DNA of 64,000 nt. Source: Methanoregulaceae archaeon (lineage in GTDB: Archaea > Halobacteriota > Methanomicrobia > Methanomicrobiales > Methanospirillaceae). The notes below the pieces were generated by a model. It had not been told where the DNA came from and searched no databases. It worked only from the letters and a program-made list of their open reading frames with translations. The position numbers and the translations under genes were made by a program. Positions 1 through 64,000 of the stretch are shown here, piece by piece. Positions within the stretch are counted from its first letter, which is position 1. The number at the start of each line of letters is the position of its first letter. The stretch spans positions 124,001 to 188,000 of the forward strand of contig JACTVG010000001.1 of NCBI GenBank assembly GCA_015660965.1, written 5' to 3'.

Positions 1-159
1 TTCACACACACTTATTGCGGCCAGGCTCTTAGAGGTGAGATAATAAAATCGTGTGGAGTTGCCGAACAGCATGGGAACGAGCGATGGCTTATAGTTGGGA
101 CAACAAGAGAGGCACGAGGCGAGTATATCATATCAAAAACACTTCTAGAAAATTATTAA
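1..159 (+). CDS. 3' end of a hypothetical protein (partial)
   Basis: Reading from base 1 in frame 1 gives 52 sense codons before a TAA at 157-159, and the gene continues off the left edge. The visible tail contains CGQALRGEIIKSCG and RWLIVGTTREARGEYII and reads like ordinary globular protein, with a mix of charged and hydrophobic residues and no low complexity. I do not recognise the family. The overlapping ORF at 51-251 in another frame ends in Asn/Lys/Ile-rich sequence and looks like a shadow. No function is proposed. Confidence 0.55.
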   Translation, partial: FTHTYCGQALRGEIIKSCGVAEQHGNERWLIVGTTREARGEYIISKTLLENY

Positions 160-347
160 AAAGAATTGGCATAAAAAATTCGATTTCAAATTTTTCCCCA
201 TCATTAGAAAATAAACTGTTACTTTTAAACATCAAAAATTTAGATCAATAAAGAAGGTTTTATCGATATTTAATCAAATATGAAAACCCCACATACTTCA
301 TAAAAAATTGTGTGAGAATTAATCACGCCGTTATCATAAACAACCAA

Positions 348-356
348 TTTATTTAT
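348..356 (+). promoter_or_regulatory. TATA box for the S2P protease gene
   Basis: TTTATTTAT is centred about 28 bases before the ATG at 381. Archaeal transcription starts about 25-28 bases after the box centre, so the mRNA would begin at or within a few bases of the start codon. There is no Shine-Dalgarno sequence before the ATG. Together this fits a leaderless transcript and supports 381 as the start. Confidence 0.45.
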
Positions 357-380
357 CTTATCACCCTATCGGTACAGCAC

Positions 381-1670
381 ATGAATTGGGTCCTTCCCAT
401 AATCCTTCTGGTTATTATTTACGCCGTTATTGCGTACTATATTCATTCAAGAAAATTATTCCAGGACCAAGTTATGTTCTATGGTCCGATCATGGCGATC
501 AAAACATCGCGGGTTAGCTTTTTTGATCGATTTACAACAATACGCACCGTTTTTCGGATCTATGGTACCTTCGGAGTTCTAATGGTTGCGTTGGTGTCGG
601 TTTTCATTACCGCGATGCTTGTTTTATCTGTTCGATATACAATAATCGTACAACCAGAGCCGATAGGGATTTACAAGCCGCAGAATATTCTGCTCTTACC
701 TGGTATTAATGAATACGTCCCCTCTACTCTTGCGGTCTGGCTAGCATTTGTTCTGACAATAGCTATCCATGAGTTCGGTCATGGGATTCTCTGTAGGGTA
801 GAAAAGATCAAAGTGAAAGGAATGGGCGTACTGCTTGCAGTTATTCCTATTGGGTTTTTTGTCGAGCCGGATGAAGAGGAACTAGAAAAGACAAAGGGGA
901 TGCCAAAAGCTCGAATGTTTGGTGCTGGCATTGCAAACAACCTTGTTCTGGGTTTTTCCTGTTTTGTTCTGCTAATTTTGTGTATAGGTTTTGCAGTTCC
1001 GATCACTGCTCCGGTAATTCATGGGATTTACAAAGATTATCCTGCATACCAGGCGGGGGTCCCGCAGGGTTCTGTTGTCAAAGCAGTGAATGGTATTTCT
1101 GTAAATACTAGGGACGATATTGCAACTATCTTAAACACAACAAAACCTGGAGATACCGTAGTACTACATATCGAAAAAGACGATGTAGTCTCGGATTATG
1201 ACTTTGCTCTTGCAACATGGCCACAAGAATTCACGCGGTCATCCGGCTTTATGGGTGTTCAGTACTACGATGGTGCATCAATCAAACAATCAATAGGAAC
1301 TATGATCTCTCCATTTGGGGTACTTCAATTCCTAATTATACCATTCGATTCAACAGGGAACGCTCAGTATCTCCGAATTCTTGCTTTCGATTCACCAGAT
1401 GAACAATACTATAAAGTACCATTTGCTGAGTATTGGAGTATCATTCACTTGCTTTTTTGGTGCAGCTGGATCAATATCAATGTTGGGATCTTCAATGCAA
1501 TTCCGATGATCCCACTCGATGGCGGATATATTCTGAAAGAAGGAGTGGACCGTTTGCTTGACCGGCGTGGTCTTGCGAAATATGCACCAAATGTTGTATC
1601 AACAATCAGTTATGTCATGCTTGTTATGCTTATGTCACTAATACTGCTACCCTACTTGTTACATATATAG
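381..1670 (+). CDS. Site-2 protease family (M50) integral membrane zinc protease
   Basis: This is a polytopic membrane protease. The zinc motif HEFGH lies near residue 130 inside a hydrophobic segment. The second S2P motif, NAIPMIPLDGG, lies near residue 372 in a later membrane helix. Between them is a PDZ-like region (AYQAGVPQGSVVKAVNG) that probably gates substrate entry. Family members cut transmembrane substrates to release signalling domains; the substrate here cannot be seen. The ATG at 381 is preferred over an upstream GTG at 312 because a TATA box lies about 28 bases upstream and the first hydrophobic segment begins right after it. The gene is monocistronic as far as can be seen. Confidence 0.85.
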   Translation: MNWVLPIILLVIIYAVIAYYIHSRKLFQDQVMFYGPIMAIKTSRVSFFDRFTTIRTVFRIYGTFGVLMVALVSVFITAMLVLSVRYTIIVQPEPIGIYKPQNILLLPGINEYVPSTLAVWLAFVLTIAIHEFGHGILCRVEKIKVKGMGVLLAVIPIGFFVEPDEEELEKTKGMPKARMFGAGIANNLVLGFSCFVLLILCIGFAVPITAPVIHGIYKDYPAYQAGVPQGSVVKAVNGISVNTRDDIATILNTTKPGDTVVLHIEKDDVVSDYDFALATWPQEFTRSSGFMGVQYYDGASIKQSIGTMISPFGVLQFLIIPFDSTGNAQYLRILAFDSPDEQYYKVPFAEYWSIIHLLFWCSWININVGIFNAIPMIPLDGGYILKEGVDRLLDRRGLAKYAPNVVSTISYVMLVMLMSLILLPYLLHI

Positions 1671-1767
1671 AAAATCTGATTACTCAACTCTAAACTCTTA
1701 AATTTCTGAAATAACACGGCTTTGAAAATCCTTTTTTAAATTGAATGAAATTAAAAATCGTTTTTGA

Positions 1768-2622
1768 TTATTTATGTAATAAAGCTATTTTCGATCCGAT
1801 TGGTACCCCAATATCATCGGCAATTGGTTTGCATTTTACCGCCATTAAAAAAGCCACTGGGGGGAGTTTCTTGTACATTGACAAGGATTCATAATTTGCC
1901 ATGCCCTTTGCAATAATTAAAGTACAATTATCAATTGCATCACGAAGATCTTGGGGGATTTTTTCGAGATCTATCCCGATCTCAGCGTTCCCACCTGTTG
2001 TAGTGAGATGATCAACGATTCGATCGAATTTAAGCGAGAGAGCATCATCCATCGTTGCATCATTTAGAATTGCAGCATCTCGGACAGCGAGCGTGATATG
2101 GGATCCCCGGCTTTTTAAAAACTCTACTACAAGCCGGTCAAAAACAATTTCCCCGCAATTATCGGTCAAGTACACGACACGATTAGTCTGCTTTAGAATA
2201 GGAGCCGTATCATCGATAAAAAGCCCTTTGGAAAATTCGCGTTCAAAGAACGTTGCAAAATCTCCGCTTACTGTGTGTCCCATTACACCATAATCAAATG
2301 TATTCGCGATAACGGAAGCCAGCACTCGCTCACGAAAACTGGTAAGTTGATGTCTAATTTTCCGACAAACAGATATCGCTTGTTCGTTTCCTTGAGCTTT
2401 GAGCAACTTGAAAGGATCCGGATTTCCAATACTGGAACAAGCATGGCGATGAACATGGCTCGCGATTTGTGGGTGGAGGAGATCTGAACTCTTTAGATCT
2501 TCAAGAATCTCTTGACATTCTTTTGTTATCTGCAATTCAAGTTCGGGATTTGCTCCAGCTAAAAAACATTCAAGCTTAACTCGCGATAGGAGGCAATGAA
2601 TGCATTTATCGGTGAGTTTCAT
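1768..2622 (-). CDS. DUF89 / ARMT1-like damage-control phosphatase family protein
   Basis: The 284-residue protein has the DUF89 layout: an N-terminal Cys pair (CIHC), a helical region, then a Rossmann-like core with the metal-binding motif YLTDNCGEIVFD near residue 150 and a Lys-Gly-Met-Ala-Asn motif near residue 240. Characterised DUF89 proteins are metal-dependent phosphatases that remove damaged or surplus phosphometabolites. The small archaeal forms (AF1104 type) have the same core, but their true substrate is unknown. The gene is convergent with the protease gene and lies just downstream of tRNA-Pro on the same strand. Confidence 0.8.
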   Translation of the reverse strand: MKLTDKCIHCLLSRVKLECFLAGANPELELQITKECQEILEDLKSSDLLHPQIASHVHRHACSSIGNPDPFKLLKAQGNEQAISVCRKIRHQLTSFRERVLASVIANTFDYGVMGHTVSGDFATFFEREFSKGLFIDDTAPILKQTNRVVYLTDNCGEIVFDRLVVEFLKSRGSHITLAVRDAAILNDATMDDALSLKFDRIVDHLTTTGGNAEIGIDLEKIPQDLRDAIDNCTLIIAKGMANYESLSMYKKLPPVAFLMAVKCKPIADDIGVPIGSKIALLHK

Positions 2623-2648
2623 AATCCTCTTTCATAAAATAAAGTAAA

Positions 2649-2722
2649 TGGGGCCACTGCGATTTGAACGCAGGTCAGAAGACCCCCAGTCTCCTAGGAT
2701 GGCCAGGCTACCCTATGGCCCC
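2649..2722 (-). tRNA. tRNA-Pro (GGG)
   Basis: The minus strand folds as a complete cloverleaf. The acceptor arm is GGGGCCA with TGGCCCC, the D arm is GGGT..ATCC, and the anticodon stem GGAGA/TCTTC carries loop CTGGGGG. The T arm has the usual GTTCAAAT. The anticodon is GGG (proline) and the discriminator is A. CCA is not encoded and there is no intron. Confidence 0.93.
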
Positions 2723-2796
2723 GCTCTCATACTATTCGTTCAGATGATTTATCTATCTTATCGTTTTTTTTAAACGAGAATTTTTGTTTTTCGCGA

Positions 2797-3012
2797 TTAT
2801 TTTTGCCATTCATCTCCATAATTTATTCGTTTGAACTCATCGACTCGCTGCATTAAATTTTCAAGTTCCGTATCATTGATTTTAATTTTTCCTTCTATCG
2901 TATCCAATTCTGAAATCAATTGACGAATTCTCACATACATCAGATACATTATAAATTGCTGAAAAAAGATCGCGAGACCGAAAATTACTAGAAGGAATGC
3001 TTCATATGCCAT
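2797..3012 (-). CDS. Small membrane-anchored coiled-coil protein
   Basis: This 71-residue protein has one N-terminal membrane helix (about residues 5-27, FLLVIFGLAIFFQQFIMYLM). A short charged helix follows, with heptad-like spacing of hydrophobic residues (about 30-62). It has no signal-peptidase site, so a membrane-tethered cytoplasmic coiled coil is the simplest reading. The family is not recognised. Its start codon faces the roadblock/receiver cluster across a 368-base AT-rich region that contains a palindrome, so shared regulation is possible but unproven. Confidence 0.6.
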   Translation of the reverse strand: MAYEAFLLVIFGLAIFFQQFIMYLMYVRIRQLISELDTIEGKIKINDTELENLMQRVDEFKRINYGDEWQK

Positions 3013-3181
3013 GGTCTCACTGAGTATCTAGAATGTTGTGTAGATATGTATTATTATATAAATTCAAATTGTAAAAAGTTTCAATTTTCATGTAGCACAT
3101 ACCAATCTCTTTGTTGAATTATATATAATTCTATTCGATTCAAAATCTCGGCGGGAAATTCCAACAGAATTATGAGAATAT

Positions 3182-3230
3182 TGAGAATAATCGCTGTGAC
3201 TTGCATTGTTATATATAACAATTATTCTCA
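3182..3230. promoter_or_regulatory. Nested palindromes in a 368-base intergenic region
   Basis: The region 3013-3380 has no gene. Inside it, TGAGAATAAT (3182-3191) and ATTATTCTCA (3221-3230) are perfect 10-base inverted arms. Within them sits a perfect 18-base palindrome, ATTGTTATATATAACAAT (3205-3222), which shares two bases with the right arm. It lies between the divergent small membrane gene and the roadblock gene, about 150 bases before the latter. It could be an operator or a hairpin. A separate TATA-like TATTTAA at 3320-3326 fits a start of transcription near 3348 for the roadblock gene. Confidence 0.5.
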
Positions 3231-3380
3231 TTTTATATTTTGAAATATTCTATTGAAACCACACCTTCCGAATAATTTAATAATACGGCGAAAAATTCGA
3301 TAAAACTAAAAAAGATATGTATTTAAGGTACCCATAGGAATTATGAATTACTGAAGGATGGTATATTGGGTGCGAATACC

Positions 3381-3740
3381 ATGTTAAAAGACAAGATCTC
3401 AAATTTTGTTGAAAATATCCGATCAGTTGATGGTGTTAGAGCGTGTGCTGTTGTTTCTAGAGATGGTATTGTTGCTGGAAAATATTTTGATAGTGAGCTA
3501 AACGAACCATGGTTTGGTGCACTTACAGCAACAATTCTTGCATCTGCAGAATCCGCAGCAAACATCATCAAGATGCATTCGATGGACTCAGTTACTATCC
3601 GGGGTTATACTGGTTCAATTATGGTGATGGGAGCTGGGGAACACTTTCTTGTTGCCGTTATTCTCAACAATCACGAAGACCATGCCAAAGCCCACGACCA
3701 AATCCTTTCAATAGCAAAGAAAATCGGTGAGGTGATGTGA
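3381..3740 (+). CDS. Roadblock/LC7 domain protein
   Basis: This is a single roadblock domain of 119 residues (VDGVRACAVVSRDGIVAG opening, later YTGSIMVMGAGEHFLVAVIL). Roadblock proteins of the MglB type form dimers that control small GTPases or scaffold polarity and chemosensory complexes. The ATG at 3381 is preferred over the TTG at 3366. It gives the MLK start seen in the second roadblock gene of this window (37565), and GGTG lies 8 bases before it. The stop overlaps the start of the next gene (TGATG), so the two are translationally coupled. No GTPase of the MglA type is visible nearby. Confidence 0.85.
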   Translation: MLKDKISNFVENIRSVDGVRACAVVSRDGIVAGKYFDSELNEPWFGALTATILASAESAANIIKMHSMDSVTIRGYTGSIMVMGAGEHFLVAVILNNHEDHAKAHDQILSIAKKIGEVM

Positions 3741-4384
3741 TGTATACGATTCTTGTGGTTGATGACAGTCCGTTTATCGTTGATGTGTTTGTCACCATGC
3801 TTGAGCGAGGAGGATATCGTACTGTAGCTGCATATGGAGGAGAGGAATGTCTTGAGATTCTAAAAACCGTCACTCCAGATCTCATTCTATTAGATATTAT
3901 GATGGAACCAATGGACGGTTGGGAAACACTTGAGAGAATTAAGGAAAACCCAGCTACTAAAGAGATACCAGTACTAATGCTTACAGCGAAACAGCTCACA
4001 CCGGCAGAAGCTCAAGAGTATGGGATCTATATCGAAGATTATGTTTTAAAGCCTATCACTCACCGTGAGCTCTATGATGCGATTGAGCATGTGCTTAACC
4101 GTCGTCAAGCAATTAAATCTGATGTAGATGTTGCACAACAGTCGGGTTTTGACGCTCAAGTAATTAGTGAGTATGCACGACTTTCAAAGAGTATTGACGT
4201 CAATAAACGACTTTTAAAGATACTCGAAACAACATACAATATCAACGATACAAAAATGCGGGTTTCCGATGAAATATCTCGGGCGATCAAGAGTATGGAA
4301 ACTAATATTAAGTTCCAAGAAAGCCGACTCCAACAGATAAAAGATGAATTATCAGGTACCCTTTCCAAGGATGCAACACGTTAA
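3740..4384 (+). CDS. Receiver-domain response regulator with C-terminal helical tail
   Basis: The CheY-like receiver spans residues 1-120. It has the acidic pair DD near residues 7-8, the phospho-acceptor Asp in LILLDIMM near residue 53, Thr in MLTAKQ and the conserved Lys in VLKPI. Residues 130-214 form a charged helical tail of coiled-coil type and contain no DNA-binding or enzymatic output domain. The start overlaps the roadblock stop by one base. It is a close relative of the next gene, so the pair arose by tandem duplication. No histidine kinase is encoded nearby, so the phosphate donor is unknown. Output is probably protein-protein contact. Confidence 0.85.
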   Translation: MYTILVVDDSPFIVDVFVTMLERGGYRTVAAYGGEECLEILKTVTPDLILLDIMMEPMDGWETLERIKENPATKEIPVLMLTAKQLTPAEAQEYGIYIEDYVLKPITHRELYDAIEHVLNRRQAIKSDVDVAQQSGFDAQVISEYARLSKSIDVNKRLLKILETTYNINDTKMRVSDEISRAIKSMETNIKFQESRLQQIKDELSGTLSKDATR

Positions 4385-4464
4385 AATTCTGGCAAAGGGT
4401 AAAAAAGGGGAACCTGTGTAGTTAGGGTATCGCATCTCAATTACTCCATACAAGATGAACTCGT

Positions 4465-5094
4465 ATGAATAAAACTATCATGATCGTTGACGATAGCCCA
4501 TATATTGTTGATGGGCTCGTAGCGTTACTCAAACGTAGGGGCTACCAAACAATCGCCGCCCATGGTGGTGATGAGTGTCTTACCTTACTTTCAACTACAA
4601 AACCCGATCTCATTTTATTAGATATTATGATGGAGCCGATGGACGGTTGGGAAACCCTAGAGCGGATCAAGGATAACTCTGCTATGAAGGATATTCCAGT
4701 TTTAATGTTCTCAGCAAAAAAGATCACCCCGGATGAAGCTCAAGAGCATAGTATGAGTATTGACGAATTTGTCTCAAAACCAGTGAATCCGGCTCAACTA
4801 CTTGAATCGATCGAGCGGATTTTCGAACGGCGCAAAGATGTTGCGATGGAAGCACTTCTTGCAAAGGATGCGGGACTCGATCCAAAAACAATCGAAGAAT
4901 ATTCCTCGCTTCGGAAAAACATTGAGGTCGATAAAAACCTGCTTTTAGTTCTACGTGCGTCTAGTGGTATGGAAACACCAGGTAAACAAGTATCCGAATC
5001 CGATCGAGCAGCAATTTTAAAACTTGAAGAGAAAATTAAAGTTAACGAGACACGATTAAAAGAGATCAATGAGCAATTCACTGAAAAGATCTAA
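4465..5094 (+). CDS. Receiver-domain response regulator, tandem paralogue
   Basis: The protein has 209 residues with the same architecture as its upstream neighbour: the receiver (IVDDSPYIVDG, phospho-Asp in LILLDIMMEPMDGWETLERI, Lys in VSKPV), then a helical tail of about 85 residues. The block around the phospho-acceptor is nearly identical between the two copies at protein level. The Thr-loop differs (MFSAKK here, MLTAKQ in the first copy), a change that could alter signalling state or partner. An 80-base gap separates the copies, so this one may have its own promoter. Role as for its neighbour. Confidence 0.83.
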   Translation: MNKTIMIVDDSPYIVDGLVALLKRRGYQTIAAHGGDECLTLLSTTKPDLILLDIMMEPMDGWETLERIKDNSAMKDIPVLMFSAKKITPDEAQEHSMSIDEFVSKPVNPAQLLESIERIFERRKDVAMEALLAKDAGLDPKTIEEYSSLRKNIEVDKNLLLVLRASSGMETPGKQVSESDRAAILKLEEKIKVNETRLKEINEQFTEKI

Positions 5095-5139
5095 ACAGAC
5101 GTAATAAAAAGCTAAAGTACATATATTATTTTAAGAACT

Positions 5140-5147
5140 TTTATATA
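5140..5147 (+). promoter_or_regulatory. TATA box (box A) of tRNA-Lys
   Basis: TTTATATA matches the archaeal stable-RNA box A exactly. About 25 bases downstream is ATGC (5167-5170), the usual initiator context in methanogen tRNA genes. The mature tRNA starts 18-20 bases later, which implies a short 5' leader removed by RNase P. Confidence 0.7.
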
Positions 5148-5187
5148 CTTTTCGTGCATTGTAATAATGCCACATATCCTACCTTTG

Positions 5188-5261
5188 GGGCTCGTAGCTC
5201 AGTCCGGTAGAGCGCCTGGCTTTTAACCAGGTGGTCGGGGGTTCAAATCCCTCCGGGCCCG
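5188..5261 (+). tRNA. tRNA-Lys (TTT)
   Basis: This is a full cloverleaf. The acceptor GGGCTCG pairs with CGGGCCC, the D arm is AGCTC..GAGC, and the anticodon stem CCTGG/CCAGG carries loop CTTTTAA with anticodon TTT. The T loop is GTTCAAATC and the discriminator is G. There is no intron and no encoded CCA. It lies just upstream of the RNA polymerase operon, separated by a hairpin with a T-run. Confidence 0.95.
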
Positions 5262-5264
5262 TTG

Positions 5265-5289
5265 CCACGACTCGAATCGTGGGATTTTT
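5265..5289 (+). terminator. Hairpin plus T-run after tRNA-Lys
   Basis: CCACGA (5265-5270) and TCGTGG (5277-5282) form a 6-bp stem with a 6-base loop, followed by GA and five Ts. It sits 4 bases after the tRNA and before the rpoH leader, so it probably ends or processes the tRNA transcript. Archaeal termination mainly needs the T-run; the stem may be incidental. Confidence 0.45.
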
Positions 5290-5337
5290 CCGGGTGATGC
5301 GTCTGAAAGGAAACGAAATCGAGACGGAGGTTTTTAT

Positions 5338-5589
5338 TTGAGCACCAAATTGAACGTGTTAAACCATGTGATGGTGCCTGACCATACTATTATGAGTGAG
5401 GATGAGGTCAGAACACTACTCGCCCACTACAATATAACAACTGAACAACTACCAAAAATTTTTCACGATGATCCTGCAGTCAAAGCAATTAATGCAAAAG
5501 TTGACGATGTTATTCGCGTTGTAAGAATCAGTCATACGGCTGGCAGAGCTGAATCATATCGTCTTGTGATCAGAAGACCGAAAAAATAA
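5338..5589 (+). CDS. rpoH: DNA-directed RNA polymerase subunit H (Rpb5 C-terminal homologue)
   Basis: The 83-residue protein carries the archaeal RpoH signature: an N-terminal segment [16 protein letters not shown], the [15 protein letters not shown] block and a C-terminal [20 protein letters not shown]. It matches the C-terminal domain of eukaryotic Rpb5 and sits in the polymerase jaw that grips downstream DNA. The start is a TTG with a strong GGAGG 8 bases upstream (5325-5330 region). It is the first gene of the polymerase operon rpoH-B2-B1-A1-A2-rpl30e-nusA, the standard archaeal order. Confidence 0.95.
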
Positions 5590-5596
5590 TTCAGGG

Positions 5597-7162
5597 TTGA
5601 TCAATCTGATTGATAGAAGTATATTATCTCGGGCATATTTTTCACGGGAGCATGTTGCAAGGCACCAGCTTGACTCCTTTAACTATTTTTTAACTCACAA
5701 CCTTCAAAAGGTCGTGGATGAACAGAGGGTAATCGAGACCGATATTGAGAATCGCGGTAAGAACAATGAGCCTGTCTGGGTAGAATTGGGCAAAATTGAA
5801 GTAAAAAAGCCTCTTGTTCGAGAGGCCGATGGTTCTCAGGGTGATCTTTTTCCTAGTGAAGCGAGGCTACGCAATTTAACTTATGCAGCGCCGATACAAC
5901 TTGATCTTACACTTGTTCACGGAGATGACCGTCAGGAGCCAATCGTAACCACCATTGGGCAACTACCCATCATGGTCGGGTCAGTTTCATGCAATCTATA
6001 TGGAATGAATGATTCCGAAAGAATTGTTCACGGAGAGGACGCGTTTGATCCCGGAGGATATTTCATTGTAAATGGAACTGAACGGGTGCTCATGACGCTT
6101 GAGGATCTCGCCTCAAACAAGATCATGACCGAGTTCACAGAGAGATATAATGAACGGATTTACGTAGCAAAGGTTTTCTCTCAATTCCGTGGTTACCGTG
6201 CCTTAGTTGTAGTTGAGCGAAACAAGAAAAATCTCCTTGAGGTCTCGTTCCCCTCAGTTGCAGGCCACCTTAAATTTGTCGATCTTATGAGGGCCTTAGG
6301 GATGACCAACGATCAAGAGGTTGTGAATGCTGTCTCTACCGATGAGGATATCCTTACCTTCATGATGCAAAACTTAGAAGAGAGTGAGTGCGATTCTGTA
6401 GATGGCGGTGTTATGTATGTCGGAAAGAAATTGGCACCGAACCAAACTAAGGATTATCAGCGCAAGCGTGCTGAATTTGTTCTCGATAATTATCTATTAC
6501 CTCACCTAAACTATCAGCATGGAGACCTCAAAGAAGGTGATGAAGGATATCTCGAAGCTATCCAAAGTGAACGCCTCGCGAAGGCTCATTTCTTGGGTCG
6601 TATGGCCGAAGCCTGTTTTGATCTTGTTCTCCAAAAACGAAGGATTGATGATAAGGATCACTATTCAAACAAACGGTTGAAACTTGCTGGCGATTTGATG
6701 GAGGATCTTTTCCGAATTTCTCTTAATCGCCTTACACGTGACATCAAGTATCAACTCGAACGAGCAAGTATGCGCCACCGCGACCTCTCGATCGCGACTG
6801 CAGTCCGTGCTGATGTGTTGACTGAACGGTTACTTCACCCACTTGCTACAGGTAATTGGGTTGGAGGGAGAACGGGTGTTTCGCAACTACTTGATCGTGT
6901 AGACCATATGAGTGTACTATCTCACCTTCGTCGAGTAATATCTCCACTTTCACGTTCCCAACCACATTTTGAAGCCCGAGATCTTCATCCGACACAATGG
7001 GGTCGAATTTGTCCCAGTGAGACTCCTGAGGGTCCGAACTGTGGTCTAGTGAAGAATTTTGCCCAAATGGTTGAGATCAGCAAAGGAATTGATAATGAAG
7101 AAGAGGTAATGCGAGTCCTTCATTCACTTGGGGTCGAGAAGATACGAGGTGAGGTCCGATGA
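5597..7162 (+). CDS. rpoB2: DNA-directed RNA polymerase subunit B'' (N-terminal half of Rpb2)
   Basis: At 521 residues this is the usual length for B'' in archaea with a split second-largest subunit. It covers the protrusion, lobe and fork regions. Visible marks are [19 protein letters not shown] at the N-terminus, [12 protein letters not shown], and the fork block near the C-terminus with [21 protein letters not shown]. The start is a TTG eight bases after rpoH. The last four bases overlap the rpoB1 start (ATGA), so the halves are translationally coupled. The split is a lineage feature of methanogens and not a frameshift: each half starts and ends cleanly at the known break point. Confidence 0.95.
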
Positions 7163-8976
7163 TAAAGAAGTCACGAGTTTTCGTTGATGGGGCATTAATT
7201 GGCTTAGTCGAAGACGGAAAATCACTTGTGCAAAATATACGTTCAATGAGAAGGCGTGGTGCAATTTTACCTGAGATGAACGTCTCATTCAAGGAATATA
7301 ATGGAGACGTTGTAATTCTTACTGATCGGGGTAGGGCACGACGTCCGCTCATTGTCCTTCATGAAGGAAAACCCCTTATTAGTGATGAGGATATTGAGAA
7401 GCTTGCTAAGCACCAAATTGAGTTTGATCACTTTGTTCGGCATGGGATGGTTGAATTTATCGATGCAGAAGAAGAGGAAGACCTCTTTATTGCAATGAAT
7501 CCTGATGAAGCTACACCAGAACATACGCACCTTGAAATCGATCCCTCTCTGATCCTTGGTATTGGTGCAGCCCACGTCCCATTTCCAGAACATAATGCAA
7601 GTCCGCGGGTTACAATGGGCGCTGGAATGGTAAAACAGGCGCTTGGTTTTGGTGCAGCGAATATGAAGCTGCGACCTGATACGAGAGGACATTTGTTGCA
7701 TTATGTGCAAAAACCTCTAACTCATACTCAAACTTCAGAATTAATAGGTTCAGATGACCGTCCTGCAGGGCAGAACTTTATTGTTGCAATCTTAAGTTAT
7801 GAGGGTTACAATATTGAGGATGCGCTCATATTTAACAAAGCATCCATTGATCGTGGACTAGGACGTTCACATTTCTTCCGTACCTATGAAGGTGAAGAAC
7901 GCCGCTATCCTGGTGGGCAAGTTGACCGAATTGAAATTCCCCAAGAAGACGTTAGTGGAGCTCATGGTACTGAGGCATACAAGAATCTTGACGAAGATGG
8001 AGTAATCAATCCTGAAACCGTTGTTGTGGAAAAGGATGTACTAATCGGTAAAACATCGCCACCGAGATTCCTTGAGGAGCCAACGAGTGACTTAATCACT
8101 GTTGAAAAACGACGTGACACCTCAGTTACAATGCGTAGTAACGAACACGGTATTGTTGATACAGTCATTATCACAGAAGGCGAGAACAGCTCACGTCTAG
8201 TCAAAGTTAGAACACGTGACCTTCGTATACCCGAAGTTGGGGATAAATTTGCATCTCGGCATGGGCAGAAGGGTGTTGTAGGACTGATCAGTCAACAAGA
8301 GGATATGCCATTCACCGAGAGCAGTATGACTCCTGATCTTATTATCAATCCTCATGCTATTCCCAGCCGAATGACCATCGGGCACATGCTTGAGATGCTA
8401 GGTGGTAAAGTCGGATCACTTGAAGGACGCAGGATCAAAGGTACCGCATTTAGCGGTGAGCTTGAGAGTTCTCTTCGGCAATCCTTGAAAAAAATTGGTT
8501 TTTCTCATACAGGTCGCGAAATTATGTATGATGGAATCACTGGGAAAGCATTCAAAGCTGACATATACATCGGTGTAATCTATTATCAGAAGCTTTACCA
8601 CATGGTTTCCTCCAAAATGCATGCCCGCTCTCGAGGACCAGTTCAAGTTCTCACGCGTCAACCAACTGAAGGTCGAGCTCGTGAGGGTGGCCTTCGATTT
8701 GGTGAAATGGAACGCGACGTAATGATCGGCCATGGAGCTGCAATGGCATTAAAGGAACGTTTGCTTGACGAATCGGATAAAGTGCAGGAATACGTTTGTG
8801 CTCATTGTGGTATGATTGCAATGCTTGACAGAAAACGCAACATGACTCGTTGTCTTGCTTGTGGTAATGAGACAGATATCTACCCTGTGGAAATGAGTTA
8901 CGCGTTCAAGCTGCTTCTAGACGAGATGAAGAGCATGGGTATTGCCCCGCGATTAAAACTTGAGGATGTTGTATAG
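7159..8976 (+). CDS. rpoB1: DNA-directed RNA polymerase subunit B' (C-terminal half of Rpb2)
   Basis: This 605-residue half carries the hybrid-binding, wall, clamp and anchor parts. Visible motifs include [19 protein letters not shown], the switch/hybrid-binding [17 protein letters not shown], and [33 protein letters not shown]-terminal zinc site follows (CAHCGMIAM...CLACG). It pairs with B'' to form the beta-like subunit opposite A'. The gene overlaps rpoB2 by 4 bases. The next gene's ribosome site (GGAGGTG) begins in its stop region. Confidence 0.96.
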
Positions 8977-8986
8977 GAGGTGTGCA

Positions 8987-12795
<3,809 letters not shown>

Positions 12796-12806
12796 GAGAA
12801 TTGCGA

Positions 12807-13097
12807 ATGGATTTTAATGCTTCATTACGTAGAGCTATAAAGACTGGAACTGTCATTCTTGGTCAGCATAATACGCAAAAATGTATCAGAGAGGGCAAGG
12901 CACAGATTATTGTCCTTGCAAAGAATTGTCCAGAAAAATTTAGAACCCAACTTAAAAGCTACGAGAACCTTTTTGTCCACACGTTTGACGGCTCGAGCGT
13001 TGCGCTCGGTAAAGCCTGCGGGAAACCCTTTATGGTGAGTACGCTTGCCGTTGTGGATCCGGGGGAGTCTGATATACTTTCCCTGAAGAGGGCATGA
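12807..13097 (+). CDS. rpl30e: Ribosomal protein L30e
   Basis: This is a 96-residue L7Ae/L30e-fold protein. Marks are SLRRAIKTGTVILGQHNTQKCIREGKAQIIVLAKNCP and the late GSSVALGKACGKPFMVSTLAV. L30e sits in the large ribosomal subunit; in eukaryotes it also binds kink-turn RNA to autoregulate. The ATG at 12807 is preferred over a TTG at 12801 because GGAG lies 9 bases upstream of it. It is embedded between rpoA2 and nusA as in most archaea, linking ribosome and polymerase synthesis. Confidence 0.94.
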   Translation: MDFNASLRRAIKTGTVILGQHNTQKCIREGKAQIIVLAKNCPEKFRTQLKSYENLFVHTFDGSSVALGKACGKPFMVSTLAVVDPGESDILSLKRA

Positions 13098-13098
13098 T

Positions 13099-13557
13099 AT
13101 GGCGGAAGTCAAACTGACTGAAGACTGTATGCGTCTAATCTCTCAGTTTGAGAGTTTGACGGGAGCAGGAAGCCGCGATTGTGTTATTGATGAACGTAAC
13201 GAAAGACTCATTTTTGTTGTAAATCCAGGCGATATGGGCCTTGCAATCGGAAAAAAGGGTGCGAGTATTAAGAAAGCATCAGAAGTTATGGGTAAGAAAA
13301 TTGAAGTTGTTGAGTATAATAGTAACCCAGAACAGTTCCTTAAGAACTGTTTTTTGCCTGCACAAGTCATTTCGATGAAATTTGAGGGTGAACCGGGTCA
13401 ACAGACTGTTCAAGTTGAGGTTAGGGATGAGGATCGTGGTATTGCTATAGGTAAGGATGGGAAAAATATCTTTAAAGCAAAGAAGCTTGCACAAAGGCAG
13501 CATAGTATTCTTGATGTTCAAATCCTCCAAAAACCGATGATTGAACAGGTTCAGTAA
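13099..13557 (+). CDS. nusA: Archaeal NusA-like transcription factor (two KH domains)
   Basis: The 152-residue archaeal NusA contains only the KH1-KH2 RNA-binding pair. It lacks the bacterial N-terminal polymerase-binding and S1 domains. The first KH loop is GLAIGKKGASIKKASEVMG, the second is GIAIGKDGKNIFKAKKLAQ. It probably binds nascent RNA during elongation or termination. It starts one base after rpl30e ends and is the last gene of this operon; T-rich sequence follows (about 13584-13595). In many archaea rps12, rps7 and elongation-factor genes come next; here tRNA-Arg on the opposite strand follows instead. Confidence 0.92.
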   Translation: MAEVKLTEDCMRLISQFESLTGAGSRDCVIDERNERLIFVVNPGDMGLAIGKKGASIKKASEVMGKKIEVVEYNSNPEQFLKNCFLPAQVISMKFEGEPGQQTVQVEVRDEDRGIAIGKDGKNIFKAKKLAQRQHSILDVQILQKPMIEQVQ

Positions 13558-13685
13558 TCGTATTGGGCAGGAACGATTCTCAAATTTTTTATTTAAATAC
13601 TGAAGTAATTACCTTTCATCAACTGAATCAAATACTTTATTTTAAAAAAAAGCCAGATATTTTTCGGTTATCAAAATATCCAAAA

Positions 13686-13760
13686 CGGGCCTGGGGGGAT
13701 TTGAACCCCCGACATCCGGGTTAGAAGCCCGGCGCTATGTCCAAGCTAAGCCACAAGCCC
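13686..13760 (-). tRNA. tRNA-Arg (TCT)
   Basis: On the minus strand the acceptor GGGCTTG pairs with CAGGCCC. The anticodon stem CCGGG/CCCGG holds loop CTTCTAA, giving anticodon TCT (reads AGA). The T arm is GGGGGTTCAAATCCCCC and the discriminator is G. There is no intron and no encoded CCA. It converges with nusA. Confidence 0.94.
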
Positions 13761-13862
13761 CGACGCCTATAACATACGTATTATGGGGTAATTAATTTGT
13801 TTCCTTAAGACCTCTAAATCTAAAAATGAGTAAAGTGTGCGTTAAAATAGAAAAAGAAAGAA

Positions 13863-14147
13863 TTATTTTCTATCAAGGATCTCTTTGATTTTGTCCACTC
13901 TTTCGTTGATATTTTGTATTTTATTTTCTGACGATTGTATATCAAAATGGGTAACTCCAAACCAGATAGCGGCAAAACTGACCCCAATCATAACCAAACC
14001 GAGAATTAACACATTTATGTTATCAAAATTTGTAACAATAAGATAAACACTATAAAGTATTACACATACTCCAAAAACCAATATCAAAATTACAATGCCC
14101 CTCGAAAATCGGTTTTTCACGTCAATTTCTGATTGCTTATTAGCCAT
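13863..14147 (-). CDS. Small two-helix membrane protein with coiled-coil tail
   Basis: The 94-residue protein has a charged N-terminus (NKQSEIDVKNRFSRG) and two adjacent membrane helices: about residues 16-36 (IVILILVFGVCVILYSVYLIV) and about 44-66. A polar helical tail follows (about 72-94, SSENKIQNINERVDKIKEIL). Both ends should face the cytoplasm. The family is not recognised and no enzymatic motif is seen. It lies downstream of the DUF473 gene on the same strand and may be co-transcribed with it. Confidence 0.55.
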   Translation of the reverse strand: MANKQSEIDVKNRFSRGIVILILVFGVCVILYSVYLIVTNFDNINVLILGLVMIGVSFAAIWFGVTHFDIQSSENKIQNINERVDKIKEILDRK

Positions 14148-14211
14148 GTCACGTTCAAATCCTTAAAAATCTATCTTTAATTTTACCTTTCAAGAAAAAT
14201 AAAGTTGTTAT

Positions 14212-14610
14212 TTAACCTGCATGGTAACACGACGACTTTAACACATCAACTGATGTTGGTTGAATAATACCCTCATGATGTACCGATTTTACAACCGACG
14301 ATGCACAATATTTTACTTGCACACGAGCTGACATTCGTTCCCTCTCTTCATAGTGCAGACCATGCATGAATTCCACGATCCTCTTCATTGAAATATGAAC
14401 TCCAAGTACGTAAACACAGATACCGGTATCTCCTGGGGCGAGATCTTCCATATCAATAGATGTCATGAAAAGGTGACTATCCGGGCCAGGGATGATATTT
14501 GCTAGGGTGATGATATTGTGAGTGCTTTGGATCTCAATAGTCCGGGGTCGTCCTGCTTTCAGTTCTTTAAGGATGTCTGGGGATATGCTAGTTAATGCTG
14601 GACATTTCAT
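14212..14610 (-). CDS. DUF473 family protein
   Basis: This 132-residue archaeal protein matches the DUF473 pattern as I remember it: N-terminal MKCPALTSISPDILKELK, a central acidic loop (DMEDLAPGDTGICVYV), and a C-terminal half with Cys residues. The function is unknown. The ATG at 14610 is preferred over a GTG at 14619 because GGTGA, formed by the end of the upstream PAC2 gene, sits 5 bases before it. The stop of that gene lies 5 bases upstream of this ATG, so the two are almost certainly coupled. Confidence 0.65.
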   Translation of the reverse strand: MKCPALTSISPDILKELKAGRPRTIEIQSTHNIITLANIIPGPDSHLFMTSIDMEDLAPGDTGICVYVLGVHISMKRIVEFMHGLHYEERERMSARVQVKYCASSVVKSVHHEGIIQPTSVDVLKSSCYHAG

Positions 14611-14615
14611 GGTAT

Positions 14616-15338
14616 TCACCCATACATTGGAAGATCTTTTTTAGGAGTCCGTTCCGCAGATTGAACTTCCTCAGCTACTTTCTGCATGCTCTGTTCGATT
14701 TCGACTGCCTGCTCCACAAGGGGTTGTGTGTCGAGTTTCAAGTCATACATTTTATTGAGCACCTCAATTGTTACAGCAGAAGCTCTGGGATCCGGAGCGT
14801 TTACGGTCTCTCCTAATAATCCGTAAGCGGGAATGCCTCGAATTTTACATTCGGTTAAAATACTGCTTGCAATTCCCGAAATGCTACCGATTGGTAAAAT
14901 TAGAGTAAGATCTTGTATGCGTGGGAGTGCATCTTGAGTTGTTGCAACTCCAAAGACTCTTTTTTCAGGTTCATTGGTGATAATACCAGCAATCGTTACT
15001 ACCTCTTTAGGTTTGAACGGTGAAAGCCAGTCCATAATCCCGTTTGAGACTTCGTAACAAATCATCGGGTGAATAGGAATGTCGGCAACTATTGCAGCAA
15101 TGTCGTTTTTTGCATAGATCCGAACCGGATCGTTTATAACACCTTTATTCATCATTGCAAGTGGCGGGAAATATTTAGATGTCATCGTCCCGATCAATTC
15201 GAACTCGAGCTGGTCGACCATATATTGGAGGGCAATACTTCCAACGAGACCACTCCCTGGAAAACCCATAAGCATAGCTGTATTGGAACTTGGTAGGGGT
15301 TTTGAAAATATTTTGAGATCCTTTTCTATATCTGCCAT
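14616..15338 (-). CDS. PAC2 family protein (proteasome assembly chaperone-like)
   Basis: The 240-residue protein has the PAC2 fold signature: early LMGFPGSGLVGSIALQYMVDQL, then PPLAMMNKGVINDPVRIY, and a mid-protein VVTIAGIITNEPEKRVFGVATT. In eukaryotes PAC2 helps assemble proteasome alpha rings; archaeal homologues are widespread with an inferred chaperone role. The ATG at 15338 (MADIEKDLKIF) is chosen over upstream in-frame codons because relatives begin close to this point. It is followed by, and coupled to, the DUF473 gene, and it diverges from the DUF5611 gene. Confidence 0.85.
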   Translation of the reverse strand: MADIEKDLKIFSKPLPSSNTAMLMGFPGSGLVGSIALQYMVDQLEFELIGTMTSKYFPPLAMMNKGVINDPVRIYAKNDIAAIVADIPIHPMICYEVSNGIMDWLSPFKPKEVVTIAGIITNEPEKRVFGVATTQDALPRIQDLTLILPIGSISGIASSILTECKIRGIPAYGLLGETVNAPDPRASAVTIEVLNKMYDLKLDTQPLVEQAVEIEQSMQKVAEEVQSAERTPKKDLPMYG

Positions 15339-15376
15339 AATTAGATTAACATAGACCATGAAGCTAAAAAAGTATT

Positions 15377-15694
15377 ATGCAGGAATATCCGGTAAAACGA
15401 GGATTGACAAAGGGTCTTAGCACACGGATGGTAGTTGAGATCAAAAATTGTTTTGGTGTTGACCCAACCGTATCTGGTGGAAATTACCGAATAAGTTACG
15501 GTGCTCTAAAAAGGCTGGATGTAAAAGTTGGATCAGATGGAAAAAGTATCATTATCGACACTGAATCTAACTTAAACGTAAGTGATGAGGTGATTCTTGA
15601 TACCAATAAAAAGTTCCGGAAATATCTAGATATAATTACGGGTTTTTCAACAAAAGAGCGAGTAAAGCGTGCGAAAAGCGTCACTGAGGATTAA
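15377..15694 (+). CDS. DUF5611 family protein
   Basis: This small basic protein has 105 residues, beginning MQEYPVKRGLTKG. It has a beta-rich middle (GGNYRISYGALKRLDVKVGSDGK) and a C-terminal helix with ILDTNKKFRKYLDIITGFSTKERVKRAK. The pattern matches DUF5611, a family seen mainly in methanogens. Its function is unknown; the basic C-terminus could bind nucleic acid, but that is inference. It starts 38 bases from the divergent PAC2 gene, so the two promoters must overlap. Confidence 0.7.
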   Translation: MQEYPVKRGLTKGLSTRMVVEIKNCFGVDPTVSGGNYRISYGALKRLDVKVGSDGKSIIIDTESNLNVSDEVILDTNKKFRKYLDIITGFSTKERVKRAKSVTED

Positions 15695-15809
15695 AAAACC
15701 AATTAACTAAAACGATTTTTCATTAATATAGGGGTAATTCTCAAATTATGTGTGTCTTTTTTTTAAACGAATTAACCGAATTAAAAATATGACATTAATT
15801 TCATTTTTA

Positions 15810-17249
15810 CTATATTCTTCTCTTCCACCAACCGAAATACACACTCACAATTAAGAGACCTGTTAAAATAACTAATACAATCGGATTTTGTATTAGAAGT
15901 GTTGAAATCCATCCAAACATTCCCATTTCTGTCAAAATTGCCGGTTTTTGTAATTGTTGGACAGTGACGCCCTCTTGTTGTTTAGCAGCAGTTGCTTTTG
16001 CTGTCAATAAACCGAAGATGGAGAGACCAGCGGGAGATTTTGCCTCAAACGCCATGTTTCCTTTTTCATCTATGCCGATAAACGAAGTTTCTAGTACTGA
16101 TACACTTTTATCATCACCATACCGTACAATTGAGACTGCATTGATCCCGCCATTATTATTAACCCAATCCTGCGGGGCACTCATCCTTATTATCGCTGGC
16201 AGTGTAGCTTGAATATTTGTTTTAGTAATACTCATTGTGTAGGCAATAGATTGAATCTCTTTTCCAGTGTTTGCCGCAGCTATTTGAAATGCAGATTGAG
16301 CTTCTGGTGTCGCTTTTTCTGATATTGTTGTTGTAATTGAAGCGCCCTGTGGTAGTGATGTTAAACCAGCTTGCACTGAACCAGCAACTGTTCCGACCTC
16401 AGGAATACTTGCCTCAAGAGGTGTGGTGGAAAGACTGATACTTTGAATATTATCCCCTTTAACAACTCCGTTTTTTTCTTCAACATGTTCAGCAACAATG
16501 TTGAGAGTGAACCCTGGCTGAGTAATATCTATGGATTTGTCAGAAACTACTACTGTAGCCCCAGCTTTTTCTGCAGTAGTGCGATCAATAGATAATGTTT
16601 GCTGTCCTTGTTGATTTGTTGCAACACTTACACCTTGTGAAGTAAGTTCATTGGTTTCGGAGATTTGGTTACCTTCAGGAGGTCCTTCTGCCCCGTTTTC
16701 CTCTTTTGGAGCCCCTCCCTGTGCTGGAGGTGCCCCTTGCTGGCCAGATGGGGGTTTACCACTGCTACCCCCACCGCTCCCCCCTCCACTAGGGGTAGGT
16801 ATGGTTGGTGATGGAGATGGAGATGGAGTTGGTGGTGGGGGTGGTGGTGGAGGTGAAGTGACAACAATATAGTTTGTTATCTCAGAAATATTCGATCCAC
16901 CGTTATTGGATGCATTCAGAGATACAGTGAAGATTCCCGGAAATGTATAGACGTGTACTGGATTCTCATTGTTATCGAAAATCCCGTCACCGAAAGACCA
17001 ATTCCAATTTGTTGGTGATCCGGTTGATACATCCATGAAAGACACTGCCAAAGGAGTATTACCGGATGTGATACTAGCTATAAAATGGGCAGTGGGTGGT
17101 ACTAAGGTAGTTCCCGTAACTACACTAGTTGTGCTACCGCCGGCCGCAATGGATTGACATATCGTGAATCCTATTAACACAACCATCAATCTAATAAAAA
17201 AACATATTGAGATGCAGTTTTTCCTTTGAAAGATGGTGGTGTGCTGCAT
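15810..17249 (-). CDS. Secreted PKD-domain surface protein with C-terminal membrane anchor
   Basis: The 479-residue protein starts with a signal peptide (hydrophobic residues about 16-36). One PKD domain follows at about 50-130, with the typical GSPTNWNWSFGDG block and a VHVYTFPGIFTVSLNAS strand. A Pro/Ser/Thr/Gly-rich linker (about 133-200, eight consecutive prolines near its start) leads to a beta-rich region ending in PAGLSIFGLL. A C-terminal transmembrane helix with a WWKRRI tail completes it. It should stand outside the cell, anchored in the cytoplasmic membrane, with the linker crossing the S-layer. It diverges from the WxL-like gene cluster. Confidence 0.8.
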   Translation of the reverse strand: MQHTTIFQRKNCISICFFIRLMVVLIGFTICQSIAAGGSTTSVVTGTTLVPPTAHFIASITSGNTPLAVSFMDVSTGSPTNWNWSFGDGIFDNNENPVHVYTFPGIFTVSLNASNNGGSNISEITNYIVVTSPPPPPPPPTPSPSPSPTIPTPSGGGSGGGSSGKPPSGQQGAPPAQGGAPKEENGAEGPPEGNQISETNELTSQGVSVATNQQGQQTLSIDRTTAEKAGATVVVSDKSIDITQPGFTLNIVAEHVEEKNGVVKGDNIQSISLSTTPLEASIPEVGTVAGSVQAGLTSLPQGASITTTISEKATPEAQSAFQIAAANTGKEIQSIAYTMSITKTNIQATLPAIIRMSAPQDWVNNNGGINAVSIVRYGDDKSVSVLETSFIGIDEKGNMAFEAKSPAGLSIFGLLTAKATAAKQQEGVTVQQLQKPAILTEMGMFGWISTLLIQNPIVLVILTGLLIVSVYFGWWKRRI

Positions 17250-17429
17250 AGTATCCCAATTATTAATCCATTGATCTACTTATGTTTATTACAATAAGAT
17301 TATCATTTTTAATGTCATTATTGATAAAAATATCCATAATCTATCTATTTTACTTGAAAATTTTAAATGGCAAAATATAATAACTAAAAAGAAAAATTAA
17401 TTTTACCAATTATGTTGGAATTGATTACA

Positions 17430-17947
17430 ATGAAGAAATTATTATATTTTGGTTTACTCGTTGTATTAGGTATCTTTGCACTTTCCCAAGGAGTAATGGC
17501 TGGAAATCCGAATGCTAACGTTACTGGAACTCTTGCGGGACAAATAAGTTTGCAATGGGCTTAGGCAATAATTATAATGATACCTCTTTTTTTGCCTTTG
17601 TAAATGCGACTGGTAATTCAGGATGGCAAATGTCAGTACAGGATAACGATACTGCACTTGCTTATAAACTTGCAAATCCTTTGAGTGTCGGATCTATGAC
17701 GAATTGGAGTGCTGCTACGAACTATGTTAGTCCGTATCTAACAAGGGACATTAATGTTTCCGGTACTAATGTTGCTGGGCCATACATTGGTTTGACAGGT
17801 TCTGCACAACAAATAGCCACAGGTGGTCCCGGATTTAGAGTCTTGGTACCGGTTGTTATTAAACAAACTGTTGTTGGTGGGGATCCTCAAGTGGTAGCTC
17901 CTTATACTCTACGTGTAGTGATAAAATTCACGGGGTCCTCAAATTAA
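17430..17947 (+). pseudogene. Frameshifted WxL-like small secreted protein
   Basis: An intact signal peptide begins at 17430 (MKKLLYFGLLVVLGIFALSQ) but that frame stops at TAG 17562-17564. The rest of the protein continues in another frame from about 17535 to 17947 and matches the downstream gene closely (NYNDTS, WQMSVQDND, then NPLSVGSMTNWSAATNYVSPY). The shift is what one missing base (or two extra) between about 17510 and 17540 would give. It could be a real inactivating mutation, phase variation or a sequencing error; no long homopolymer is present at the site. Confidence 0.75.
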
Positions 17948-18007
17948 TTTTTTCATATATATTTAAGACAAGGAAATTTCTAATAAAGGGTCGGAAGTAG
18001 TTCTTTC

Positions 18008-18526
18008 ATGAAGTTTCTAAAACGAATTTATTTGAGAAAACTGATTTTTATGGGTTTTCTTGTCTTTGCTTTATTAAATGTACCCGTTCAAGCTGGAACT
18101 ATTACAATATCTGTTGGAAATACTTCGATGGGAGCGATGCACTTAGGTGATAATTATAACGATACTTCTCTATTTTGTATCGTAAATACTACGGGTAGTT
18201 GGCAATTATCGGTACAGGATAACGATACTGCACTTGCTTATAAACTTGCAAACCCTTTAAGTGTCGGATCTATGACGAATTGGAGTGCTGCTACGAACTA
18301 TGTTAGTCCGTATCTAACAAGAAGCGTTAATGTTTCCGGTACTGGTTTCACAGGACCGTATATAGGCTTGACAGGCACTCCACAACAAATAGCCAGTGGT
18401 GGCACGGCAGTAATCAATATGAGTAATCCTATATTTTTCAAACAAACCGTTATTGGTGGGGATCCTCAAGTGGTATCTCCTTATGCGTTACGTGTGGTAA
18501 TAAAATTCACTGGAACGTCTTCTTAA
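18008..18526 (+). CDS. WxL-like small secreted protein
   Basis: This 172-residue protein has a signal peptide (about 1-29, cleavage after VQAG) and a single compact beta-rich domain. Residues about 66-72 read SWQLSVQDND, a Trp-x-Leu motif, and the C-terminus reads SPYALRVVIKFTGTS. The two conserved strands placed this way resemble WxL domains of Gram-positive surface proteins, but similarity is only at motif level. It has no membrane anchor, so it is probably exported and retained by a partner. It is a duplicate of the broken copy upstream and precedes the DUF916-like gene. Confidence 0.65.
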   Translation: MKFLKRIYLRKLIFMGFLVFALLNVPVQAGTITISVGNTSMGAMHLGDNYNDTSLFCIVNTTGSWQLSVQDNDTALAYKLANPLSVGSMTNWSAATNYVSPYLTRSVNVSGTGFTGPYIGLTGTPQQIASGGTAVINMSNPIFFKQTVIGGDPQVVSPYALRVVIKFTGTSS

Positions 18527-18616
18527 ATTTAATTTAAAGAGCCCTGAAAAAAAATTCCATCAGTATATATATTTAATATAAGGAGATTTTAGTATAATAT
18601 AGGAGGCAATTATTAT

Positions 18617-19999
18617 ATGAAGTCATTACATAGTATTTGTCAGCAAAAACTTGTTGTAATCGGTTTATTTGTTTTTATACTATCTCTCTCTCTACCAGTA
18701 TCCGCCGGTCTCACTGTAATTGGATCAAAATATATGAATACTGTCTCACCTGGTGATACCGTTATTCATACGATGACCATCGAAACTTTGACAACCGATC
18801 CTCCTATGGGTGTTACTGTAGATGTAATGGGGTTTGGACAAGCAATAGATTCAGGTTACATTGCCCTTGATCCAAAAGACGATACAAGTCCCTACTCAGC
18901 TAGAACTTTCATTACACTTGATTCAAATAATTTTCAATTAACACCAGGTGATAAAAAAGTTGTTACTGCAACTATTACTGTACCGAAAAATATTGGTTCT
19001 GGGGGACGGTATGCGATTATTTATGTTAGCAGTAGCCCATTTGCAAGTGGCGGATCAACAGGTTTTGTCACTGCATATAACGTTCCAATAATGCTTACTC
19101 TTGCGGGTCCTGGGGTCACTCAAACTGGGTCGATTACTGACCTTAATATAGGGGCAATTGATCCAGGTCAACCAATACTCATTACAACTACGTTCAAGAA
19201 TACTGGAAATGTTCACTACTATAATACATTAAACGAAGTCCGAGTTACAGGTTCTGGAGGAAAAGAGATCGCTGTTGTTTCTAAAGGTCCTATTCCCGTT
19301 GCTGTGATCCCTTCGTATACGGTTAATTATAAGGTAATTCTTGAAAAAGCACTCCCGCCGGGAACATATACGGTGGCATCAAAGGTGAGTCTTCAAGATG
19401 GAACCATTCTTGATACAAAAACTACCTCTTTAGAAATTAAAAGTAGTTATGTAGCCCCCTCTCAAGAGGTTGACATTACACTAACACCTAACAAACCGTC
19501 TATCCTTTCATCATCGGATGGGAGGTTCACTATAAATTTCCCTGCCGGTGCGGTTTTGTCAAATGTTAATGTTGCCCTTAAACCTATCACAAAGGATCAA
19601 TTACCTGCTGCACCCGAAAGTGCAAAATTGGGGAGTACATGTTTCCAAGTTGATGGCCTGTCAGGACTCCTATCAAAAGAAGCTAAAGTTCAAGTAAAAT
19701 ATTCAAGCGCTGACCTTGATGCAGCAGGTGGCGATGCATCAAAGCTTGTGCTGTCAAGATACGACGAATCAGATGGTAAATGGACATTGCTTAAAACGGA
19801 TGTAGATAAAGGTGCAATGATCTTATCAACAACCACAAATCGGTTCAGCATTTGGACAGTTATGGTCTCATCAGGAGGAAGTGCGGTTTCGGGTCAATCT
19901 AACGGATTCCTCGGTCTTGGTCTTGGTGTAGAACCGGTAGTAATCATCGGGGCACTAGGATTATTTGTTATTGCTGTTGGTATACGCAGGAAAAATTAA
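18617..19999 (+). CDS. Membrane-anchored DUF916/WxLIP-like surface protein with ZU5-like domain
   Basis: The 460-residue protein begins with a signal peptide (about 1-31). Two beta-sandwich domains (about 35-155 and 165-275) follow the plan of DUF916 proteins (SPGDTVIHTMTIE, then GRYAIIYVSSSP, then LTLAGPG and a second domain starting ITDLNIGAIDPGQPILITTTF). A ZU5-like domain (about 285-415, RFTINFPAGAVLS...NRFSIWTVM) comes next. A C-terminal helix with basic tail RRKN anchors it. GGAGG lies about 10 bases before the ATG. In Gram-positive bacteria DUF916 proteins hold WxL proteins at the surface; the adjacent WxL-like gene suggests a similar partnership here. Confidence 0.65.
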   Translation: MKSLHSICQQKLVVIGLFVFILSLSLPVSAGLTVIGSKYMNTVSPGDTVIHTMTIETLTTDPPMGVTVDVMGFGQAIDSGYIALDPKDDTSPYSARTFITLDSNNFQLTPGDKKVVTATITVPKNIGSGGRYAIIYVSSSPFASGGSTGFVTAYNVPIMLTLAGPGVTQTGSITDLNIGAIDPGQPILITTTFKNTGNVHYYNTLNEVRVTGSGGKEIAVVSKGPIPVAVIPSYTVNYKVILEKALPPGTYTVASKVSLQDGTILDTKTTSLEIKSSYVAPSQEVDITLTPNKPSILSSSDGRFTINFPAGAVLSNVNVALKPITKDQLPAAPESAKLGSTCFQVDGLSGLLSKEAKVQVKYSSADLDAAGGDASKLVLSRYDESDGKWTLLKTDVDKGAMILSTTTNRFSIWTVMVSSGGSAVSGQSNGFLGLGLGVEPVVIIGALGLFVIAVGIRRKN

Positions 20000-20041
20000 T
20001 TTTTTGATGATCTCATAAATTTCTCTTTTTAAGAAAAAAAA

Positions 20042-22822
20042 TTATTCAATGATAATCGCCGGCTTGAACGGTAACGCCGTTACCGCTTTTGTGTGGGAAC
20101 TTCCTTCCGAATCAGTAATGTGAAATGGAACTCCAAACTCTTTTTCAAGGAAATCTTTCGCTTGCTCAAAGATGGCACGTTCATTAACGCCTTCAGTCGC
20201 GATCAGGTCCACTATCTGTGGAGGTAGGCGGTGAATCAAGTTCGTACATTGTTTTGCTGCATCTGTAACTTCTTTACCGCGTTTGCGCATTGTGTCATTT
20301 TTCATAATTTCGCGGATGGCGAGGTTTTTATCTGGTGCACGAGCAATTGTTGTAAAAACTTCATGTTTCCATTCAGGAGCCAAGGAAATAATGATTGATT
20401 TTGGTATAATTTGGATCAATTTTTTGATAGATTCTATATCTTCAACAGTGCGCTGAAGTAGTTCTTCGGCAAGTTCGATCCGATGGTTAATTAGTTTTTG
20501 ATCGGTGATTGGCCAATCGGCAAACGATACAAGTCCTTGCTCATTAAGATCTTGCCAGAGTTTCTCGGACGTAAAGGGAATGAAAGGAGCAAGTAAACGA
20601 ACCCATGTAGAACAGAGTGAAAATAATGCCCGGCTCCCCTCACTATTTTCTGTGAGACGTCGCCGGTACCATTTCAAATCATTGTCAATTCCGATGTATG
20701 CCTCTTGAAGTGCTTGCCTCGTTTGGAAGTTATCAAGAGCCACAGTCGTGCGTTCGACATGTTCTTGAAGGCGACTTATCAGCCAAGTATCGATATCCCT
20801 CGGCTCTCCGCCCACATCTTTCATTTCACGGATAGAGTTGTAGAACCGTTCGATTTGCTTTTTTGTAGATAAAACGAGTTCGTTACGCCAATCAAAATCC
20901 TGCCATGGTTCAGCACTACCCATAAGAAACATTCTGACAGTATCTGCACCAAACTCTTTGACGGCATCTTCCAGTAAAAAGACATTACCCTTTGATGAGG
21001 ACATTTTGGCGCCATTTAAAAGCCCCATTCCGAAAACGACCATTCCTTGAGGAAGATATTGTTTGGGAAAAATCGCAACGTGGTGAAAGATTTGGAAGGT
21101 TAGATGATTGGAGATTAGGTCTTTTGCTGAAAACCGGAAGTTGTAAGGGTACCAGTAAATGAATTCTTGTCTCATCGCATCGAGTTTCTTTTTTTCCGGA
21201 AGATTGGATGACTCTTTTCCGAGGAAAATATAATCAAATACTTCCGGAGTGAGTTTTTCTGGAGATATTTCTCGGATCTTGTTTGCGATGGTGTAATATG
21301 CCATATAAATTGTCGAATCAGACAAGGGTTCGATCAACTGGGTTTTATCCCATGGAAACCGTGTTCCTAATCCTACTCGCCGTGTGCATGCCCAATCCTT
21401 GAGCCAGTCAACTGTTCGGTCAAATTCAATACGCACTTCGGGTGGAACAAGAGCCATATCCTTCAGTTGATTGGAGACCTGTTTTTTCCATTCTGGGTCG
21501 CTATACTTCAGGAACCACTGGTCGTGAAGAATTTTTACCTTTACACGGTTTCCGCAACGACAGACAACCGGACGGGTATCAAATTCATACATTATTGCAG
21601 ACCCGTACTTTTTTATCATCTCTTGCGCTACATCCTCACGTGCAATGCGGACTGGCTTTCCACCAAACTTTTCGAAAAGCTTTCCTTTTGAAAATTCCGC
21701 AGAATAGATTTCCTGTGTGAGTTGTTCCACTCGAGGGTCGAGCTGGTTGGTGATACCTGCCTTTTCTACTGTATCTTTAGCGGGGATTTCGCCGTATCCC
21801 TCAACACGGAGTAGCGGAATTGGTTTGATATTTCTATATTTACCTTGCTGCTGGAGATCGCGAAGCGCAATATAGTCAAATGGTGCATGAGCAGGGACGC
21901 TCATTACCATTCCTGTTGCCATGTCGGGGTCGACAAAATCCGCAGGAAGAATTGAAATCTCACCGCAAAGTGGATGGGAGACTTTTTTATCAACCAAATC
22001 AATGCCCGGAATATCTTTTTCAATTATAACCGTATGATCTTGGAGTTGGAGTTTCTCAGCCGCTTCTCTGCTAATTATCCACGGTTCTCCGTCGACAAGT
22101 GACCGGGTATATGTGGTTTTTGGGTTAACCCACAGATTAGTGACACCATGGATAGTTTCAGGCCTTAGCGTAGCTGTTGGAATAACAGCATCTTCAAATT
22201 TGAACATGACGAGTGTGAATTTTATTACTTCAGCTTTGTCACCTTCAAGAAGATCATGGTCTCCAACGGGATTATCATCAAATGTGCAATATCTGACAGG
22301 GTGGGCTCCTTTAATCACATATCCAACATCATACAGGTGCTTCCATTGCCATTCAATAAATTTTGAATATGTTGGATCTACTGTCGTAAACCTACGACGC
22401 CAGTCAATGGAAAGGCCACAACTTGTCATAACACGTTGGTACTCATCTGAAAAGTGTTTGACAATTGTTAATGGGTCGGTAAATTTTTCAAGCACAGCAG
22501 GTGGTACTTTGTAAAGGTCTTTGTACAGCTTGATCGTTTTCTCGTCTTTCCGCCCAATCCTTTTCGAGATTCCAATTACTGGTGCTCCGGTCACATGGAA
22601 AGCCATTGGGTACAGAACCTGTCGACCACGCATTCGCCAAAAACGTGCAATAACATCAGGTACAATATACGTTCTCCCATGCCCAACGTGCATCGCTCCA
22701 CTGGGGTATGGATAAGCCACGTTCAAGTAGTATTTCTCTTTGTCAGATGGGTTTGATTCAAAAGCATGTGTCCACTTTTCCTGTGCTTCTTGTTCAAATG
22801 CCGTAAGATCAAATCTGGTCAA
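20042..22822 (-). CDS. leuS: Leucyl-tRNA synthetase
   Basis: This class Ia synthetase of 926 residues is of archaeal/eukaryotic type length. The HIGH-type motif HVGH is at residues 45-48 after YPYPSGAM, and the KMSKS-type motif KMSSSKGN is near residue 606. A large CP1 editing domain (about 190-430) contains [17 protein letters not shown]. It charges tRNA-Leu and edits mischarged products. The gene is convergent with the DUF916-like gene and lies just downstream of the PIN-ATPase gene on the same strand (40-base gap). Confidence 0.96.
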
Positions 22823-22862
22823 GTAATTTCATCCTCCTTAAAAGACCCCAAAGAGCTCCGGG

Positions 22863-24809
22863 TTAAACTGGACGTAGTTTAATTACTTCTCCTGCAGATG
22901 AGCGCCTAATCATTTCCTGTGCTATACTTGAATTTTTAGCAAGGTGGATCTCGCCATTCTCGTTTACTGTCGCAGTAAAGAGATATTCCTTACTCGCAAA
23001 AACATCCACGATCTTCCCGTTATGATCGGGAGCAATAATTGTTAGTTGTTTCTTGTCGGTATGAATTTTCACTCCACCGCCAAGATTAAACTCCTCCTCG
23101 TCCTTCTTTTGTTTTTCAAATTCACTTCTCGGTTTGATATCTATACCAATCCCGATCTTATTTACAATCGCTGAGATGTTCTTGCCACCTTTACCGATTG
23201 CTGCCGGAACGTCCTTATCATCGATATAAACAACCGCTTTTGTATCACTTATCATTTGAACATCCACAGCTCCTCCCGTATACCGACCGATCTCGCGCTG
23301 AATCTCCTTTTCTGATAGTCTCCACCCCGTCCGATCCTCAAACTCCTTTCTAAGTGGAACATCAGATGTCAAGGTCCGTATTTGAGGTATATCTTGTTCG
23401 AATGATAGAGGGGACGGAATTCTTTGCGAAGACATTATGACCGCTTCTTTTTGGTCAGAAGGACGTATTACTGGCATAATTATTGTTTCACCATCATATC
23501 TGAAAACGTCGAAAGCTAGACAACCTGTTTCATAATCGGTTACGGTAGTGACGGGGCGTATATGCATTTCGTTTTCCATTCCCTCTGGAACCTTGATCGT
23601 GAACCCGATGTCATAGATTCGCGTGATGATACCTTCCTTAACGAAGATAATGGTGTTTATGATCTGGGAAAGAACACTGAAGTCCACACGATCAACGAAT
23701 CGCTGGAGGGCATCATGAACATCTGTTGCATGTATAACACCAACCATACCCAAACCTGCTAATCGCATATCAGCGAATATCTTAAAGTCCTCATTTTTTC
23801 GCAATTGATCGAAAATAACAAAGTCTGGCCGAACAAGCATCAATACATCAGCGGTGTTCTCCATGCTCCCATCTAACATTGTATACTGCGTGATATGATC
23901 AGGCACTTGGAGTTCCCGAGGAGCCTCCATTGTCTTAACAACAAAACCGTAATCGGAAAGGTCTGTCGCCACGCTTTGGGCAAGTGTGGTCTTACCTGAG
24001 CCCGGAGTTCCCGCGATCATCATCCCTCGTTTTTGTCCAGTAAGTCTTTCCGTGATTATTTCCGCTTTTGCATAATCTGATAATTTCATATCAACAATAG
24101 GACGAACGGCAGTGATCTCCATTCCATCGGAAAATGGACGTCGAGCTATTGCAATCCTCATCGATCCAATTTGAACTACTGTAATCCCTCGTTTCTCAAT
24201 CTCAATGAACCCATCAGGATTACGCTTAGCTCGCTCTAATATCTCCTGTGCAAGGGCTCGCAACTCAAATTCCGTCATAGTCTGGTCGCGGATTTGCACC
24301 AATTTCATTGCGTTAATCGTCCCTTTCTTTGCAAAGGGGCATACACGTTCTTTTAGATATACTGCGATAGTATGTTCGTCAAAGAACTGGTCGATTCCAA
24401 GCGGCACAAAGTCGGTTATTTGAGGTTTTAAATAAATGACGTTGAGCCCCTTCGCTCTCGCCACCTCCGCTTGAACGCTATCGCTGGTTATGAACTGGGC
24501 GTTGTTTTCAATTGCGATATTACGGATCATCGCATCAATTTCTCCGCCACTGGAAAGCTTCACCTGTTCAAGAGTTGGTCGTGCGCCAGAAAATTTTAGT
24601 TCTATCACCTTTTCTTCAGCAAGCCTACAGAGTGCCTGTAGTTCGTTAAGTCCTGAAAAACCAATCTCTCTACCTTGATTCGCTTGAGCTTCGAGTTCTG
24701 CAACGACTGCTTCGGGGACAATTATTGTTGCACCCTTATAATCCCCGGCTTTTATCATCGATGTTATGCGTCCGTCAATTAAGACGCTAGTATCCGGTAC
24801 CATGTTCAT
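22863..24809 (-). CDS. PIN domain - ATPase - KH domain protein (PINc/VapC family ATPase)
   Basis: The 648-residue fusion starts with a PIN nuclease domain (residues 1-135, VPDTSVLIDGRI, acidic residues, ITSDSVQAEVA). A VirB11/PilT-like ATPase follows (about 215-440, Walker A GTPGSGKTTL near 268). A KH RNA-binding domain comes near 520-570 (AAIGKGGKNISAIVNKIGIGIDI), with a C-terminal beta domain after it. The family is conserved in archaea and is inferred to remodel or cleave RNA; the exact reaction is not established. A possible TATA box lies about 115 bases upstream. The PilT-like ATPase is not evidence of pili. Confidence 0.85.
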   Translation of the reverse strand: MNMVPDTSVLIDGRITSMIKAGDYKGATIIVPEAVVAELEAQANQGREIGFSGLNELQALCRLAEEKVIELKFSGARPTLEQVKLSSGGEIDAMIRNIAIENNAQFITSDSVQAEVARAKGLNVIYLKPQITDFVPLGIDQFFDEHTIAVYLKERVCPFAKKGTINAMKLVQIRDQTMTEFELRALAQEILERAKRNPDGFIEIEKRGITVVQIGSMRIAIARRPFSDGMEITAVRPIVDMKLSDYAKAEIITERLTGQKRGMMIAGTPGSGKTTLAQSVATDLSDYGFVVKTMEAPRELQVPDHITQYTMLDGSMENTADVLMLVRPDFVIFDQLRKNEDFKIFADMRLAGLGMVGVIHATDVHDALQRFVDRVDFSVLSQIINTIIFVKEGIITRIYDIGFTIKVPEGMENEMHIRPVTTVTDYETGCLAFDVFRYDGETIIMPVIRPSDQKEAVIMSSQRIPSPLSFEQDIPQIRTLTSDVPLRKEFEDRTGWRLSEKEIQREIGRYTGGAVDVQMISDTKAVVYIDDKDVPAAIGKGGKNISAIVNKIGIGIDIKPRSEFEKQKKDEEEFNLGGGVKIHTDKKQLTIIAPDHNGKIVDVFASKEYLFTATVNENGEIHLAKNSSIAQEMIRRSSAGEVIKLRPV

Positions 24810-24919
24810 AAAAATTTTGCTCCTTCTTGTATTGTTATTCCAATTGTATTGTTCGGTATTCTATTCCTGCATTCAACGATAAACTACCGTTGATAAAGTA
24901 ATGGTATATGTTACAAATG

Positions 24920-24931
24920 TTTATATATATA
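24920..24931 (-). promoter_or_regulatory. Possible TATA box for the PIN-ATPase / leuS unit
   Basis: On the minus strand the sequence reads TATATATATAAA, the best TATA-like match in the 255-base gap 24810-25064. It would start transcription near 24893, leaving a leader of about 80 bases before the PIN-ATPase start. The rest of the gap holds no gene-like sequence. The imperfect arms TACCGTT and AATGGTA just downstream of the box were seen but are too weak to call. Confidence 0.35.
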
Positions 24932-25064
24932 CGGAGGTACGACAAGGATTTTACTTCGATTTAAAAATAAAGGATTGGTGTAAAATATTCGCTTGCTTCA
25001 GGAAGTTTTAATGGAATTAATAAAATTAAATGAATTAGAAAATTGGGTAACAACGTTATCCGGA

Positions 25065-26183
25065 TTACTCGGGTTTGTTAGTGATGGTGAAGACGCAGTG
25101 TTCGTCGCCCTTTGATCGGCACTTAATCTCTCGACCCTGGACTTTGATCCCAAAAGCGCCCTCGACAATCCCTGCGAGGAGACCGGCAGTACAGAAGCAG
25201 ACGTTTTTTCCGGTATTACCGAAAGCTTCTGACTCAGCCGTGTGTTCAAGAGTGATCGTTTTCATCTTTGCGGCTACATTCCATTCTGTCTTAATGATCT
25301 TAAACCATCCCATTTGAGAATAGAAGGCAAAAGCCATATCAGCAAGGATATTGGGTTTGGTGATACCCATTTTCTTGTAGTGCTCAACGTTTTCCTTACC
25401 CATATCCATATATGCACGGTAGTTGACTCCACCCGCGGGCATCTCTCCCATCGTCTTTTTCAAAGAACTCATCATCGATGTGAAGATAAACCGAGGCATC
25501 AAGACGACCGGATCATCTATAAGCTTAATCTTACCTTCAAGCGGTTTGTGTTCGATATATTCTGTAATGGCGGAGTTACCTTTAACGATCGCCCCAGCCT
25601 TCCATTGCCAGCTGGATTCTGTTTGATCTGCAACAAACTCACAATAGTCATCACCATTTGCATGGCACTTTGTCTCTAGACAGAACCAGTTTTTGCCAGT
25701 GACCGCGATAAGGATTCCCTCAATCCAGCCCGTGTGGATACCACAGACAGGCATCTTCCAGTCATTCATGACTTGGGATTCAAAGGTTTGTTTGGTGCGA
25801 ATTACAATCTTTTTATCACTCTGCTCAACGAACTCGAGCGGGGATCCCCAGCCTTGCTGGTGCTGGAGCTTGAATACGAGCATGAGAAATTCAGCCGGTT
25901 TGAGATCCATTCCCCACTTTTTTAACAGGTTATTGAGCCCGACAGAACCCATACCAACGGATCGGAAGAGATTTCGTACCGCTTGTACGGAAAGCTTCCT
26001 GTTGAGGTTAGTTTCATACATTTCATAAATTGCTTTAACTAGATAATTCGGATTGCTCGCAGTTTTTACACCAAACACAGAATAAGTACCGGCAACTGGA
26101 TCCAGTTCAATGTAAGGAGCGATATCCTTTTCCCCTTTTATAAGAGCTTCAAAATCTTCTCGCCCTATCTTCTTTCTCTCCAT
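25065..26183 (-). CDS. Double V4R-domain sensor-like protein
   Basis: The 372-residue protein has two V4R (4-vinyl reductase-like) ligand-binding domains. The first ends near residue 185 with HTGWIEGILIAV...ETKCHANGDDYCEFVA. The second is C-terminal, with FCTAGLLAGIVEGAFG...EIKCRSKGDEHCVFTI. Each has the typical Cys-x(7)-Cys tail (KC/YC, KC/HC). V4R domains act as sensors or small-molecule chaperones in diverse systems and no enzyme activity should be assumed. A helical N-terminus (about 1-90) may be a regulatory or dimer region. The 203-residue gene upstream on the same strand may share its transcript. Confidence 0.8.
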   Translation of the reverse strand: MERKKIGREDFEALIKGEKDIAPYIELDPVAGTYSVFGVKTASNPNYLVKAIYEMYETNLNRKLSVQAVRNLFRSVGMGSVGLNNLLKKWGMDLKPAEFLMLVFKLQHQQGWGSPLEFVEQSDKKIVIRTKQTFESQVMNDWKMPVCGIHTGWIEGILIAVTGKNWFCLETKCHANGDDYCEFVADQTESSWQWKAGAIVKGNSAITEYIEHKPLEGKIKLIDDPVVLMPRFIFTSMMSSLKKTMGEMPAGGVNYRAYMDMGKENVEHYKKMGITKPNILADMAFAFYSQMGWFKIIKTEWNVAAKMKTITLEHTAESEAFGNTGKNVCFCTAGLLAGIVEGAFGIKVQGREIKCRSKGDEHCVFTITNKPE

Positions 26184-26285
26184 GGGGCATAGCTCTGTTT
26201 TTACTTCTTTAAAGGATTTCGTCTTGGATTTGGTTAAAAAAAAGAGGAATGTTAAGAAGAAAAGTTGTAAAATATTCTTACTAGT

Positions 26286-26897
26286 TCAGACTCCCAATTT
26301 AATTGATGGGTGTTTTTCATCAAACTCTATACGGTATTTAGTGACAACTTGTGCTTTGTCTTGAATTATGCAATCATATATACCATATTCTACTCTGAAT
26401 CCCACAGTTCCATCATCAGTCGTGATATCGCTCCCTACAATCTTACCATCTTTTCGAATCGAGACACGTAGGCCGTTCTGGGGTTGATCATCTTTTACAA
26501 CTTTAAGTGATAAATTACCGATTCCTACCCGTGGCCAACCAACCTCCGGAACTACATAGGAAATGCTCTTTTTCAGACGAGTCTTATCAAAAATCCTGCT
26601 GCTCATCACAAGAGCCTCAACCAAATCTGGCTTGATCTCAGTGAGAACAAACGTCTCCTTCTCTTCGATCATCAATACTGCTTTATCACCGAAAAGGACC
26701 CCCTTTTCGTCAACATATATTGCGCCTTCTGGTTCACCTTGAATAATAGCGATATAAAGCTCCTTACCCACACCCTTAGCAACCGCAATTCCATATATTC
26801 CGTGTGTTGCGGTAAACTGGAGCAATTTCTGAAGATCGCAAGTTCCTAAATATTTCGACCCTTTTAGAACGTTTTCAAGAATCTCTTGAATTTTCAT
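26286..26897 (-). CDS. Hypothetical protein with C-terminal beta-sandwich
   Basis: The 203-residue soluble protein has two parts. Residues 1-110 (LQKLLQFTATHGIYGIAVAK, then YIAIIQGEPEGAIYVDEKG and FGDKAVL) resemble the first half of DUF2226-like proteins encoded at 36675, weakly and by eye only. Residues 125-203 look like a small carboxypeptidase-regulatory-like or Ig-like sandwich (GNLSLKVVKDDQPQNGLRVS, GSDITTDDGTVGFRVEYG). No signal peptide or membrane segment is seen. It precedes the V4R gene in the same direction. The function is unknown; a sensory or scaffold role is a guess. Confidence 0.5.
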   Translation of the reverse strand: MKIQEILENVLKGSKYLGTCDLQKLLQFTATHGIYGIAVAKGVGKELYIAIIQGEPEGAIYVDEKGVLFGDKAVLMIEEKETFVLTEIKPDLVEALVMSSRIFDKTRLKKSISYVVPEVGWPRVGIGNLSLKVVKDDQPQNGLRVSIRKDGKIVGSDITTDDGTVGFRVEYGIYDCIIQDKAQVVTKYRIEFDEKHPSIKLGV

Positions 26898-27045
26898 GTA
26901 ACGATTTCCTGCTGCCGAACGCTTTGATTTACTGTGTGTCGGTTATTTCCTTATCGGAATATTCAACCCTGACATAATATTAATGTGTGGATGAATTAAT
27001 GATTCGAATGCTAAAAAAAATTGTATCTATTGAAAACGATGAGGT

Positions 27046-27918
27046 ATGAACAAAGTGTTAGTGATGTTGTACCGCCATGAATATGTGGTACCTAGCACAA
27101 CACTAACTCAGGTCATGTTTGTTGATCAAATCCAAATTCCGATGTTAATATCAGCAATAGCGGTATTAATCACACTTATTTACGCATCATTCCTTGATAT
27201 CAGGGATCGTCGTGTCCCGTTTTCAACATGGTACCCTATGCTCGTAATTGGCATACCGGCAGCGATATATTTCTATATCGTTCTTGGTTTTTCAGGGAGA
27301 TGGGGACTTGTTCTGGGTTATATCGCCCTCTGTGTTATTTTTTCTTTGATGTTTTACCTCTTCGCTGAAAAAAATCTGTTTGGAGGTGCGGATGCATGGG
27401 CTTTAATCTTTATTTCAGCCTGTATTCCGTTTTTCCCTTTAACTCCCTACTTTGGATATCCCCCACTTGGATTCCTTCCCTTCACCGTGCTAACCAACGC
27501 CGTGATCCTTAATCTTGTCGCTCCATTCGGGATCTTTCTGCATAACGTTATCAAAAGGAAACAGGCCCCTCTCCCATATTTGTTTTTTGGGTTTCCTGTT
27601 GATGGAAATAATATCCAAAAAACATTCGGATTTGTTATGGAGGACATAGAAGAAAAAGATGGGATTTTAATCCGACGATTTGTGAGTATCCGCGAATCGC
27701 TACGGCGGATGTTTTCTGGCAAAGGTAGAATCTATACTAAAGATTTACGTCTCTATCCTGAACGTTATAAAAAAGAACTTGTAATCTATAGAAAGGCTGG
27801 TACCGTATGGATATCGTATGCTGTGCCATTCATTATTCCGATCACTGCTGGATTGATTAGTGCGATCATTTTTGGAGACTTCCTCTTTGTTATCATGAAA
27901 ACTTTTATTGGGGTGTGA
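27046..27918 (+). CDS. Archaeal type IV prepilin / preflagellin peptidase (A24 family)
   Basis: This polytopic membrane aspartyl protease carries the first catalytic Asp in [15 protein letters not shown] and the second in the GxGD-type motif GGADAW. Six or so hydrophobic segments surround them, and there is a cytoplasmic loop of about 70 residues before the last two helices. It removes the class III signal of pilins or archaellins. The start is uncertain: ATG 27046 gives 290 residues, ATG 27115 gives 267, closer to the family norm. It could serve the secretion platform encoded at 38.8-43.1 kb. The stop is 2 bases before hisI. Confidence 0.82.
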
Positions 27919-27919
27919 A

Positions 27920-28294
27920 ATGCTCTCATTGAAATTTGTTGATAAGCTTATTCCGGTTGTTGTACAAGATACAAACAGCCATGATGTATTGATGGTTGCG
28001 TACGCTAACAAAGATGCTGTTGATCTTACAGTGAAAACAGGTTTTGCTCACTATTATAGTAGATCTCGAAAAAAGATCTGGAAAAAGGGAGAAGAGAGTG
28101 GACATATCCAACGAGTACTCCGTATACTTGTGGATTGTGATGAGGATTGTTTGATTTATGAAATTGAACAGACCGGAGCTGCTTGTCATACCGGTTATCG
28201 AAGTTGTTTCCATAGAACCCTCGATGGAAAAGTCATTTCAAAAAAAGTGTTTGATCCGAATAAAGTATATAAACAGAAAATCGTAAAACACTAA
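27920..28294 (+). CDS. hisI: Phosphoribosyl-AMP cyclohydrolase
   Basis: The 124-residue enzyme of histidine synthesis opens the adenine ring of PR-AMP (third step). Family marks are [39 protein letters not shown] and the metal-binding DCDEDC plus CHTGYRSCF. The ATG at 27920 follows GGGGTG and comes 2 bases after the prepilin peptidase stop, so it is probably co-transcribed with it. No other his genes are near. The length fits a stand-alone HisI without the HisE domain. Confidence 0.93.
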
Positions 28295-28433
28295 ATCTTT
28301 TTCATTCAGCATTTATTGAATTTACTTTATTGTAATCCATCAAACTCATTTATCTTAATATTAAATTCATTGACAAAACATTAATATAGTTAAATACAAG
28401 GAACAATTGAATAGAATCGATGGGGTAATAAAC

Positions 28434-28712
28434 ATGGTATTCGTCTCGGATATGGTCACTCTTCTCAATTTAGTGCTTTGCGTTATTATCGTACTTCTGG
28501 GAGTACTTGTCTACACGAAAAAGGACGCGATGGGTGCATTACTTATCGGTATTGCCTTCGGACTTTTTGGCATTTCCCATATCTACACTCTGTTTGGGCT
28601 GGGAACAACTTGGGAATTTGCTATGATCACTGCTCGAACTTCAGGCTACATTTTGGTAGTCGCCGCTTTATACTTGTTTTTAAATAGTGGTATCGATAAA
28701 GGAGAGGAATAA
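28434..28712 (+). CDS. Small three-helix membrane protein
   Basis: This 92-residue protein is nearly all membrane: helices at about residues 5-27 (MVTLLNLVLCVIIVLLGVLV), 33-53 (GALLIGIAFGLFGISHIYTL) and 62-84, with a short acidic tail. The ATG at 28434 has GGGGT 8 bases upstream and is preferred over a TTG at 28407. I do not recognise the family. Similar short membrane proteins often sit near sensory genes in methanogens, but no role can be claimed. It marks the left edge of the accessory island. Confidence 0.6.
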   Translation: MVFVSDMVTLLNLVLCVIIVLLGVLVYTKKDAMGALLIGIAFGLFGISHIYTLFGLGTTWEFAMITARTSGYILVVAALYLFLNSGIDKGEE

Positions 28713-28770
28713 ACGTTCTTTTTTGTTATCGTGCCAAAAGTGAATCACATCTATTTTAACCTTTGACTAA

Positions 28771-28799
28771 TTGTACTGTAAAGTGACATCGTGACTCTT
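28771..28799 (+). promoter_or_regulatory. 29-nt motif, left copy, upstream of the XRE/ImmA gene
   Basis: Starting TTGTACTGTAAAGT and ending ATCGTGACTCTT, this stretch matches a minus-strand stretch at 34631-34659 in 25 of 29 positions. Both copies are followed directly by a TATA-like TTAAAATA-type box and then the first gene of a defence unit (XRE/ImmA here, MmeI-like enzyme there). This copy contains a direct repeat GTGAC-ATC-GTGAC. The position just upstream of TATA suggests an operator or activator site, probably for the XRE protein itself (inference). Confidence 0.6.
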
Positions 28800-28861
28800 A
28801 AAATAAGATTTCTTTTATGATCCGATTTAAAGTTGATGACAAAAACGAAAAAAATAACACA

Positions 28862-30034
28862 ATGAATGGTATAGATACCCCTTATATTATTATGAGTGAT
28901 GCTCCCATCTATGTTGAAATAAACCCCTCAGTAATGAAATGGTTAAGAGAGGATTCTGGATGGACACAAAATGAAATTGGTAGACGTCTTAATATTTCTA
29001 TAAACTTGATTTCTCAATGGGAGAGCGGTCATAAAAAACCAACACTTAACCAACTAAGAGAGCTCTCTAAAGCATTTAAAAGACCATTAACAGCTTTTTA
29101 TTTACCGGAAAAACTTGAAGAGAGAGAGAGGCCTCCTGATTATCGAAGATTTGGAAAAAGGGATGAGGGATTAACAAAAGAAATGCGTTTTACGATAAGA
29201 AAAGCGCAATATTTTCAAGAAGTATGCAAAGAAATGATGACAAATACAGGTAAAAATACAAAACCAATTATTGATAGATATAACCCAAATGAAAAATCGG
29301 AAAAGATCGCCAAGATTGAGAGAGAAAATTTCGGGATTACAATAAATGATCAATTGAATTGGGAAGATGAACGTACCGCTCTTAAAAAGTGGATAGAGGT
29401 ATTTGAGCAAAAAAATATCTGTGTTTTTAGTTTCCCAATGGACGACGGTAATTTAAGGGGATTCACTCTTCAAGATTTTGAACCATATACAATCGTAATA
29501 AATTCCTCAGAAATCCCGCAAGCTCGCATATTTACGTTATTCCACGAATATGCCCATATTTTATTAGGTATATCAGCGCTTTGTCTCCCTATGATGAGTA
29601 TTACGAATCCAACTACGCATATTGAAAAAATTGAAGATTGGTGTGATAATTTTGCGGGGGCTTTTCTATTACCGAAAGAGAATATTCCAGAAGATATCTT
29701 CCCAATAAATATGAAAAATATAACAAAATTGTCAAATCAATTTAAAGTCAGTAAATCTATGGTTGCAACACGTCTTCGTATTTACAATTTAATTTTGGAT
29801 GATGAATACAAATTGATCATTGATGCATTACAACGTGCAGATTCATTAAATAAAACAGACGAAGATGGTGGTGGTGGGGAATTTCCAGAGAGAAAAGCAT
29901 TAAGACAAAAGGGGAAGTTGTTTTGTTCTCTTGTTTTGCAGAACATTGCCAATAACCGCATAACTGATAGTACTGCTCTTGATTATTTAGAGATAAAATT
30001 GAAAAGTATCGATAATTTACAAAAATTGTTGTGA
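28862..30034 (+). CDS. XRE-family HTH regulator fused to ImmA/IrrE-type metallopeptidase
   Basis: The fusion has an HTH domain (about residues 20-75: WLREDSGWTQNEIGRRLNI, LISQWESGHKKPT) and an ImmA/IrrE-type domain with zinc motif HEYAH near residue 230. Upstream of the zinc site is DYRRFGKRDEG, typical of this antitoxin/repressor class. Such proteins bind their own promoter and may cleave a partner on a signal. ATG 28862 is preferred over 28817 because a TATA box at 28798-28806 would start mRNA near 28828; ATG 28892 is also possible. It is paired with the DUF4411 gene 8 bases downstream. Codon use is AT-rich compared with neighbouring housekeeping genes. Confidence 0.8.
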   Translation: MNGIDTPYIIMSDAPIYVEINPSVMKWLREDSGWTQNEIGRRLNISINLISQWESGHKKPTLNQLRELSKAFKRPLTAFYLPEKLEERERPPDYRRFGKRDEGLTKEMRFTIRKAQYFQEVCKEMMTNTGKNTKPIIDRYNPNEKSEKIAKIERENFGITINDQLNWEDERTALKKWIEVFEQKNICVFSFPMDDGNLRGFTLQDFEPYTIVINSSEIPQARIFTLFHEYAHILLGISALCLPMMSITNPTTHIEKIEDWCDNFAGAFLLPKENIPEDIFPINMKNITKLSNQFKVSKSMVATRLRIYNLILDDEYKLIIDALQRADSLNKTDEDGGGGEFPERKALRQKGKLFCSLVLQNIANNRITDSTALDYLEIKLKSIDNLQKLL

Positions 30035-30042
30035 TATTATAA

Positions 30043-30552
30043 ATGACAGAACTAAGTCGTATTTATGTAATGGATTCGAGTTCACTAATCGCTATGGAAA
30101 AATATTATTTACGAAAGCATTTTGTTACGTTTTGGAATAATTTTGATAAATTGATATCTAACGACCAAATAAAATCTCCTGAGGAGGTATTTATTGAAAT
30201 TAAGAGGAAAGATGATAATTTGTATAGGTGGATGGAGAAAAATAAAGCCAGAATATACGCAAAAGCAACGTCATATTCCAGTAAAAAAGTAAGCGAAATG
30301 GTAATAAGATTTCGTAGTATGTGCAAACCAAATGCCCTCAAAACAAAAGCAGATCCATACGTGATTGCATGTGCACTGGATATAAGAGATGGTGATCAAG
30401 TTAAAATGTATCCGGTATCTCCGGTTGTTGTTACTGAGGAGAGTCCCGGTGAAAAGAACAATGAACAAAAAATACCAGATGCATGTAATTTTTATAAGAT
30501 GGAATGGATTTCAGTTCCAATAATAATACAAGAGAATAATTGGTTTTTTTAA
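30043..30552 (+). CDS. DUF4411 family PIN-like protein, putative toxin
   Basis: This is a 169-residue PIN-like domain. It has VMDSSSLIAMEKYY at the N-terminus (catalytic Asp), a middle Glu (SPEEVFIEIKR), TKADPYVIACALDIRDGDQVK, and a KIPDACNFYKM...NNWFF end that fits the usual family C-terminus. Family members are found next to XRE/ImmA genes and are treated as toxin-like RNases; activity here is inference. Its stop codon overlaps the transposase stop by 3-4 bases, so the mobile element abuts the gene without obviously truncating it. Confidence 0.78.
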   Translation: MTELSRIYVMDSSSLIAMEKYYLRKHFVTFWNNFDKLISNDQIKSPEEVFIEIKRKDDNLYRWMEKNKARIYAKATSYSSKKVSEMVIRFRSMCKPNALKTKADPYVIACALDIRDGDQVKMYPVSPVVVTEESPGEKNNEQKIPDACNFYKMEWISVPIIIQENNWFF

Positions 30553-31523
30553 AAAGAGGATTTTTTCTTCATAATCTGCATTGGAGTCTTGTATCCAAGT
30601 TTCTGGATTTCCCTCTTATTGTTATACCAATTCTGGAATTCACCAAGACTCTCTAAAAGTGATTCGGGGATCATGTATCTCCGGTATGCAATCCACTCCT
30701 TGAATAGAGTACCAAATAACCTCTCAACCTTTCCGTTCTGCCACGGGCTTCCCTTATCCGTCCTGTGGTGAAAAACGAGTCTCTCTTTTAAAAAACCCTC
30801 AAAGACTCTTGAAATGAACATTCTCCCATTGTCGGTGTAGAGCATCCTTGGTTTCTTTCCACCGTTGTTATCGAGAGCTGAGCACAGGCAATCCACAGCT
30901 GAGTTTGCGGTTGCATGGTCATAGCTCTTGATTGCCATTACCCTGCGAGTGCAAGCGTCAATGATTGCGAAGATAAACTGCTTGCGACCCTTTGCAATCC
31001 TCATCTGGGTCATATCCATATGCCATACTGCATCAACTTCATCAACTTCGATTCTCTCAGGAATTACAACTTCTTTCTTTGGTGCTATATCCTTCATCAT
31101 CTGTGAGACAGTCATATGAGAAACTTTTACACCGATTTCCTTCTCAATCTCATGAGCAATCCTGCGCGACCCGTAGAACGGGAACTTATCAAGGATCTCT
31201 TTAACGACATGCTGATTGAATTGAGTGTTCTTTACATCGCGGTTAAAGGGAGCACGTGACTTATCGCTTATGTGATCGCCAGTTCTGTATCTCCTTAACC
31301 ATTTCTTCACGACAGAGATAGAACAGTTCAGCATTTCAGAAATCTCTTTCTGAGTATGACCGGCATCGTAGAGCGTGATCATCTGTTTACGGAACTCAAG
31401 AGCGAACCCATTATTTGAATTCCGGTAGATGGTTTCATAGCGGAACAAGTCATTAAATGGCTGTAGGGAAACATTTATTCCAACCGGATTGTAGATGTTG
31501 TTTGGGAGCGTTGCGACTTCCAT
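30549..31523 (-). CDS. IS481-type DDE transposase
   Basis: The 324-residue integrase-core transposase has an N-terminal helix-turn-helix (about 45-85, YDAGHTQKEISEMLNCSISVVKKW) and a catalytic rve domain. The acidic triad is visible in HMDMTQ (about 168), YTDNG (about 230) and GKVERLFG (about 268). A WYNNKREIQKLGYKTPMQ end is typical. The frame is intact, so the enzyme may be active. GGAGGT lies just before the ATG, right after a 10-bp stem-loop. It is inserted between the DUF4411 gene and the MmeI-like gene. Confidence 0.88.
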   Translation of the reverse strand: MEVATLPNNIYNPVGINVSLQPFNDLFRYETIYRNSNNGFALEFRKQMITLYDAGHTQKEISEMLNCSISVVKKWLRRYRTGDHISDKSRAPFNRDVKNTQFNQHVVKEILDKFPFYGSRRIAHEIEKEIGVKVSHMTVSQMMKDIAPKKEVVIPERIEVDEVDAVWHMDMTQMRIAKGRKQFIFAIIDACTRRVMAIKSYDHATANSAVDCLCSALDNNGGKKPRMLYTDNGRMFISRVFEGFLKERLVFHHRTDKGSPWQNGKVERLFGTLFKEWIAYRRYMIPESLLESLGEFQNWYNNKREIQKLGYKTPMQIMKKKSSF

Positions 31524-31537
31524 GTTTGTGACCTCCT

Positions 31538-31573
31538 AGAACGGGTTCCATCTTGGTCGATCCAACCCGTTCT
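31538..31573 (-). promoter_or_regulatory. Stem-loop in the transposase leader
   Basis: AGAACGGGTT (31538-31547) and AACCCGTTCT (31564-31573) are perfect 10-base arms around a 16-base loop. On the transposase mRNA the stem would end only one or two bases before the GGAGGT ribosome site, where it could restrict ribosome entry. It could instead be a transposase binding site. Confidence 0.5.
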
Positions 31574-31615
31574 TCCACATATCTATATTATATCTATTAC
31601 TACTTAAATATATCT

Positions 31616-31686
31616 ATAAAACAGATGTTTTATGTTGATGATGTATTGATAAAATATTTATAGAATGGTGATAAAGCATACATCAT
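31616..31686. promoter_or_regulatory. Inverted repeats between transposase and DUF2080 genes
   Basis: ATAAAACA-GA-TGTTTTAT (31616-31633) is an 8-bp palindrome. ATGATGTAT (31638-31646) and ATACATCAT (31678-31686) are perfect 9-base arms, the second ending exactly at the DUF2080 ATG. A TATA-like AAAATATTTATAG lies between them (31651-31663). The set probably controls the element's divergent promoters. Confidence 0.4.
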
Positions 31687-31851
31687 ATGACATCGGATGC
31701 AATGAACATACAGACGCAAGCCTATGAAGTAATTGAACGAATTGTTAAAGCCCGTGGAACGTCCGGCGGCGTGTATCTCCCAGTATCGTGGACGGGTAAA
31801 CGTGTGAAGATTCTTCTTTTAGATCCTGTTGAAAATGAGAAAGAAAAATAA
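31687..31851 (+). CDS. DUF2080 family transposase-associated protein
   Basis: This 54-residue gene reads MTSDAMNIQTQAYEVIER, then KARGTSGGVYLPVSWTGKRVKILLLD. The YEVIER...GxVYLPxxWxGKRVKxxLLD pattern is that of DUF2080, short beta-rich proteins found beside insertion-sequence transposases in methanogens. It resembles an AbrB/SpoVT-type DNA-binding strand pattern, so a transposition regulator is plausible. It ends one base before the stop of the convergent MmeI-like gene. Confidence 0.72.
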   Translation: MTSDAMNIQTQAYEVIERIVKARGTSGGVYLPVSWTGKRVKILLLDPVENEKEK

Positions 31852-31852
31852 T

Positions 31853-34582
31853 TCAATTGTTGTTTTGCGTATATACTTCATAAAGTTCAAATAAAAATTT
31901 TAACCTTTCAAGATCGCTAGTAAATGGTTGAGAACGGTAACACCGTTCAACAGCTCGATCAAGAGATGCATGAGCATCGATTAGTCGTTTTGGCATTGTA
32001 AGGGGATCATAGAGATCCGCAAGAGAAGAATCGGTATAAATTTCTCGAACTTCTAATACTCGTCTAACATTATCTACCACTTCTTGTATTTGTTTTGCTG
32101 AGAGATTTTTTGGCCATGGAAAATTATTGTATACGATATCGTTTGAATATCTGTATCGGCTCTCTAGTCTTCCGCAGACTTGTCTTACCCAAGCCATATG
32201 CATAGAAGAAGAAAGTATGCCAAAATGGAATAGTTTCGCGTTTTCAATAAATGCACAGGAGTTATGTACGATAAAACGTGGTGGTAAATATGCTATCGGG
32301 ATGTATCTTCTATTCTCTGATGAGTGAAGAGGAATTAAAATAAAATTGCTTTGAGGTTGACGAATTTCTCCAAATAACATAGGGGTATTTGCGATTTCTT
32401 TTGTAGCTTGTTTTTTACTTGCCGATCTAAATTTTTTTACGTCGTCAAGTCTCTTTAAAAGTACGGGCAGTCTTTTTAATTCTGATGGTGAAGCATCCAC
32501 GAGCCAAAAACACCAGCGAGGTATTGAATGAAGAAACTCCTTTGCGCTTGCTAACGGTCTAATGAATTTCTCTCCCCCCCTCTCTTTAATAAGATATTCT
32601 TCTCGTTCTTCATCGGTCATTAATAACTTGCCATCATCGACTGGAATATTACCCTTTTTGATTATTGGAACATCTGATATTGGCTTTTTTCTTGTTTTTA
32701 TGATAAGATTTGAGTAATCAATTAAATACGGATTAATATTTTTTGCATCAATTTCAAAGGGGTCACCAAAAGGATCGCTATAATCATAAAGATATTTTTT
32801 CTTTCGGTCGAACATTGCAAAACCGATTATAACAACATAAACTGCTGCATTGCCTTTTGCTTGGTTTGACCAATCAAAGGTTCTATGGGCAAAATTTATT
32901 CGTATTCCATTTTGGATCAAATACTCCCACAAAATACCTACTTGTTCTCCTTGAGTTATTGAATTTGTCGAGACAAAAGCAACTTCAATATTTGTATCTC
33001 TAATGTATTCCAATGCTTTTTGATACCAAGCACAAACATAATCCAATTTCCCATATCCAAGAATTTTTCCAGAGAAAACACGTTTCATATCTATTTTTTG
33101 AGCATCAGATTGAAGATGATAACCAGAATAGGGCGGGTTGCCCAAAATATAGCTTACTTCATTTTTTGGGACTATTATCTCCCAATTTATATCAAGAGCA
33201 TTTTTAACACAGATGTGTGGTGCTATTGTTAGTGGAAGACGAACATAATACAATCCAAATTCAGCCGACAATTCCCTATTCATCTGATGATCAACAAGCC
33301 ATAATGCAACCTGAGCAATTCTAGCTGGAAATTCTTCAATTTCAATCCCATACATTGAATCGACGTTGATGTCTCGATTAAACATCTCAACATCCAAAAC
33401 TTTTTGATCGTGCATTCCCTCTAAATACCTTAACTGTTTATGGATTTGTATCTCTAACCGGCGTAATTCACGATAAGATATTACTAAAAAAGTTCCACAA
33501 CCACAAGCAGGATCTAAAAATTTCATTTTTCCAATATCATAAAGTAAGATTTCGAGATTGAGTTTATTGTGCTTATTTGATTCAAAATTTTTCCACAAAT
33601 CCTCTAAAAAAAGTGCGTTTACTGTTTTTAAGATATTTTTTTCAGACGTATAATGAGCACCAAGATTCCTTCTCATTTTAGGATTCATCACAGATTGAAA
33701 CATCGAACCAAATATCGCGGGGGACACTTTGCTCCAATCAAAATAACAACATTTGAGTAGAATTTTTCGCGTTTTAGTATTGAATGAAGGCGATGGAAAT
33801 ATTTCATTAAAAAGTGTGCCATTAATATATGGAAAAATTTTGAAATCTTCATCCAGATTTGTTTGTCTTCTCTCCTCTGGTGTATTTAAAATCTCAAAAA
33901 TTTGATTTAAATATAATCCTGTATCGGTTCCATCGTCTTTGGTTTTTGTCTCAATACAATAACTAAAATGTGCTTTAGGGAGAAATATACCAGTATCGTC
34001 AGCAAAAAAACAAAACATTAACCGAACAAGTAACATTTCAAGCGGATGCCCGCTATATCCATTCTCTTTTAATGAGTCGTGTAATTTTCCCATTAATTCG
34101 GCGGCTTCAATGTTGACAGGATCTTCATCTTTATAGGATTTTTTTGTGAACCCACGTATAAAATCAAACAAATTGAGGTTATCAACAAGAGCACTTAAAT
34201 TAAAATCATGATGAATATCATCATCTATGTCATATAGACGAAATCTACTAAAATCACATACTATAACATATCGTGGTAATTCATTATCTTCTAAACCTTG
34301 AAAATAATCTAAGGCTTGATATTCAGCTTTATCTAAGCTTTGACCTTTGGATTTATGTTCAACAAGTAAAGTTCCTTTCCAAAAAAGATCGATAGATCCT
34401 TTTTTATCCCCTAACTTTTCTACCTCTTTCTCATAAACAGCAACTCGTCTTCTTTCAATACCAAAAATATGTAAAAATTCATTCCAGAAAGTTTGTGCTT
34501 CTGCTTTTTCCGATGTTGTATCTTTCCAATCATGAGAGAATTTTATAGCGCGATCTATAATTTCATTCCAAGACAATGGCAT
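31853..34582 (-). CDS. MmeI-like type IIG restriction enzyme / DNA methyltransferase
   Basis: This single chain of 909 residues is close to MmeI length (about 919). The N-terminal nuclease has SIDLFWKGTLLVEHKSKG, a D...ExK catalytic pattern. A helical spacer leads to the adenine methyltransferase with motif X GAHYTSEKN, motif I LDPACGCGTFLV and motif IV GNPPYSGY. A C-terminal target-recognition part contains RYIPIAYLPPRFIVHNSC. Such enzymes cut at a fixed distance from the site and protect one strand by N6-adenine methylation. The frame is intact. Its promoter carries the same motif as the XRE/ImmA gene. AT-rich composition suggests acquisition by transfer. Confidence 0.85.
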   Translation of the reverse strand: MPLSWNEIIDRAIKFSHDWKDTTSEKAEAQTFWNEFLHIFGIERRRVAVYEKEVEKLGDKKGSIDLFWKGTLLVEHKSKGQSLDKAEYQALDYFQGLEDNELPRYVIVCDFSRFRLYDIDDDIHHDFNLSALVDNLNLFDFIRGFTKKSYKDEDPVNIEAAELMGKLHDSLKENGYSGHPLEMLLVRLMFCFFADDTGIFLPKAHFSYCIETKTKDDGTDTGLYLNQIFEILNTPEERRQTNLDEDFKIFPYINGTLFNEIFPSPSFNTKTRKILLKCCYFDWSKVSPAIFGSMFQSVMNPKMRRNLGAHYTSEKNILKTVNALFLEDLWKNFESNKHNKLNLEILLYDIGKMKFLDPACGCGTFLVISYRELRRLEIQIHKQLRYLEGMHDQKVLDVEMFNRDINVDSMYGIEIEEFPARIAQVALWLVDHQMNRELSAEFGLYYVRLPLTIAPHICVKNALDINWEIIVPKNEVSYILGNPPYSGYHLQSDAQKIDMKRVFSGKILGYGKLDYVCAWYQKALEYIRDTNIEVAFVSTNSITQGEQVGILWEYLIQNGIRINFAHRTFDWSNQAKGNAAVYVVIIGFAMFDRKKKYLYDYSDPFGDPFEIDAKNINPYLIDYSNLIIKTRKKPISDVPIIKKGNIPVDDGKLLMTDEEREEYLIKERGGEKFIRPLASAKEFLHSIPRWCFWLVDASPSELKRLPVLLKRLDDVKKFRSASKKQATKEIANTPMLFGEIRQPQSNFILIPLHSSENRRYIPIAYLPPRFIVHNSCAFIENAKLFHFGILSSSMHMAWVRQVCGRLESRYRYSNDIVYNNFPWPKNLSAKQIQEVVDNVRRVLEVREIYTDSSLADLYDPLTMPKRLIDAHASLDRAVERCYRSQPFTSDLERLKFLFELYEVYTQNNN

Positions 34583-34630
34583 GTTAATTAATGAAATGTC
34601 TGTTAAAGATTATAGACCTATTTTAAATAA

Positions 34631-34659
34631 AAGGGTCACGATGTTACTTTACACCACAA
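34631..34659 (-). promoter_or_regulatory. 29-nt motif, right copy, upstream of the MmeI-like gene
   Basis: On the minus strand it begins TTGTGGTGTAAAGT and ends ATCGTGACCCTT, matching the left copy at 28771-28799 in 25 of 29 bases. A TATA-like TTTAAAATA follows directly, and the gene start is 48 bases after the motif. The two copies point toward each other across the island, so they are both promoter elements and inverted flanks. Confidence 0.6.
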
Positions 34660-34664
34660 CTAAT

Positions 34665-34684
34665 ATTTTGCAATTAAGCAAAAT
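34665..34684. promoter_or_regulatory. 20-base palindrome upstream of the MmeI-like gene
   Basis: ATTTTGC-AATTAA-GCAAAAT is a perfect 7-bp inverted repeat with a 6-base spacer, located just upstream of the shared 29-nt motif. It could be a second operator or the terminator of the opposite strand. No matching copy was seen before the XRE/ImmA gene, so it is specific to this side. Confidence 0.35.
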
Positions 34685-34760
34685 TGTTATGTTGATAAAT
34701 AAAATTAAGAGATTTACAAAATGAAAGGGAATAATAATACATTCTTAGCAATTAAAAAAA

Positions 34761-35189
34761 TTATTTTCGCATGTAATCCTTAACATCGCGGTATCCAGGT
34801 TTACTTGGGAGAAGTGGAAATTCTGATTCCTCAAGTTTGAAGAACCGTTTATGTTCTAAATATTTTTCACGGATTCGGTGCTCGATTGCTTTGACAGGAA
34901 TCTCATAATAAAGCTGATCATGATTTACCTCGTCCATACCAATACGATCCATTAAGTTATCAAGTAACTCTGTAATTATGTCTTTTGAAAAAATATTCTT
35001 AAGGATCTCTTCATCACATTGCTTGGTGATGAGTAAAAGATCATCAATAGCAAGGGAAGCTTGCTCGATAATTCCTGCATCATAATGGTTTCTCTGTTTC
35101 TCAGAATATTTTTTGAATCGCTCTTTTTGAGATACTTCAAGATATTCCCTCCATTGAACAGTTAAAAAACTAGATTTTTTTCCCGCCAT
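34761..35189 (-). CDS. Hypothetical helical protein linked to MinD
   Basis: This 142-residue, highly charged protein is mostly helical, without Cys-rich, membrane or enzymatic motifs. Segments include FLTVQWREYLEVSQKERFKKY and DQLYYEIPVKAIEHRIREKY. The family is not recognised. It begins 5 bases after the minD stop on the same strand, so it is very likely co-translated and may act as a MinD partner or adaptor. It is counted with the MinD/roadblock/secretion cluster rather than with the restriction island, because its base composition and spacing match the former. Confidence 0.55.
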   Translation of the reverse strand: MAGKKSSFLTVQWREYLEVSQKERFKKYSEKQRNHYDAGIIEQASLAIDDLLLITKQCDEEILKNIFSKDIITELLDNLMDRIGMDEVNHDQLYYEIPVKAIEHRIREKYLEHKRFFKLEESEFPLLPSKPGYRDVKDYMRK

Positions 35190-35194
35190 AGTAT

Positions 35195-35980
35195 CTACTT
35201 CCTCTTGAAAAGGGCCTTAGAAAATCGGTCAATAAATCCTTCTTTTTGGACTGCACCTTTTTCTTCTTTATAAGCAACGCCAATAAGATCCGAGGCGATA
35301 CGTTTGAATGCAAGTGACGCTGGAGAGGTTGGATATTTTATAACGATAGGTGTCTTTGCTGCTGCAGCTCTACGAACATTGGTATCCTCAGGAACGATAC
35401 CAATTACTTTCACCCCAAGAACTTTTTCCATTTTCTTTGTGATAATGTCGACTTTATCTTGATCGACACGATTGATAATAGATCCCAAGACTGCACCACC
35501 GACAACTTCTGTAAGAATCTTGGTTTTAAGTGCATCAACTATCGATGACAGTTCTGCGTTTACAACGAGAATAACCTCATCTGCAATGGCAAGTGGTACG
35601 ACACCGTCTTTACTAATTCCTGCAGGAGCGTCAATTAATAAAAATTCGCACTGTTTGATGATCTCCGTCATTACGTCACGAATCCGTTCTGGATCCGCCT
35701 GTTGGAACCCTTGCAATGATAGTCCACTAGGAATGACTTTAAGTCCTGAAGGTCCTTCATATATTGCTTCTTTTAAGCTTCCTTTCCCAGCAAGAATCTC
35801 ATGGAGAGTTATTGGTGCATCTTGAAGGCCAAGGAGGAGTCCTACATTTGCCATACCGATATCTGCATCCATAAGGACAGTTTCTTTCCCTAATTGCGAG
35901 AGCATCGTTCCAAGATTGACAGAAACAGTGGTTTTCCCAGTTCCTCCTTTACCAGAAGCAATAGTATAGACCTTGACCAT
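35195..35980 (-). CDS. minD: MinD-family P-loop ATPase
   Basis: The 261-residue protein has the deviant Walker A GKGGTGKTTV at residues 10-19 (signature Lys at 11), switch I DADIGMANVG near 39 and Walker B LLIDAPAGI near 117. The C-terminus EGFIDRFSKALFKRK can form an amphipathic helix for membrane binding, as in MinD proteins. ATP-dependent dimers bind membrane and position other machines; archaeal MinD homologues such as MinD4 of Haloferax place archaella and chemosensory arrays. It lies in a minus-strand unit with roadblock-like and DUF2226-like genes, back to back with the secretion ATPase operon. Confidence 0.85.
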   Translation of the reverse strand: MVKVYTIASGKGGTGKTTVSVNLGTMLSQLGKETVLMDADIGMANVGLLLGLQDAPITLHEILAGKGSLKEAIYEGPSGLKVIPSGLSLQGFQQADPERIRDVMTEIIKQCEFLLIDAPAGISKDGVVPLAIADEVILVVNAELSSIVDALKTKILTEVVGGAVLGSIINRVDQDKVDIITKKMEKVLGVKVIGIVPEDTNVRRAAAAKTPIVIKYPTSPASLAFKRIASDLIGVAYKEEKGAVQKEGFIDRFSKALFKRK

Positions 35981-36051
35981 TTAGCACCCGAATTTTAAGT
36001 GAATTTTAATTAAATTTATATAAGATTCATCGATTTATGTTAATAATTTTG

Positions 36052-36591
36052 TTACAACCACCATTGTAAAATAGCTTTTGTATCTTCTCTTATGTCTTTT
36101 TTCCAATCCTGATGGAGTTCGTTTTCTGTTCTAATGATCCCGATAAGATGTGAATCCTTATGATTTAATTCGAATAGGGTAACGTCTGTCTCATCTGGTG
36201 CTTCTTGATGTCTTGCAATTTGACTGAATTTTGCTGCATCTCCTTGTACATCATGATTTGCAGAAGACGCAAAGACAAGCCCATCATCTGTAGCAATCGT
36301 AATTTCTGATAGAGAATACTTCTCAACAAGAGCTTGCATACTGGCGATTATATTTTTACGATTGTTAATGAGATCTATTGGTTTTGGTTTCTTATCTTGC
36401 TCTGGACTCGGTAATGGAAAAACACCGTTTGGCTTTAATTTGTCTCTCTCGTGCTTTTCTGGCTGAGAGGGATATTTTACCCGCGATACAAGGTTAAATA
36501 TATCGTCAGATTGAAGAGGTTCTTCTCTTATTTTGTCACGTTTTTTTGAAAATTTTAAAACCCAGTATAATGCAAAAATAACGACAGACAC
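36052..36591 (-). CDS. Membrane-anchored roadblock-like protein
   Basis: The 179-residue protein has an N-terminal hydrophobic segment, a basic stop-transfer (KFSKKRDK), a Pro/Lys-rich linker (about 40-72) and a C-terminal roadblock-like domain (MQALVEKYSLSEITIATDDGLVFASS, later HLIGIIRTENEL). The only start codon in frame is GTG at 36591, in the middle of the hydrophobic run. The frame stays open upstream for about 30 more codons (VVIICIIIVSVV) without ATG, GTG or TTG and without a ribosome site, so the true start may be a rare codon or the anchor is short. It follows the DUF2226-like gene. Confidence 0.6.
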   Translation of the reverse strand: MSVVIFALYWVLKFSKKRDKIREEPLQSDDIFNLVSRVKYPSQPEKHERDKLKPNGVFPLPSPEQDKKPKPIDLINNRKNIIASMQALVEKYSLSEITIATDDGLVFASSANHDVQGDAAKFSQIARHQEAPDETDVTLFELNHKDSHLIGIIRTENELHQDWKKDIREDTKAILQWWL

Positions 36592-36674
36592 GATAATGAT
36601 GCAGATTATTACTACCGTTATAATGTCCGTGATGCTAAAAAGGTTTATATTGATAAAAAATTCCCCCCATATGG

Positions 36675-37355
36675 TTATTTTTCTGTTAGATGATCCAGCT
36701 CAAGCTGTTTTAATATGATCTTAACATCTTTTCGGATCTTTTTAGAAACATCTTCAAAGTCCATAGAGTCAATTGAATCGTACTCTTTTTCGGTTTGAGA
36801 ACTTTCGGACTCAACAGCTTTCGTTTCTTCCGTTTGTTGAGGTTTTGTTCGTTGCTCAAATAATTCATCAATTGGTTGTTTTTGTTTTGAGACCGGTTGA
36901 ACTGGTGAACTCGGGACGACGGGAGTTATTTTAATAAAATCCTTATCCTTTTCAGATGCCTGGTGCAGCGTATCAGGAATTTTCATATCTGTCGGATAAC
37001 TTGTGGTTCCCGCTTTTTGTTTTTTAGAGATATTTGGAGATCTACTTGGGTTCTTAATATAAGCGTTTTTATTGAACTCTAATGCAAGTTTTAATTGTGG
37101 AATATCTAGATCCGATAGAATAGCATCTATTGCGTGATTAGCCAATGATTGGATTTCGGTCCAAGCTTCGTCTCCTAAATGGTTTCTTATTTCCGAAAGG
37201 AGGTATTCACCACTCTTTAATACCAATGTGCCATTTGTCTCGTCCGTTGAAAAAGTGCAGATACCAGTAAATCGAGTTTTTACAAGTTCATCTAGCATCT
37301 CTCCCAATTGGACGCCTTTCTTGATAGAGCGAAACTTTCCCCGCGGGAGATCCAT
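36675..37355 (-). CDS. DUF2226-like protein
   Basis: The 226-residue protein starts with a compact domain (residues 1-95): MDLPRGKFRSIKKGVQLGEM, TRFTGICTFSTDET, GTLVLKSGEYLLSE, GDEAWTEI. This resembles DUF2226 as I recall it. A disordered Pro/Ser/Gln/Glu-rich stretch (about 100-190) is followed by a helical, acidic C-terminus (about 195-226). It is the first gene of the minus-strand unit that runs through the membrane roadblock protein, MinD and the 142-residue protein. A scaffold role in that complex is inferred. A shorter homologous N-terminus begins the protein at 37915. Confidence 0.55.
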   Translation of the reverse strand: MDLPRGKFRSIKKGVQLGEMLDELVKTRFTGICTFSTDETNGTLVLKSGEYLLSEIRNHLGDEAWTEIQSLANHAIDAILSDLDIPQLKLALEFNKNAYIKNPSRSPNISKKQKAGTTSYPTDMKIPDTLHQASEKDKDFIKITPVVPSSPVQPVSKQKQPIDELFEQRTKPQQTEETKAVESESSQTEKEYDSIDSMDFEDVSKKIRKDVKIILKQLELDHLTEK

Positions 37356-37564
37356 GATATTCCTAATGTCATCGTTTTAATTTAATATTTTATTGTAATT
37401 TTGAAGAATGGGTGAGTTTATTTTTTGCTGAGAGAAAAGCTCAAATTTCGGTGTAAACACCTCCAAATCAAGAAATTTTTAAGAAATTGGAATATTTTTA
37501 GTAAATAAGACTAAAGATTTAATAGAACAAGACGAGATATTAAGGTTTATAAACTGGTGTCATA

Positions 37565-37912
37565 ATGTTAAAACCTTTACTGGAAGAATTTTTGAAAGTG
37601 GAGGGAGTTTCAGCCGCAGTTGTTGTCGGAAGGGATGGATTTGTGATTGAGAGTGCGGTCTCAGGAAAAGTCGACATAGAGGCGCTTGGAGCTATGGCAT
37701 CAACTGGACTTGGAACATCCGAGGCGATGGGCACAACTCTAGGAAAGGGCGAACTTCATCAGATGCTTGTTGAACTGGAGAAGGGGCCGATCATCCTGTC
37801 ACCACTCTCTTCCGATGAGCTTATCGCAATCGTTGCAGATAGTTCATCTAACGTTGGAAGAATCCGGTACGAATTAAAGAAAAATAAAGAACGGATCACT
37901 GCTGCACTATAA
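37565..37912 (+). CDS. Roadblock/LC7 domain protein
   Basis: This 115-residue single roadblock domain (MLKPLLEEFLKVEGVSAAVVVGRDG, then LGTSEAMGTTLGKGELHQMLVELEKGPIIL split by short loops) is a second MglB-like protein in the window. GGTG lies about 8 bases before the ATG. It diverges from the DUF2226-like gene across 209 bases that include a small palindrome, GGTGT-AA-ACACC (37450-37461). It is followed 2 bases later by the DUF2226/roadblock protein. Roadblock dimers commonly scaffold polarity or regulate small GTPases; no GTPase is encoded here, so MinD is the likely partner. Confidence 0.85.
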   Translation: MLKPLLEEFLKVEGVSAAVVVGRDGFVIESAVSGKVDIEALGAMASTGLGTSEAMGTTLGKGELHQMLVELEKGPIILSPLSSDELIAIVADSSSNVGRIRYELKKNKERITAAL

Positions 37913-37914
37913 TC

Positions 37915-38625
37915 ATGGAACTTCCATCAGGAACTCCAGCCGGGGTAATCACTAACTCTCAGGAAGAGAGTGCTATCCAGCAGTTAATGACATTTCATGG
38001 GGCAATCGAGATTGACACTCAACTAGGACATGGGTTCATACTTACCAATCACGGCACTTTAGTTGCTGCCTACTTTAAAGACCTCAGTGGATCATTTCGA
38101 GGAAAACTAGCTGTCGATCATATGGGACTCGTCCAGTCTGATGATGTTGGTTATAAGCAGACTTTTACTCTTCGATCCTATAATGACGATGAATTTTTAA
38201 GAGCAAAAACAATCTGCGATGAGGAAAGATTGCTTATTTCTGAAAAGGAAAAGGGGTTGGAGGGACAATTTCCGAACCTTTTAGATGAAACACAGCTTAA
38301 AAAGATACTTTCGCTCCCCGGTGTGGTAGCCATATCGGTTTTTTTCGAAGGATTCTCAGTCCAATCTTTGGGCGATGCCGACTTCGAGCACGTGGCTGCC
38401 CTTGCTGAAGATTTGCTTCGTGCGGGAACAAAGATTACTTTGGAGATGAATATGGGTAATCTTGACCAACTGATCCTTGAAACAGCCACAAACAAGATCA
38501 TTATCGCACCGTGCGGGGATTTGTTTATTTGTGTATACACTCATAAAGACGCTCATCTTGGTCTCTTAAGAGTGGCAATTAAAAATCTTCAATCTGAACA
38601 AAACCAAAGTCACTCTGGCTTATAG
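37915..38625 (+). CDS. DUF2226-like N-terminus with C-terminal roadblock-like domain
   Basis: This is a 236-residue two-domain protein. Residues 1-100 (MELPSGTPAGVIT, HGAIEIDTQLGHGFILTNHGTLVAAYF) resemble the DUF2226-like domain of the divergent gene. Residues 120-230 are roadblock-like (LPGVVAISVFFEGFSVQSLGD, KIIIAPCGDLFICVYTH). It starts 2 bases after the roadblock gene, so they are co-translated. It combines in one chain the two domain types found separately in the minus-strand unit, strong hints that these proteins act in one complex. Confidence 0.6.
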   Translation: MELPSGTPAGVITNSQEESAIQQLMTFHGAIEIDTQLGHGFILTNHGTLVAAYFKDLSGSFRGKLAVDHMGLVQSDDVGYKQTFTLRSYNDDEFLRAKTICDEERLLISEKEKGLEGQFPNLLDETQLKKILSLPGVVAISVFFEGFSVQSLGDADFEHVAALAEDLLRAGTKITLEMNMGNLDQLILETATNKIIIAPCGDLFICVYTHKDAHLGLLRVAIKNLQSEQNQSHSGL

Positions 38626-38775
38626 TCGATTAATTGGGATGTATATGGAAAGGATTAATGAAAGAATTTATTATCAAATTCAGCGTCTTATCCAGAGAAT
38701 AGATATAGTTACATGAAGATGTATCAATTAGGTAATTTATTAAAATGAAATCCATACAGATGGGGGGGATCCTAC

Positions 38776-41154
38776 TTGACAGACAAAGATGACGCACAAC
38801 CTGATGATAGCTCATTAATGAAGATTCTAAGTGCTTTGAAAAAGCCTGCGGTAAGTGAAAAAAAGGAAGAGCATAAACCAGAAGAGCCCAAAAAGGCTGC
38901 TGAACCGGATGATACGAAACTTGGTAATGTCGAAGCAAACGATTTAAATGCACTTATAAGAGCGATATCATCTGGAAAAAAGGATGAATCTGCTCCTTTA
39001 TATGGTTCACCAACCTCTGGTGAGCCAAAAGATCAAATCTCTCCACAAACTGTCACCACGATTGACAGTAAGCAAGAATCTTCTCAAGAAATAAGTGCCC
39101 AAGATGTACGCGAATCGCTGGGTAAAATCGTAGAAGAAATCGGAGAGCACCTCCCCGCTGTCAAAGTAGATTTCGAGCCTTCTATCGAGAAAGTACCCAA
39201 TGTGATCGAAACAACAGAAGAAATCCCTATATTGCAACCTGATAAAGTCGATGTAGTTCCAAAAGCACCTGTTGAACAAGCAATTGCAAAGAAAGTTTCT
39301 GTGAGTCCTCCTACCGATGCAGACGAGAAAATTGTCTCAGTAGATCAGATTTCCGATTTAACAGGACTAATCCTTCCAAAAGGTACAACATTTAAAATCG
39401 AAGAACTAAGACTTCATGGTCGCGTTAATGTTTTTGAAGGTAAAGGAACTGGGGTATTGCCCCCAGAGATCAATGAGATTTGGCAGAGAGAATTCTCGAC
39501 GGGTATCTTTAAAGACTTTGACCTGGATTCAGATTTAATTAAGGAAAAAAAGGCACGGATCAGTGCCGGTTCAAAGTTTGGTATTTCGAACCTTTTCAAA
39601 GCACTGAGTTCGGAAGTCGAGGAATATAACCAAAAAATTCACGGTCCTCTTATTGACTTAACGTTCCATCCTAAACCCGGTATAGAAGAAATCGAGGTTT
39701 ATCCTGTTAACGAACCGTACGCACATGTCAGAATAATCTATGATCATTCTACTCACGAATACACGTACATTATTATCGAACCCTCACTAACTGAGCCGGA
39801 AAAAGATCTTCTAACTGAACTTAAGCAGCGACTATTCGAGACTCTTGATATCAACACGAAGGATCTGTCAAAGGAAGAGGCTCGGCTCAAACTCAGAGCA
39901 GCTGCAGATGAAATCATGCGTGATTATGGTATCAAATTAACACCCATAGCACGCGAAAAAATCCTGTATAACATGCATAAAGACTTCCTCGGAAATGGAC
40001 TCATTGATCCGATAATGCATGATAAATATATTGAGGATATTTCCTGTGATGGTGTTAACAGCCAACTATTTGCATACCATGCAAGCTACGAATCGATGAA
40101 GACAAATCTGGTATACCATAATGCGGAGGAACTTGACTCATTTGTCACGAAACTTGCTCAGCGGGCAGGAAAGTACATCTCAATCGCAGAACCGATTCTT
40201 GATGCAACGATGCCGGATGGTTCCCGTATTCAGATGACGCTGGGTCAAGAAGTAACCGCTCACGGATCGACATTTACTATTCGTAAGTTCAAAGACGAAC
40301 CAATTACACCAACTGATCTTATAGAATGGCACACATTTGCACCATTGTCAATTGCTTATATTTGGCTTTGTGTTGAACATGGCAAGTCTGCGATATTTGC
40401 AGGAGGAACTGCATCGGGAAAAACCACCTCACTAAATGCAATTGCGCTTTTCATTCCTCCAATGGCAAAAATTGTTTCTCTTGAAGATACCCGTGAAATT
40501 AAACTCCCACATCCTAACTGGATTCCCAGTGTTACGCGTGACTCATTCGATTCTGCGGGACGTGGAGAAATCAACATGTATGAGCTTCTCCGTGCTGCAA
40601 TGCGACAACGTCCTGAATATATCATCGTAGGAGAGGTCCGAGGCAAGGAATGCCAAACATTGTTCCAGGCAATGAGCACAGGTCACACCACATATTCTAC
40701 CACACACGCGGACTCGGTGTCCAGTGTAGTACATCGTATAGAGAACCCCCCGATGGATGTCCCTCGTAACATGTTATCTGCACTTGATTTCATTTGTATC
40801 CAGGTACAGGCACGTGTTGGGGGAAAACGTATCAGGAGAAATAAGCAGATTATTGAAATTTTGGATATTGATCCACGAACAAACGAATTAATCACAAATG
40901 AGGTCTTTAAGTGGCGTTCTGCAACTGATGAGATCAACTATTCTGGAAAGTCCTATCTTCTCGAAGAGATCATGGAGGCAAAAGGATGGAGCGAGAACCG
41001 AATGCGAGAGGAACTTAAACGACGGCAAGAGGTTTTGGAGTGGATGAGAATTAAGAAAATCCGAAATTACAAGGATGTATCAAAAATCCTGATCTCTTAT
41101 TACCGAGATCCCGAAGCTGTCATTGAAAAGGTGAGGAAAGACATCTATGAATAG
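38776..41154 (+). CDS. Type II/IV secretion ATPase (archaeal GspE/PilT family) with long N-terminal tail
   Basis: This 792-residue motor ATPase starts with an acidic, Pro/Glu/Lys-rich, probably disordered tail (residues 1-190). An N-terminal domain (about 195-420) follows, then the RecA-like core with Walker A GGTASGKTTS near 542, an Asp-box-type LEDTREIKLPH near 575, Walker B IIVGEVRG near 614 and His-box GHTTYSTTHAD. It drives assembly of type IV pilus-like filaments or archaella. The start is TTG with GGGGGGAT upstream. It overlaps the next gene by 8 bases. The tail is an unusual addition and a candidate docking site for MinD/roadblock partners. Confidence 0.88.
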   Translation: MTDKDDAQPDDSSLMKILSALKKPAVSEKKEEHKPEEPKKAAEPDDTKLGNVEANDLNALIRAISSGKKDESAPLYGSPTSGEPKDQISPQTVTTIDSKQESSQEISAQDVRESLGKIVEEIGEHLPAVKVDFEPSIEKVPNVIETTEEIPILQPDKVDVVPKAPVEQAIAKKVSVSPPTDADEKIVSVDQISDLTGLILPKGTTFKIEELRLHGRVNVFEGKGTGVLPPEINEIWQREFSTGIFKDFDLDSDLIKEKKARISAGSKFGISNLFKALSSEVEEYNQKIHGPLIDLTFHPKPGIEEIEVYPVNEPYAHVRIIYDHSTHEYTYIIIEPSLTEPEKDLLTELKQRLFETLDINTKDLSKEEARLKLRAAADEIMRDYGIKLTPIAREKILYNMHKDFLGNGLIDPIMHDKYIEDISCDGVNSQLFAYHASYESMKTNLVYHNAEELDSFVTKLAQRAGKYISIAEPILDATMPDGSRIQMTLGQEVTAHGSTFTIRKFKDEPITPTDLIEWHTFAPLSIAYIWLCVEHGKSAIFAGGTASGKTTSLNAIALFIPPMAKIVSLEDTREIKLPHPNWIPSVTRDSFDSAGRGEINMYELLRAAMRQRPEYIIVGEVRGKECQTLFQAMSTGHTTYSTTHADSVSSVVHRIENPPMDVPRNMLSALDFICIQVQARVGGKRIRRNKQIIEILDIDPRTNELITNEVFKWRSATDEINYSGKSYLLEEIMEAKGWSENRMREELKRRQEVLEWMRIKKIRNYKDVSKILISYYRDPEAVIEKVRKDIYE

Positions 41155-42070
41155 TTACGAGCGGTTCTGCTTTAATTTATTAGGAAAGCGGATGAAGGCA
41201 CGCCGGGATCAGTATGCTCAGCTAAGAAATGATCTCCTCTCCTCTCGCTCCAAAACCTCTTTTGAGGTGTATACTTCAACTGCAATTATCAGTTCAATTA
41301 TTGCCGGACTGGGAATGGCATTCTTTCTGGGTGCAATTACCTACCTACTCAATCTTCCAAAATTTTTCACATATAAAGGGCAAGTTCCCCAAAGTCTTAT
41401 CTTTCTTTCTGCACACAGCCTCATCCTTGGCACGATCTTCGTTGTACTTTTCTCTCTTGGGTTTTTCGGAGGATTTACCTACATCGCCTTTTTGATTTAT
41501 CCAAATATTATTGCTGGGAACCGGCGACGGAACATTGACGCCTCACTTCCCTATGCAATCAACTACATTACCTCAATGTCTACCGCTGGAATTACACCAG
41601 ATGAAATTTTTAGATTACTTGCGGACAGTCCGATCTATGGTGAGAGCGCTGTTGAGGCTCGGTACATCGCTCGTGAGATTGATATTTTCGGTAAGGATTT
41701 GATTGATTCTCTTCGTATTGTGGCTGCTAGTACGCCAAGTTCACGAATGAAGGAGTTTTTACAGGGTGCAATGGCAAGTATTTCTTCGGGTGGAAATCTT
41801 ACCGAATATTTTCGGACAAAGGCGAATCAATATGCTCTTGAAAATCGTCAAACGCAAAAGATGTTTCTTGAAACTCTCGGGTTAATCGCTGAATCATATG
41901 TTACTGCGGTTGTCGCTGGTATGTTGTTTTTAATTATTCTGCAGTCAATTATGTCGGTACTTTCTGGTGAAAAAACACCGTTATTTTTATACGCGATTAT
42001 TTACCTCATGATTCCCTTTGGCAGTATTATGTTTGTAATAATGATAGATTCAATGACACCGGAGACGTAG
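41147..42070 (+). CDS. TadC/ArlJ-like membrane platform protein (first copy)
   Basis: The 307-residue GspF/TadC-family protein has a cytoplasmic N-terminus, two membrane helices (about 45-75 and 85-120), a conserved cytoplasmic GspF domain (YAINYITSMSTAGITPDEIF, SSGGNLTEYFRTKANQYALENRQTQ) and two C-terminal helices. It forms the inner-membrane platform driven by the ATPase encoded upstream. The start overlaps that gene by 8 bases. The two paralogues in a row may form a heteromeric platform, as in several archaeal pili. Confidence 0.85.
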   Translation: MNSYERFCFNLLGKRMKARRDQYAQLRNDLLSSRSKTSFEVYTSTAIISSIIAGLGMAFFLGAITYLLNLPKFFTYKGQVPQSLIFLSAHSLILGTIFVVLFSLGFFGGFTYIAFLIYPNIIAGNRRRNIDASLPYAINYITSMSTAGITPDEIFRLLADSPIYGESAVEARYIAREIDIFGKDLIDSLRIVAASTPSSRMKEFLQGAMASISSGGNLTEYFRTKANQYALENRQTQKMFLETLGLIAESYVTAVVAGMLFLIILQSIMSVLSGEKTPLFLYAIIYLMIPFGSIMFVIMIDSMTPET

Positions 42071-42071
42071 T

Positions 42072-43106
42072 ATGGGAATGAAGGACACCTTCAATAATCT
42101 TCTCAACCGTGGACCATTTAAAAAGAAAGACATTCCAGAAAAGGATCTTGTCAAAGTTGAAGAAGAGGTCTACGAGATTACTCGAAAAATAGATGTTGAA
42201 CGCAAGAGTCGTGAGGGTATTGGGAAATTTTTTAAACACCCCATTGAGGTACTAACTGAAAAACCGATGAATATCCTCATTGTTTGCATCCCTCTTGCTC
42301 TCATCGTTTTTATTGGTGGTTTTATCGCGATGGTTCGGGAATATGGTATATCAATTCTTTTCGATTCCACTGTTATAGATGACTTTATCGTTTTTGCTGT
42401 TTTGATTGCCATAGTCCCCCTCGCTTTGTTAGACTTTAAAGAGGAACGTCGAATAAAATTATTAGAAGAGGCATTGCCCAACTTTTTCCGTGACCTTGCC
42501 GGTATGAACGACAGCGGTATGACGCTACCCAATGCTGTACATCTTGTCGCTAGTTCTGAGTATGGAACCCTCACTCCCCATATTAGGAAAATGGACAACG
42601 AAATGTCATGGGGTGTAGGATTTGTTGAGGCCCTCCATCATTTTGGGAGCGCTTTAGGCACCAATCTTTCCGATCGCAGTGTAGATCTCATTGCAAAGGC
42701 AAGCAAGGCAGGAGGAGATGCGAGTGAAGTTTTGCGAGCAGCTGCAAGAGATACTTTTGAAGTTGTGAACCTTGCACAGGAACGACGCAACAACATGTTT
42801 ATTTACGTAGTCATCGTTCTCGTTTCTTTTGCTGTATTCCTTTTTGTTATTGCAATCCTTGTGAGTACCTTCTTAACAACTATGGCAACGGCTGGGGCGG
42901 CCGCTGCTCATTCTGGAGCTCACGGATTCATGAGCACCCTTGATATTTCTACGTATAAGCGACTCTTTTCTCATGCTGCATTGATACAGGGTTTTTGTTC
43001 AGGACTCATGGCAGGACAAATGGGTGAAGGTAAAGCAATTGCTGGACTAAAATATTCAGCCATAATGGTGATAATAGCGTGGGTAACATTTCGATTTTTC
43101 ATTTAA
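42072..43106 (+). CDS. TadC/ArlJ-like membrane platform protein (second copy)
   Basis: The 344-residue paralogue carries a charged cytoplasmic N-terminus (about 1-55), two helices, the GspF domain (EEALPNFFRDLAGMNDSGMTLPNAVHLVA, LIAKASKAGGDASEVLRAAA) and C-terminal helices. It begins one base after the first copy ends. No pilin, major or minor, follows; the operon stops here. Its last codons (Arg-Phe-Phe-Ile-stop) fall inside the left arm of the 41-bp inverted repeat, so the transcript runs straight into that structure. Confidence 0.83.
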   Translation: MGMKDTFNNLLNRGPFKKKDIPEKDLVKVEEEVYEITRKIDVERKSREGIGKFFKHPIEVLTEKPMNILIVCIPLALIVFIGGFIAMVREYGISILFDSTVIDDFIVFAVLIAIVPLALLDFKEERRIKLLEEALPNFFRDLAGMNDSGMTLPNAVHLVASSEYGTLTPHIRKMDNEMSWGVGFVEALHHFGSALGTNLSDRSVDLIAKASKAGGDASEVLRAAARDTFEVVNLAQERRNNMFIYVVIVLVSFAVFLFVIAILVSTFLTTMATAGAAAAHSGAHGFMSTLDISTYKRLFSHAALIQGFCSGLMAGQMGEGKAIAGLKYSAIMVIIAWVTFRFFI

Positions 43107-43382
43107 TTTTTACCTTATTTTACACCAATTTCAAATAAAAAATGTGAAAATTTTAATATCTATATCAAATTCTTATTTGTTTGAAACAAGACAAAAAAGT
43201 ACAGTGATTAGATTGGAATCCATATCGATAACTTTATCCCAAGATTTTTCTTTCGGGTTCTTTCAAGGATGTATTAGAGATTTAATCCATCTTGGATAAA
43301 AAAAATATCATAAAACATCTCGAAAGACAATACACTTTGAGTGAAATTGGTGTAAAATAAGGTAAAAATTAAATGAAAAATC
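43093..43382. repeat. Perfect 41-bp inverted repeat enclosing 208 bp
   Basis: The left arm 43093-43133 (starts GATTTTTCATTTAATTTTTA, ends CACCAATTTCA) and right arm 43342-43382 are exact reverse complements over 41 bases. The enclosed AT-rich 208 bases have no ORF but contain a second, imperfect inverted repeat (TTTATCC-C-AAGAT at 43233-43245 with ATCTTGGATAAA at 43288-43299). The left arm covers the last codons of the second TadC gene, and the right arm reaches the stop codon of the converging eIF1 gene. It could be a MITE-like relic, an invertible segment or a bidirectional terminator. No flanking target duplication is evident. Confidence 0.85.
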
Positions 43383-43686
43383 AAGAAATATTATCCACAC
43401 TATATCCTTTCAATGTGAGAAGCTCTTTAACACGATCACGGTGATTTCCCTGAAGTTCAATTGAATTTCCCTTGACCGTTCCCCCACAGGCAAGTTTTCC
43501 TTTCATATATTTTGAAAGATCTTCAAGGTCAATATCCGTCGGATCAAGTCCTTCGATTACAGTAACTTCTTTACCGTACCGGCGTTTATTAACCTTAACA
43601 TTAATCCTCTGCTGTTCCTTTGCTACCTCCTCACAAATACATAGTTCTTTAGGTAGACCACACGTCGGGCAGATCCCACCAATCAT
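43381..43686 (-). CDS. Translation initiation factor eIF1 / SUI1 homologue
   Basis: This 101-residue archaeal aIF1 has a short zinc-ribbon-like N-terminus ([13 protein letters not shown]) followed by the SUI1 domain ([49 protein letters not shown]). It guards start-codon choice on the small ribosomal subunit. It converges with the secretion operon, and its stop codon is at the outer edge of the 41-bp inverted repeat. It is probably expressed alone. Confidence 0.9.
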
Positions 43687-43814
43687 TATACCTATTTTTA
43701 TCCGTTCTCTTTATTTATTCCTTGGCATTGCTGGATTTTTTAGTTTTTTGTATTTTTTTAAAAAAATATCGGACAATCGCCTTTTTTATGCCGTCCCTTT
43801 CAATATTGTTTAAC

Positions 43815-45257
43815 ATGTCCTTATTTGTGGTCGGCACCGCCTCTCATGTTGGAAAGAGTGTGACTGTTGCCGCCATATGTCGCTGTCTTGTAAATCGGGG
43901 GGTATGTGTGGCCCCATTCAAGTCACAGAATATGAGCCTTAATTCCTACGTGACATTTGATGGAGGGGAGATCGGGATGGCACAGGCTATGCAGGCGCAT
44001 GCCGCGAAACTTCTCCCGCAAACTGATATGAACCCCATTCTTCTAAAACCGAAGGGTGACTGTGTCTCACAAATCGTGCTTTTCGGTCGCCCTTACAAAG
44101 ATGTTCCAATCCAAAAATACTATTATGAAACTGATCGGTTACTTGATCAGGTGCTTTTAGCATATCATAGACTTAAGGAGAAATATGGGGAGGTTATAGT
44201 TGAGGGTGCTGGAGGAGCTGCTGAACTTAATCTCTATGATCAAGACATAGCCAATATTCGTTTGGCTCGGGCACTTGGACTCCCAATAATACTTGTTGCC
44301 GATATTGAACGGGGTGGTGTTTTTGCTCAAACCTATGGTACACTGTCTCTTTTACCGAACGATATCCGTCCACTTGTGAAAGGAATTATCATCAACAAGT
44401 TCCGGGGCGATCCTAAACTATTTCAGAATGGTATTCAAAAAATCGAAAAACTAACTGGTGTAAAAATTCTGGGTGTCGTTCCATATTTTGATCTTAATTT
44501 ACCGAGCGAGGACTCACTTTCAATCGGGGACAAAAAAGCTCGGAAAAACCTTGTTCGAATAGCGATTATTAGGTTGCCACGGATCTCAAACTTCACTGAC
44601 TTTGAGCTTCTCGAACGTTATGCAGCAGTGGAATATGTTCCACTTGGATCATCTCTTGATGAATATGACTGCGTAATTATCCCCGGCACGAAAAATACGG
44701 TTGAAGATCTCCAGGAACTCAAACGATCAACGATGGATGCACAGATTCTCATTGCTCGCAAACGCGGTGTGCCGGTGATTGGAATTTGTGGGGGCTATCA
44801 GATGTTGGGGCGGGAGATCATAGATGAAGGCTACGAGTCAGCAAAAGGGACATACGCCGGCCTTGGGTTGCTTGATGGGGTTACTCGGTTTGTTTCCTAC
44901 GAAAAAAACACTCGCCAGGTTACAAGAAAAGCAAACAACATTCAGCCGATCCTTTCCGAAATGGGGGAGGTCACAGGGTATGAGATTCATATGGGAGAAA
45001 CCCAACCTGGTGAAGATAAAGAAGCATTCTCGGGTGATGGGTTAGTAAACGAAGAAGGCCTTGTCTTTGGTACCTATATGCATGGCTTGTTCCAGAATCT
45101 TTCTGCTGTGAATTCACTCTTGTCCTATCTCTACTCAAAGAAAAATGTACATTTTAGTCATATACACGAGGCGAAAAAAGATATCTATGATGAACTTGCA
45201 GAAATATTTGAATCCCATGTAGATATGGACGCGATTACAAAATTGCTGATCGAATGA
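43815..45257 (+). CDS. cobQ: Cobyric acid synthase
   Basis: This is a 480-residue glutamine amidotransferase of cobalamin synthesis. It amidates the side chains of adenosylcobyrinic acid a,c-diamide. The N-terminal P-loop is GTASHVGKSVTVAA, followed by FKSQNMSLNSYVT and EGAGGAAELNL. The C-terminal GATase domain has the nucleophile in VIGICGGYQMLG and the His in YMHGLF. ATG 43815 is preferred over an upstream in-frame ATG at 43722 because the extra 31 residues are hydrophobic and absent from the family, and the P-loop then starts at residue 7 as usual. Methanogens need corrinoids for methyl transfer. Confidence 0.93.
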   Translation: MSLFVVGTASHVGKSVTVAAICRCLVNRGVCVAPFKSQNMSLNSYVTFDGGEIGMAQAMQAHAAKLLPQTDMNPILLKPKGDCVSQIVLFGRPYKDVPIQKYYYETDRLLDQVLLAYHRLKEKYGEVIVEGAGGAAELNLYDQDIANIRLARALGLPIILVADIERGGVFAQTYGTLSLLPNDIRPLVKGIIINKFRGDPKLFQNGIQKIEKLTGVKILGVVPYFDLNLPSEDSLSIGDKKARKNLVRIAIIRLPRISNFTDFELLERYAAVEYVPLGSSLDEYDCVIIPGTKNTVEDLQELKRSTMDAQILIARKRGVPVIGICGGYQMLGREIIDEGYESAKGTYAGLGLLDGVTRFVSYEKNTRQVTRKANNIQPILSEMGEVTGYEIHMGETQPGEDKEAFSGDGLVNEEGLVFGTYMHGLFQNLSAVNSLLSYLYSKKNVHFSHIHEAKKDIYDELAEIFESHVDMDAITKLLIE

Positions 45258-45294
45258 AAATAAATTGAAACCAATTTAGAGGTACGAAGGTGGA

Positions 45295-45561
45295 TTAGCC
45301 GATAATATTTGCAATATTATGAAAACCTTCTCCTTGTCGATCAGCACACTTGACGGATTCTATTTTTTTGAGATCTACTTCATCGGTTACTCGACTCTTT
45401 ATACAATAGGCAAGTGATGGAGACTTCACATATTTTCCCTGTACGAGAAATTCGCGTGCATGTATACAGAGTCGGCAATGCTGAACGGGCTCTTTTTTAG
45501 TTGATAAACATTGTACCATTCCTTCTGTTACAGGAAGAATACGGTGCCGGTCATTATCCAT
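45295..45561 (-). CDS. Hypothetical cysteine-containing small protein
   Basis: In this 88-residue protein the Cys/His residues (QHCRLCIHARE near 27-37, YCIKS near 53, KCADRQGEG near 71) could form a zinc or iron-sulfur site. No membrane or signal segment is present. I do not recognise the family. It lies between cobQ and the nucleotidyltransferase gene, opposite to both, so context gives no role. Cys spacing similar to small metal-binding methanogen proteins is the only clue. Confidence 0.5.
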   Translation of the reverse strand: MDNDRHRILPVTEGMVQCLSTKKEPVQHCRLCIHAREFLVQGKYVKSPSLAYCIKSRVTDEVDLKKIESVKCADRQGEGFHNIANIIG

Positions 45562-45623
45562 AGGTATCCCCGTTTGGATTAATTATCAGTATAGTTAAAA
45601 CGATCGAGCACAAAAAGCTCTGT

Positions 45624-46802
45624 ATGAAGGTGTGTATAATGTGCGGCGGTGAAGGCACCCGCTTACGCCCTCTCACATTCGAACGACCGAAACCTTGTAT
45701 TCCAATTGTGAATCGTCCATCTATAGAACACTTAGTTGCACACCTAACTAATCTTGGATTCCGCGAGATTGTCATTACCCTTGGTTATCTCGGCACAGCG
45801 ATTGAAGAAGCATTAGGTGACGGCTCACTTTTCGGTGCAACCATCACATATGTCCGAGAAAAAAACAAACTTGGAACCGCGGGGAGTGTCAAGAACGCTC
45901 AAAAATATCTAGATGGTCAGGACTTCCTTGTAGTCGGGGGCGATCATGTCACTGACTTGAATGTATTGGAATTCTACCGAGCACATAAAAAAGAAAAGGC
46001 AGTGGTCTCAATTGGGTTGATCAGTATCGATGATCCAAGTGAATATGGTATTGCTGAAATCGATGTTAATTATTCAATAAAAAGGTTTAAAGAAAAACCG
46101 TCACCCGGAGAAATTTTTTCGAACCTCGCAAGCACTGGTATGTATGTTTGTAGTCCCTTAGTTTTTGATACAATTCCCTCAGGAAAAAAATTTGATTTTG
46201 CTCGCGATCTTTTTCCACTCATGATGGAGCAGGGGCTCTCACTTAAGGGGTGGCTTGCACGTGGAAATTGGACAGATGTTGGGAGCCCCCACTCTCTCCG
46301 CCAAGCGGAACGTTGGATGCTTGCGGGAATGGCCTCCACAACAATAAATGGAGATTTATCAATGCATGGTTCTCATGTAAAGGGACCCGTTGAATTGGGA
46401 GATGCTGTAACACTTGGTAAAAATTCACGAATAATTGGCCCAGTAGCCGTTGGAGCCGGTACAACTATAGGAGACAACGTCCTTATCGGGCCGTATACTA
46501 GTATTGGCGAAAAATGTATCTTAAGAAATAACTCAAAGGTCTTTTCATCATCGCTCTATAACCGTGTTATTGTCGGAACCAATACAGCAATTAGTGGGAG
46601 CATTATTGATAATGACACTCATATTGGCGAAGGATGTAGTATTGAAAACGATACAGTGATCGGACCTCGTGTAGTATTGCGAGACAACGTTGTAGTCCAT
46701 TCCAAGACACGATTATGGCCAGAAGTTGTTGTTACAGATGGGTGTGTTGTCAAAGAACATGTGCTCAACCAAAAATTTGACGCACATTATGAAGGATCTT
46801 AA
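45624..46802 (+). CDS. Sugar-1-phosphate nucleotidyltransferase with left-handed beta-helix
   Basis: The 392-residue enzyme has a nucleotidyltransferase domain (residues 1-235): signature GGEGTRLRPLTFERPKPCIPI, VVGGDHVTDLN metal/nucleotide site, EKPSPGE and NWTDVGSP. About 130 residues of hexapeptide repeats follow (ITSIGEK-type turns, IIGPVAVGAGTTIGDN). It makes an NDP-sugar (GDP-mannose, dTDP-glucose or UDP-GlcNAc type; the specificity cannot be read). It may supply surface glycosylation. Its stop overlaps the convergent CBS-ParB gene by 4 bases. Confidence 0.88.
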   Translation: MKVCIMCGGEGTRLRPLTFERPKPCIPIVNRPSIEHLVAHLTNLGFREIVITLGYLGTAIEEALGDGSLFGATITYVREKNKLGTAGSVKNAQKYLDGQDFLVVGGDHVTDLNVLEFYRAHKKEKAVVSIGLISIDDPSEYGIAEIDVNYSIKRFKEKPSPGEIFSNLASTGMYVCSPLVFDTIPSGKKFDFARDLFPLMMEQGLSLKGWLARGNWTDVGSPHSLRQAERWMLAGMASTTINGDLSMHGSHVKGPVELGDAVTLGKNSRIIGPVAVGAGTTIGDNVLIGPYTSIGEKCILRNNSKVFSSSLYNRVIVGTNTAISGSIIDNDTHIGEGCSIENDTVIGPRVVLRDNVVVHSKTRLWPEVVVTDGCVVKEHVLNQKFDAHYEGS

Positions 46803-47587
46803 CCTTTTTTTGCGAGACGGTGAGTAAGGGCAACAAGTGGATGCCGGGCGTAATCGAGCACTTGGATATCGTCCAATGTTCGCAAATTCATTGCGTGTGC
46901 AGTCCTCTCCATACCTAGTTCTACATCTTGCGAAATTTCTATAATATAAGCATCTAGTGTAGTAATGCCAAGTTTTTTTGCTGCAACTGCACGGTGGTGA
47001 CCATCAACAAGAATGGTTAGGTTGGGGCGCTTCACAACTATAATTGGTTCTGCAAGACCTTTTTTAATCTCGTAGATCCTCCCTTCTAATTCGTCCTCAT
47101 AAATCTTGGATTGAGTCGGAAGAAGGTCACTGATCGGCACTGTGCCCCGATTCAAGGTCGGATCAACACCATACAATTTTTTAAGGGTCATTATAAAATT
47201 GAAGACCTTTTCAGGAGAAACATGTTCAATCTGGGAGCGGATTACATCGGAGTTTGAGATAATACCTATAAGGTGGTTCTTTTCATCCACTACGGGGAGT
47301 TTCTGGATGCCCGAACGGAAGATAACACGTGCGGCATCCGAGATGCTCATATCCGGATCTGCAACGATTAGATCGGTGGACATCACCTTATCAATTGGAG
47401 TTTCTGATGGGACAAATAGCAAATCACGTGCGGCTATATATCCAACGACCTGATTATTTGAAAGTACAGGAAATCCATCATGCTTTGTTGTTTGGATCTT
47501 TTCCATGACATCTTTTACCGTGCCAATTAAGTCGACACTAGCAACATCATAGGTCATGTAGTCCCGGACCTTTTTTTTGTCCATCAA
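46799..47587 (-). CDS. CBS-pair protein with ParB/Srx-like nuclease-fold domain
   Basis: In this 262-residue protein residues 5-120 form two CBS domains (MTYDVASVDLIGTVKDVMEKI, HDGFPVLSNNQVVGYIAARDL; MSTDLIVADPDMS, IQKLPVVDEKNHLIGIISNSDV). CBS pairs sense adenine nucleotides. Residues 145-230 are ParB-like (VPISDLLPTQ, EPIIVVKRPNLTILVDGHHRAVAAKKLG). The VDGHHR motif is the conserved catalytic or nucleotide-binding site of this fold, which in ParB binds CTP. The output is unknown; an energy-responsive regulator is inferred. It is not part of a parAB locus. Confidence 0.82.
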   Translation of the reverse strand: MMDKKKVRDYMTYDVASVDLIGTVKDVMEKIQTTKHDGFPVLSNNQVVGYIAARDLLFVPSETPIDKVMSTDLIVADPDMSISDAARVIFRSGIQKLPVVDEKNHLIGIISNSDVIRSQIEHVSPEKVFNFIMTLKKLYGVDPTLNRGTVPISDLLPTQSKIYEDELEGRIYEIKKGLAEPIIVVKRPNLTILVDGHHRAVAAKKLGITTLDAYIIEISQDVELGMERTAHAMNLRTLDDIQVLDYARHPLVALTHRLAKKG

Positions 47588-47643
47588 TACAGCTTATGAT
47601 GCTGAAGACTTGAATTCATCGTTGAAAAAAAGTAGGTAAAAAT

Positions 47644-48117
47644 TTATTCAATTTGTATCCGATTACTAGGCTGGATTTTTGCTTTCTTAAGACGAATTTC
47701 GAGCACACCGTTTTTAAAGGTAGCACTTGAGTTATCTTCGGTAACATCAGTTGGCATTGCAACAATACGCCTCATAGAGCCATATATGCGTTCCCGCATA
47801 AAGTATCCCTCATATTTTTCCTCCGTCTCACCTTTGCGTTCGCAGGAAACCTCTAATGCTCGTGAATTAAGGAGTTGAAGTGAGACATCTTCTTTCTCTA
47901 CACCAGGTAGATCGGCTACAACCAACACTTCATCATCATGTTCGCGGACATCGACGCGGAACTCGCCACGGACTGCAGGGAGCATCCGGTCGGCTACACC
48001 GCCAGGTGAAAGCAATTTTCCGCTGGGGTATGAGTGTTGGAACATATTCTCCAATTCGGCTCTCATGTCTTCCATTTCCCGCCATATAGATTCAAACGGA
48101 TATCGTCTCCATTCCAT
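47644..48117 (-). CDS. Small heat shock protein (Hsp20/alpha-crystallin)
   Basis: The 157-residue protein has an alpha-crystallin domain at about 55-145 (FRVDVREHDDEVLVVADLPGVEKEDV, strand EGYFMRERIYGSMRRIVAMP, and GVLEIRLKKAK). It acts as an ATP-independent holdase that forms oligomers. Preceded by a strong GGAGGG ribosome site. AT-rich sequence upstream (TTTAAATA-type box near 48200) is a likely promoter. It diverges from the FKBP gene across 198 bases, so the two folding genes may respond together. Confidence 0.92.
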   Translation of the reverse strand: MEWRRYPFESIWREMEDMRAELENMFQHSYPSGKLLSPGGVADRMLPAVRGEFRVDVREHDDEVLVVADLPGVEKEDVSLQLLNSRALEVSCERKGETEEKYEGYFMRERIYGSMRRIVAMPTDVTEDNSSATFKNGVLEIRLKKAKIQPSNRIQIE

Positions 48118-48315
48118 TAATCATCCCTCCTTTCCAGTTAATCCCACTCGGGCAAAACCGATATGGTTAACCTGTAGTTAGTTTTTATAATATTTAAACA
48201 TTACTCATATGGGTTATGGTACATATTTGAAGATAAAATAGGGTATGATTTTCATTTTTCCAATCGGAATGGTTTATGTCAGTTCAATGATGAACTAATA
48301 AGGAGGATCGTAGCA

Positions 48316-49002
48316 ATGGGTGAAAAAAAGCAGAAAGAGACGACAAAGAATTTTTACAAAATTCTTGCAATACTAGGATGCGTACTGTTTGTAGTTCTTA
48401 TGGTCGTTTCGTCGATGGGTAGTAATTGGGTAAATTATTTTTCTGCAATAAAACCTGGTGATAGTGTAACAATCGATTACACTATCCGGGACAACCATGG
48501 TACTCCATTAGTAACAACCGACAAGCAACTCTATGCGAAGGTTGTTGGAGCGGGATACACAATTTTTTTTGGAAAGCAGCTAGTTCTTCAAGCAAATCAA
48601 AGTACAACAAAAGCAGTCATCCCTATCCCGGTTTATACCACTGATACTGGATGGTCAAATTCCTTTGCCCTTTTAGGTGTGGAATATAATACAATCAGTT
48701 CTGGTATTATTGGTATGAAACAAAATGAACAAAAAACCATTATAATTCCATTTAACGATTCAATGGCCCAAGTATTATCTGCTGATCAATTGAAACAAAG
48801 TAAAGTGAATTTAACCGAAGTTCAAGTGGGTGATAAATATCCAATGGGGGTATCAGAAACTCCTGTGAATATGACAAATACCACACCCCAAGCTAGTTAT
48901 ATAAGAGTTGGGGAAATTATCAAAAAAACTTCAGATTATGCCGTTGTGAATTATGCCAACCCCAAGATTGATATACAAATTGCATCAATCACCCAACATT
49001 GA
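48316..49002 (+). CDS. Membrane-anchored FKBP-type peptidyl-prolyl isomerase-like protein
   Basis: The 228-residue protein has one N-terminal membrane helix (about 15-36, ILAILGCVLFVVLMVVSSMG) with the rest outside. The external part resembles an FKBP domain (KPGDSVTIDYTIRDNHGTPLVTT, SGIIGMKQNEQKTIIIPFND). It probably aids folding of exported proteins. Aromatic active-site residues are not all evident, so it may be a chaperone without strong isomerase activity. GGAGG lies 10 bases before the ATG; AGTTCA-ATGA-TGAACT (48281-48296) sits in the leader. Confidence 0.78.
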   Translation: MGEKKQKETTKNFYKILAILGCVLFVVLMVVSSMGSNWVNYFSAIKPGDSVTIDYTIRDNHGTPLVTTDKQLYAKVVGAGYTIFFGKQLVLQANQSTTKAVIPIPVYTTDTGWSNSFALLGVEYNTISSGIIGMKQNEQKTIIIPFNDSMAQVLSADQLKQSKVNLTEVQVGDKYPMGVSETPVNMTNTTPQASYIRVGEIIKKTSDYAVVNYANPKIDIQIASITQH

Positions 49003-49053
49003 AGCCGAATAATACCGCATCTTTTTTTAACCCTGCATTCCTTTTGTATACCT

Positions 49054-49314
49054 ATGGTAGTGAATGTTTTCTGTTTCTATCAGCCGGGTTGTATGGGTTG
49101 TATGGAGCAGAGCCCCATTAATCGTGAAGTATCACAAGAACTTCATATAAAAATCGAAGAGATTGATGCGAAAAAAAATCCACACTATATCAAACAATAT
49201 TCCTTAAAAGCTACTCCCACAATAATCATTGAAATGGATGGTGCAGTGAAGGAACGGTTCGAAGGCGTGGTTCACCGCGAACAGCTCGAAAAAGCGATAA
49301 AAAAGTATCTATAA
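49054..49314 (+). CDS. Thioredoxin-like protein with CxxC motif
   Basis: This 86-residue thioredoxin fold has active-site CMGC in FCFYQPGCMGCMEQSP (residues about 12-15), followed by EIDAKKNPHYIKQYSLKATPTIII with the cis-proline loop TPT. It lacks a signal peptide. It probably acts as a cytoplasmic disulfide reductant or redox regulator. Its position after the FKBP gene suggests a folding-related unit. Its end overlaps the stop of the convergent HVO_0476-like gene by 6 bases. Confidence 0.85.
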   Translation: MVVNVFCFYQPGCMGCMEQSPINREVSQELHIKIEEIDAKKNPHYIKQYSLKATPTIIIEMDGAVKERFEGVVHREQLEKAIKKYL

Positions 49315-49884
49315 TCTATACCCATAAACCCTTTTTAGACGCTGAGCAACTGTTTTCCAGCCCTCTTTTCGCATAAGGGGGCCATCTCGTAGTTTCAATT
49401 GCGTAATTTTGAAACGTTTCCCTTGCACAGTGCAGATTTCTCCAACAATGAATGGATCTTCTCCATCACATTCTTTGTAAAGTGGAATCGTTCTCCTACC
49501 GTCATGCACAGAAATTTTGACAATAACCTGCTCAATTACTCTTGTCCAGAGTACGGTGATATCTCGAGCTCGCGCCCGGTTTACCCGACGATTGACGATT
49601 TCGATACCTGTCACCTCCACACCAACAGATTCGTCCCCACATTCTGCAACGATATGATCGTCGAGAGAGCATTCGTCATCTGGTAAAAGTTCAATTCCGC
49701 AGACCATTGAACTGTTTTCCCGACTGATAATCGTTTTAATAATTATTGATTTGGGCGCAGTTGATTTTTTAAGGTGCTGAATATGGTTGCAGATAGTGCA
49801 GCGTACAATCCTGTTACGTGAATCTGCAATGACTTCATGTTTGCACTCTTCCCCGCATTGAGGACAATAAATCGTAATAAACAT
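49309..49884 (-). CDS. HVO_0476 family zinc finger protein
   Basis: This 191-residue archaeal protein has an N-terminal C4 zinc ribbon (YCPQCGEECKH, RCTICNH) and a larger beta-rich domain. That domain contains CGIELLPDDECSLDDHIVAEC, then VTGIEIVNRRVNRARARDITVLWTR, with the arginine-rich NRRVNRARA segment. The family is conserved in euryarchaea. A nucleic-acid-binding role is likely but not demonstrated. It starts 33 bases from the divergent DUF371 gene. Confidence 0.78.
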   Translation of the reverse strand: MFITIYCPQCGEECKHEVIADSRNRIVRCTICNHIQHLKKSTAPKSIIIKTIISRENSSMVCGIELLPDDECSLDDHIVAECGDESVGVEVTGIEIVNRRVNRARARDITVLWTRVIEQVIVKISVHDGRRTIPLYKECDGEDPFIVGEICTVQGKRFKITQLKLRDGPLMRKEGWKTVAQRLKRVYGYRL

Positions 49885-49917
49885 TGATTATCAATAGCGA
49901 CCCTCACGTAATAAAGC

Positions 49918-50346
49918 ATGGAGGCAACCGAAATTATTAGGTGTTATGGGCACCCGCTCATTTCAGCGACCCATCCAACCACATTCGAAGTCACGATGGA
50001 CAACGTGCTAACAAAAAAGGGGAATTGCATTATCGGTATCTATGCAGATAAAGGTGCGGCAGGTCTGTCTCAAAAATTTAAGGACGTGCTCTGCGCAGAT
50101 GATTCTTTACTTACCACGACATTAATCTGTGACAATGTCTCTGTCAAAGTGCAGTCTAATGGGAGCCTTGCAATGAAACTCAATCATCCGACTGATTTGG
50201 TATGGAGAAAAAGCGCTTTTGTTTGTGGAAGGACAATAGGCATTCGTAGTGATAAAGTCGCACGGACCCTACCTACTACTCTTATCGATCTCTTGAAAAT
50301 GGGACGACCCCTTTTTGTGAAAATGGTTGTTACTCGTCCCGACTGA
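49918..50346 (+). CDS. DUF371 family protein
   Basis: This 142-residue protein matches DUF371, an archaeal family of unknown function: opening EIIRCYGHPLISATHPTTFEVT, middle CIIGIYADKGAAGLSQKFKD, later FVCGRTIGIRSDKVARTLP. Gly- and His-containing loops suggest a small-molecule or metal site, but no role is known. Its stop overlaps the end of xseB on the other strand by 17 bases. Confidence 0.8.
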   Translation: MEATEIIRCYGHPLISATHPTTFEVTMDNVLTKKGNCIIGIYADKGAAGLSQKFKDVLCADDSLLTTTLICDNVSVKVQSNGSLAMKLNHPTDLVWRKSAFVCGRTIGIRSDKVARTLPTTLIDLLKMGRPLFVKMVVTRPD

Positions 50347-50515
50347 GTGTAGAGATTTTTAGCTCAGCGTTATTCAGTAAATTCTCACACCGTTTAACAA
50401 GTGCTGCTCCCTGTTCGTAAAGCTGGATACTCTCTTCTAGGCTAGTATTCCCATCCTCAATTTTCTCGACAATCTCTTTCAATCTCTTAATGTTCTCCTC
50501 ATACGTTTCTTTCAT
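50330..50515 (-). CDS. xseB: Exodeoxyribonuclease VII small subunit
   Basis: This 61-residue helical protein has the XseB signature (NIKRLKEIVEKIEDGNTSLEESIQLYEQG, AALVKRCENLL). It pairs with XseA to form exonuclease VII, which degrades single-stranded DNA from both ends into oligonucleotides. It overlaps the xseA end by 17 bases, so the two are translationally coupled. The pair is mainly bacterial and occurs in a limited set of methanogens. Confidence 0.9.
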   Translation of the reverse strand: MKETYEENIKRLKEIVEKIEDGNTSLEESIQLYEQGAALVKRCENLLNNAELKISTLSRDE

Positions 50516-51746
50516 GTTTTATATCCTCCACTCGCACGATACATTTCCCATCAATAAATCGTATATTTATGACCTCATCACGTGAGACTTCAGATACCTT
50601 TTTAATCATCCGACCATCTTTTTCAGCAACACAATACCCACGTTGTAAAAGAGCAAGCGCATTATAGCTCTCTAGGATTGCTCGCAACTGGTTTAATCTT
50701 AAACGTTCATGTTCGATGCGAACGGTAATTGCTCTACTGATCCGCTCAGTGATATCTGCAGTTTCCTGCCGTTGTTCAAGGATCTTTCGCTCAAATCGGC
50801 GTGGTCGTAATCGATCACGAAGATCCATGATGTCCCACTTTGTTTGATCCAAACGCTGAAGTATAGTAGATCTTAATTGTGCGTTGAGTGATTGATATAT
50901 TTCTCGGAGTGAAACTCGGTCAGGCACGCAAAGTTCAGCCGCCGCTGAGGGGGTGGGAGCTCTTACATCAGCAACAAGATCGCAAAGGGTTACATCCACT
51001 TCGTGTCCTATCGCACTCACTACTGGTGTCCTACATGCAGCGACGGCTTTTACTACTTCTGGATGATTAAATGGGAAAAGATCTTCAAAACTTCCTCCAC
51101 CACGTGCAACAATAATTACATCGACTTTCCCATCGATGCGCCGGATTGCTGTAGCTATCTGCTGGTAGGCATCATCCCCCTGAACTGCAGTTGGTGAGAC
51201 AACAATCTCCAAAGGAAATCGTCGGTTAATAACATTGATTATGTCTTGTAATACTGCACCTGTTTCTGATGTCACCACCCCGATACGATTAGGAAAGCGG
51301 GGCAGTGGGCGCTTGCGTTCCAGTGAAAAATACCCCATCTCAGCAAGTTCTTTTCTCCAACGTTCTACAAGCAGGTGTTTCTCACCTTCGCCTGCCGGGA
51401 GAATTTCTTTAACAATCAGGCTATATTCACCATACGGTGCATAATGGTCGATGGATCCGAATGCAAGAACCATATGGCCATTTTGTGGTTCAAAAGTGAG
51501 TGACGTTGCATTTGATCTCCACATCTTACACTTCAGCGACCACGAGATTTTATCCGATATTTCGATAAGTGAGAAATATCGATGACCGGCACTGTGGTGC
51601 TTGTAGTTTGTTATCTCGCCTTGAACCCAAATATCCTGTAAACGAGGGTCATCGAAAATGTCATGGATGATATCCGAAACTTCAGAGACTCTGAGGATGG
51701 TACTCTTCTTACTCTCCTCTCTCTCATCGGTTCCGAACCAGTCCAT
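50499..51746 (-). CDS. xseA: Exodeoxyribonuclease VII large subunit
   Basis: The 415-residue catalytic subunit has an N-terminal OB fold (LQDIWVQGEITNYKHHSAGHRYFSL), a nuclease core (PLPRFPNRIGVVTSETGAVLQDIINVINRRFP; DVIIVARGGGSFEDLFPFN; VVSAIGHEVDVTLCDLVADVRAPTPSAAAEL) and a coiled-coil C-terminal arm that binds XseB copies. The protein starts at ATG 51746 after two TTG codons (51752, 51749) that could also be used. A 17-base palindrome lies 11 bases upstream, between this gene and the divergent TIM-barrel gene. Confidence 0.92.
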   Translation of the reverse strand: MDWFGTDEREESKKSTILRVSEVSDIIHDIFDDPRLQDIWVQGEITNYKHHSAGHRYFSLIEISDKISWSLKCKMWRSNATSLTFEPQNGHMVLAFGSIDHYAPYGEYSLIVKEILPAGEGEKHLLVERWRKELAEMGYFSLERKRPLPRFPNRIGVVTSETGAVLQDIINVINRRFPLEIVVSPTAVQGDDAYQQIATAIRRIDGKVDVIIVARGGGSFEDLFPFNHPEVVKAVAACRTPVVSAIGHEVDVTLCDLVADVRAPTPSAAAELCVPDRVSLREIYQSLNAQLRSTILQRLDQTKWDIMDLRDRLRPRRFERKILEQRQETADITERISRAITVRIEHERLRLNQLRAILESYNALALLQRGYCVAEKDGRMIKKVSEVSRDEVINIRFIDGKCIVRVEDIKHERNV

Positions 51747-51756
51747 CAACAACTAT

Positions 51757-51773
51757 TATGCACAAAGTGCATA
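51757..51773. promoter_or_regulatory. 17-base palindrome between xseA and the TIM-barrel gene
   Basis: TATGCAC-AAA-GTGCATA is a perfect inverted repeat with 7-base arms. It occupies more than half of the 30 bases between the two start codons (51746 and 51777). Transcripts of one or both genes must start inside the neighbour or be nearly leaderless, so a factor bound here would block both. An operator is the likely reading. Confidence 0.45.
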
Positions 51774-51776
51774 TTA

Positions 51777-52610
51777 ATGAGTATCACCATGGCAGCCATC
51801 GCCGTTGCGTCAATGTTCTTCCACGAATACACGTGTCCTGAAATCTTCTCATTTGTCAGTGCTTCAGGCTTGACTGGTATCGAGTTCTGGCTCGAAACTC
51901 CCCATTTCTGGATTCGGAACTGCCCCATCGATGATGTCAAAGTCTGTAAAAATACCCACCCCGAAATACTTTCTTTCAATGTACATGCCCCCATTCTTGA
52001 CCTAAATCCATGTTCTATCAATCCAAAGGTTGCTAGCGTCTCAGTCGAATATACGGTTCGTTCTATTGGAATAGCCGAAAAATTGGGTGCTGAAGTTTTA
52101 ACTGTACACCCAGGGAGACGTACAGCAAAACGTCCGCCTTCTACAGCAGATTTTGAACGGTTTGATCGCTATATAACCGTTCTTCGTGATGCGGCAAAAA
52201 AAACGAAGATTAAAATTAGCATGGAAAATATGGAGCCTCTTGTAAACTCCCTTCTTTGCACTCCTACAAGGATGCGAAGACTCCTAGAGGAAGAACCGTG
52301 GTTATATTTTACACTTGACGTTTCGCACGCACTGGTAGGTAATCCTGATGATGTGTTCAAATATATCGACTTTTGTTCTCATCGTCTCATGAATGTCCAT
52401 GTCAGTAGGATTGAAGGAAAACGGCCGCATTTCCCTCTAAATAACAATCCTGATATTGAACCTGTTCTACAAGCGCTGCGAGATTGTGGCTATAATGGCG
52501 CACTCACATTAGAGATTGAAGATTTAAACTTGCAAGGTCCGTTGACATCTCAAGAAAAAGTGTCTCTACTTGCATCTGAACGGGCGTTTTTAAAGCAATT
52601 TTTTGAATAA
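51777..52610 (+). CDS. Sugar phosphate isomerase/epimerase-like TIM-barrel protein
   Basis: The 277-residue protein belongs to the xylose isomerase-like/AP endonuclease 2 superfamily. Barrel motifs are GLTGIEFWLETP, ILSFNVHAPILDLNP, LTVHPGRRTAKRP, ISMENMEP, LYFTLDVSHAL, NVHVSRIEGKRPH and ALTLEIEDL, with the acidic and His residues that bind a divalent metal. The substrate cannot be inferred: it could act on a sugar or on DNA. ATG 51777 is preferred over 51663 because the upstream codons overlap xseA and are not barrel-like; ATG 51789 is possible. Confidence 0.8.
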   Translation: MSITMAAIAVASMFFHEYTCPEIFSFVSASGLTGIEFWLETPHFWIRNCPIDDVKVCKNTHPEILSFNVHAPILDLNPCSINPKVASVSVEYTVRSIGIAEKLGAEVLTVHPGRRTAKRPPSTADFERFDRYITVLRDAAKKTKIKISMENMEPLVNSLLCTPTRMRRLLEEEPWLYFTLDVSHALVGNPDDVFKYIDFCSHRLMNVHVSRIEGKRPHFPLNNNPDIEPVLQALRDCGYNGALTLEIEDLNLQGPLTSQEKVSLLASERAFLKQFFE

Positions 52611-52706
52611 ATCCGCTAATTTTATCTAATTCTGTTGCCTTATGTGTATTGTTACCTGCTATATGAACACCTCTCGTTATGGCTGCCGTTCTTCGGTGTG
52701 GATCCG

Positions 52707-53978
52707 ATGATAATTGATCCCCTCAACATCATCATCTTTATTTTGTGCGTTTTCCTCTCTGCCTTCTTTTCAAGTTCAGAGGTAGCACTTATCTCGATTA
52801 CCCGAGCAAAGGTCAGGACGCTTGTTAATGAGAAGAGGCCTGGTGTTAGTGCACTTTCGAAGCTTAAGGAATCCCCAAATCACCTCCTAACAACGATTCT
52901 CATTGGCAATACAATCGTCAACATCGCTGCTGCAGCTATAGCAACTGCGATTGCTATCCAGATTTTCGGTAATATCGGCGTTGGAATTGCAACTGGTTTT
53001 GTTATTTTGGTACTCCTTGTTTTTGGTGAGATTGGACCGAAGGTATATGCTGCACGAGCAACTGATGGTTTTGCACTTGCGGTTGCCGGTCCTATTCTTT
53101 GGCTCTCGTATATTCTTTCGCCAGTTATTTGGGTGGTTGACCGTGTAAGCTATTCACTACCTTTGTATCGGGATCAATCCGAACCAACAGTAACCGAAGA
53201 GGAGATTAAAGAGTGGATTGATGTCGGAACCGAAGAGGGGACAATAGAAGAAGAAGAACAAGATATGCTGTACTCAGTCCTCAAATTCGGTGATACGAAA
53301 GCCCGTGAGATCATGACCCCTCGGGTTGATGCAATACTCATGGAGGATACCGCTACTTTTGAAGAGGCTATCCGGATTTTTAATGAAACGGGTTTTTCGC
53401 GAATCCCTGTCTATCACGAACAAATCGATAACATCACCGGAATTCTTAATGTAAAGGATGTCTTCTCTGCGATGGTATCCCGCAGGAAAGATTCGGCAAT
53501 AAAGGAGATCATGTACGATCCATACTTTGTTCCCGAAACCATGAAAATTGACGATCTATTAAAAGAGCTACAGGTTCGTCGGGTCCACATAGCAATTGTC
53601 ATCGATGAATACAGCAGTTTTGTTGGATTAGTCACCGTTGAAGATATACTTGAGGAAATTGTTGGTGAAATTAGGGACGAATACGATAAGGAGGAACCCA
53701 GCGTCCAGAAACTTTCTGAAGATGTCTATGTTGTAGACGCCCAGATGTGGATTGAAGATCTGAATGAACAATTAACCATTAACTTACCTAGAGGTGAATC
53801 TTACGAGACAATCGGAGGTCTCCTGATCGACAGCCTCGGACACATCCCACAACATCCAGGTGAAAAAGCGGTGATCGATGCTGGAAGGTTTACTCTCGTT
53901 GTTATGCAAATGCGTGGTAGACGCATAGTGAAAGTAAAGGTTATCATTCACCTTCTGAATTCAGATGAACAGCGTTAA
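52707..53978 (+). CDS. CNNM/CorC family membrane protein with CBS pair
   Basis: The 423-residue protein has a DUF21/CNNM membrane domain (about 1-185; four hydrophobic segments, FSSSEVALISITRAKV, TTILIGNTIVNIAAA), two CBS domains (REIMTPRVDAILMEDTATFEEAI; VPETMKIDDLLKELQV, IDEYSSFVGLVTVEDILEEIVG) and a CorC_HlyC domain (VDAQMWIEDLNEQL, GETIGGLLID-type). Family members are linked to magnesium/cobalt efflux or homeostasis. ATG 52707 follows GGTG at 8 bases and gives a normal N-terminus; a TTG at 52635 would add 24 residues. Confidence 0.88.
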   Translation: MIIDPLNIIIFILCVFLSAFFSSSEVALISITRAKVRTLVNEKRPGVSALSKLKESPNHLLTTILIGNTIVNIAAAAIATAIAIQIFGNIGVGIATGFVILVLLVFGEIGPKVYAARATDGFALAVAGPILWLSYILSPVIWVVDRVSYSLPLYRDQSEPTVTEEEIKEWIDVGTEEGTIEEEEQDMLYSVLKFGDTKAREIMTPRVDAILMEDTATFEEAIRIFNETGFSRIPVYHEQIDNITGILNVKDVFSAMVSRRKDSAIKEIMYDPYFVPETMKIDDLLKELQVRRVHIAIVIDEYSSFVGLVTVEDILEEIVGEIRDEYDKEEPSVQKLSEDVYVVDAQMWIEDLNEQLTINLPRGESYETIGGLLIDSLGHIPQHPGEKAVIDAGRFTLVVMQMRGRRIVKVKVIIHLLNSDEQR

Positions 53979-54019
53979 TACACCAAGAGATATCACACTA
54001 ATTCTAGAGTGATATTTTC

Positions 54020-54622
54020 GTGAAACGGATTGCAGTGCTTGCATCAGGCAGGGGATCAAATTTTCAAGCGGTAATTGATGCTATAGAGAACAAGCAAGTC
54101 CCTGCCATATGTGCCATGCTCATCACTGACAACCCTGAAGCATACGCAATTGAACGGGCTCGAGCAAAAAATATCCCTGTAACAATTCTTGACTTTGCAA
54201 CGTACCCATCTCGTGAAGCATATGAAAAGGCTCTTTTACGTGCGATGGAGCAATGCAAAGCCGACCTATTCGTGCTTGCTGGATATATGCGTATTCTCGG
54301 AACTGGAATCGTAAAAGCATTTTCAGGAAAAATAATCAATATCCATCCCGCATTACTTCCTGCGTTTCCTGGGTTGCACGGGCAACGACAAGCTATACAA
54401 CACGGAGTAAAAGTTTCTGGGTGCACAGTGCATTTTGTTGATGAAAGCCTTGATGGGGGGCCTATCATCGTACAGCGGTGTGTCCACGTTCAAGAAGGTG
54501 ACGATGAAGAGACCCTTAGTTCACGAATTCTTGAATACGAACACCGTTGCTTACCTGAAGCGATTCGGCTCTTTTGCGAAGGTCGTCTTATTATCGATGG
54601 GCGGAATGTGAGAATCCGTTAA
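54020..54622 (+). CDS. purN: Phosphoribosylglycinamide formyltransferase
   Basis: The 200-residue folate-dependent purine enzyme transfers a formyl group to GAR. Marks are IAVLASGRGSNFQAVIDAI (phosphate-binding), LAGYMRILG, the catalytic Asn-His pair in INIHPALLPAFPGLHG, and the Asp in TVHFVDESLDGGPIIVQ. The start is GTG. Length is typical. It stands alone, without other pur genes next to it. Confidence 0.93.
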   Translation: MKRIAVLASGRGSNFQAVIDAIENKQVPAICAMLITDNPEAYAIERARAKNIPVTILDFATYPSREAYEKALLRAMEQCKADLFVLAGYMRILGTGIVKAFSGKIINIHPALLPAFPGLHGQRQAIQHGVKVSGCTVHFVDESLDGGPIIVQRCVHVQEGDDEETLSSRILEYEHRCLPEAIRLFCEGRLIIDGRNVRIR

Positions 54623-54687
54623 AAGAGAGACCCTTTCTTTTTTATCTCTGACACCGATTAGTATGCACTGTATTATTGGAGAAAGCT

Positions 54688-55014
54688 ATGAAGGAGCGAT
54701 CTAGAACCCCGCATACCAAGAAGATCGCGCACGAACGGATTGATAGGCTCTTCGCACAAGCACGAGATGTATTCTCATCTCATCCTGAGTGGAGTAACCA
54801 TTATGTAGAGCTTGCACGACGAATAGCGGCACGCCAGCGGGTTCGTATCGATCACGACTTTCGTAGACAGTTCTGTCGACATTGTTCATCGTATCTCGTC
54901 CCGGGTAATACATCGAGAGTTCGAATACATCGGGGGATTGTAGTGGTTACTTGTTTGAGTTGCGGAAAAAGAAGGCGTTACCGAGTGGTGAAGTCAGTTG
55001 AAATCCAAGAATGA
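54688..55014 (+). CDS. RNase P protein component 4 (Rpr2/Rnp21)
   Basis: The 108-residue basic protein has the archaeal Rnp4 layout: helical N-terminus (KKIAHERIDRLFAQARDVF, YVELARRIAARQRVRI) and a four-Cys zinc ribbon (FCRHCSSYLVPGNTSRVRI, VTCLSCGKRRRYRV). It helps the RNase P RNA mature tRNA 5' ends. ATG 54688 has GGAG 6 bases upstream; a TTG at 54676 is less likely. It overlaps the YhbY-like gene by 17 bases. Confidence 0.9.
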   Translation: MKERSRTPHTKKIAHERIDRLFAQARDVFSSHPEWSNHYVELARRIAARQRVRIDHDFRRQFCRHCSSYLVPGNTSRVRIHRGIVVVTCLSCGKRRRYRVVKSVEIQE

Positions 55015-55249
55015 TCGCTCCATGCAAGAAGTTAAACCCACGGTTTGGATTGGAAAGCAAGGTTGTACTGAAACCATGATTAACGAGATTAAGATTCAAC
55101 TTAAGAAAAGGGGGCTTATTAAAGTAAAGTGGCTGCATGATGTTGAAATCGATCCCGAAGCAATTGCTTACCGGGCAGGAGCAGATCTTGTCGAAGTTCG
55201 GGGGAGAACAATGGTTTTATCCGAACACAAGAGGATATCTCGTTCTTAA
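54998..55249 (+). CDS. YhbY-type (CRM domain) RNA-binding protein
   Basis: The 83-residue protein has the CRM/YhbY fold with motifs TVWIGKQGCTETMINEIKIQLKKRGLIKVK and later IAYRAGADLVEVRGRTMVL (GxxG-type loop). CRM domains bind structured RNA; YhbY associates with pre-50S ribosomes. TTG 54998 or ATG 55022 are both possible starts; 55022 lacks a clear ribosome site. The overlap with the RNase P gene suggests coupled expression of RNA-processing factors. Confidence 0.85.
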   Translation: MKSKNDRSMQEVKPTVWIGKQGCTETMINEIKIQLKKRGLIKVKWLHDVEIDPEAIAYRAGADLVEVRGRTMVLSEHKRISRS

Positions 55250-55356
55250 TCATTGGTTCGGTTAAAAAACAGACTTTTTTTTCTCGAAATATATATGAAC
55301 TCACCTCACAAATTAAATAAGACTGTTATTTATTACAGCAAAAGTGAGGTCTTGAT

Positions 55357-55962
55357 ATGACTACAGTATACGATGTACCGGCTGACCTTCTTATTCGGAA
55401 GGTTGCAGAGGCGCTAAAAAACCGGCAGGAAATTAAACCACCGGTTTGGGCCGCCTTTGCAAAGACCGGCGTCCATAAAGAGCTGCCGCCAGAAGATCCT
55501 GATTGGTGGTATATCCGATCAGCGGCAGTACTAAGACGCATATATATTGACGGCCCCCTAGGTGTCCAACGAATGCGAAGCTTCTATGGGGGGAAAAAGG
55601 ACCGGGGATCAAAACCCAATGCATTCCGAAAGGGAAGTGGATCTATCCTACGGAAGGCGTTCCAGCAGCTTGAAGCGTGTAAGTTTGTTGTTCATGATAA
55701 GACCGGGCGTAAAATTTCTCCGGCAGGTCAATCGTTTTTGGATGCCATGGCAAAGGAAACTCTAGTGAACCCACCAGCACCTGTGCCAAAGAAGGTCCAG
55801 CCACATAAGGCAGAACCAAAGAAACCCGAAGGAGGAAAAGCTGAGAAAAAACCTTCGGTAAAAAAATCAGAACAGAAAAAACCAGAGAAAACTGACACGT
55901 CAAAGGCAGAACAGAAGAAATCTGAATCTAAAGAAGTGAAGAAGGCTGAGAAAAAAGAGTAA
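55357..55962 (+). CDS. rps19e: Ribosomal protein S19e with long Lys/Ala/Pro-rich tail
   Basis: The 201-residue protein has a normal S19e core (about residues 1-137: [78 protein letters not shown]). A tail of more than 60 residues rich in Lys, Glu, Pro and Ser follows ([18 protein letters not shown]). Most archaeal S19e proteins end near 150. S19e is in the small-subunit head. It is the first gene of the 8.7-kb operon to the window end. ACCTCAC (55303-55309) can pair with GTGAGGT (55344-55350), which includes the ribosome site. Confidence 0.93.
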
Positions 55963-55972
55963 AGGAGTCCCT

Positions 55973-56314
55973 ATGGGAGACGACGAGCTAGCTGAAATCC
56001 GAAAAAGAAGGTTGGCGCAACTGCAACAGCAATCGGCTGAACAACAGATGATACAACAGGATGAGCTCGAACGTCAGCAGCGTGCAAAAGCCCAAATGCA
56101 GATGATCCTCATGCAAATTCTCGAGCCAGACGCTAGAGAGCGTTTAAACACTATCAAGCTGACCAAACCCGAGTTTGCAGGTGCTGTAGAGCAACAGTTG
56201 GTAGCTCTTGCTCAAAGTGGTAGACTTCGACAGAAGATTACTGACGTACAACTCAAAGAGCTGCTACGACAGCTCGCGCCAGCCAAGCGAGATTATTCAA
56301 TTACGCGAAAATAA
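55973..56314 (+). CDS. PDCD5-like DNA-binding protein
   Basis: The 113-residue helical protein belongs to the archaeal PDCD5/TFAR19 family: Gln/Arg-rich N-terminal helix ([19 protein letters not shown]), core [20 protein letters not shown] and [16 protein letters not shown]. It binds nucleic acid in archaea; the eukaryotic homologue acts in apoptosis and chaperonin regulation. It sits after rps19e, as in other archaea. Its stop overlaps the next start by one base. Confidence 0.88.
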
Positions 56315-56913
56315 TGAAAGCTGGAGTGCTTTTCAGTGGCGGAAAGGACAGTTCCCTTGCAGCATTAATGCTGGGTACGTATTATGAGGTCGAGCTAAAC
56401 ACGTTCGTCTTCGACTCCGCCCGAAAAATAGCGTCAATTGAAGCTGCGGCGCAAGCACTTGGGCTTTCCCTAAAAAAACGAGTCTTTAATGAAAAAATGT
56501 TGAATGAAACGGTGGAACTTATGAACCGACACGGATATCCAAACGACGCAATTAATCTTGTGCATCGCACCGCTGTGGAATGTCTCTGCACTGAGTATTC
56601 TGTTGTTGCGGATGGCACACGGTTTAATGATCGCGTACCGATGCTTTCACGTGCTGAGGTTCAAAGTTTGGAAAATCGAACCACGTGTTCGTATATCCGT
56701 CCTCTATTAGGTTTTACAAAACCAGAAGTTGACCGACTTGTGGAACGCTTTTTTATCGTCAAATATGGCGAGACTGGAACGATCCCGAATGGCGACTATG
56801 AAACAGAAATAAGGGATGCCTGTCGTGCAAGAGGAATCGATCTCCATTCACTATTTCCACCCCATCATGATCAGTCTCTCGTAATAGGAAGAAAGACAAA
56901 CCATCACAGGTGA
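56314..56913 (+). CDS. PP-loop ATPase family protein
   Basis: The 199-residue protein has an N-terminal PP-loop pyrophosphatase motif [11 protein letters not shown] (residues 8-18) typical of enzymes that adenylate a substrate (tRNA thiolation, amidation). Later motifs are [11 protein letters not shown] and [17 protein letters not shown]. Its position in the archaeal S19e-L39e-L31e operon is conserved. A tRNA or translation-factor modification is likely, but the substrate is unknown. It starts at the PDCD5 stop. Confidence 0.8.
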
Positions 56914-56918
56914 TAAAC

Positions 56919-57071
56919 ATGAGCAAATTAAGTAAAGGAAGAAAAATTCGTCTAGCAAAAGCATGTGACCAGAACCGCCGTGTGCCCCAATGGGTAATGG
57001 TGAGGACAAAGCGTAACGTTGTTGCACACCCCAAGCGGCGTAACTGGCGGAAAAGTACATTAAAGGTGTAA
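56919..57071 (+). CDS. rpl39e: Ribosomal protein L39e
   Basis: A 50-residue very basic protein: [20 protein letters not shown], then [14 protein letters not shown] and [14 protein letters not shown]. It lines the exit tunnel of the large subunit. GGTGAT lies 3 bases before the ATG. It is followed 3 bases later by rpl31e. Confidence 0.95.
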
Positions 57072-57074
57072 TCG

Positions 57075-57341
57075 ATGGCAGAGAAATTGGAGGAGCATAT
57101 CTATATTATTCCTCTTCGGGACACCCGCCGTGCACCTCGGTGGAAACGGAGTAATACAGCGATTAAGGATATCAAAAAGTATCTCGCGAAGCATATGAAA
57201 AGCGAGGATGTTAAGCTCGATAAAAGCATCAATGAAAAAGTCTGGGAACGCGGGAGTACAAAACCCCCGACGAAGATTCGTGTCCGTGCAATGAAGATGG
57301 AGGACGGACAGATCCAGGCAGAACTTGCTGAGGAATCATAA
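57075..57341 (+). CDS. rpl31e: Ribosomal protein L31e
   Basis: The 88-residue large-subunit protein shows [40 protein letters not shown] and [20 protein letters not shown]. It lies near the exit tunnel, where SRP and chaperones dock, fitting the ftsY and srp54 genes downstream. It starts 3 bases after rpl39e and ends 2 bases before eif6. Confidence 0.94.
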
Positions 57342-57343
57342 AA

Positions 57344-58006
57344 ATGGAGCGGACAGTCACGTTCGCAGGGGATCCGCACATTGGAGTTTTCTCCCGTGTT
57401 CTGGACGATGTTGCAGTTCTCCCTCCAGAAGCTACCGATATATTCAAACAGGCGATTAAAAGTGCTCTAGATGTTGAACTTGTTGAGACAACAATCCAAG
57501 ACAGTTCTATAATCGGGTCGCTAGTCGCCGGTAATCGTAAAGGTTTCGTAGTCAGTGGGCTTGCAACAAAGAAGGAAATTGCGATATTATCGGAACACCG
57601 TGAAGTGATGTTACTATCTGAAACTATGAACGCAGCTGGCAACGTGATTCTCGTAAACGACAAATTTGCTATTATTCATCCTGATATGGAAAAGGAGAAT
57701 GCACAGGAAATCGGCGAATTTCTAAAGGTCGATGTGATGCAGACTTCATTGGGCGGGATAAAGACTGTCGGAATGGCCGGGGTTGTTACTAATAAAGGTA
57801 TGATTGTCCCTCCACGAGCGACTGAACAGGAACTCGCAAAACTATCGGAGTTCTGCGGAATACCTGTTGGAACAGGTACGATCAATATGGGTGGCAGTCT
57901 AATAGGTACAGGAGTTTTAGTGAATACTCGCGGTTATATTGCTGGTGCACAGACAAGTGGTTTTGAATTAGGAAGGATTGAAGATGTATTTGGATTTCTG
58001 GAGTGA
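57344..58006 (+). CDS. eif6: Translation initiation factor 6 (eIF6 homologue)
   Basis: The 220-residue anti-association factor has the five-fold repeated penten fold. Marks are [51 protein letters not shown] and [19 protein letters not shown]. It binds the 50S face to block premature subunit joining. Gene order rpl39e-rpl31e-eif6-LX-pfdA is the standard archaeal order. It starts 2 bases after rpl31e. Confidence 0.95.
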
Positions 58007-58012
58007 ATAATT

Positions 58013-58204
58013 ATGGAAGAGAAGATGTTTGAAGTTAAAGGTTCGTTTCTGATGGGAGAAGATTGGAAACCTTATACCAAGGTGATTAAGGCACCTAATG
58101 AGAAACAAGCGCGTGACCGTGCATTTGCACTCATGGGAAGTAAGCACAATCTCAAGCGAAGATATATCAAAATCGATGGCGTTACCCTAGTTAATGGTGA
58201 ATAA
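58013..58204 (+). CDS. Ribosomal protein LX (L18Ae)
   Basis: The 63-residue protein contains MFEVKGSFLMGEDWKPYTKVIKAPN and GSKHNLKRRYIKIDGV. It is half of the eukaryotic L18a (eL20) fold and sits on the large subunit. The ATG at 58013 is used; an internal ATG at 58025 gives the MFEVKG start found in some relatives. Confidence 0.9.
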   Translation: MEEKMFEVKGSFLMGEDWKPYTKVIKAPNEKQARDRAFALMGSKHNLKRRYIKIDGVTLVNGE

Positions 58205-58206
58205 TC

Positions 58207-58677
58207 GTGGAACAGATGGACCAGCGTGAGCTGCTAACACTTGAACATTATCTTAAGGAGTATGGGCAGCAGGCTGAGATATTTTCAAGTCAATTGGAAT
58301 TTCTTGAGAATGGTAGAATGGAGGCACATGCCACAATTGAAGCGCTTCACGGGTTGCTCGAATCAGATGATGGAATGGTTCTGTTCCAGATTGGTGCTGG
58401 GGCGAGCATGAAAGCAAAAGTGCTTGAGCCCGACAAGATTCTACTCAATATCGGCTCTGATGTTATTGTCGAACGGTCAAACAAAGAAGCGATAGAGTTT
58501 TTGAAAGATCGAATAACTGAATTGGAAGCATCGCAAAAGAAAGTTGCTGAAACACTCGACCGTTTACGCTCACAGATGAATGAGATCGCGAAAAGGATCG
58601 AGCAGGGATATCAGCAGGCCGTTCAAGCAGAACATGCTGTACAGCCACAACCGGCACGCATCAATAAGGACGAATAA
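58207..58677 (+). CDS. pfdA: Prefoldin alpha subunit
   Basis: The 156-residue protein has two long coiled coils (about 8-50 and 98-140) joined by a beta hairpin region (DDGMVLFQIGAGASMKAKV, ILLNIGSDVIVERS). Alpha subunits dimerise and bind four beta subunits to capture unfolded proteins for the thermosome. The start is GTG 58207; ATG 58216 is possible. It comes 2 bases after the LX gene. Confidence 0.9.
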   Translation: MEQMDQRELLTLEHYLKEYGQQAEIFSSQLEFLENGRMEAHATIEALHGLLESDDGMVLFQIGAGASMKAKVLEPDKILLNIGSDVIVERSNKEAIEFLKDRITELEASQKKVAETLDRLRSQMNEIAKRIEQGYQQAVQAEHAVQPQPARINKDE

Positions 58678-58691
58678 GGAAGGTATCGGCT

Positions 58692-59747
58692 ATGTTCGGG
58701 GGGCTTCGCGAACGATTGCAGGCTGCCCGTGCCCGAATTGGTAATAGTATCCAAACAGCGGTTGTAACGTCTCAAGAACAAGGAAGAACATCTGCATCTT
58801 CAGTATCTCAAAATCCGGTATTAACCGAAGATCAAGTACCATCTCCTCCTGTGTCTAGCACGACTTTTGCCGGTAAAGTGAAATCATTCGTTATCGATCG
58901 AGAGCTTATTATTAACGAAAAGGAAATCACCGACGCACTTTTTGAACTTGAAATTACGCTTCTTGAGAGTGATGTAGCGTTACCAGTAACTGATGCAATT
59001 ATCGATAACGTAAAGAGGCATCTAATTGGTAAGCACCGCAAAATCGGGCAATCAGTTGACGCTCTTGTTGTTGGGACACTAAAAGAAGCTCTCCTCGATG
59101 TTCTTGGCAATGGGTTTAATCTTACTGACTACATTAAAACCCATGAACATCCAGTTAAGATACTTTTTACGGGTGTGAATGGAACGGGAAAGACAACCAC
59201 TATTGCAAAAATTGGCTTTTTATTGAAAAACCAAGGATTCTCTGTAGTGATCGGTGCAGGTGACACGTATCGTGCAGGTGCAATGGAACAGATCGATATT
59301 CATGCCGAACGTATTGGTATCAAGATCATCCAACATCAGCAAGGTGCTGATCCTTCTGCGGTATTGTTTGATGCAATACAATATGCTTCCTCACATAAGA
59401 TCGATGTGGTTCTCGCAGATACAGCCGGTAGGTTCCATACCAAGGCGAACCTGATGAATCAACTGGAAAAGATCCGAAGGGTTATGAAACCCGATCTTAT
59501 AGTGTATGTGGATGAGGCCGTAGCAGGCAATGATGCTATCGTTCGGGCGTTTGAATTTGAAAAAACGGTCGGCGCAGATGCTGTTATCCTCACAAAAGCA
59601 GACATGGATTCACGAGGTGGGACTGCTATCTCTATCGCTCACACAATCGGAAAACCCCTTATGTTTTTAGGTACGGGACAGGAGTATGATGATATTATAC
59701 CATTCTCACCGACACAGATTGTCGAAGAACTACTCGGTGATTCCTAA
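58692..59747 (+). CDS. ftsY: Signal recognition particle receptor FtsY
   Basis: The 351-residue SRP GTPase has a short N-terminal tail, an N domain (about 60-140), then the G domain with G1 [15 protein letters not shown] near 161-171, G2 DTYRAGA, G3 DTAGRF and G4 TKAD (near 300). It docks SRP-ribosome complexes at the membrane. It overlaps srp54 by one base, so receptor and particle GTPase are co-translated. Confidence 0.95.
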
Positions 59748-61069
59748 TGCTCGACTCCCTTTCGAACTCGCTCAAAGATGCACTGAAGAAACTTGCTGGA
59801 AAGACCGTTATCGATCGTGTAGCTGTTGATGAACTTGTCAAAGATCTTCAACGAGCATTACTTTCAGCTGATGTAAATGTGAAGCTCGTTATGGAGCTCT
59901 CAAAGGCGATCAGAACCAGGTCACTTGAAGAGCAACCGCCAAAAGGAATGGGTATACGTGAGCATGTCCTACGCATTGTATATCAGGAACTTGTTCGTCT
60001 TATTTGGGCATCTACAGATGTTAAGCTCGAACCTCAGACCATTCTCATGGCAGGTCTTCAAGGGAGTGGGAAGACCACAACAACTGCAAAGCTTGCCCGG
60101 TATTTCCAAAAAAAAGGATTAAAAGTCGGGGTCATCTGCGCCGATACCTTTAGACCTGGTGCATATGATCAGCTGTCAACGCTCTGCGAAAAAATTAATG
60201 TACCCTGTTTTGGAAATCCCGGGGAAAAAGACGCTTTAAAGATCACTCGCGAGGGACTTGGGGTATACACCGACTTAGAAGTCCTGATCGTCGATACTCA
60301 AGGGAGACATGCTCTTGAAACGAATTTGATCCAAGAGATTATCCAACTCAACAAGCTCACAAAAGCAACGCATCGATGGCTCGTGGTTGATGCAGCTCTC
60401 GGTCAACAAGCGAGTGAACAGGCACGCCGGTTTCATGAAGCCATTGGGATTGACGGAGTAATCATAACAAAAATGGACGGTACTGCAAAGGGGGGAGGAT
60501 CACTCTCTGCAGTAGCAGAGACAAAAAGTGGTATTGTCTTTATTGGTAGCGGTGAAACGATCGAGGATCTCGAGCGATTCGACCCTGATGGATTTATATC
60601 GCGGTTACTAGGTATGGGTGATCTTCGGGCTCTGGTCGAACGAGCAGAAGAGGCGATAAGGGCGGACGATGTCGATGTCAATGCGATGATGAAGGGAAAG
60701 TTTACCCTGCGTGATATGTATAAACAACTCGAGGCACTCAATAAGATGGGTCCATTGAAACAGATCATGAGTATGCTCCCGCTCGGAAACATGGAACTCC
60801 CCGAAGGTGTCTATGATGTTACAAGTACCAAAATGGTGCGATATCGTATCATCATGGACTCAATGACAAGTCCTGAACTAGACGATCCCTCACTGATTAA
60901 TAGTTCTCGAATGCAGCGTATTGCGCATGGTGCTGGAGCAACGCTTGATGAGGTTCGGGAATTGTTAAAGTACTACAAGATGATGCAGCGAACGCTCAAA
61001 GGATTGAGGGGGAGTGGCGGTAAATTCAATATGCAGCGCCTGATGAAACGATTCTCGGGAATGCAATGA
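59747..61069 (+). CDS. srp54: Signal recognition particle GTPase SRP54
   Basis: The 440-residue protein has an N domain, a G domain ([15 protein letters not shown] near 105, [27 protein letters not shown]) and a Met-rich M domain (about 300-440: [31 protein letters not shown], ending [12 protein letters not shown]) that binds signal peptides and 7S RNA. G3 reads DTQGRH rather than DTAGRH, a substitution worth noting. It follows ftsY and precedes trmY by one base. Confidence 0.95.
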
Positions 61070-61070
61070 G

Positions 61071-61649
61071 ATGATATCTTTTACGATCATTGGGCATACC
61101 GCCCGAACAGATGGAGCGTTTAGCCTAGATGATTTTGCCGGGGGTGCCGGACGAATAGATGTTCTCTGCAGGTGCGTGAATGCATCACTCTTTCTTTCGC
61201 ATGAATTGCGGCGTGATGTGGAATGCAATCTTGTATTTTTAGGGCAACCGTCTCCTCCAAAAACAGTGAAATTTTCTGGGAGGACCATACGATCGCTGAA
61301 CCCCGACGAGCGTAGCGCTGCGACGTTGATTAAAAAAGCGCTCTTATTGCCAAGTGGTTCTGAGTTCCGTGACGCTGCACCCGGCGTATCTGTCCGTAAA
61401 AGTGGAGTCGAGCGATTGTTACAAGAAGGTTCGTACGGTGTTCTCGATGAACATGGAGTTGATATTCGAAAGGTAGAGCAAATCCCACAATCTTTCCTGC
61501 TCTCGGATCATACGAATTTTACACTTGGTGAAGAATCACTCATTTCAGATTGTCCGAAATATTCGGTAGGTCCTGCTATCCTTCACGCTGACCATGCAAT
61601 CACGGTACTATTGAACGAATTGGACCGAAGGAGTCGTGGATGGAACTAA
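61071..61649 (+). CDS. trmY: tRNA (pseudouridine-54 N1)-methyltransferase TrmY
   Basis: The 192-residue SPOUT-type enzyme shows FTIIGHTARTDGAFSLDDFAGGAGRIDVLCRCVNASLFLSH and a C-terminal SDHTNFTLGEE. TrmY methylates pseudouridine at position 54 of archaeal tRNA to give m1-psi, using SAM. It overlaps the pus10 gene, whose product makes the pseudouridine, by 10 bases, so the two steps are co-expressed. Confidence 0.9.
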   Translation: MISFTIIGHTARTDGAFSLDDFAGGAGRIDVLCRCVNASLFLSHELRRDVECNLVFLGQPSPPKTVKFSGRTIRSLNPDERSAATLIKKALLLPSGSEFRDAAPGVSVRKSGVERLLQEGSYGVLDEHGVDIRKVEQIPQSFLLSDHTNFTLGEESLISDCPKYSVGPAILHADHAITVLLNELDRRSRGWN

Positions 61650-62869
61650 CTGAAATTGTCGAAAAGATCCTATCCTACGGCCCGTGTTGCGATCATTGTC
61701 TGGGCAGGTTTTTTGGAAAACGTGGACATGGACTGTCAAATGATGAGAGGGGTAGATCTATCCGAATTTCCCATGAGATTGCACAAAACCTACAACACGA
61801 AACATTTTCTGGCAGCTGTTGGATTTGTAATAACTTTTTCGATCATATTCAAGAATGGGCAGACCGTGTTGCTAATGCTACCTGCGATATCGAATACTCG
61901 ACATTTCTCATTGGTTGCCGGATACCCCCGTTAATTTCGGAGAGCGAAGAGATGGTTTGGAGCGATCTTTCTCTTACCGATCCAGAACCGATCAAGTCTG
62001 AGGTAAATCGAGAAGTGGGAAAAGCAGTCTCTACTCTTACCGGAAAGATGACGGATTTCAAAAAACCCGATATTATGGCGCTTCTAGATCTCGGACAAAA
62101 TGAGGTTGTTATCCAGATTAATCCTGTCTTTATCTATGGGCGGTATCAGAAGTTCGAGCGCGGTATACCTCAGACACATTGGGATTGTCGTGCTTGCCAG
62201 GGGGCAGGATGTGAACGTTGTAACTTCACCGGTAAACAGTATCAGGATTCAGTAGAAGAGCTCATTGGACGCCCCGTAATCGAGATTTTTTCAGCTGATA
62301 ATGCTGTGCTCCATGGAGCTGGAAGAGAAGACATTGACGCACGAATGATCGGAACAGGTAGACCCTTTATTCTTGAGGTAGTTGCACCGAAACGACGAAC
62401 TCTGGATCTTGTTCAAGTTGAATCAGCAATCAACAAAAGCGCTAATGGACGGGTTTCTGTTGAATTTTCTCGATGGACTGACAGGTCTGAGGTGGAAACC
62501 CTTAAATCAAACAAGGCGCATAAAAAATACAGGATTGTAGTTGAGGTTGAGGGTACTCCCTCAGCGGACGAGTTCGCAAAATGCGTTAAATCCCTAACCG
62601 GAGCCATAATCCGCCAGCGCACACCGGAAAGGGTTGCACATAGGCGTGCAGATAAAATCCGCGAACGGAAAGTCCTGGATATAGAAAGTCTTGGTGGAGA
62701 ACCCGGCAGATTCACAATCGAAGTTACGGGCGAAGCTGGCCTCTACATCAAGGAGCTCATATCAGGGGATAAGGGTAGGACTCATCCAAGTCTTTCAGAA
62801 ATCCTTGGTTTCCCTGCTCATGTCACCAGCCTCGATGTCGTGCTGGTCGAAGAGAGAAAGGAGGTATAA
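61640..62869 (+). CDS. pus10: tRNA pseudouridine synthase Pus10
   Basis: The 409-residue enzyme has an N-terminal THUMP-containing zinc region (CCDHCLGRFFGKRGHG, CWICNNFF, later CRACQGAGCERCNFTG). The catalytic domain holds the Asp in REDIDARMIGTGRPFILEV near 230-245. The C-terminal part contains KYRIVVEVEGTPSADEF and GEAGLYIKELISGDKGRTHPSL. It forms pseudouridine 54 and 55 in the T loop. It is translated from a start 10 bases inside trmY and followed by rpl21e. Confidence 0.92.
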   Translation: MELTEIVEKILSYGPCCDHCLGRFFGKRGHGLSNDERGRSIRISHEIAQNLQHETFSGSCWICNNFFDHIQEWADRVANATCDIEYSTFLIGCRIPPLISESEEMVWSDLSLTDPEPIKSEVNREVGKAVSTLTGKMTDFKKPDIMALLDLGQNEVVIQINPVFIYGRYQKFERGIPQTHWDCRACQGAGCERCNFTGKQYQDSVEELIGRPVIEIFSADNAVLHGAGREDIDARMIGTGRPFILEVVAPKRRTLDLVQVESAINKSANGRVSVEFSRWTDRSEVETLKSNKAHKKYRIVVEVEGTPSADEFAKCVKSLTGAIIRQRTPERVAHRRADKIRERKVLDIESLGGEPGRFTIEVTGEAGLYIKELISGDKGRTHPSLSEILGFPAHVTSLDVVLVEERKEV

Positions 62870-62872
62870 CAT

Positions 62873-63163
62873 ATGGCACACCACAACGGACCCCGGAAAA
62901 AGACACGATATAAGTTCAAGAAGGAGCTGCGCCGCCGAGGGCTTCCTCCGGTGACATCCGTAATTCAGAAATTTGAAATTGGCGAGAAAGTTCACATTGT
63001 ATGCAATTCCAGCATTCAGAAGGGCATGCCGCATCACCGTTTCCATGGTAAGACGGGGACAGTCGTAGGCCAGCGAGGACGTGCGTGGATGCTCGAAGTA
63101 AGTGATGGAAATTCAGAAAAGATAGTCATCGCAAGACCACAACATCTAAAAGCCCAAAGGTAA
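62873..63163 (+). CDS. rpl21e: Ribosomal protein L21e
   Basis: This is a 96-residue SH3-like large-subunit protein: RKKTRYKFKKELRRRGLPPV, KVHIVCNSSIQKGMPHHRFHGKTGTVVGQRGRAWMLEV split across the domain, and KIVIARPQHLKAQR at the end. GGAGG (62860-62865) lies before the ATG. It is placed between pus10 and rpoF as in other euryarchaea. Confidence 0.95.
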   Translation: MAHHNGPRKKTRYKFKKELRRRGLPPVTSVIQKFEIGEKVHIVCNSSIQKGMPHHRFHGKTGTVVGQRGRAWMLEVSDGNSEKIVIARPQHLKAQR

Positions 63164-63186
63164 AAATCCACTGTCAGGTGATTGGC

Positions 63187-63537
63187 ATGAAAGTTAAGGC
63201 AATAATTAGCGAAGAGAAGGTCACTCTCCCTGAGATGAGGGAGGTATTACAAGCAGTTGAATCACAGCGAATCGCCGCGGAAAAAGAAATGAGTTACGAA
63301 TTTCGTAGAAGCATTGAACATGCCAATCAACTTGCCAAGACCACTCCTGAAAAATCGCTAGCGCTGGTGCAAGAACTTCAAAAACTGGAAAAGATGAAAC
63401 CGGAGATTGCGTATCGCATTGCTAATATTATGCCTCGGACACGGGATGAGCTAAGGGCAATTTATGCAAAGGAGCGGTTTACGCTTTCTCCGGAAGAACT
63501 TGATTCCATCCTTGAAATTGTAATAACTCACTTTTGA
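63187..63537 (+). CDS. rpoF: RNA polymerase subunit F (Rpb4 homologue)
   Basis: The 116-residue protein is MKVKAIISEEKVTLPEMREV, with a helical middle (AAEKEMSYEFRRSIEHANQLAK, LVQELQKLEKMKPEIAYRIANIMP) and an HRDC-like C-terminus (ELRAIYAKERFTLSPEELDSIL). It forms the polymerase stalk with RpoE. ATG 63187 has GGTGAT upstream; a GTG at 63178 is less likely. It is separated from the main polymerase operon by about 50 kb. Confidence 0.88.
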   Translation: MKVKAIISEEKVTLPEMREVLQAVESQRIAAEKEMSYEFRRSIEHANQLAKTTPEKSLALVQELQKLEKMKPEIAYRIANIMPRTRDELRAIYAKERFTLSPEELDSILEIVITHF

Positions 63538-63546
63538 GGTGGCGCA

Positions 63547-64000
63547 ATGAAAGTCGAGAAAAAGGAGGTTAACGCTATCGTACTCGATGTCCTATTGAAG
63601 GGACATCCGGAAGATCCGCGTCCTCCATACAAACGCGAACCAATTGTTCAAGCCATGGGTGTAGAACAGTTCAAGCTTCTTGAACTTGTCCCAAAACCAA
63701 CCGTTTTGATCGAACTTTATGAAAACGTCTACATTGGTGATGGAGAGCGAGAGAAAATCGAACGGGTAAAACGTCGAATAGGGTATGAAGAGCTTACGCA
63801 AACAGCTCGTGGCGAACTGCCATTTTTAGTTGAAAAAGTGGTCAAGCAACGCGAGCACGATTTTGTCCAATACTTCAATACAGCGGTTCCAATAACTCCA
63901 AAGATGCACATGCTACACCTTCTGCCGGGTATTGGTAAGAAATTAATGTGGGAGATCCTTGACACTCGAAATCGGAAACTATTCGAAAGTTTCAGTGATA
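63547..64000 (+). CDS. DUF655 family protein, 3' end cut by the window
   Basis: The visible 151 residues start MKVEKKEVNAIVLDVLLKGH, then PEDPRPPYKREPIVQAMGVEQFKLLELVPK and VYIGDGEREKIERVKRRIGYEEL. A helix-hairpin-helix appears near the edge (MLHLLPGIGKKLMWEILDTR). DUF655 combines an OB-like and a HhH region and is inferred to bind nucleic acid. It begins 9 bases after rpoF, and in archaea it is commonly followed by the rRNA dimethyltransferase ksgA. Confidence 0.85.
   Translation, partial: MKVEKKEVNAIVLDVLLKGHPEDPRPPYKREPIVQAMGVEQFKLLELVPKPTVLIELYENVYIGDGEREKIERVKRRIGYEELTQTARGELPFLVEKVVKQREHDFVQYFNTAVPITPKMHMLHLLPGIGKKLMWEILDTRNRKLFESFSD

Follow-up and report, generated by a model that had tools for sequence, protein, structure and literature searches.

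WxL and WxLIP proteins of Bacilli (Pfam families PF13731, PF06030 and PF11797) are encoded in clusters that combine a protein of two sandwich domains and a C-terminal transmembrane helix with exoproteins, some small and some large, that end in a WxL domain. This Gram-positive system is thought to hold sticky proteins on the cell wall. The WxL domain has been called exclusively bacterial (PMC9772566), WxLIP has been interpreted as binding peptidoglycan and inserting its helix into the membranes of the host, and AlphaFold models of the bacterial pair place a strand of a WxLIP hairpin into the gap of WxL (PMC10599100). Here, we describe a cassette that closely parallels this system in a 64,000-nucleotide stretch of archaeal DNA (the window). 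The host is a methanogen and is not known to have peptidoglycan.

The genes named in a preliminary description of the locus are all found where it had placed them, as judged from open reading frames and translation (Table 1). The small exported protein carries both the SWQLSV motif and the conserved C-terminal strand, and the gene of the PKD protein with its long linker is indeed oriented divergently from the other cassette genes. The surface-gene observation is confirmed, and the cassette is larger than first described; the second small gene, the large paralogues of other genomes and the N-terminal tag considered below had escaped notice. The second small gene has its signal peptide and a tag-like strand (NANVTGTLAGQI) in the frame of 17430-17564 and its domain in another frame, 17555-17947; it is 75% identical to the 172-aa protein, and its WxL-like domain is matched at 2.1e-19.

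Table 1. Features of the cassette within the window
Feature	Coordinates	Strand	Remarks
Exported PKD protein, 479 aa	15810..17249	-	Optional partner; translation
Second small WxL-like gene, out of frame	17430..17947	+	Translation
Small WxL-like exoprotein, 172 aa	18008..18526	+	ORF; family recovered by whole-genome search
WxL-like domain, residues 32-170	18101..18517	+	HMM boundaries, conservation, strands
Landmarks of the WxL-like domain			W65 of SWQLSV; invariant Q146 and D152; C-terminal strand 165-171
WxLIP-like membrane protein, 460 aa ('BIG')	18617..19999	+	hhalign against bacterial WxLIP; PDB fold match
Sandwich 1 (Ig-like), residues 30-165	18704..19111	+	Counterpart of PGBD/DUF916
Last hairpin of sandwich 1, residues 129-162 (GGRYA...VPIMLT)	19001..19102	+	Proposed strand donor
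Sandwich 2 (Ig-like), residues 166-276	19112..19444	+	Counterpart of HBD/DUF3324
ZU5-like domain, residues 282-421	19460..19879	+	Optional insertion; fold match to ankyrin ZU5
C-terminal transmembrane helix, then basic tail	19934..19993	+	Helix 440-459 in model

A link to the bacterial system is provided by the 460-aa protein. Profile-profile comparison (hhalign) aligns its family with bacterial WxLIP at 94% over 228 columns spanning both domains, with a score of 59.8 and an E-value of 1.5e-7, the value for one comparison; the reversed profile scores 28.1, and 60 block shuffles average 24.6 and never exceed 36.0. The AlphaFold2 model (mean pLDDT 89.9) contains both sandwiches, the ZU5 fold and the terminal helix, and its top PDB fold matches are the E. 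faecium WxLIP chains 9i25_C (Z 18.3, 234 residues) and 9i1y_A (Z 17.4), about 5 Z units above any other match listed; pilus chaperones are among the next-best matches listed. Tandem Ig-like domains in the PGBD-HBD order of WxLIP are thus indicated by both profile and fold, and on these two lines of comparison the protein is a remote homologue of WxLIP (DUF916-DUF3324). The DUF916-like character first proposed is borne out in this remote form, although single-sequence Pfam scores stay below the cut-off: the window protein reaches 15.4 bits against 27.3, its own genome yields no WxLIP match (PF06030 and PF11797) at curated cut-offs, and the best WxLIP_PGBD E-value among 39 homologues is 0.00019. 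A HMMER search of the PDB with a profile of the WxLIP-like core likewise did not find WxLIP, which was found by fold only. Two further matches were set aside. A WxLIP_HBD match of 1.4e-5 comes from a distant group (L043) in which no WxL-like neighbour was found, and a 23.5% hhalign match between the ZU5-plus-helix tail, run as a control, and bacterial WxLIP, covering 21 columns on the transmembrane helix, is not counted as support. Relatives of the 460-aa protein were not found in plasmids.

The sub-threshold Pfam scores, together with the fact that a generic Ig model, fn3_5, hits a larger number of individual WxLIP-like sequences than WxLIP_PGBD and that Ig-like folds are common, could be taken to mean that these are ordinary Ig-like adhesins, clustered but forming no specific complex, whose resemblance to WxL and WxLIP is convergent. 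This appears quite unlikely given a profile match that runs collinearly through both domains and far exceeds the shuffles, the clear lead of WxLIP among the listed fold matches, and strict co-occurrence and adjacency. The WxLIP half of the cassette looks homologous to bacterial WxLIP rather than convergent; the WxL half may be either.

The association of the two genes can be followed well beyond the window. In whole-genome searches of 61 relatives, the WxLIP-like and WxL-like families are confined to one and the same set of 12, and the family of the 172-aa protein adjoins that of the 460-aa protein in 22 of its 23 matches. In a phylum sample of 392 genomes, the WxL-like domain occurs in 17 of the 20 that encode a WxLIP-like protein and in none of the 372 that do not; no WxL-like gene was detected in the other three. 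The nearest WxL-like gene lies within 200 bp of the WxLIP-like gene in 36/40 cases and on the same strand in all 40. The neighbourhood suggested in the preliminary description is therefore strongly supported: the two families adjoin more than by chance, even though PF13731 identity of the WxL-like partners is not supported by sequence tests. One WxL-like neighbour (L042), found by whole-genome search, was not re-found by the domain HMM-boundary search.

The small protein is one of an unnamed family whose members, some small and others large, are exoproteins with a common C-terminal domain, the large paralogues being encoded in other genomes; the window member itself matches no Pfam family. As in WxL, the domain sits at the C-terminus, followed by 0-5 residues in all listed proteins except L051 (36 residues), in which a second domain piece reaches near the C-terminus. 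The tryptophan of the first motif is 86% conserved, with W-x-L somewhere in 43 of 79 domains and W-x-[LVI] in 72. These features, and the same kinds of gene (small, large and WxLIP-like), would be expected of a true bacterial WxL system, obtained by transfer from Gram-positive bacteria with its mechanism unchanged. Such an origin is nevertheless very unlikely: PF13731 exceeds its curated cut-off in 0/61 genomes (the Lactococcus lactis control being positive) and is not among the best 25 of 29 Pfam families listed for 68 WxL-like domains (E<=1), the second W-x-L motif is missing, with F in 81% where W is expected, and the hhalign comparison with WxL is not significant (score 18.3, equalled by 3 of 60 block shuffles). 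Nor was a link to WxL found by phmmer and a profile search against the PDB, or by hhalign in three modes.

The AlphaFold2 model of the small protein has a mean pLDDT of 79.3 and a pTM of 0.71. Its top PDB matches are chaperone-usher pilins, matched weakly (Foldseek E 1.6e-3; VIA Z 8.3, and a Z near 8 can reflect a common arrangement), and the listed matches also include TLP-1b (Z 7.6), the thread 7pnb and the bundling pilus 7ueg. The WxL chain of 9i25 is not among the best 50 matches listed, which does not exclude such a match. The likeness to WxL first proposed for this protein is supported in part: it parallels WxL by context and general fold, while PF13731 membership is not supported by the sequence tests.

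Altogether, these observations led to a model, to which we give about an even chance, in which the cassette is a peptidoglycan-independent surface display built on strand complementation. After export, the WxLIP-like protein would stay in the membrane, in most homologues, through its C-terminal helix; sandwich 1 would contribute a strand of its last hairpin to the WxL-like domain, an incomplete Ig-like fold, and the modules preceding that domain would thereby be kept at the cell surface without peptidoglycan. Core conservation peaks in the two strands of this hairpin (3.16 and 3.04 bits against 1.83-2.74 in the other core strands). The model is supported by this conservation together with co-occurrence, adjacency, the WxLIP profile match, the fold matches, the cargo and the published bacterial models. 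Export signals, the order of the domains, co-occurrence, adjacency, the remote homology to WxLIP, the fold resemblances and the recurring tag considered below are seen in the sequences and models; strand donation, anchoring on the membrane side and display are inferred. The weak fold match of the small protein, homologues devoid of a transmembrane helix, the three genomes in which no WxL-like gene was detected and the fn3_5 matches argue against it. The ZU5 domain and helix previously proposed as anchor are both present in the window protein, where residues 282-421 align with ankyrin ZU5 at Z 13.3 (129 residues, rmsd 2.5, VIA-align), although the archaeal domain, unlike that of ankyrin, would be extracellular and precede the membrane helix. 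A transmembrane helix is found in 35 of 47 homologues, a ZU5-sized tail in only 16 as judged from HMM boundaries, or about 19 as judged from length; tethering is not universal, since 12 have no clear transmembrane helix and 10 of these end right after sandwich 2.

WxL-like proteins, and PKD/fn3 proteins encoded next to them, repeatedly show an N-terminal strand tag, which recalls the N-terminal GxIxF strand seen in 12/14 of the small WxL proteins examined from bacteria. A motif search by EM converged on signal peptides, and tags were instead scored with a weight matrix (PWM) of 29 hand-aligned 9-mers from small WxL-like proteins, with a threshold of 8, the hand alignment being its weakness. 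The threshold is reached by 22 of 78 secreted neighbours lacking a WxL-like domain, as well as by 2/43 WxLIP-like proteins; of the 46 secreted proteins encoded in a 400-kb stretch of G011, one reaches it. Such tags could belong to a donor-strand-exchange fibre in which each WxL-like domain has its groove filled by the tag of the adjacent subunit, with the WxLIP-like protein as assembly chaperone and tagged PKD/fn3 proteins without a WxL-like domain as base or cap. Soluble two-sandwich homologues and the pilin and chaperone fold matches are consistent with a fibre, and archaeal threads use N-terminal donor strands, chaperone-usher-like assembly being an open question (PMC9715654). A fibre remains doubtful, however: 5/38 secreted proteins in PKD regions of cassette-free genomes also reach the threshold (two apparently through strands of an ordinary domain), the rank-sum difference from control is modest (p 0.035), the intact small protein of the window has no separate tag ahead of its domain, and no usher-like gene was recognised among cassette neighbours read by eye. 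In L252, tag-like strands are part of a repeated domain that looks ordinary, which counts against tag specificity.

Both partners resemble chaperone-usher systems (PapD, FimC and CsuC; Fim, Pap and Csu pilins) in predicted fold, as do WxL-like proteins in an N-terminal strand extension and in a domain that closes the C-terminus; they differ in the low identity of the fold matches (mostly 6-18%) and in the membrane helix of most archaeal chaperone-like proteins. An outer membrane is not known in archaea of this kind. For archaeal threads (Saci_0406), bundling pili and TasA-like filaments, the parallel lies in donor-strand subunits; in the cassette, though, large cargo can be joined to the WxL-like domain, and the consulted part of the thread study describes no WxLIP-like partner (PMC9715654). 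For the gap raised there, the cassette offers a candidate chaperone-like partner of donor-strand surface proteins. Most methanogens carrying the cassette are known from environmental MAGs. A homologous WxLIP half in such peptidoglycan-free organisms removes both premises drawn from bacteria, exclusivity and a wall or host-membrane role. What is conserved would then be the ability to hold a partner, strand donation being the simplest means. The close parallel between the two gene sets suggests a machine that may, at its root, hold proteins by sharing strands and not by binding a wall. A broader and doubtful extension is that archaea, joined by one or more lineages of Chloroflexota, possess an usher-less donor-strand-exchange system, with an often membrane-tethered WxLIP/PapD-like chaperone and pilin-like WxL-like subunits bearing N-terminal donor strands; bacterial WxL/WxLIP would be its Gram-positive branch, and surface assembly by strand swapping, not peptidoglycan binding or host-membrane insertion, its ancestral role.

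The candidate cargo is varied. PKD, DUF3344, CARDB, ice-binding-like, lectin-like and subtilase modules precede the WxL-like domain in large proteins. The 479-aa protein of the window consists of an N-terminal tag-like strand (TTSVVTGTT, scoring 7.4, below threshold), a PKD domain (Pfam PKD_4, 1.4e-13), a Pro/Gly-rich linker, a C-terminal part of about 280 aa and a hydrophobic helix followed by KRR. Homologues of its C-terminal part lie near a WxLIP-like gene elsewhere and directly abut it in L034, L052 and L054.

Four genes occupy the stretch 15810-19999 (see table), the last two of which form a cassette that pairs a small WxL-like exoprotein with a WxLIP-like membrane protein. One half of the cassette appears to be a remote homologue of WxLIP, the Gram-positive DUF916-DUF3324 protein (PF06030 WxLIP_PGBD and PF11797 WxLIP_HBD), and the other half a probable functional counterpart of WxL (PF13731). 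Full-text searches of a library with few subscription journals returned no paper that, judged by its title and the opening of its abstract, deals with an archaeal WxL/DUF916 system.

Genes of the cassette locus in the window
Feature	Position	Strand	Basis
Exported PKD protein gene	15810-17249	-	ORF and translation
Small exoprotein gene, split over two frames	17430-17564 and 17555-17947	+	Translation
Small exoprotein gene, intact, 172 aa	18008-18526	+	ORF
Membrane protein gene, 460 aa	18617-19999	+	ORF

The AF2 model of the 460-aa protein is confident (mean pLDDT 89.9, pTM 0.79); it shows two Ig-like sandwiches, then one more domain, and ends in a helix. The top three PDB chains retrieved by Foldseek are all E. 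faecium WxLIP (9i25_C, 9i1y_A and 9i1y_B, from two 2026 entries used through their titles and fold matches), with an E-value of 7.1e-11 for 9i25_C, in which WxLIP is complexed with a long WxL. VIA-align against E. faecium WxLIP gives Z scores of 18.3 (234 residues, rmsd 5.2) and 17.4. SfaE, a pilus chaperone, gives the best match outside WxLIP to the two sandwiches together (Z 12.0, 179 residues). Residues 282-421 resemble ankyrin ZU5 (Z 13.3), which ranks after WxLIP alongside single Ig-like domains; the ZU5-like domain and terminal helix of the preliminary description are both recovered. Ten homologues, mostly of the Methanothrix type, stop directly after the second sandwich and carry no TM segment.

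The DUF916 likeness that had been proposed for this protein is borne out, independently of the fold, by profile-profile comparison. A profile of 47 WxLIP-like cores aligns by hhalign with 11 plasmid-derived bacterial WxLIP sequences over 228 columns across both domains (94%, score 59.8; E 1.5e-7, counted for one comparison). The reversed profile scores 28.1, 60 block shuffles average 24.6 with a maximum of 36.0, and 29 control queries, taken from N-terminal parts of large proteins and partly duplicates, all reach at most 2.3%. On the other side, individual sequences give poor alignments to the bacterial profile (44.7% for the window protein, ≤1.6% for four others), and the WxLIP-like proteins lie below the Pfam cut-offs for WxLIP; at E≤0.1, fn3_5 matches 21 of 39 members versus 13 of 39 for WxLIP_PGBD. 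We read the 460-aa protein as a remote homologue of bacterial WxLIP.

The 172-aa protein matches no Pfam family. With an iterated profile, its ~130-residue WxL-like domain is picked up in 94 ORFs (duplicates counted) from the loci retrieved, almost always ≤5 residues from the C-terminus of either small (~150-240 aa) or large (up to 1530 aa) proteins. Among 25 large proteins scanned at E≤1e-5, PKD occurs in 18, DUF3344 in 12, CARDB in 10, ice-binding-like domains in 4 and subtilase in 1. Over 79 distinct domains, Q is invariant and Y (96%), D (94%) and W (86%) are highly conserved. The suggested WxL likeness holds for the C-terminal position and for W-x-[LVI] (72/79; W-x-L in 43/79), but bacterial WxL has a second W where the last WxL-like strand has F (81%), and profile comparison with 17-18 bacterial WxL domains gives no significance; the two domains may or may not share descent. 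The leading fold matches of the AF2 model of the 172-aa protein (pLDDT 79.3, pTM 0.71) are chaperone-usher pilins (best E 1.6e-3; Z 8.3, 119 residues, rmsd 2.8), and the TasA-like TLP-1b reaches Z 7.6.

The association of the two families is real. Two separate searches of 61 related genomes, with the 460-aa family counted at E≤1e-29, return the identical 12 genomes, a coincidence with a chance of 5.7e-13 if genomes are taken as independent, which overstates the co-occurrence because they are kin. Two further genomes (G040, G046) give weak, uncounted 460-aa family matches and lack the WxL-like gene. The adjacency described for the window recurs: of 23 WxL-like matches, 22 have a 460-aa homologue no more than ~3 kb away, and the remaining one sits on a 5.5-kb contig. 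In the named loci L046-L082, a WxL-like gene shares the contig with 40 of 41 homologues, always on the same strand (40/40), with a median gap of 77.5 bp (≤200 bp in 36/40); the exception, L063, begins 106 bp from a contig end. A search of 392 genomes from the phylum yields WxLIP-like matches at E≤1e-6 in 38; the match is strong (E≤1e-57) in 20 of them and distant (best 7.9e-14) in the other 18. WxL-like domains occur in 15 genomes, every one within the strong group, and G038 and G310 raise the total to 17; G287, G368 and G383 hold an orphan WxLIP-like homologue in one conserved setting, with no partner detected.

Conservation in the core peaks at the two strands that make up the last hairpin of sandwich 1 (3.16 and 3.04 bits versus 1.83-2.74 for the other strands). 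Pilus chaperones lend the corresponding strand to the pilin. In AlphaFold models of bacterial WxLIP-WxL, according to PMC10599100, a WxLIP hairpin strand sits in a WxL gap. Because of this conservation, the chaperone parallel and the published models, we propose that the 460-aa protein would donate its strand to the WxL-like domain, which would keep small and large exoproteins on the cell surface. N-terminal tags may then displace the donated strand and build fibres. Many small WxL-like proteins open, after the signal peptide, with such a tag, an alternating strand (e.g., DTITVTGSI, GTADVSGNP). Using a matrix of 29 9-mers and a threshold score of ≥8, the tag is found in 22/78 secreted neighbours (≤6 kb) without a WxL-like domain, 5/19 large WxL-like proteins and 2/43 WxLIP-like proteins, against 1/46 secreted proteins in 400 kb of genome G011 (rank-sum for neighbours, p 0.035) and 5/38 in PKD regions of cassette-less genomes, two of which resemble ordinary-domain strands. 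The window PKD protein scores 7.4, below threshold; in L034, L052 and L054, homologues of the C-terminal part of this PKD protein come immediately after the 460-aa homologue. Bacterial small WxL proteins also have an initial strand (GxIxF in 12/14), whose equivalence to the archaeal tag is a guess.

The cassette locus is unstable among genus-mates. The interval from the LeuRS gene to a 105-aa gene (window 15694-20042; L128-L131, L039) varies: it is only ~200 bp in G001 and ~0.8 kb in G004, and consists of 3.5-3.9 kb of different sequence in G003 and G005. In G002 the outer end of the PKD gene and that of the 460-aa gene remain, with the middle gone.

The 37 named loci come mainly from MAGs of Methanomicrobiales and the Methanothrix type. 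L049 and L050 are near-identical short contigs from MAGs labelled Bacillota and Chloroflexota. On L070, labelled Dehalococcoidales, the pair (6349-8263) lies downstream of genes reading as ftsA and ftsZ; L070 therefore looks genuinely bacterial. Dehalococcoidales are known to be without peptidoglycan.

A distant ~420-aa group (L043:3902-5152 and 18 genomes) matches the WxLIP-like profile weakly, with no WxL-like partner seen; the L043 protein matches WxLIP_HBD (1.4e-5), and its neighbours are 360-aa exported proteins bearing a QSGGGDPP motif. Four genomes of a single genus (L181, L183, L184, L185) share a ~330-aa WxLIP-like gene in one conserved setting, near which no WxL-like gene was found. 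In L074-L082, of the Methanothrix type, the two-sandwich protein lacks a TM and is accompanied by several small WxL-like proteins; an exported protein of ~1,100 aa is often found beside them.
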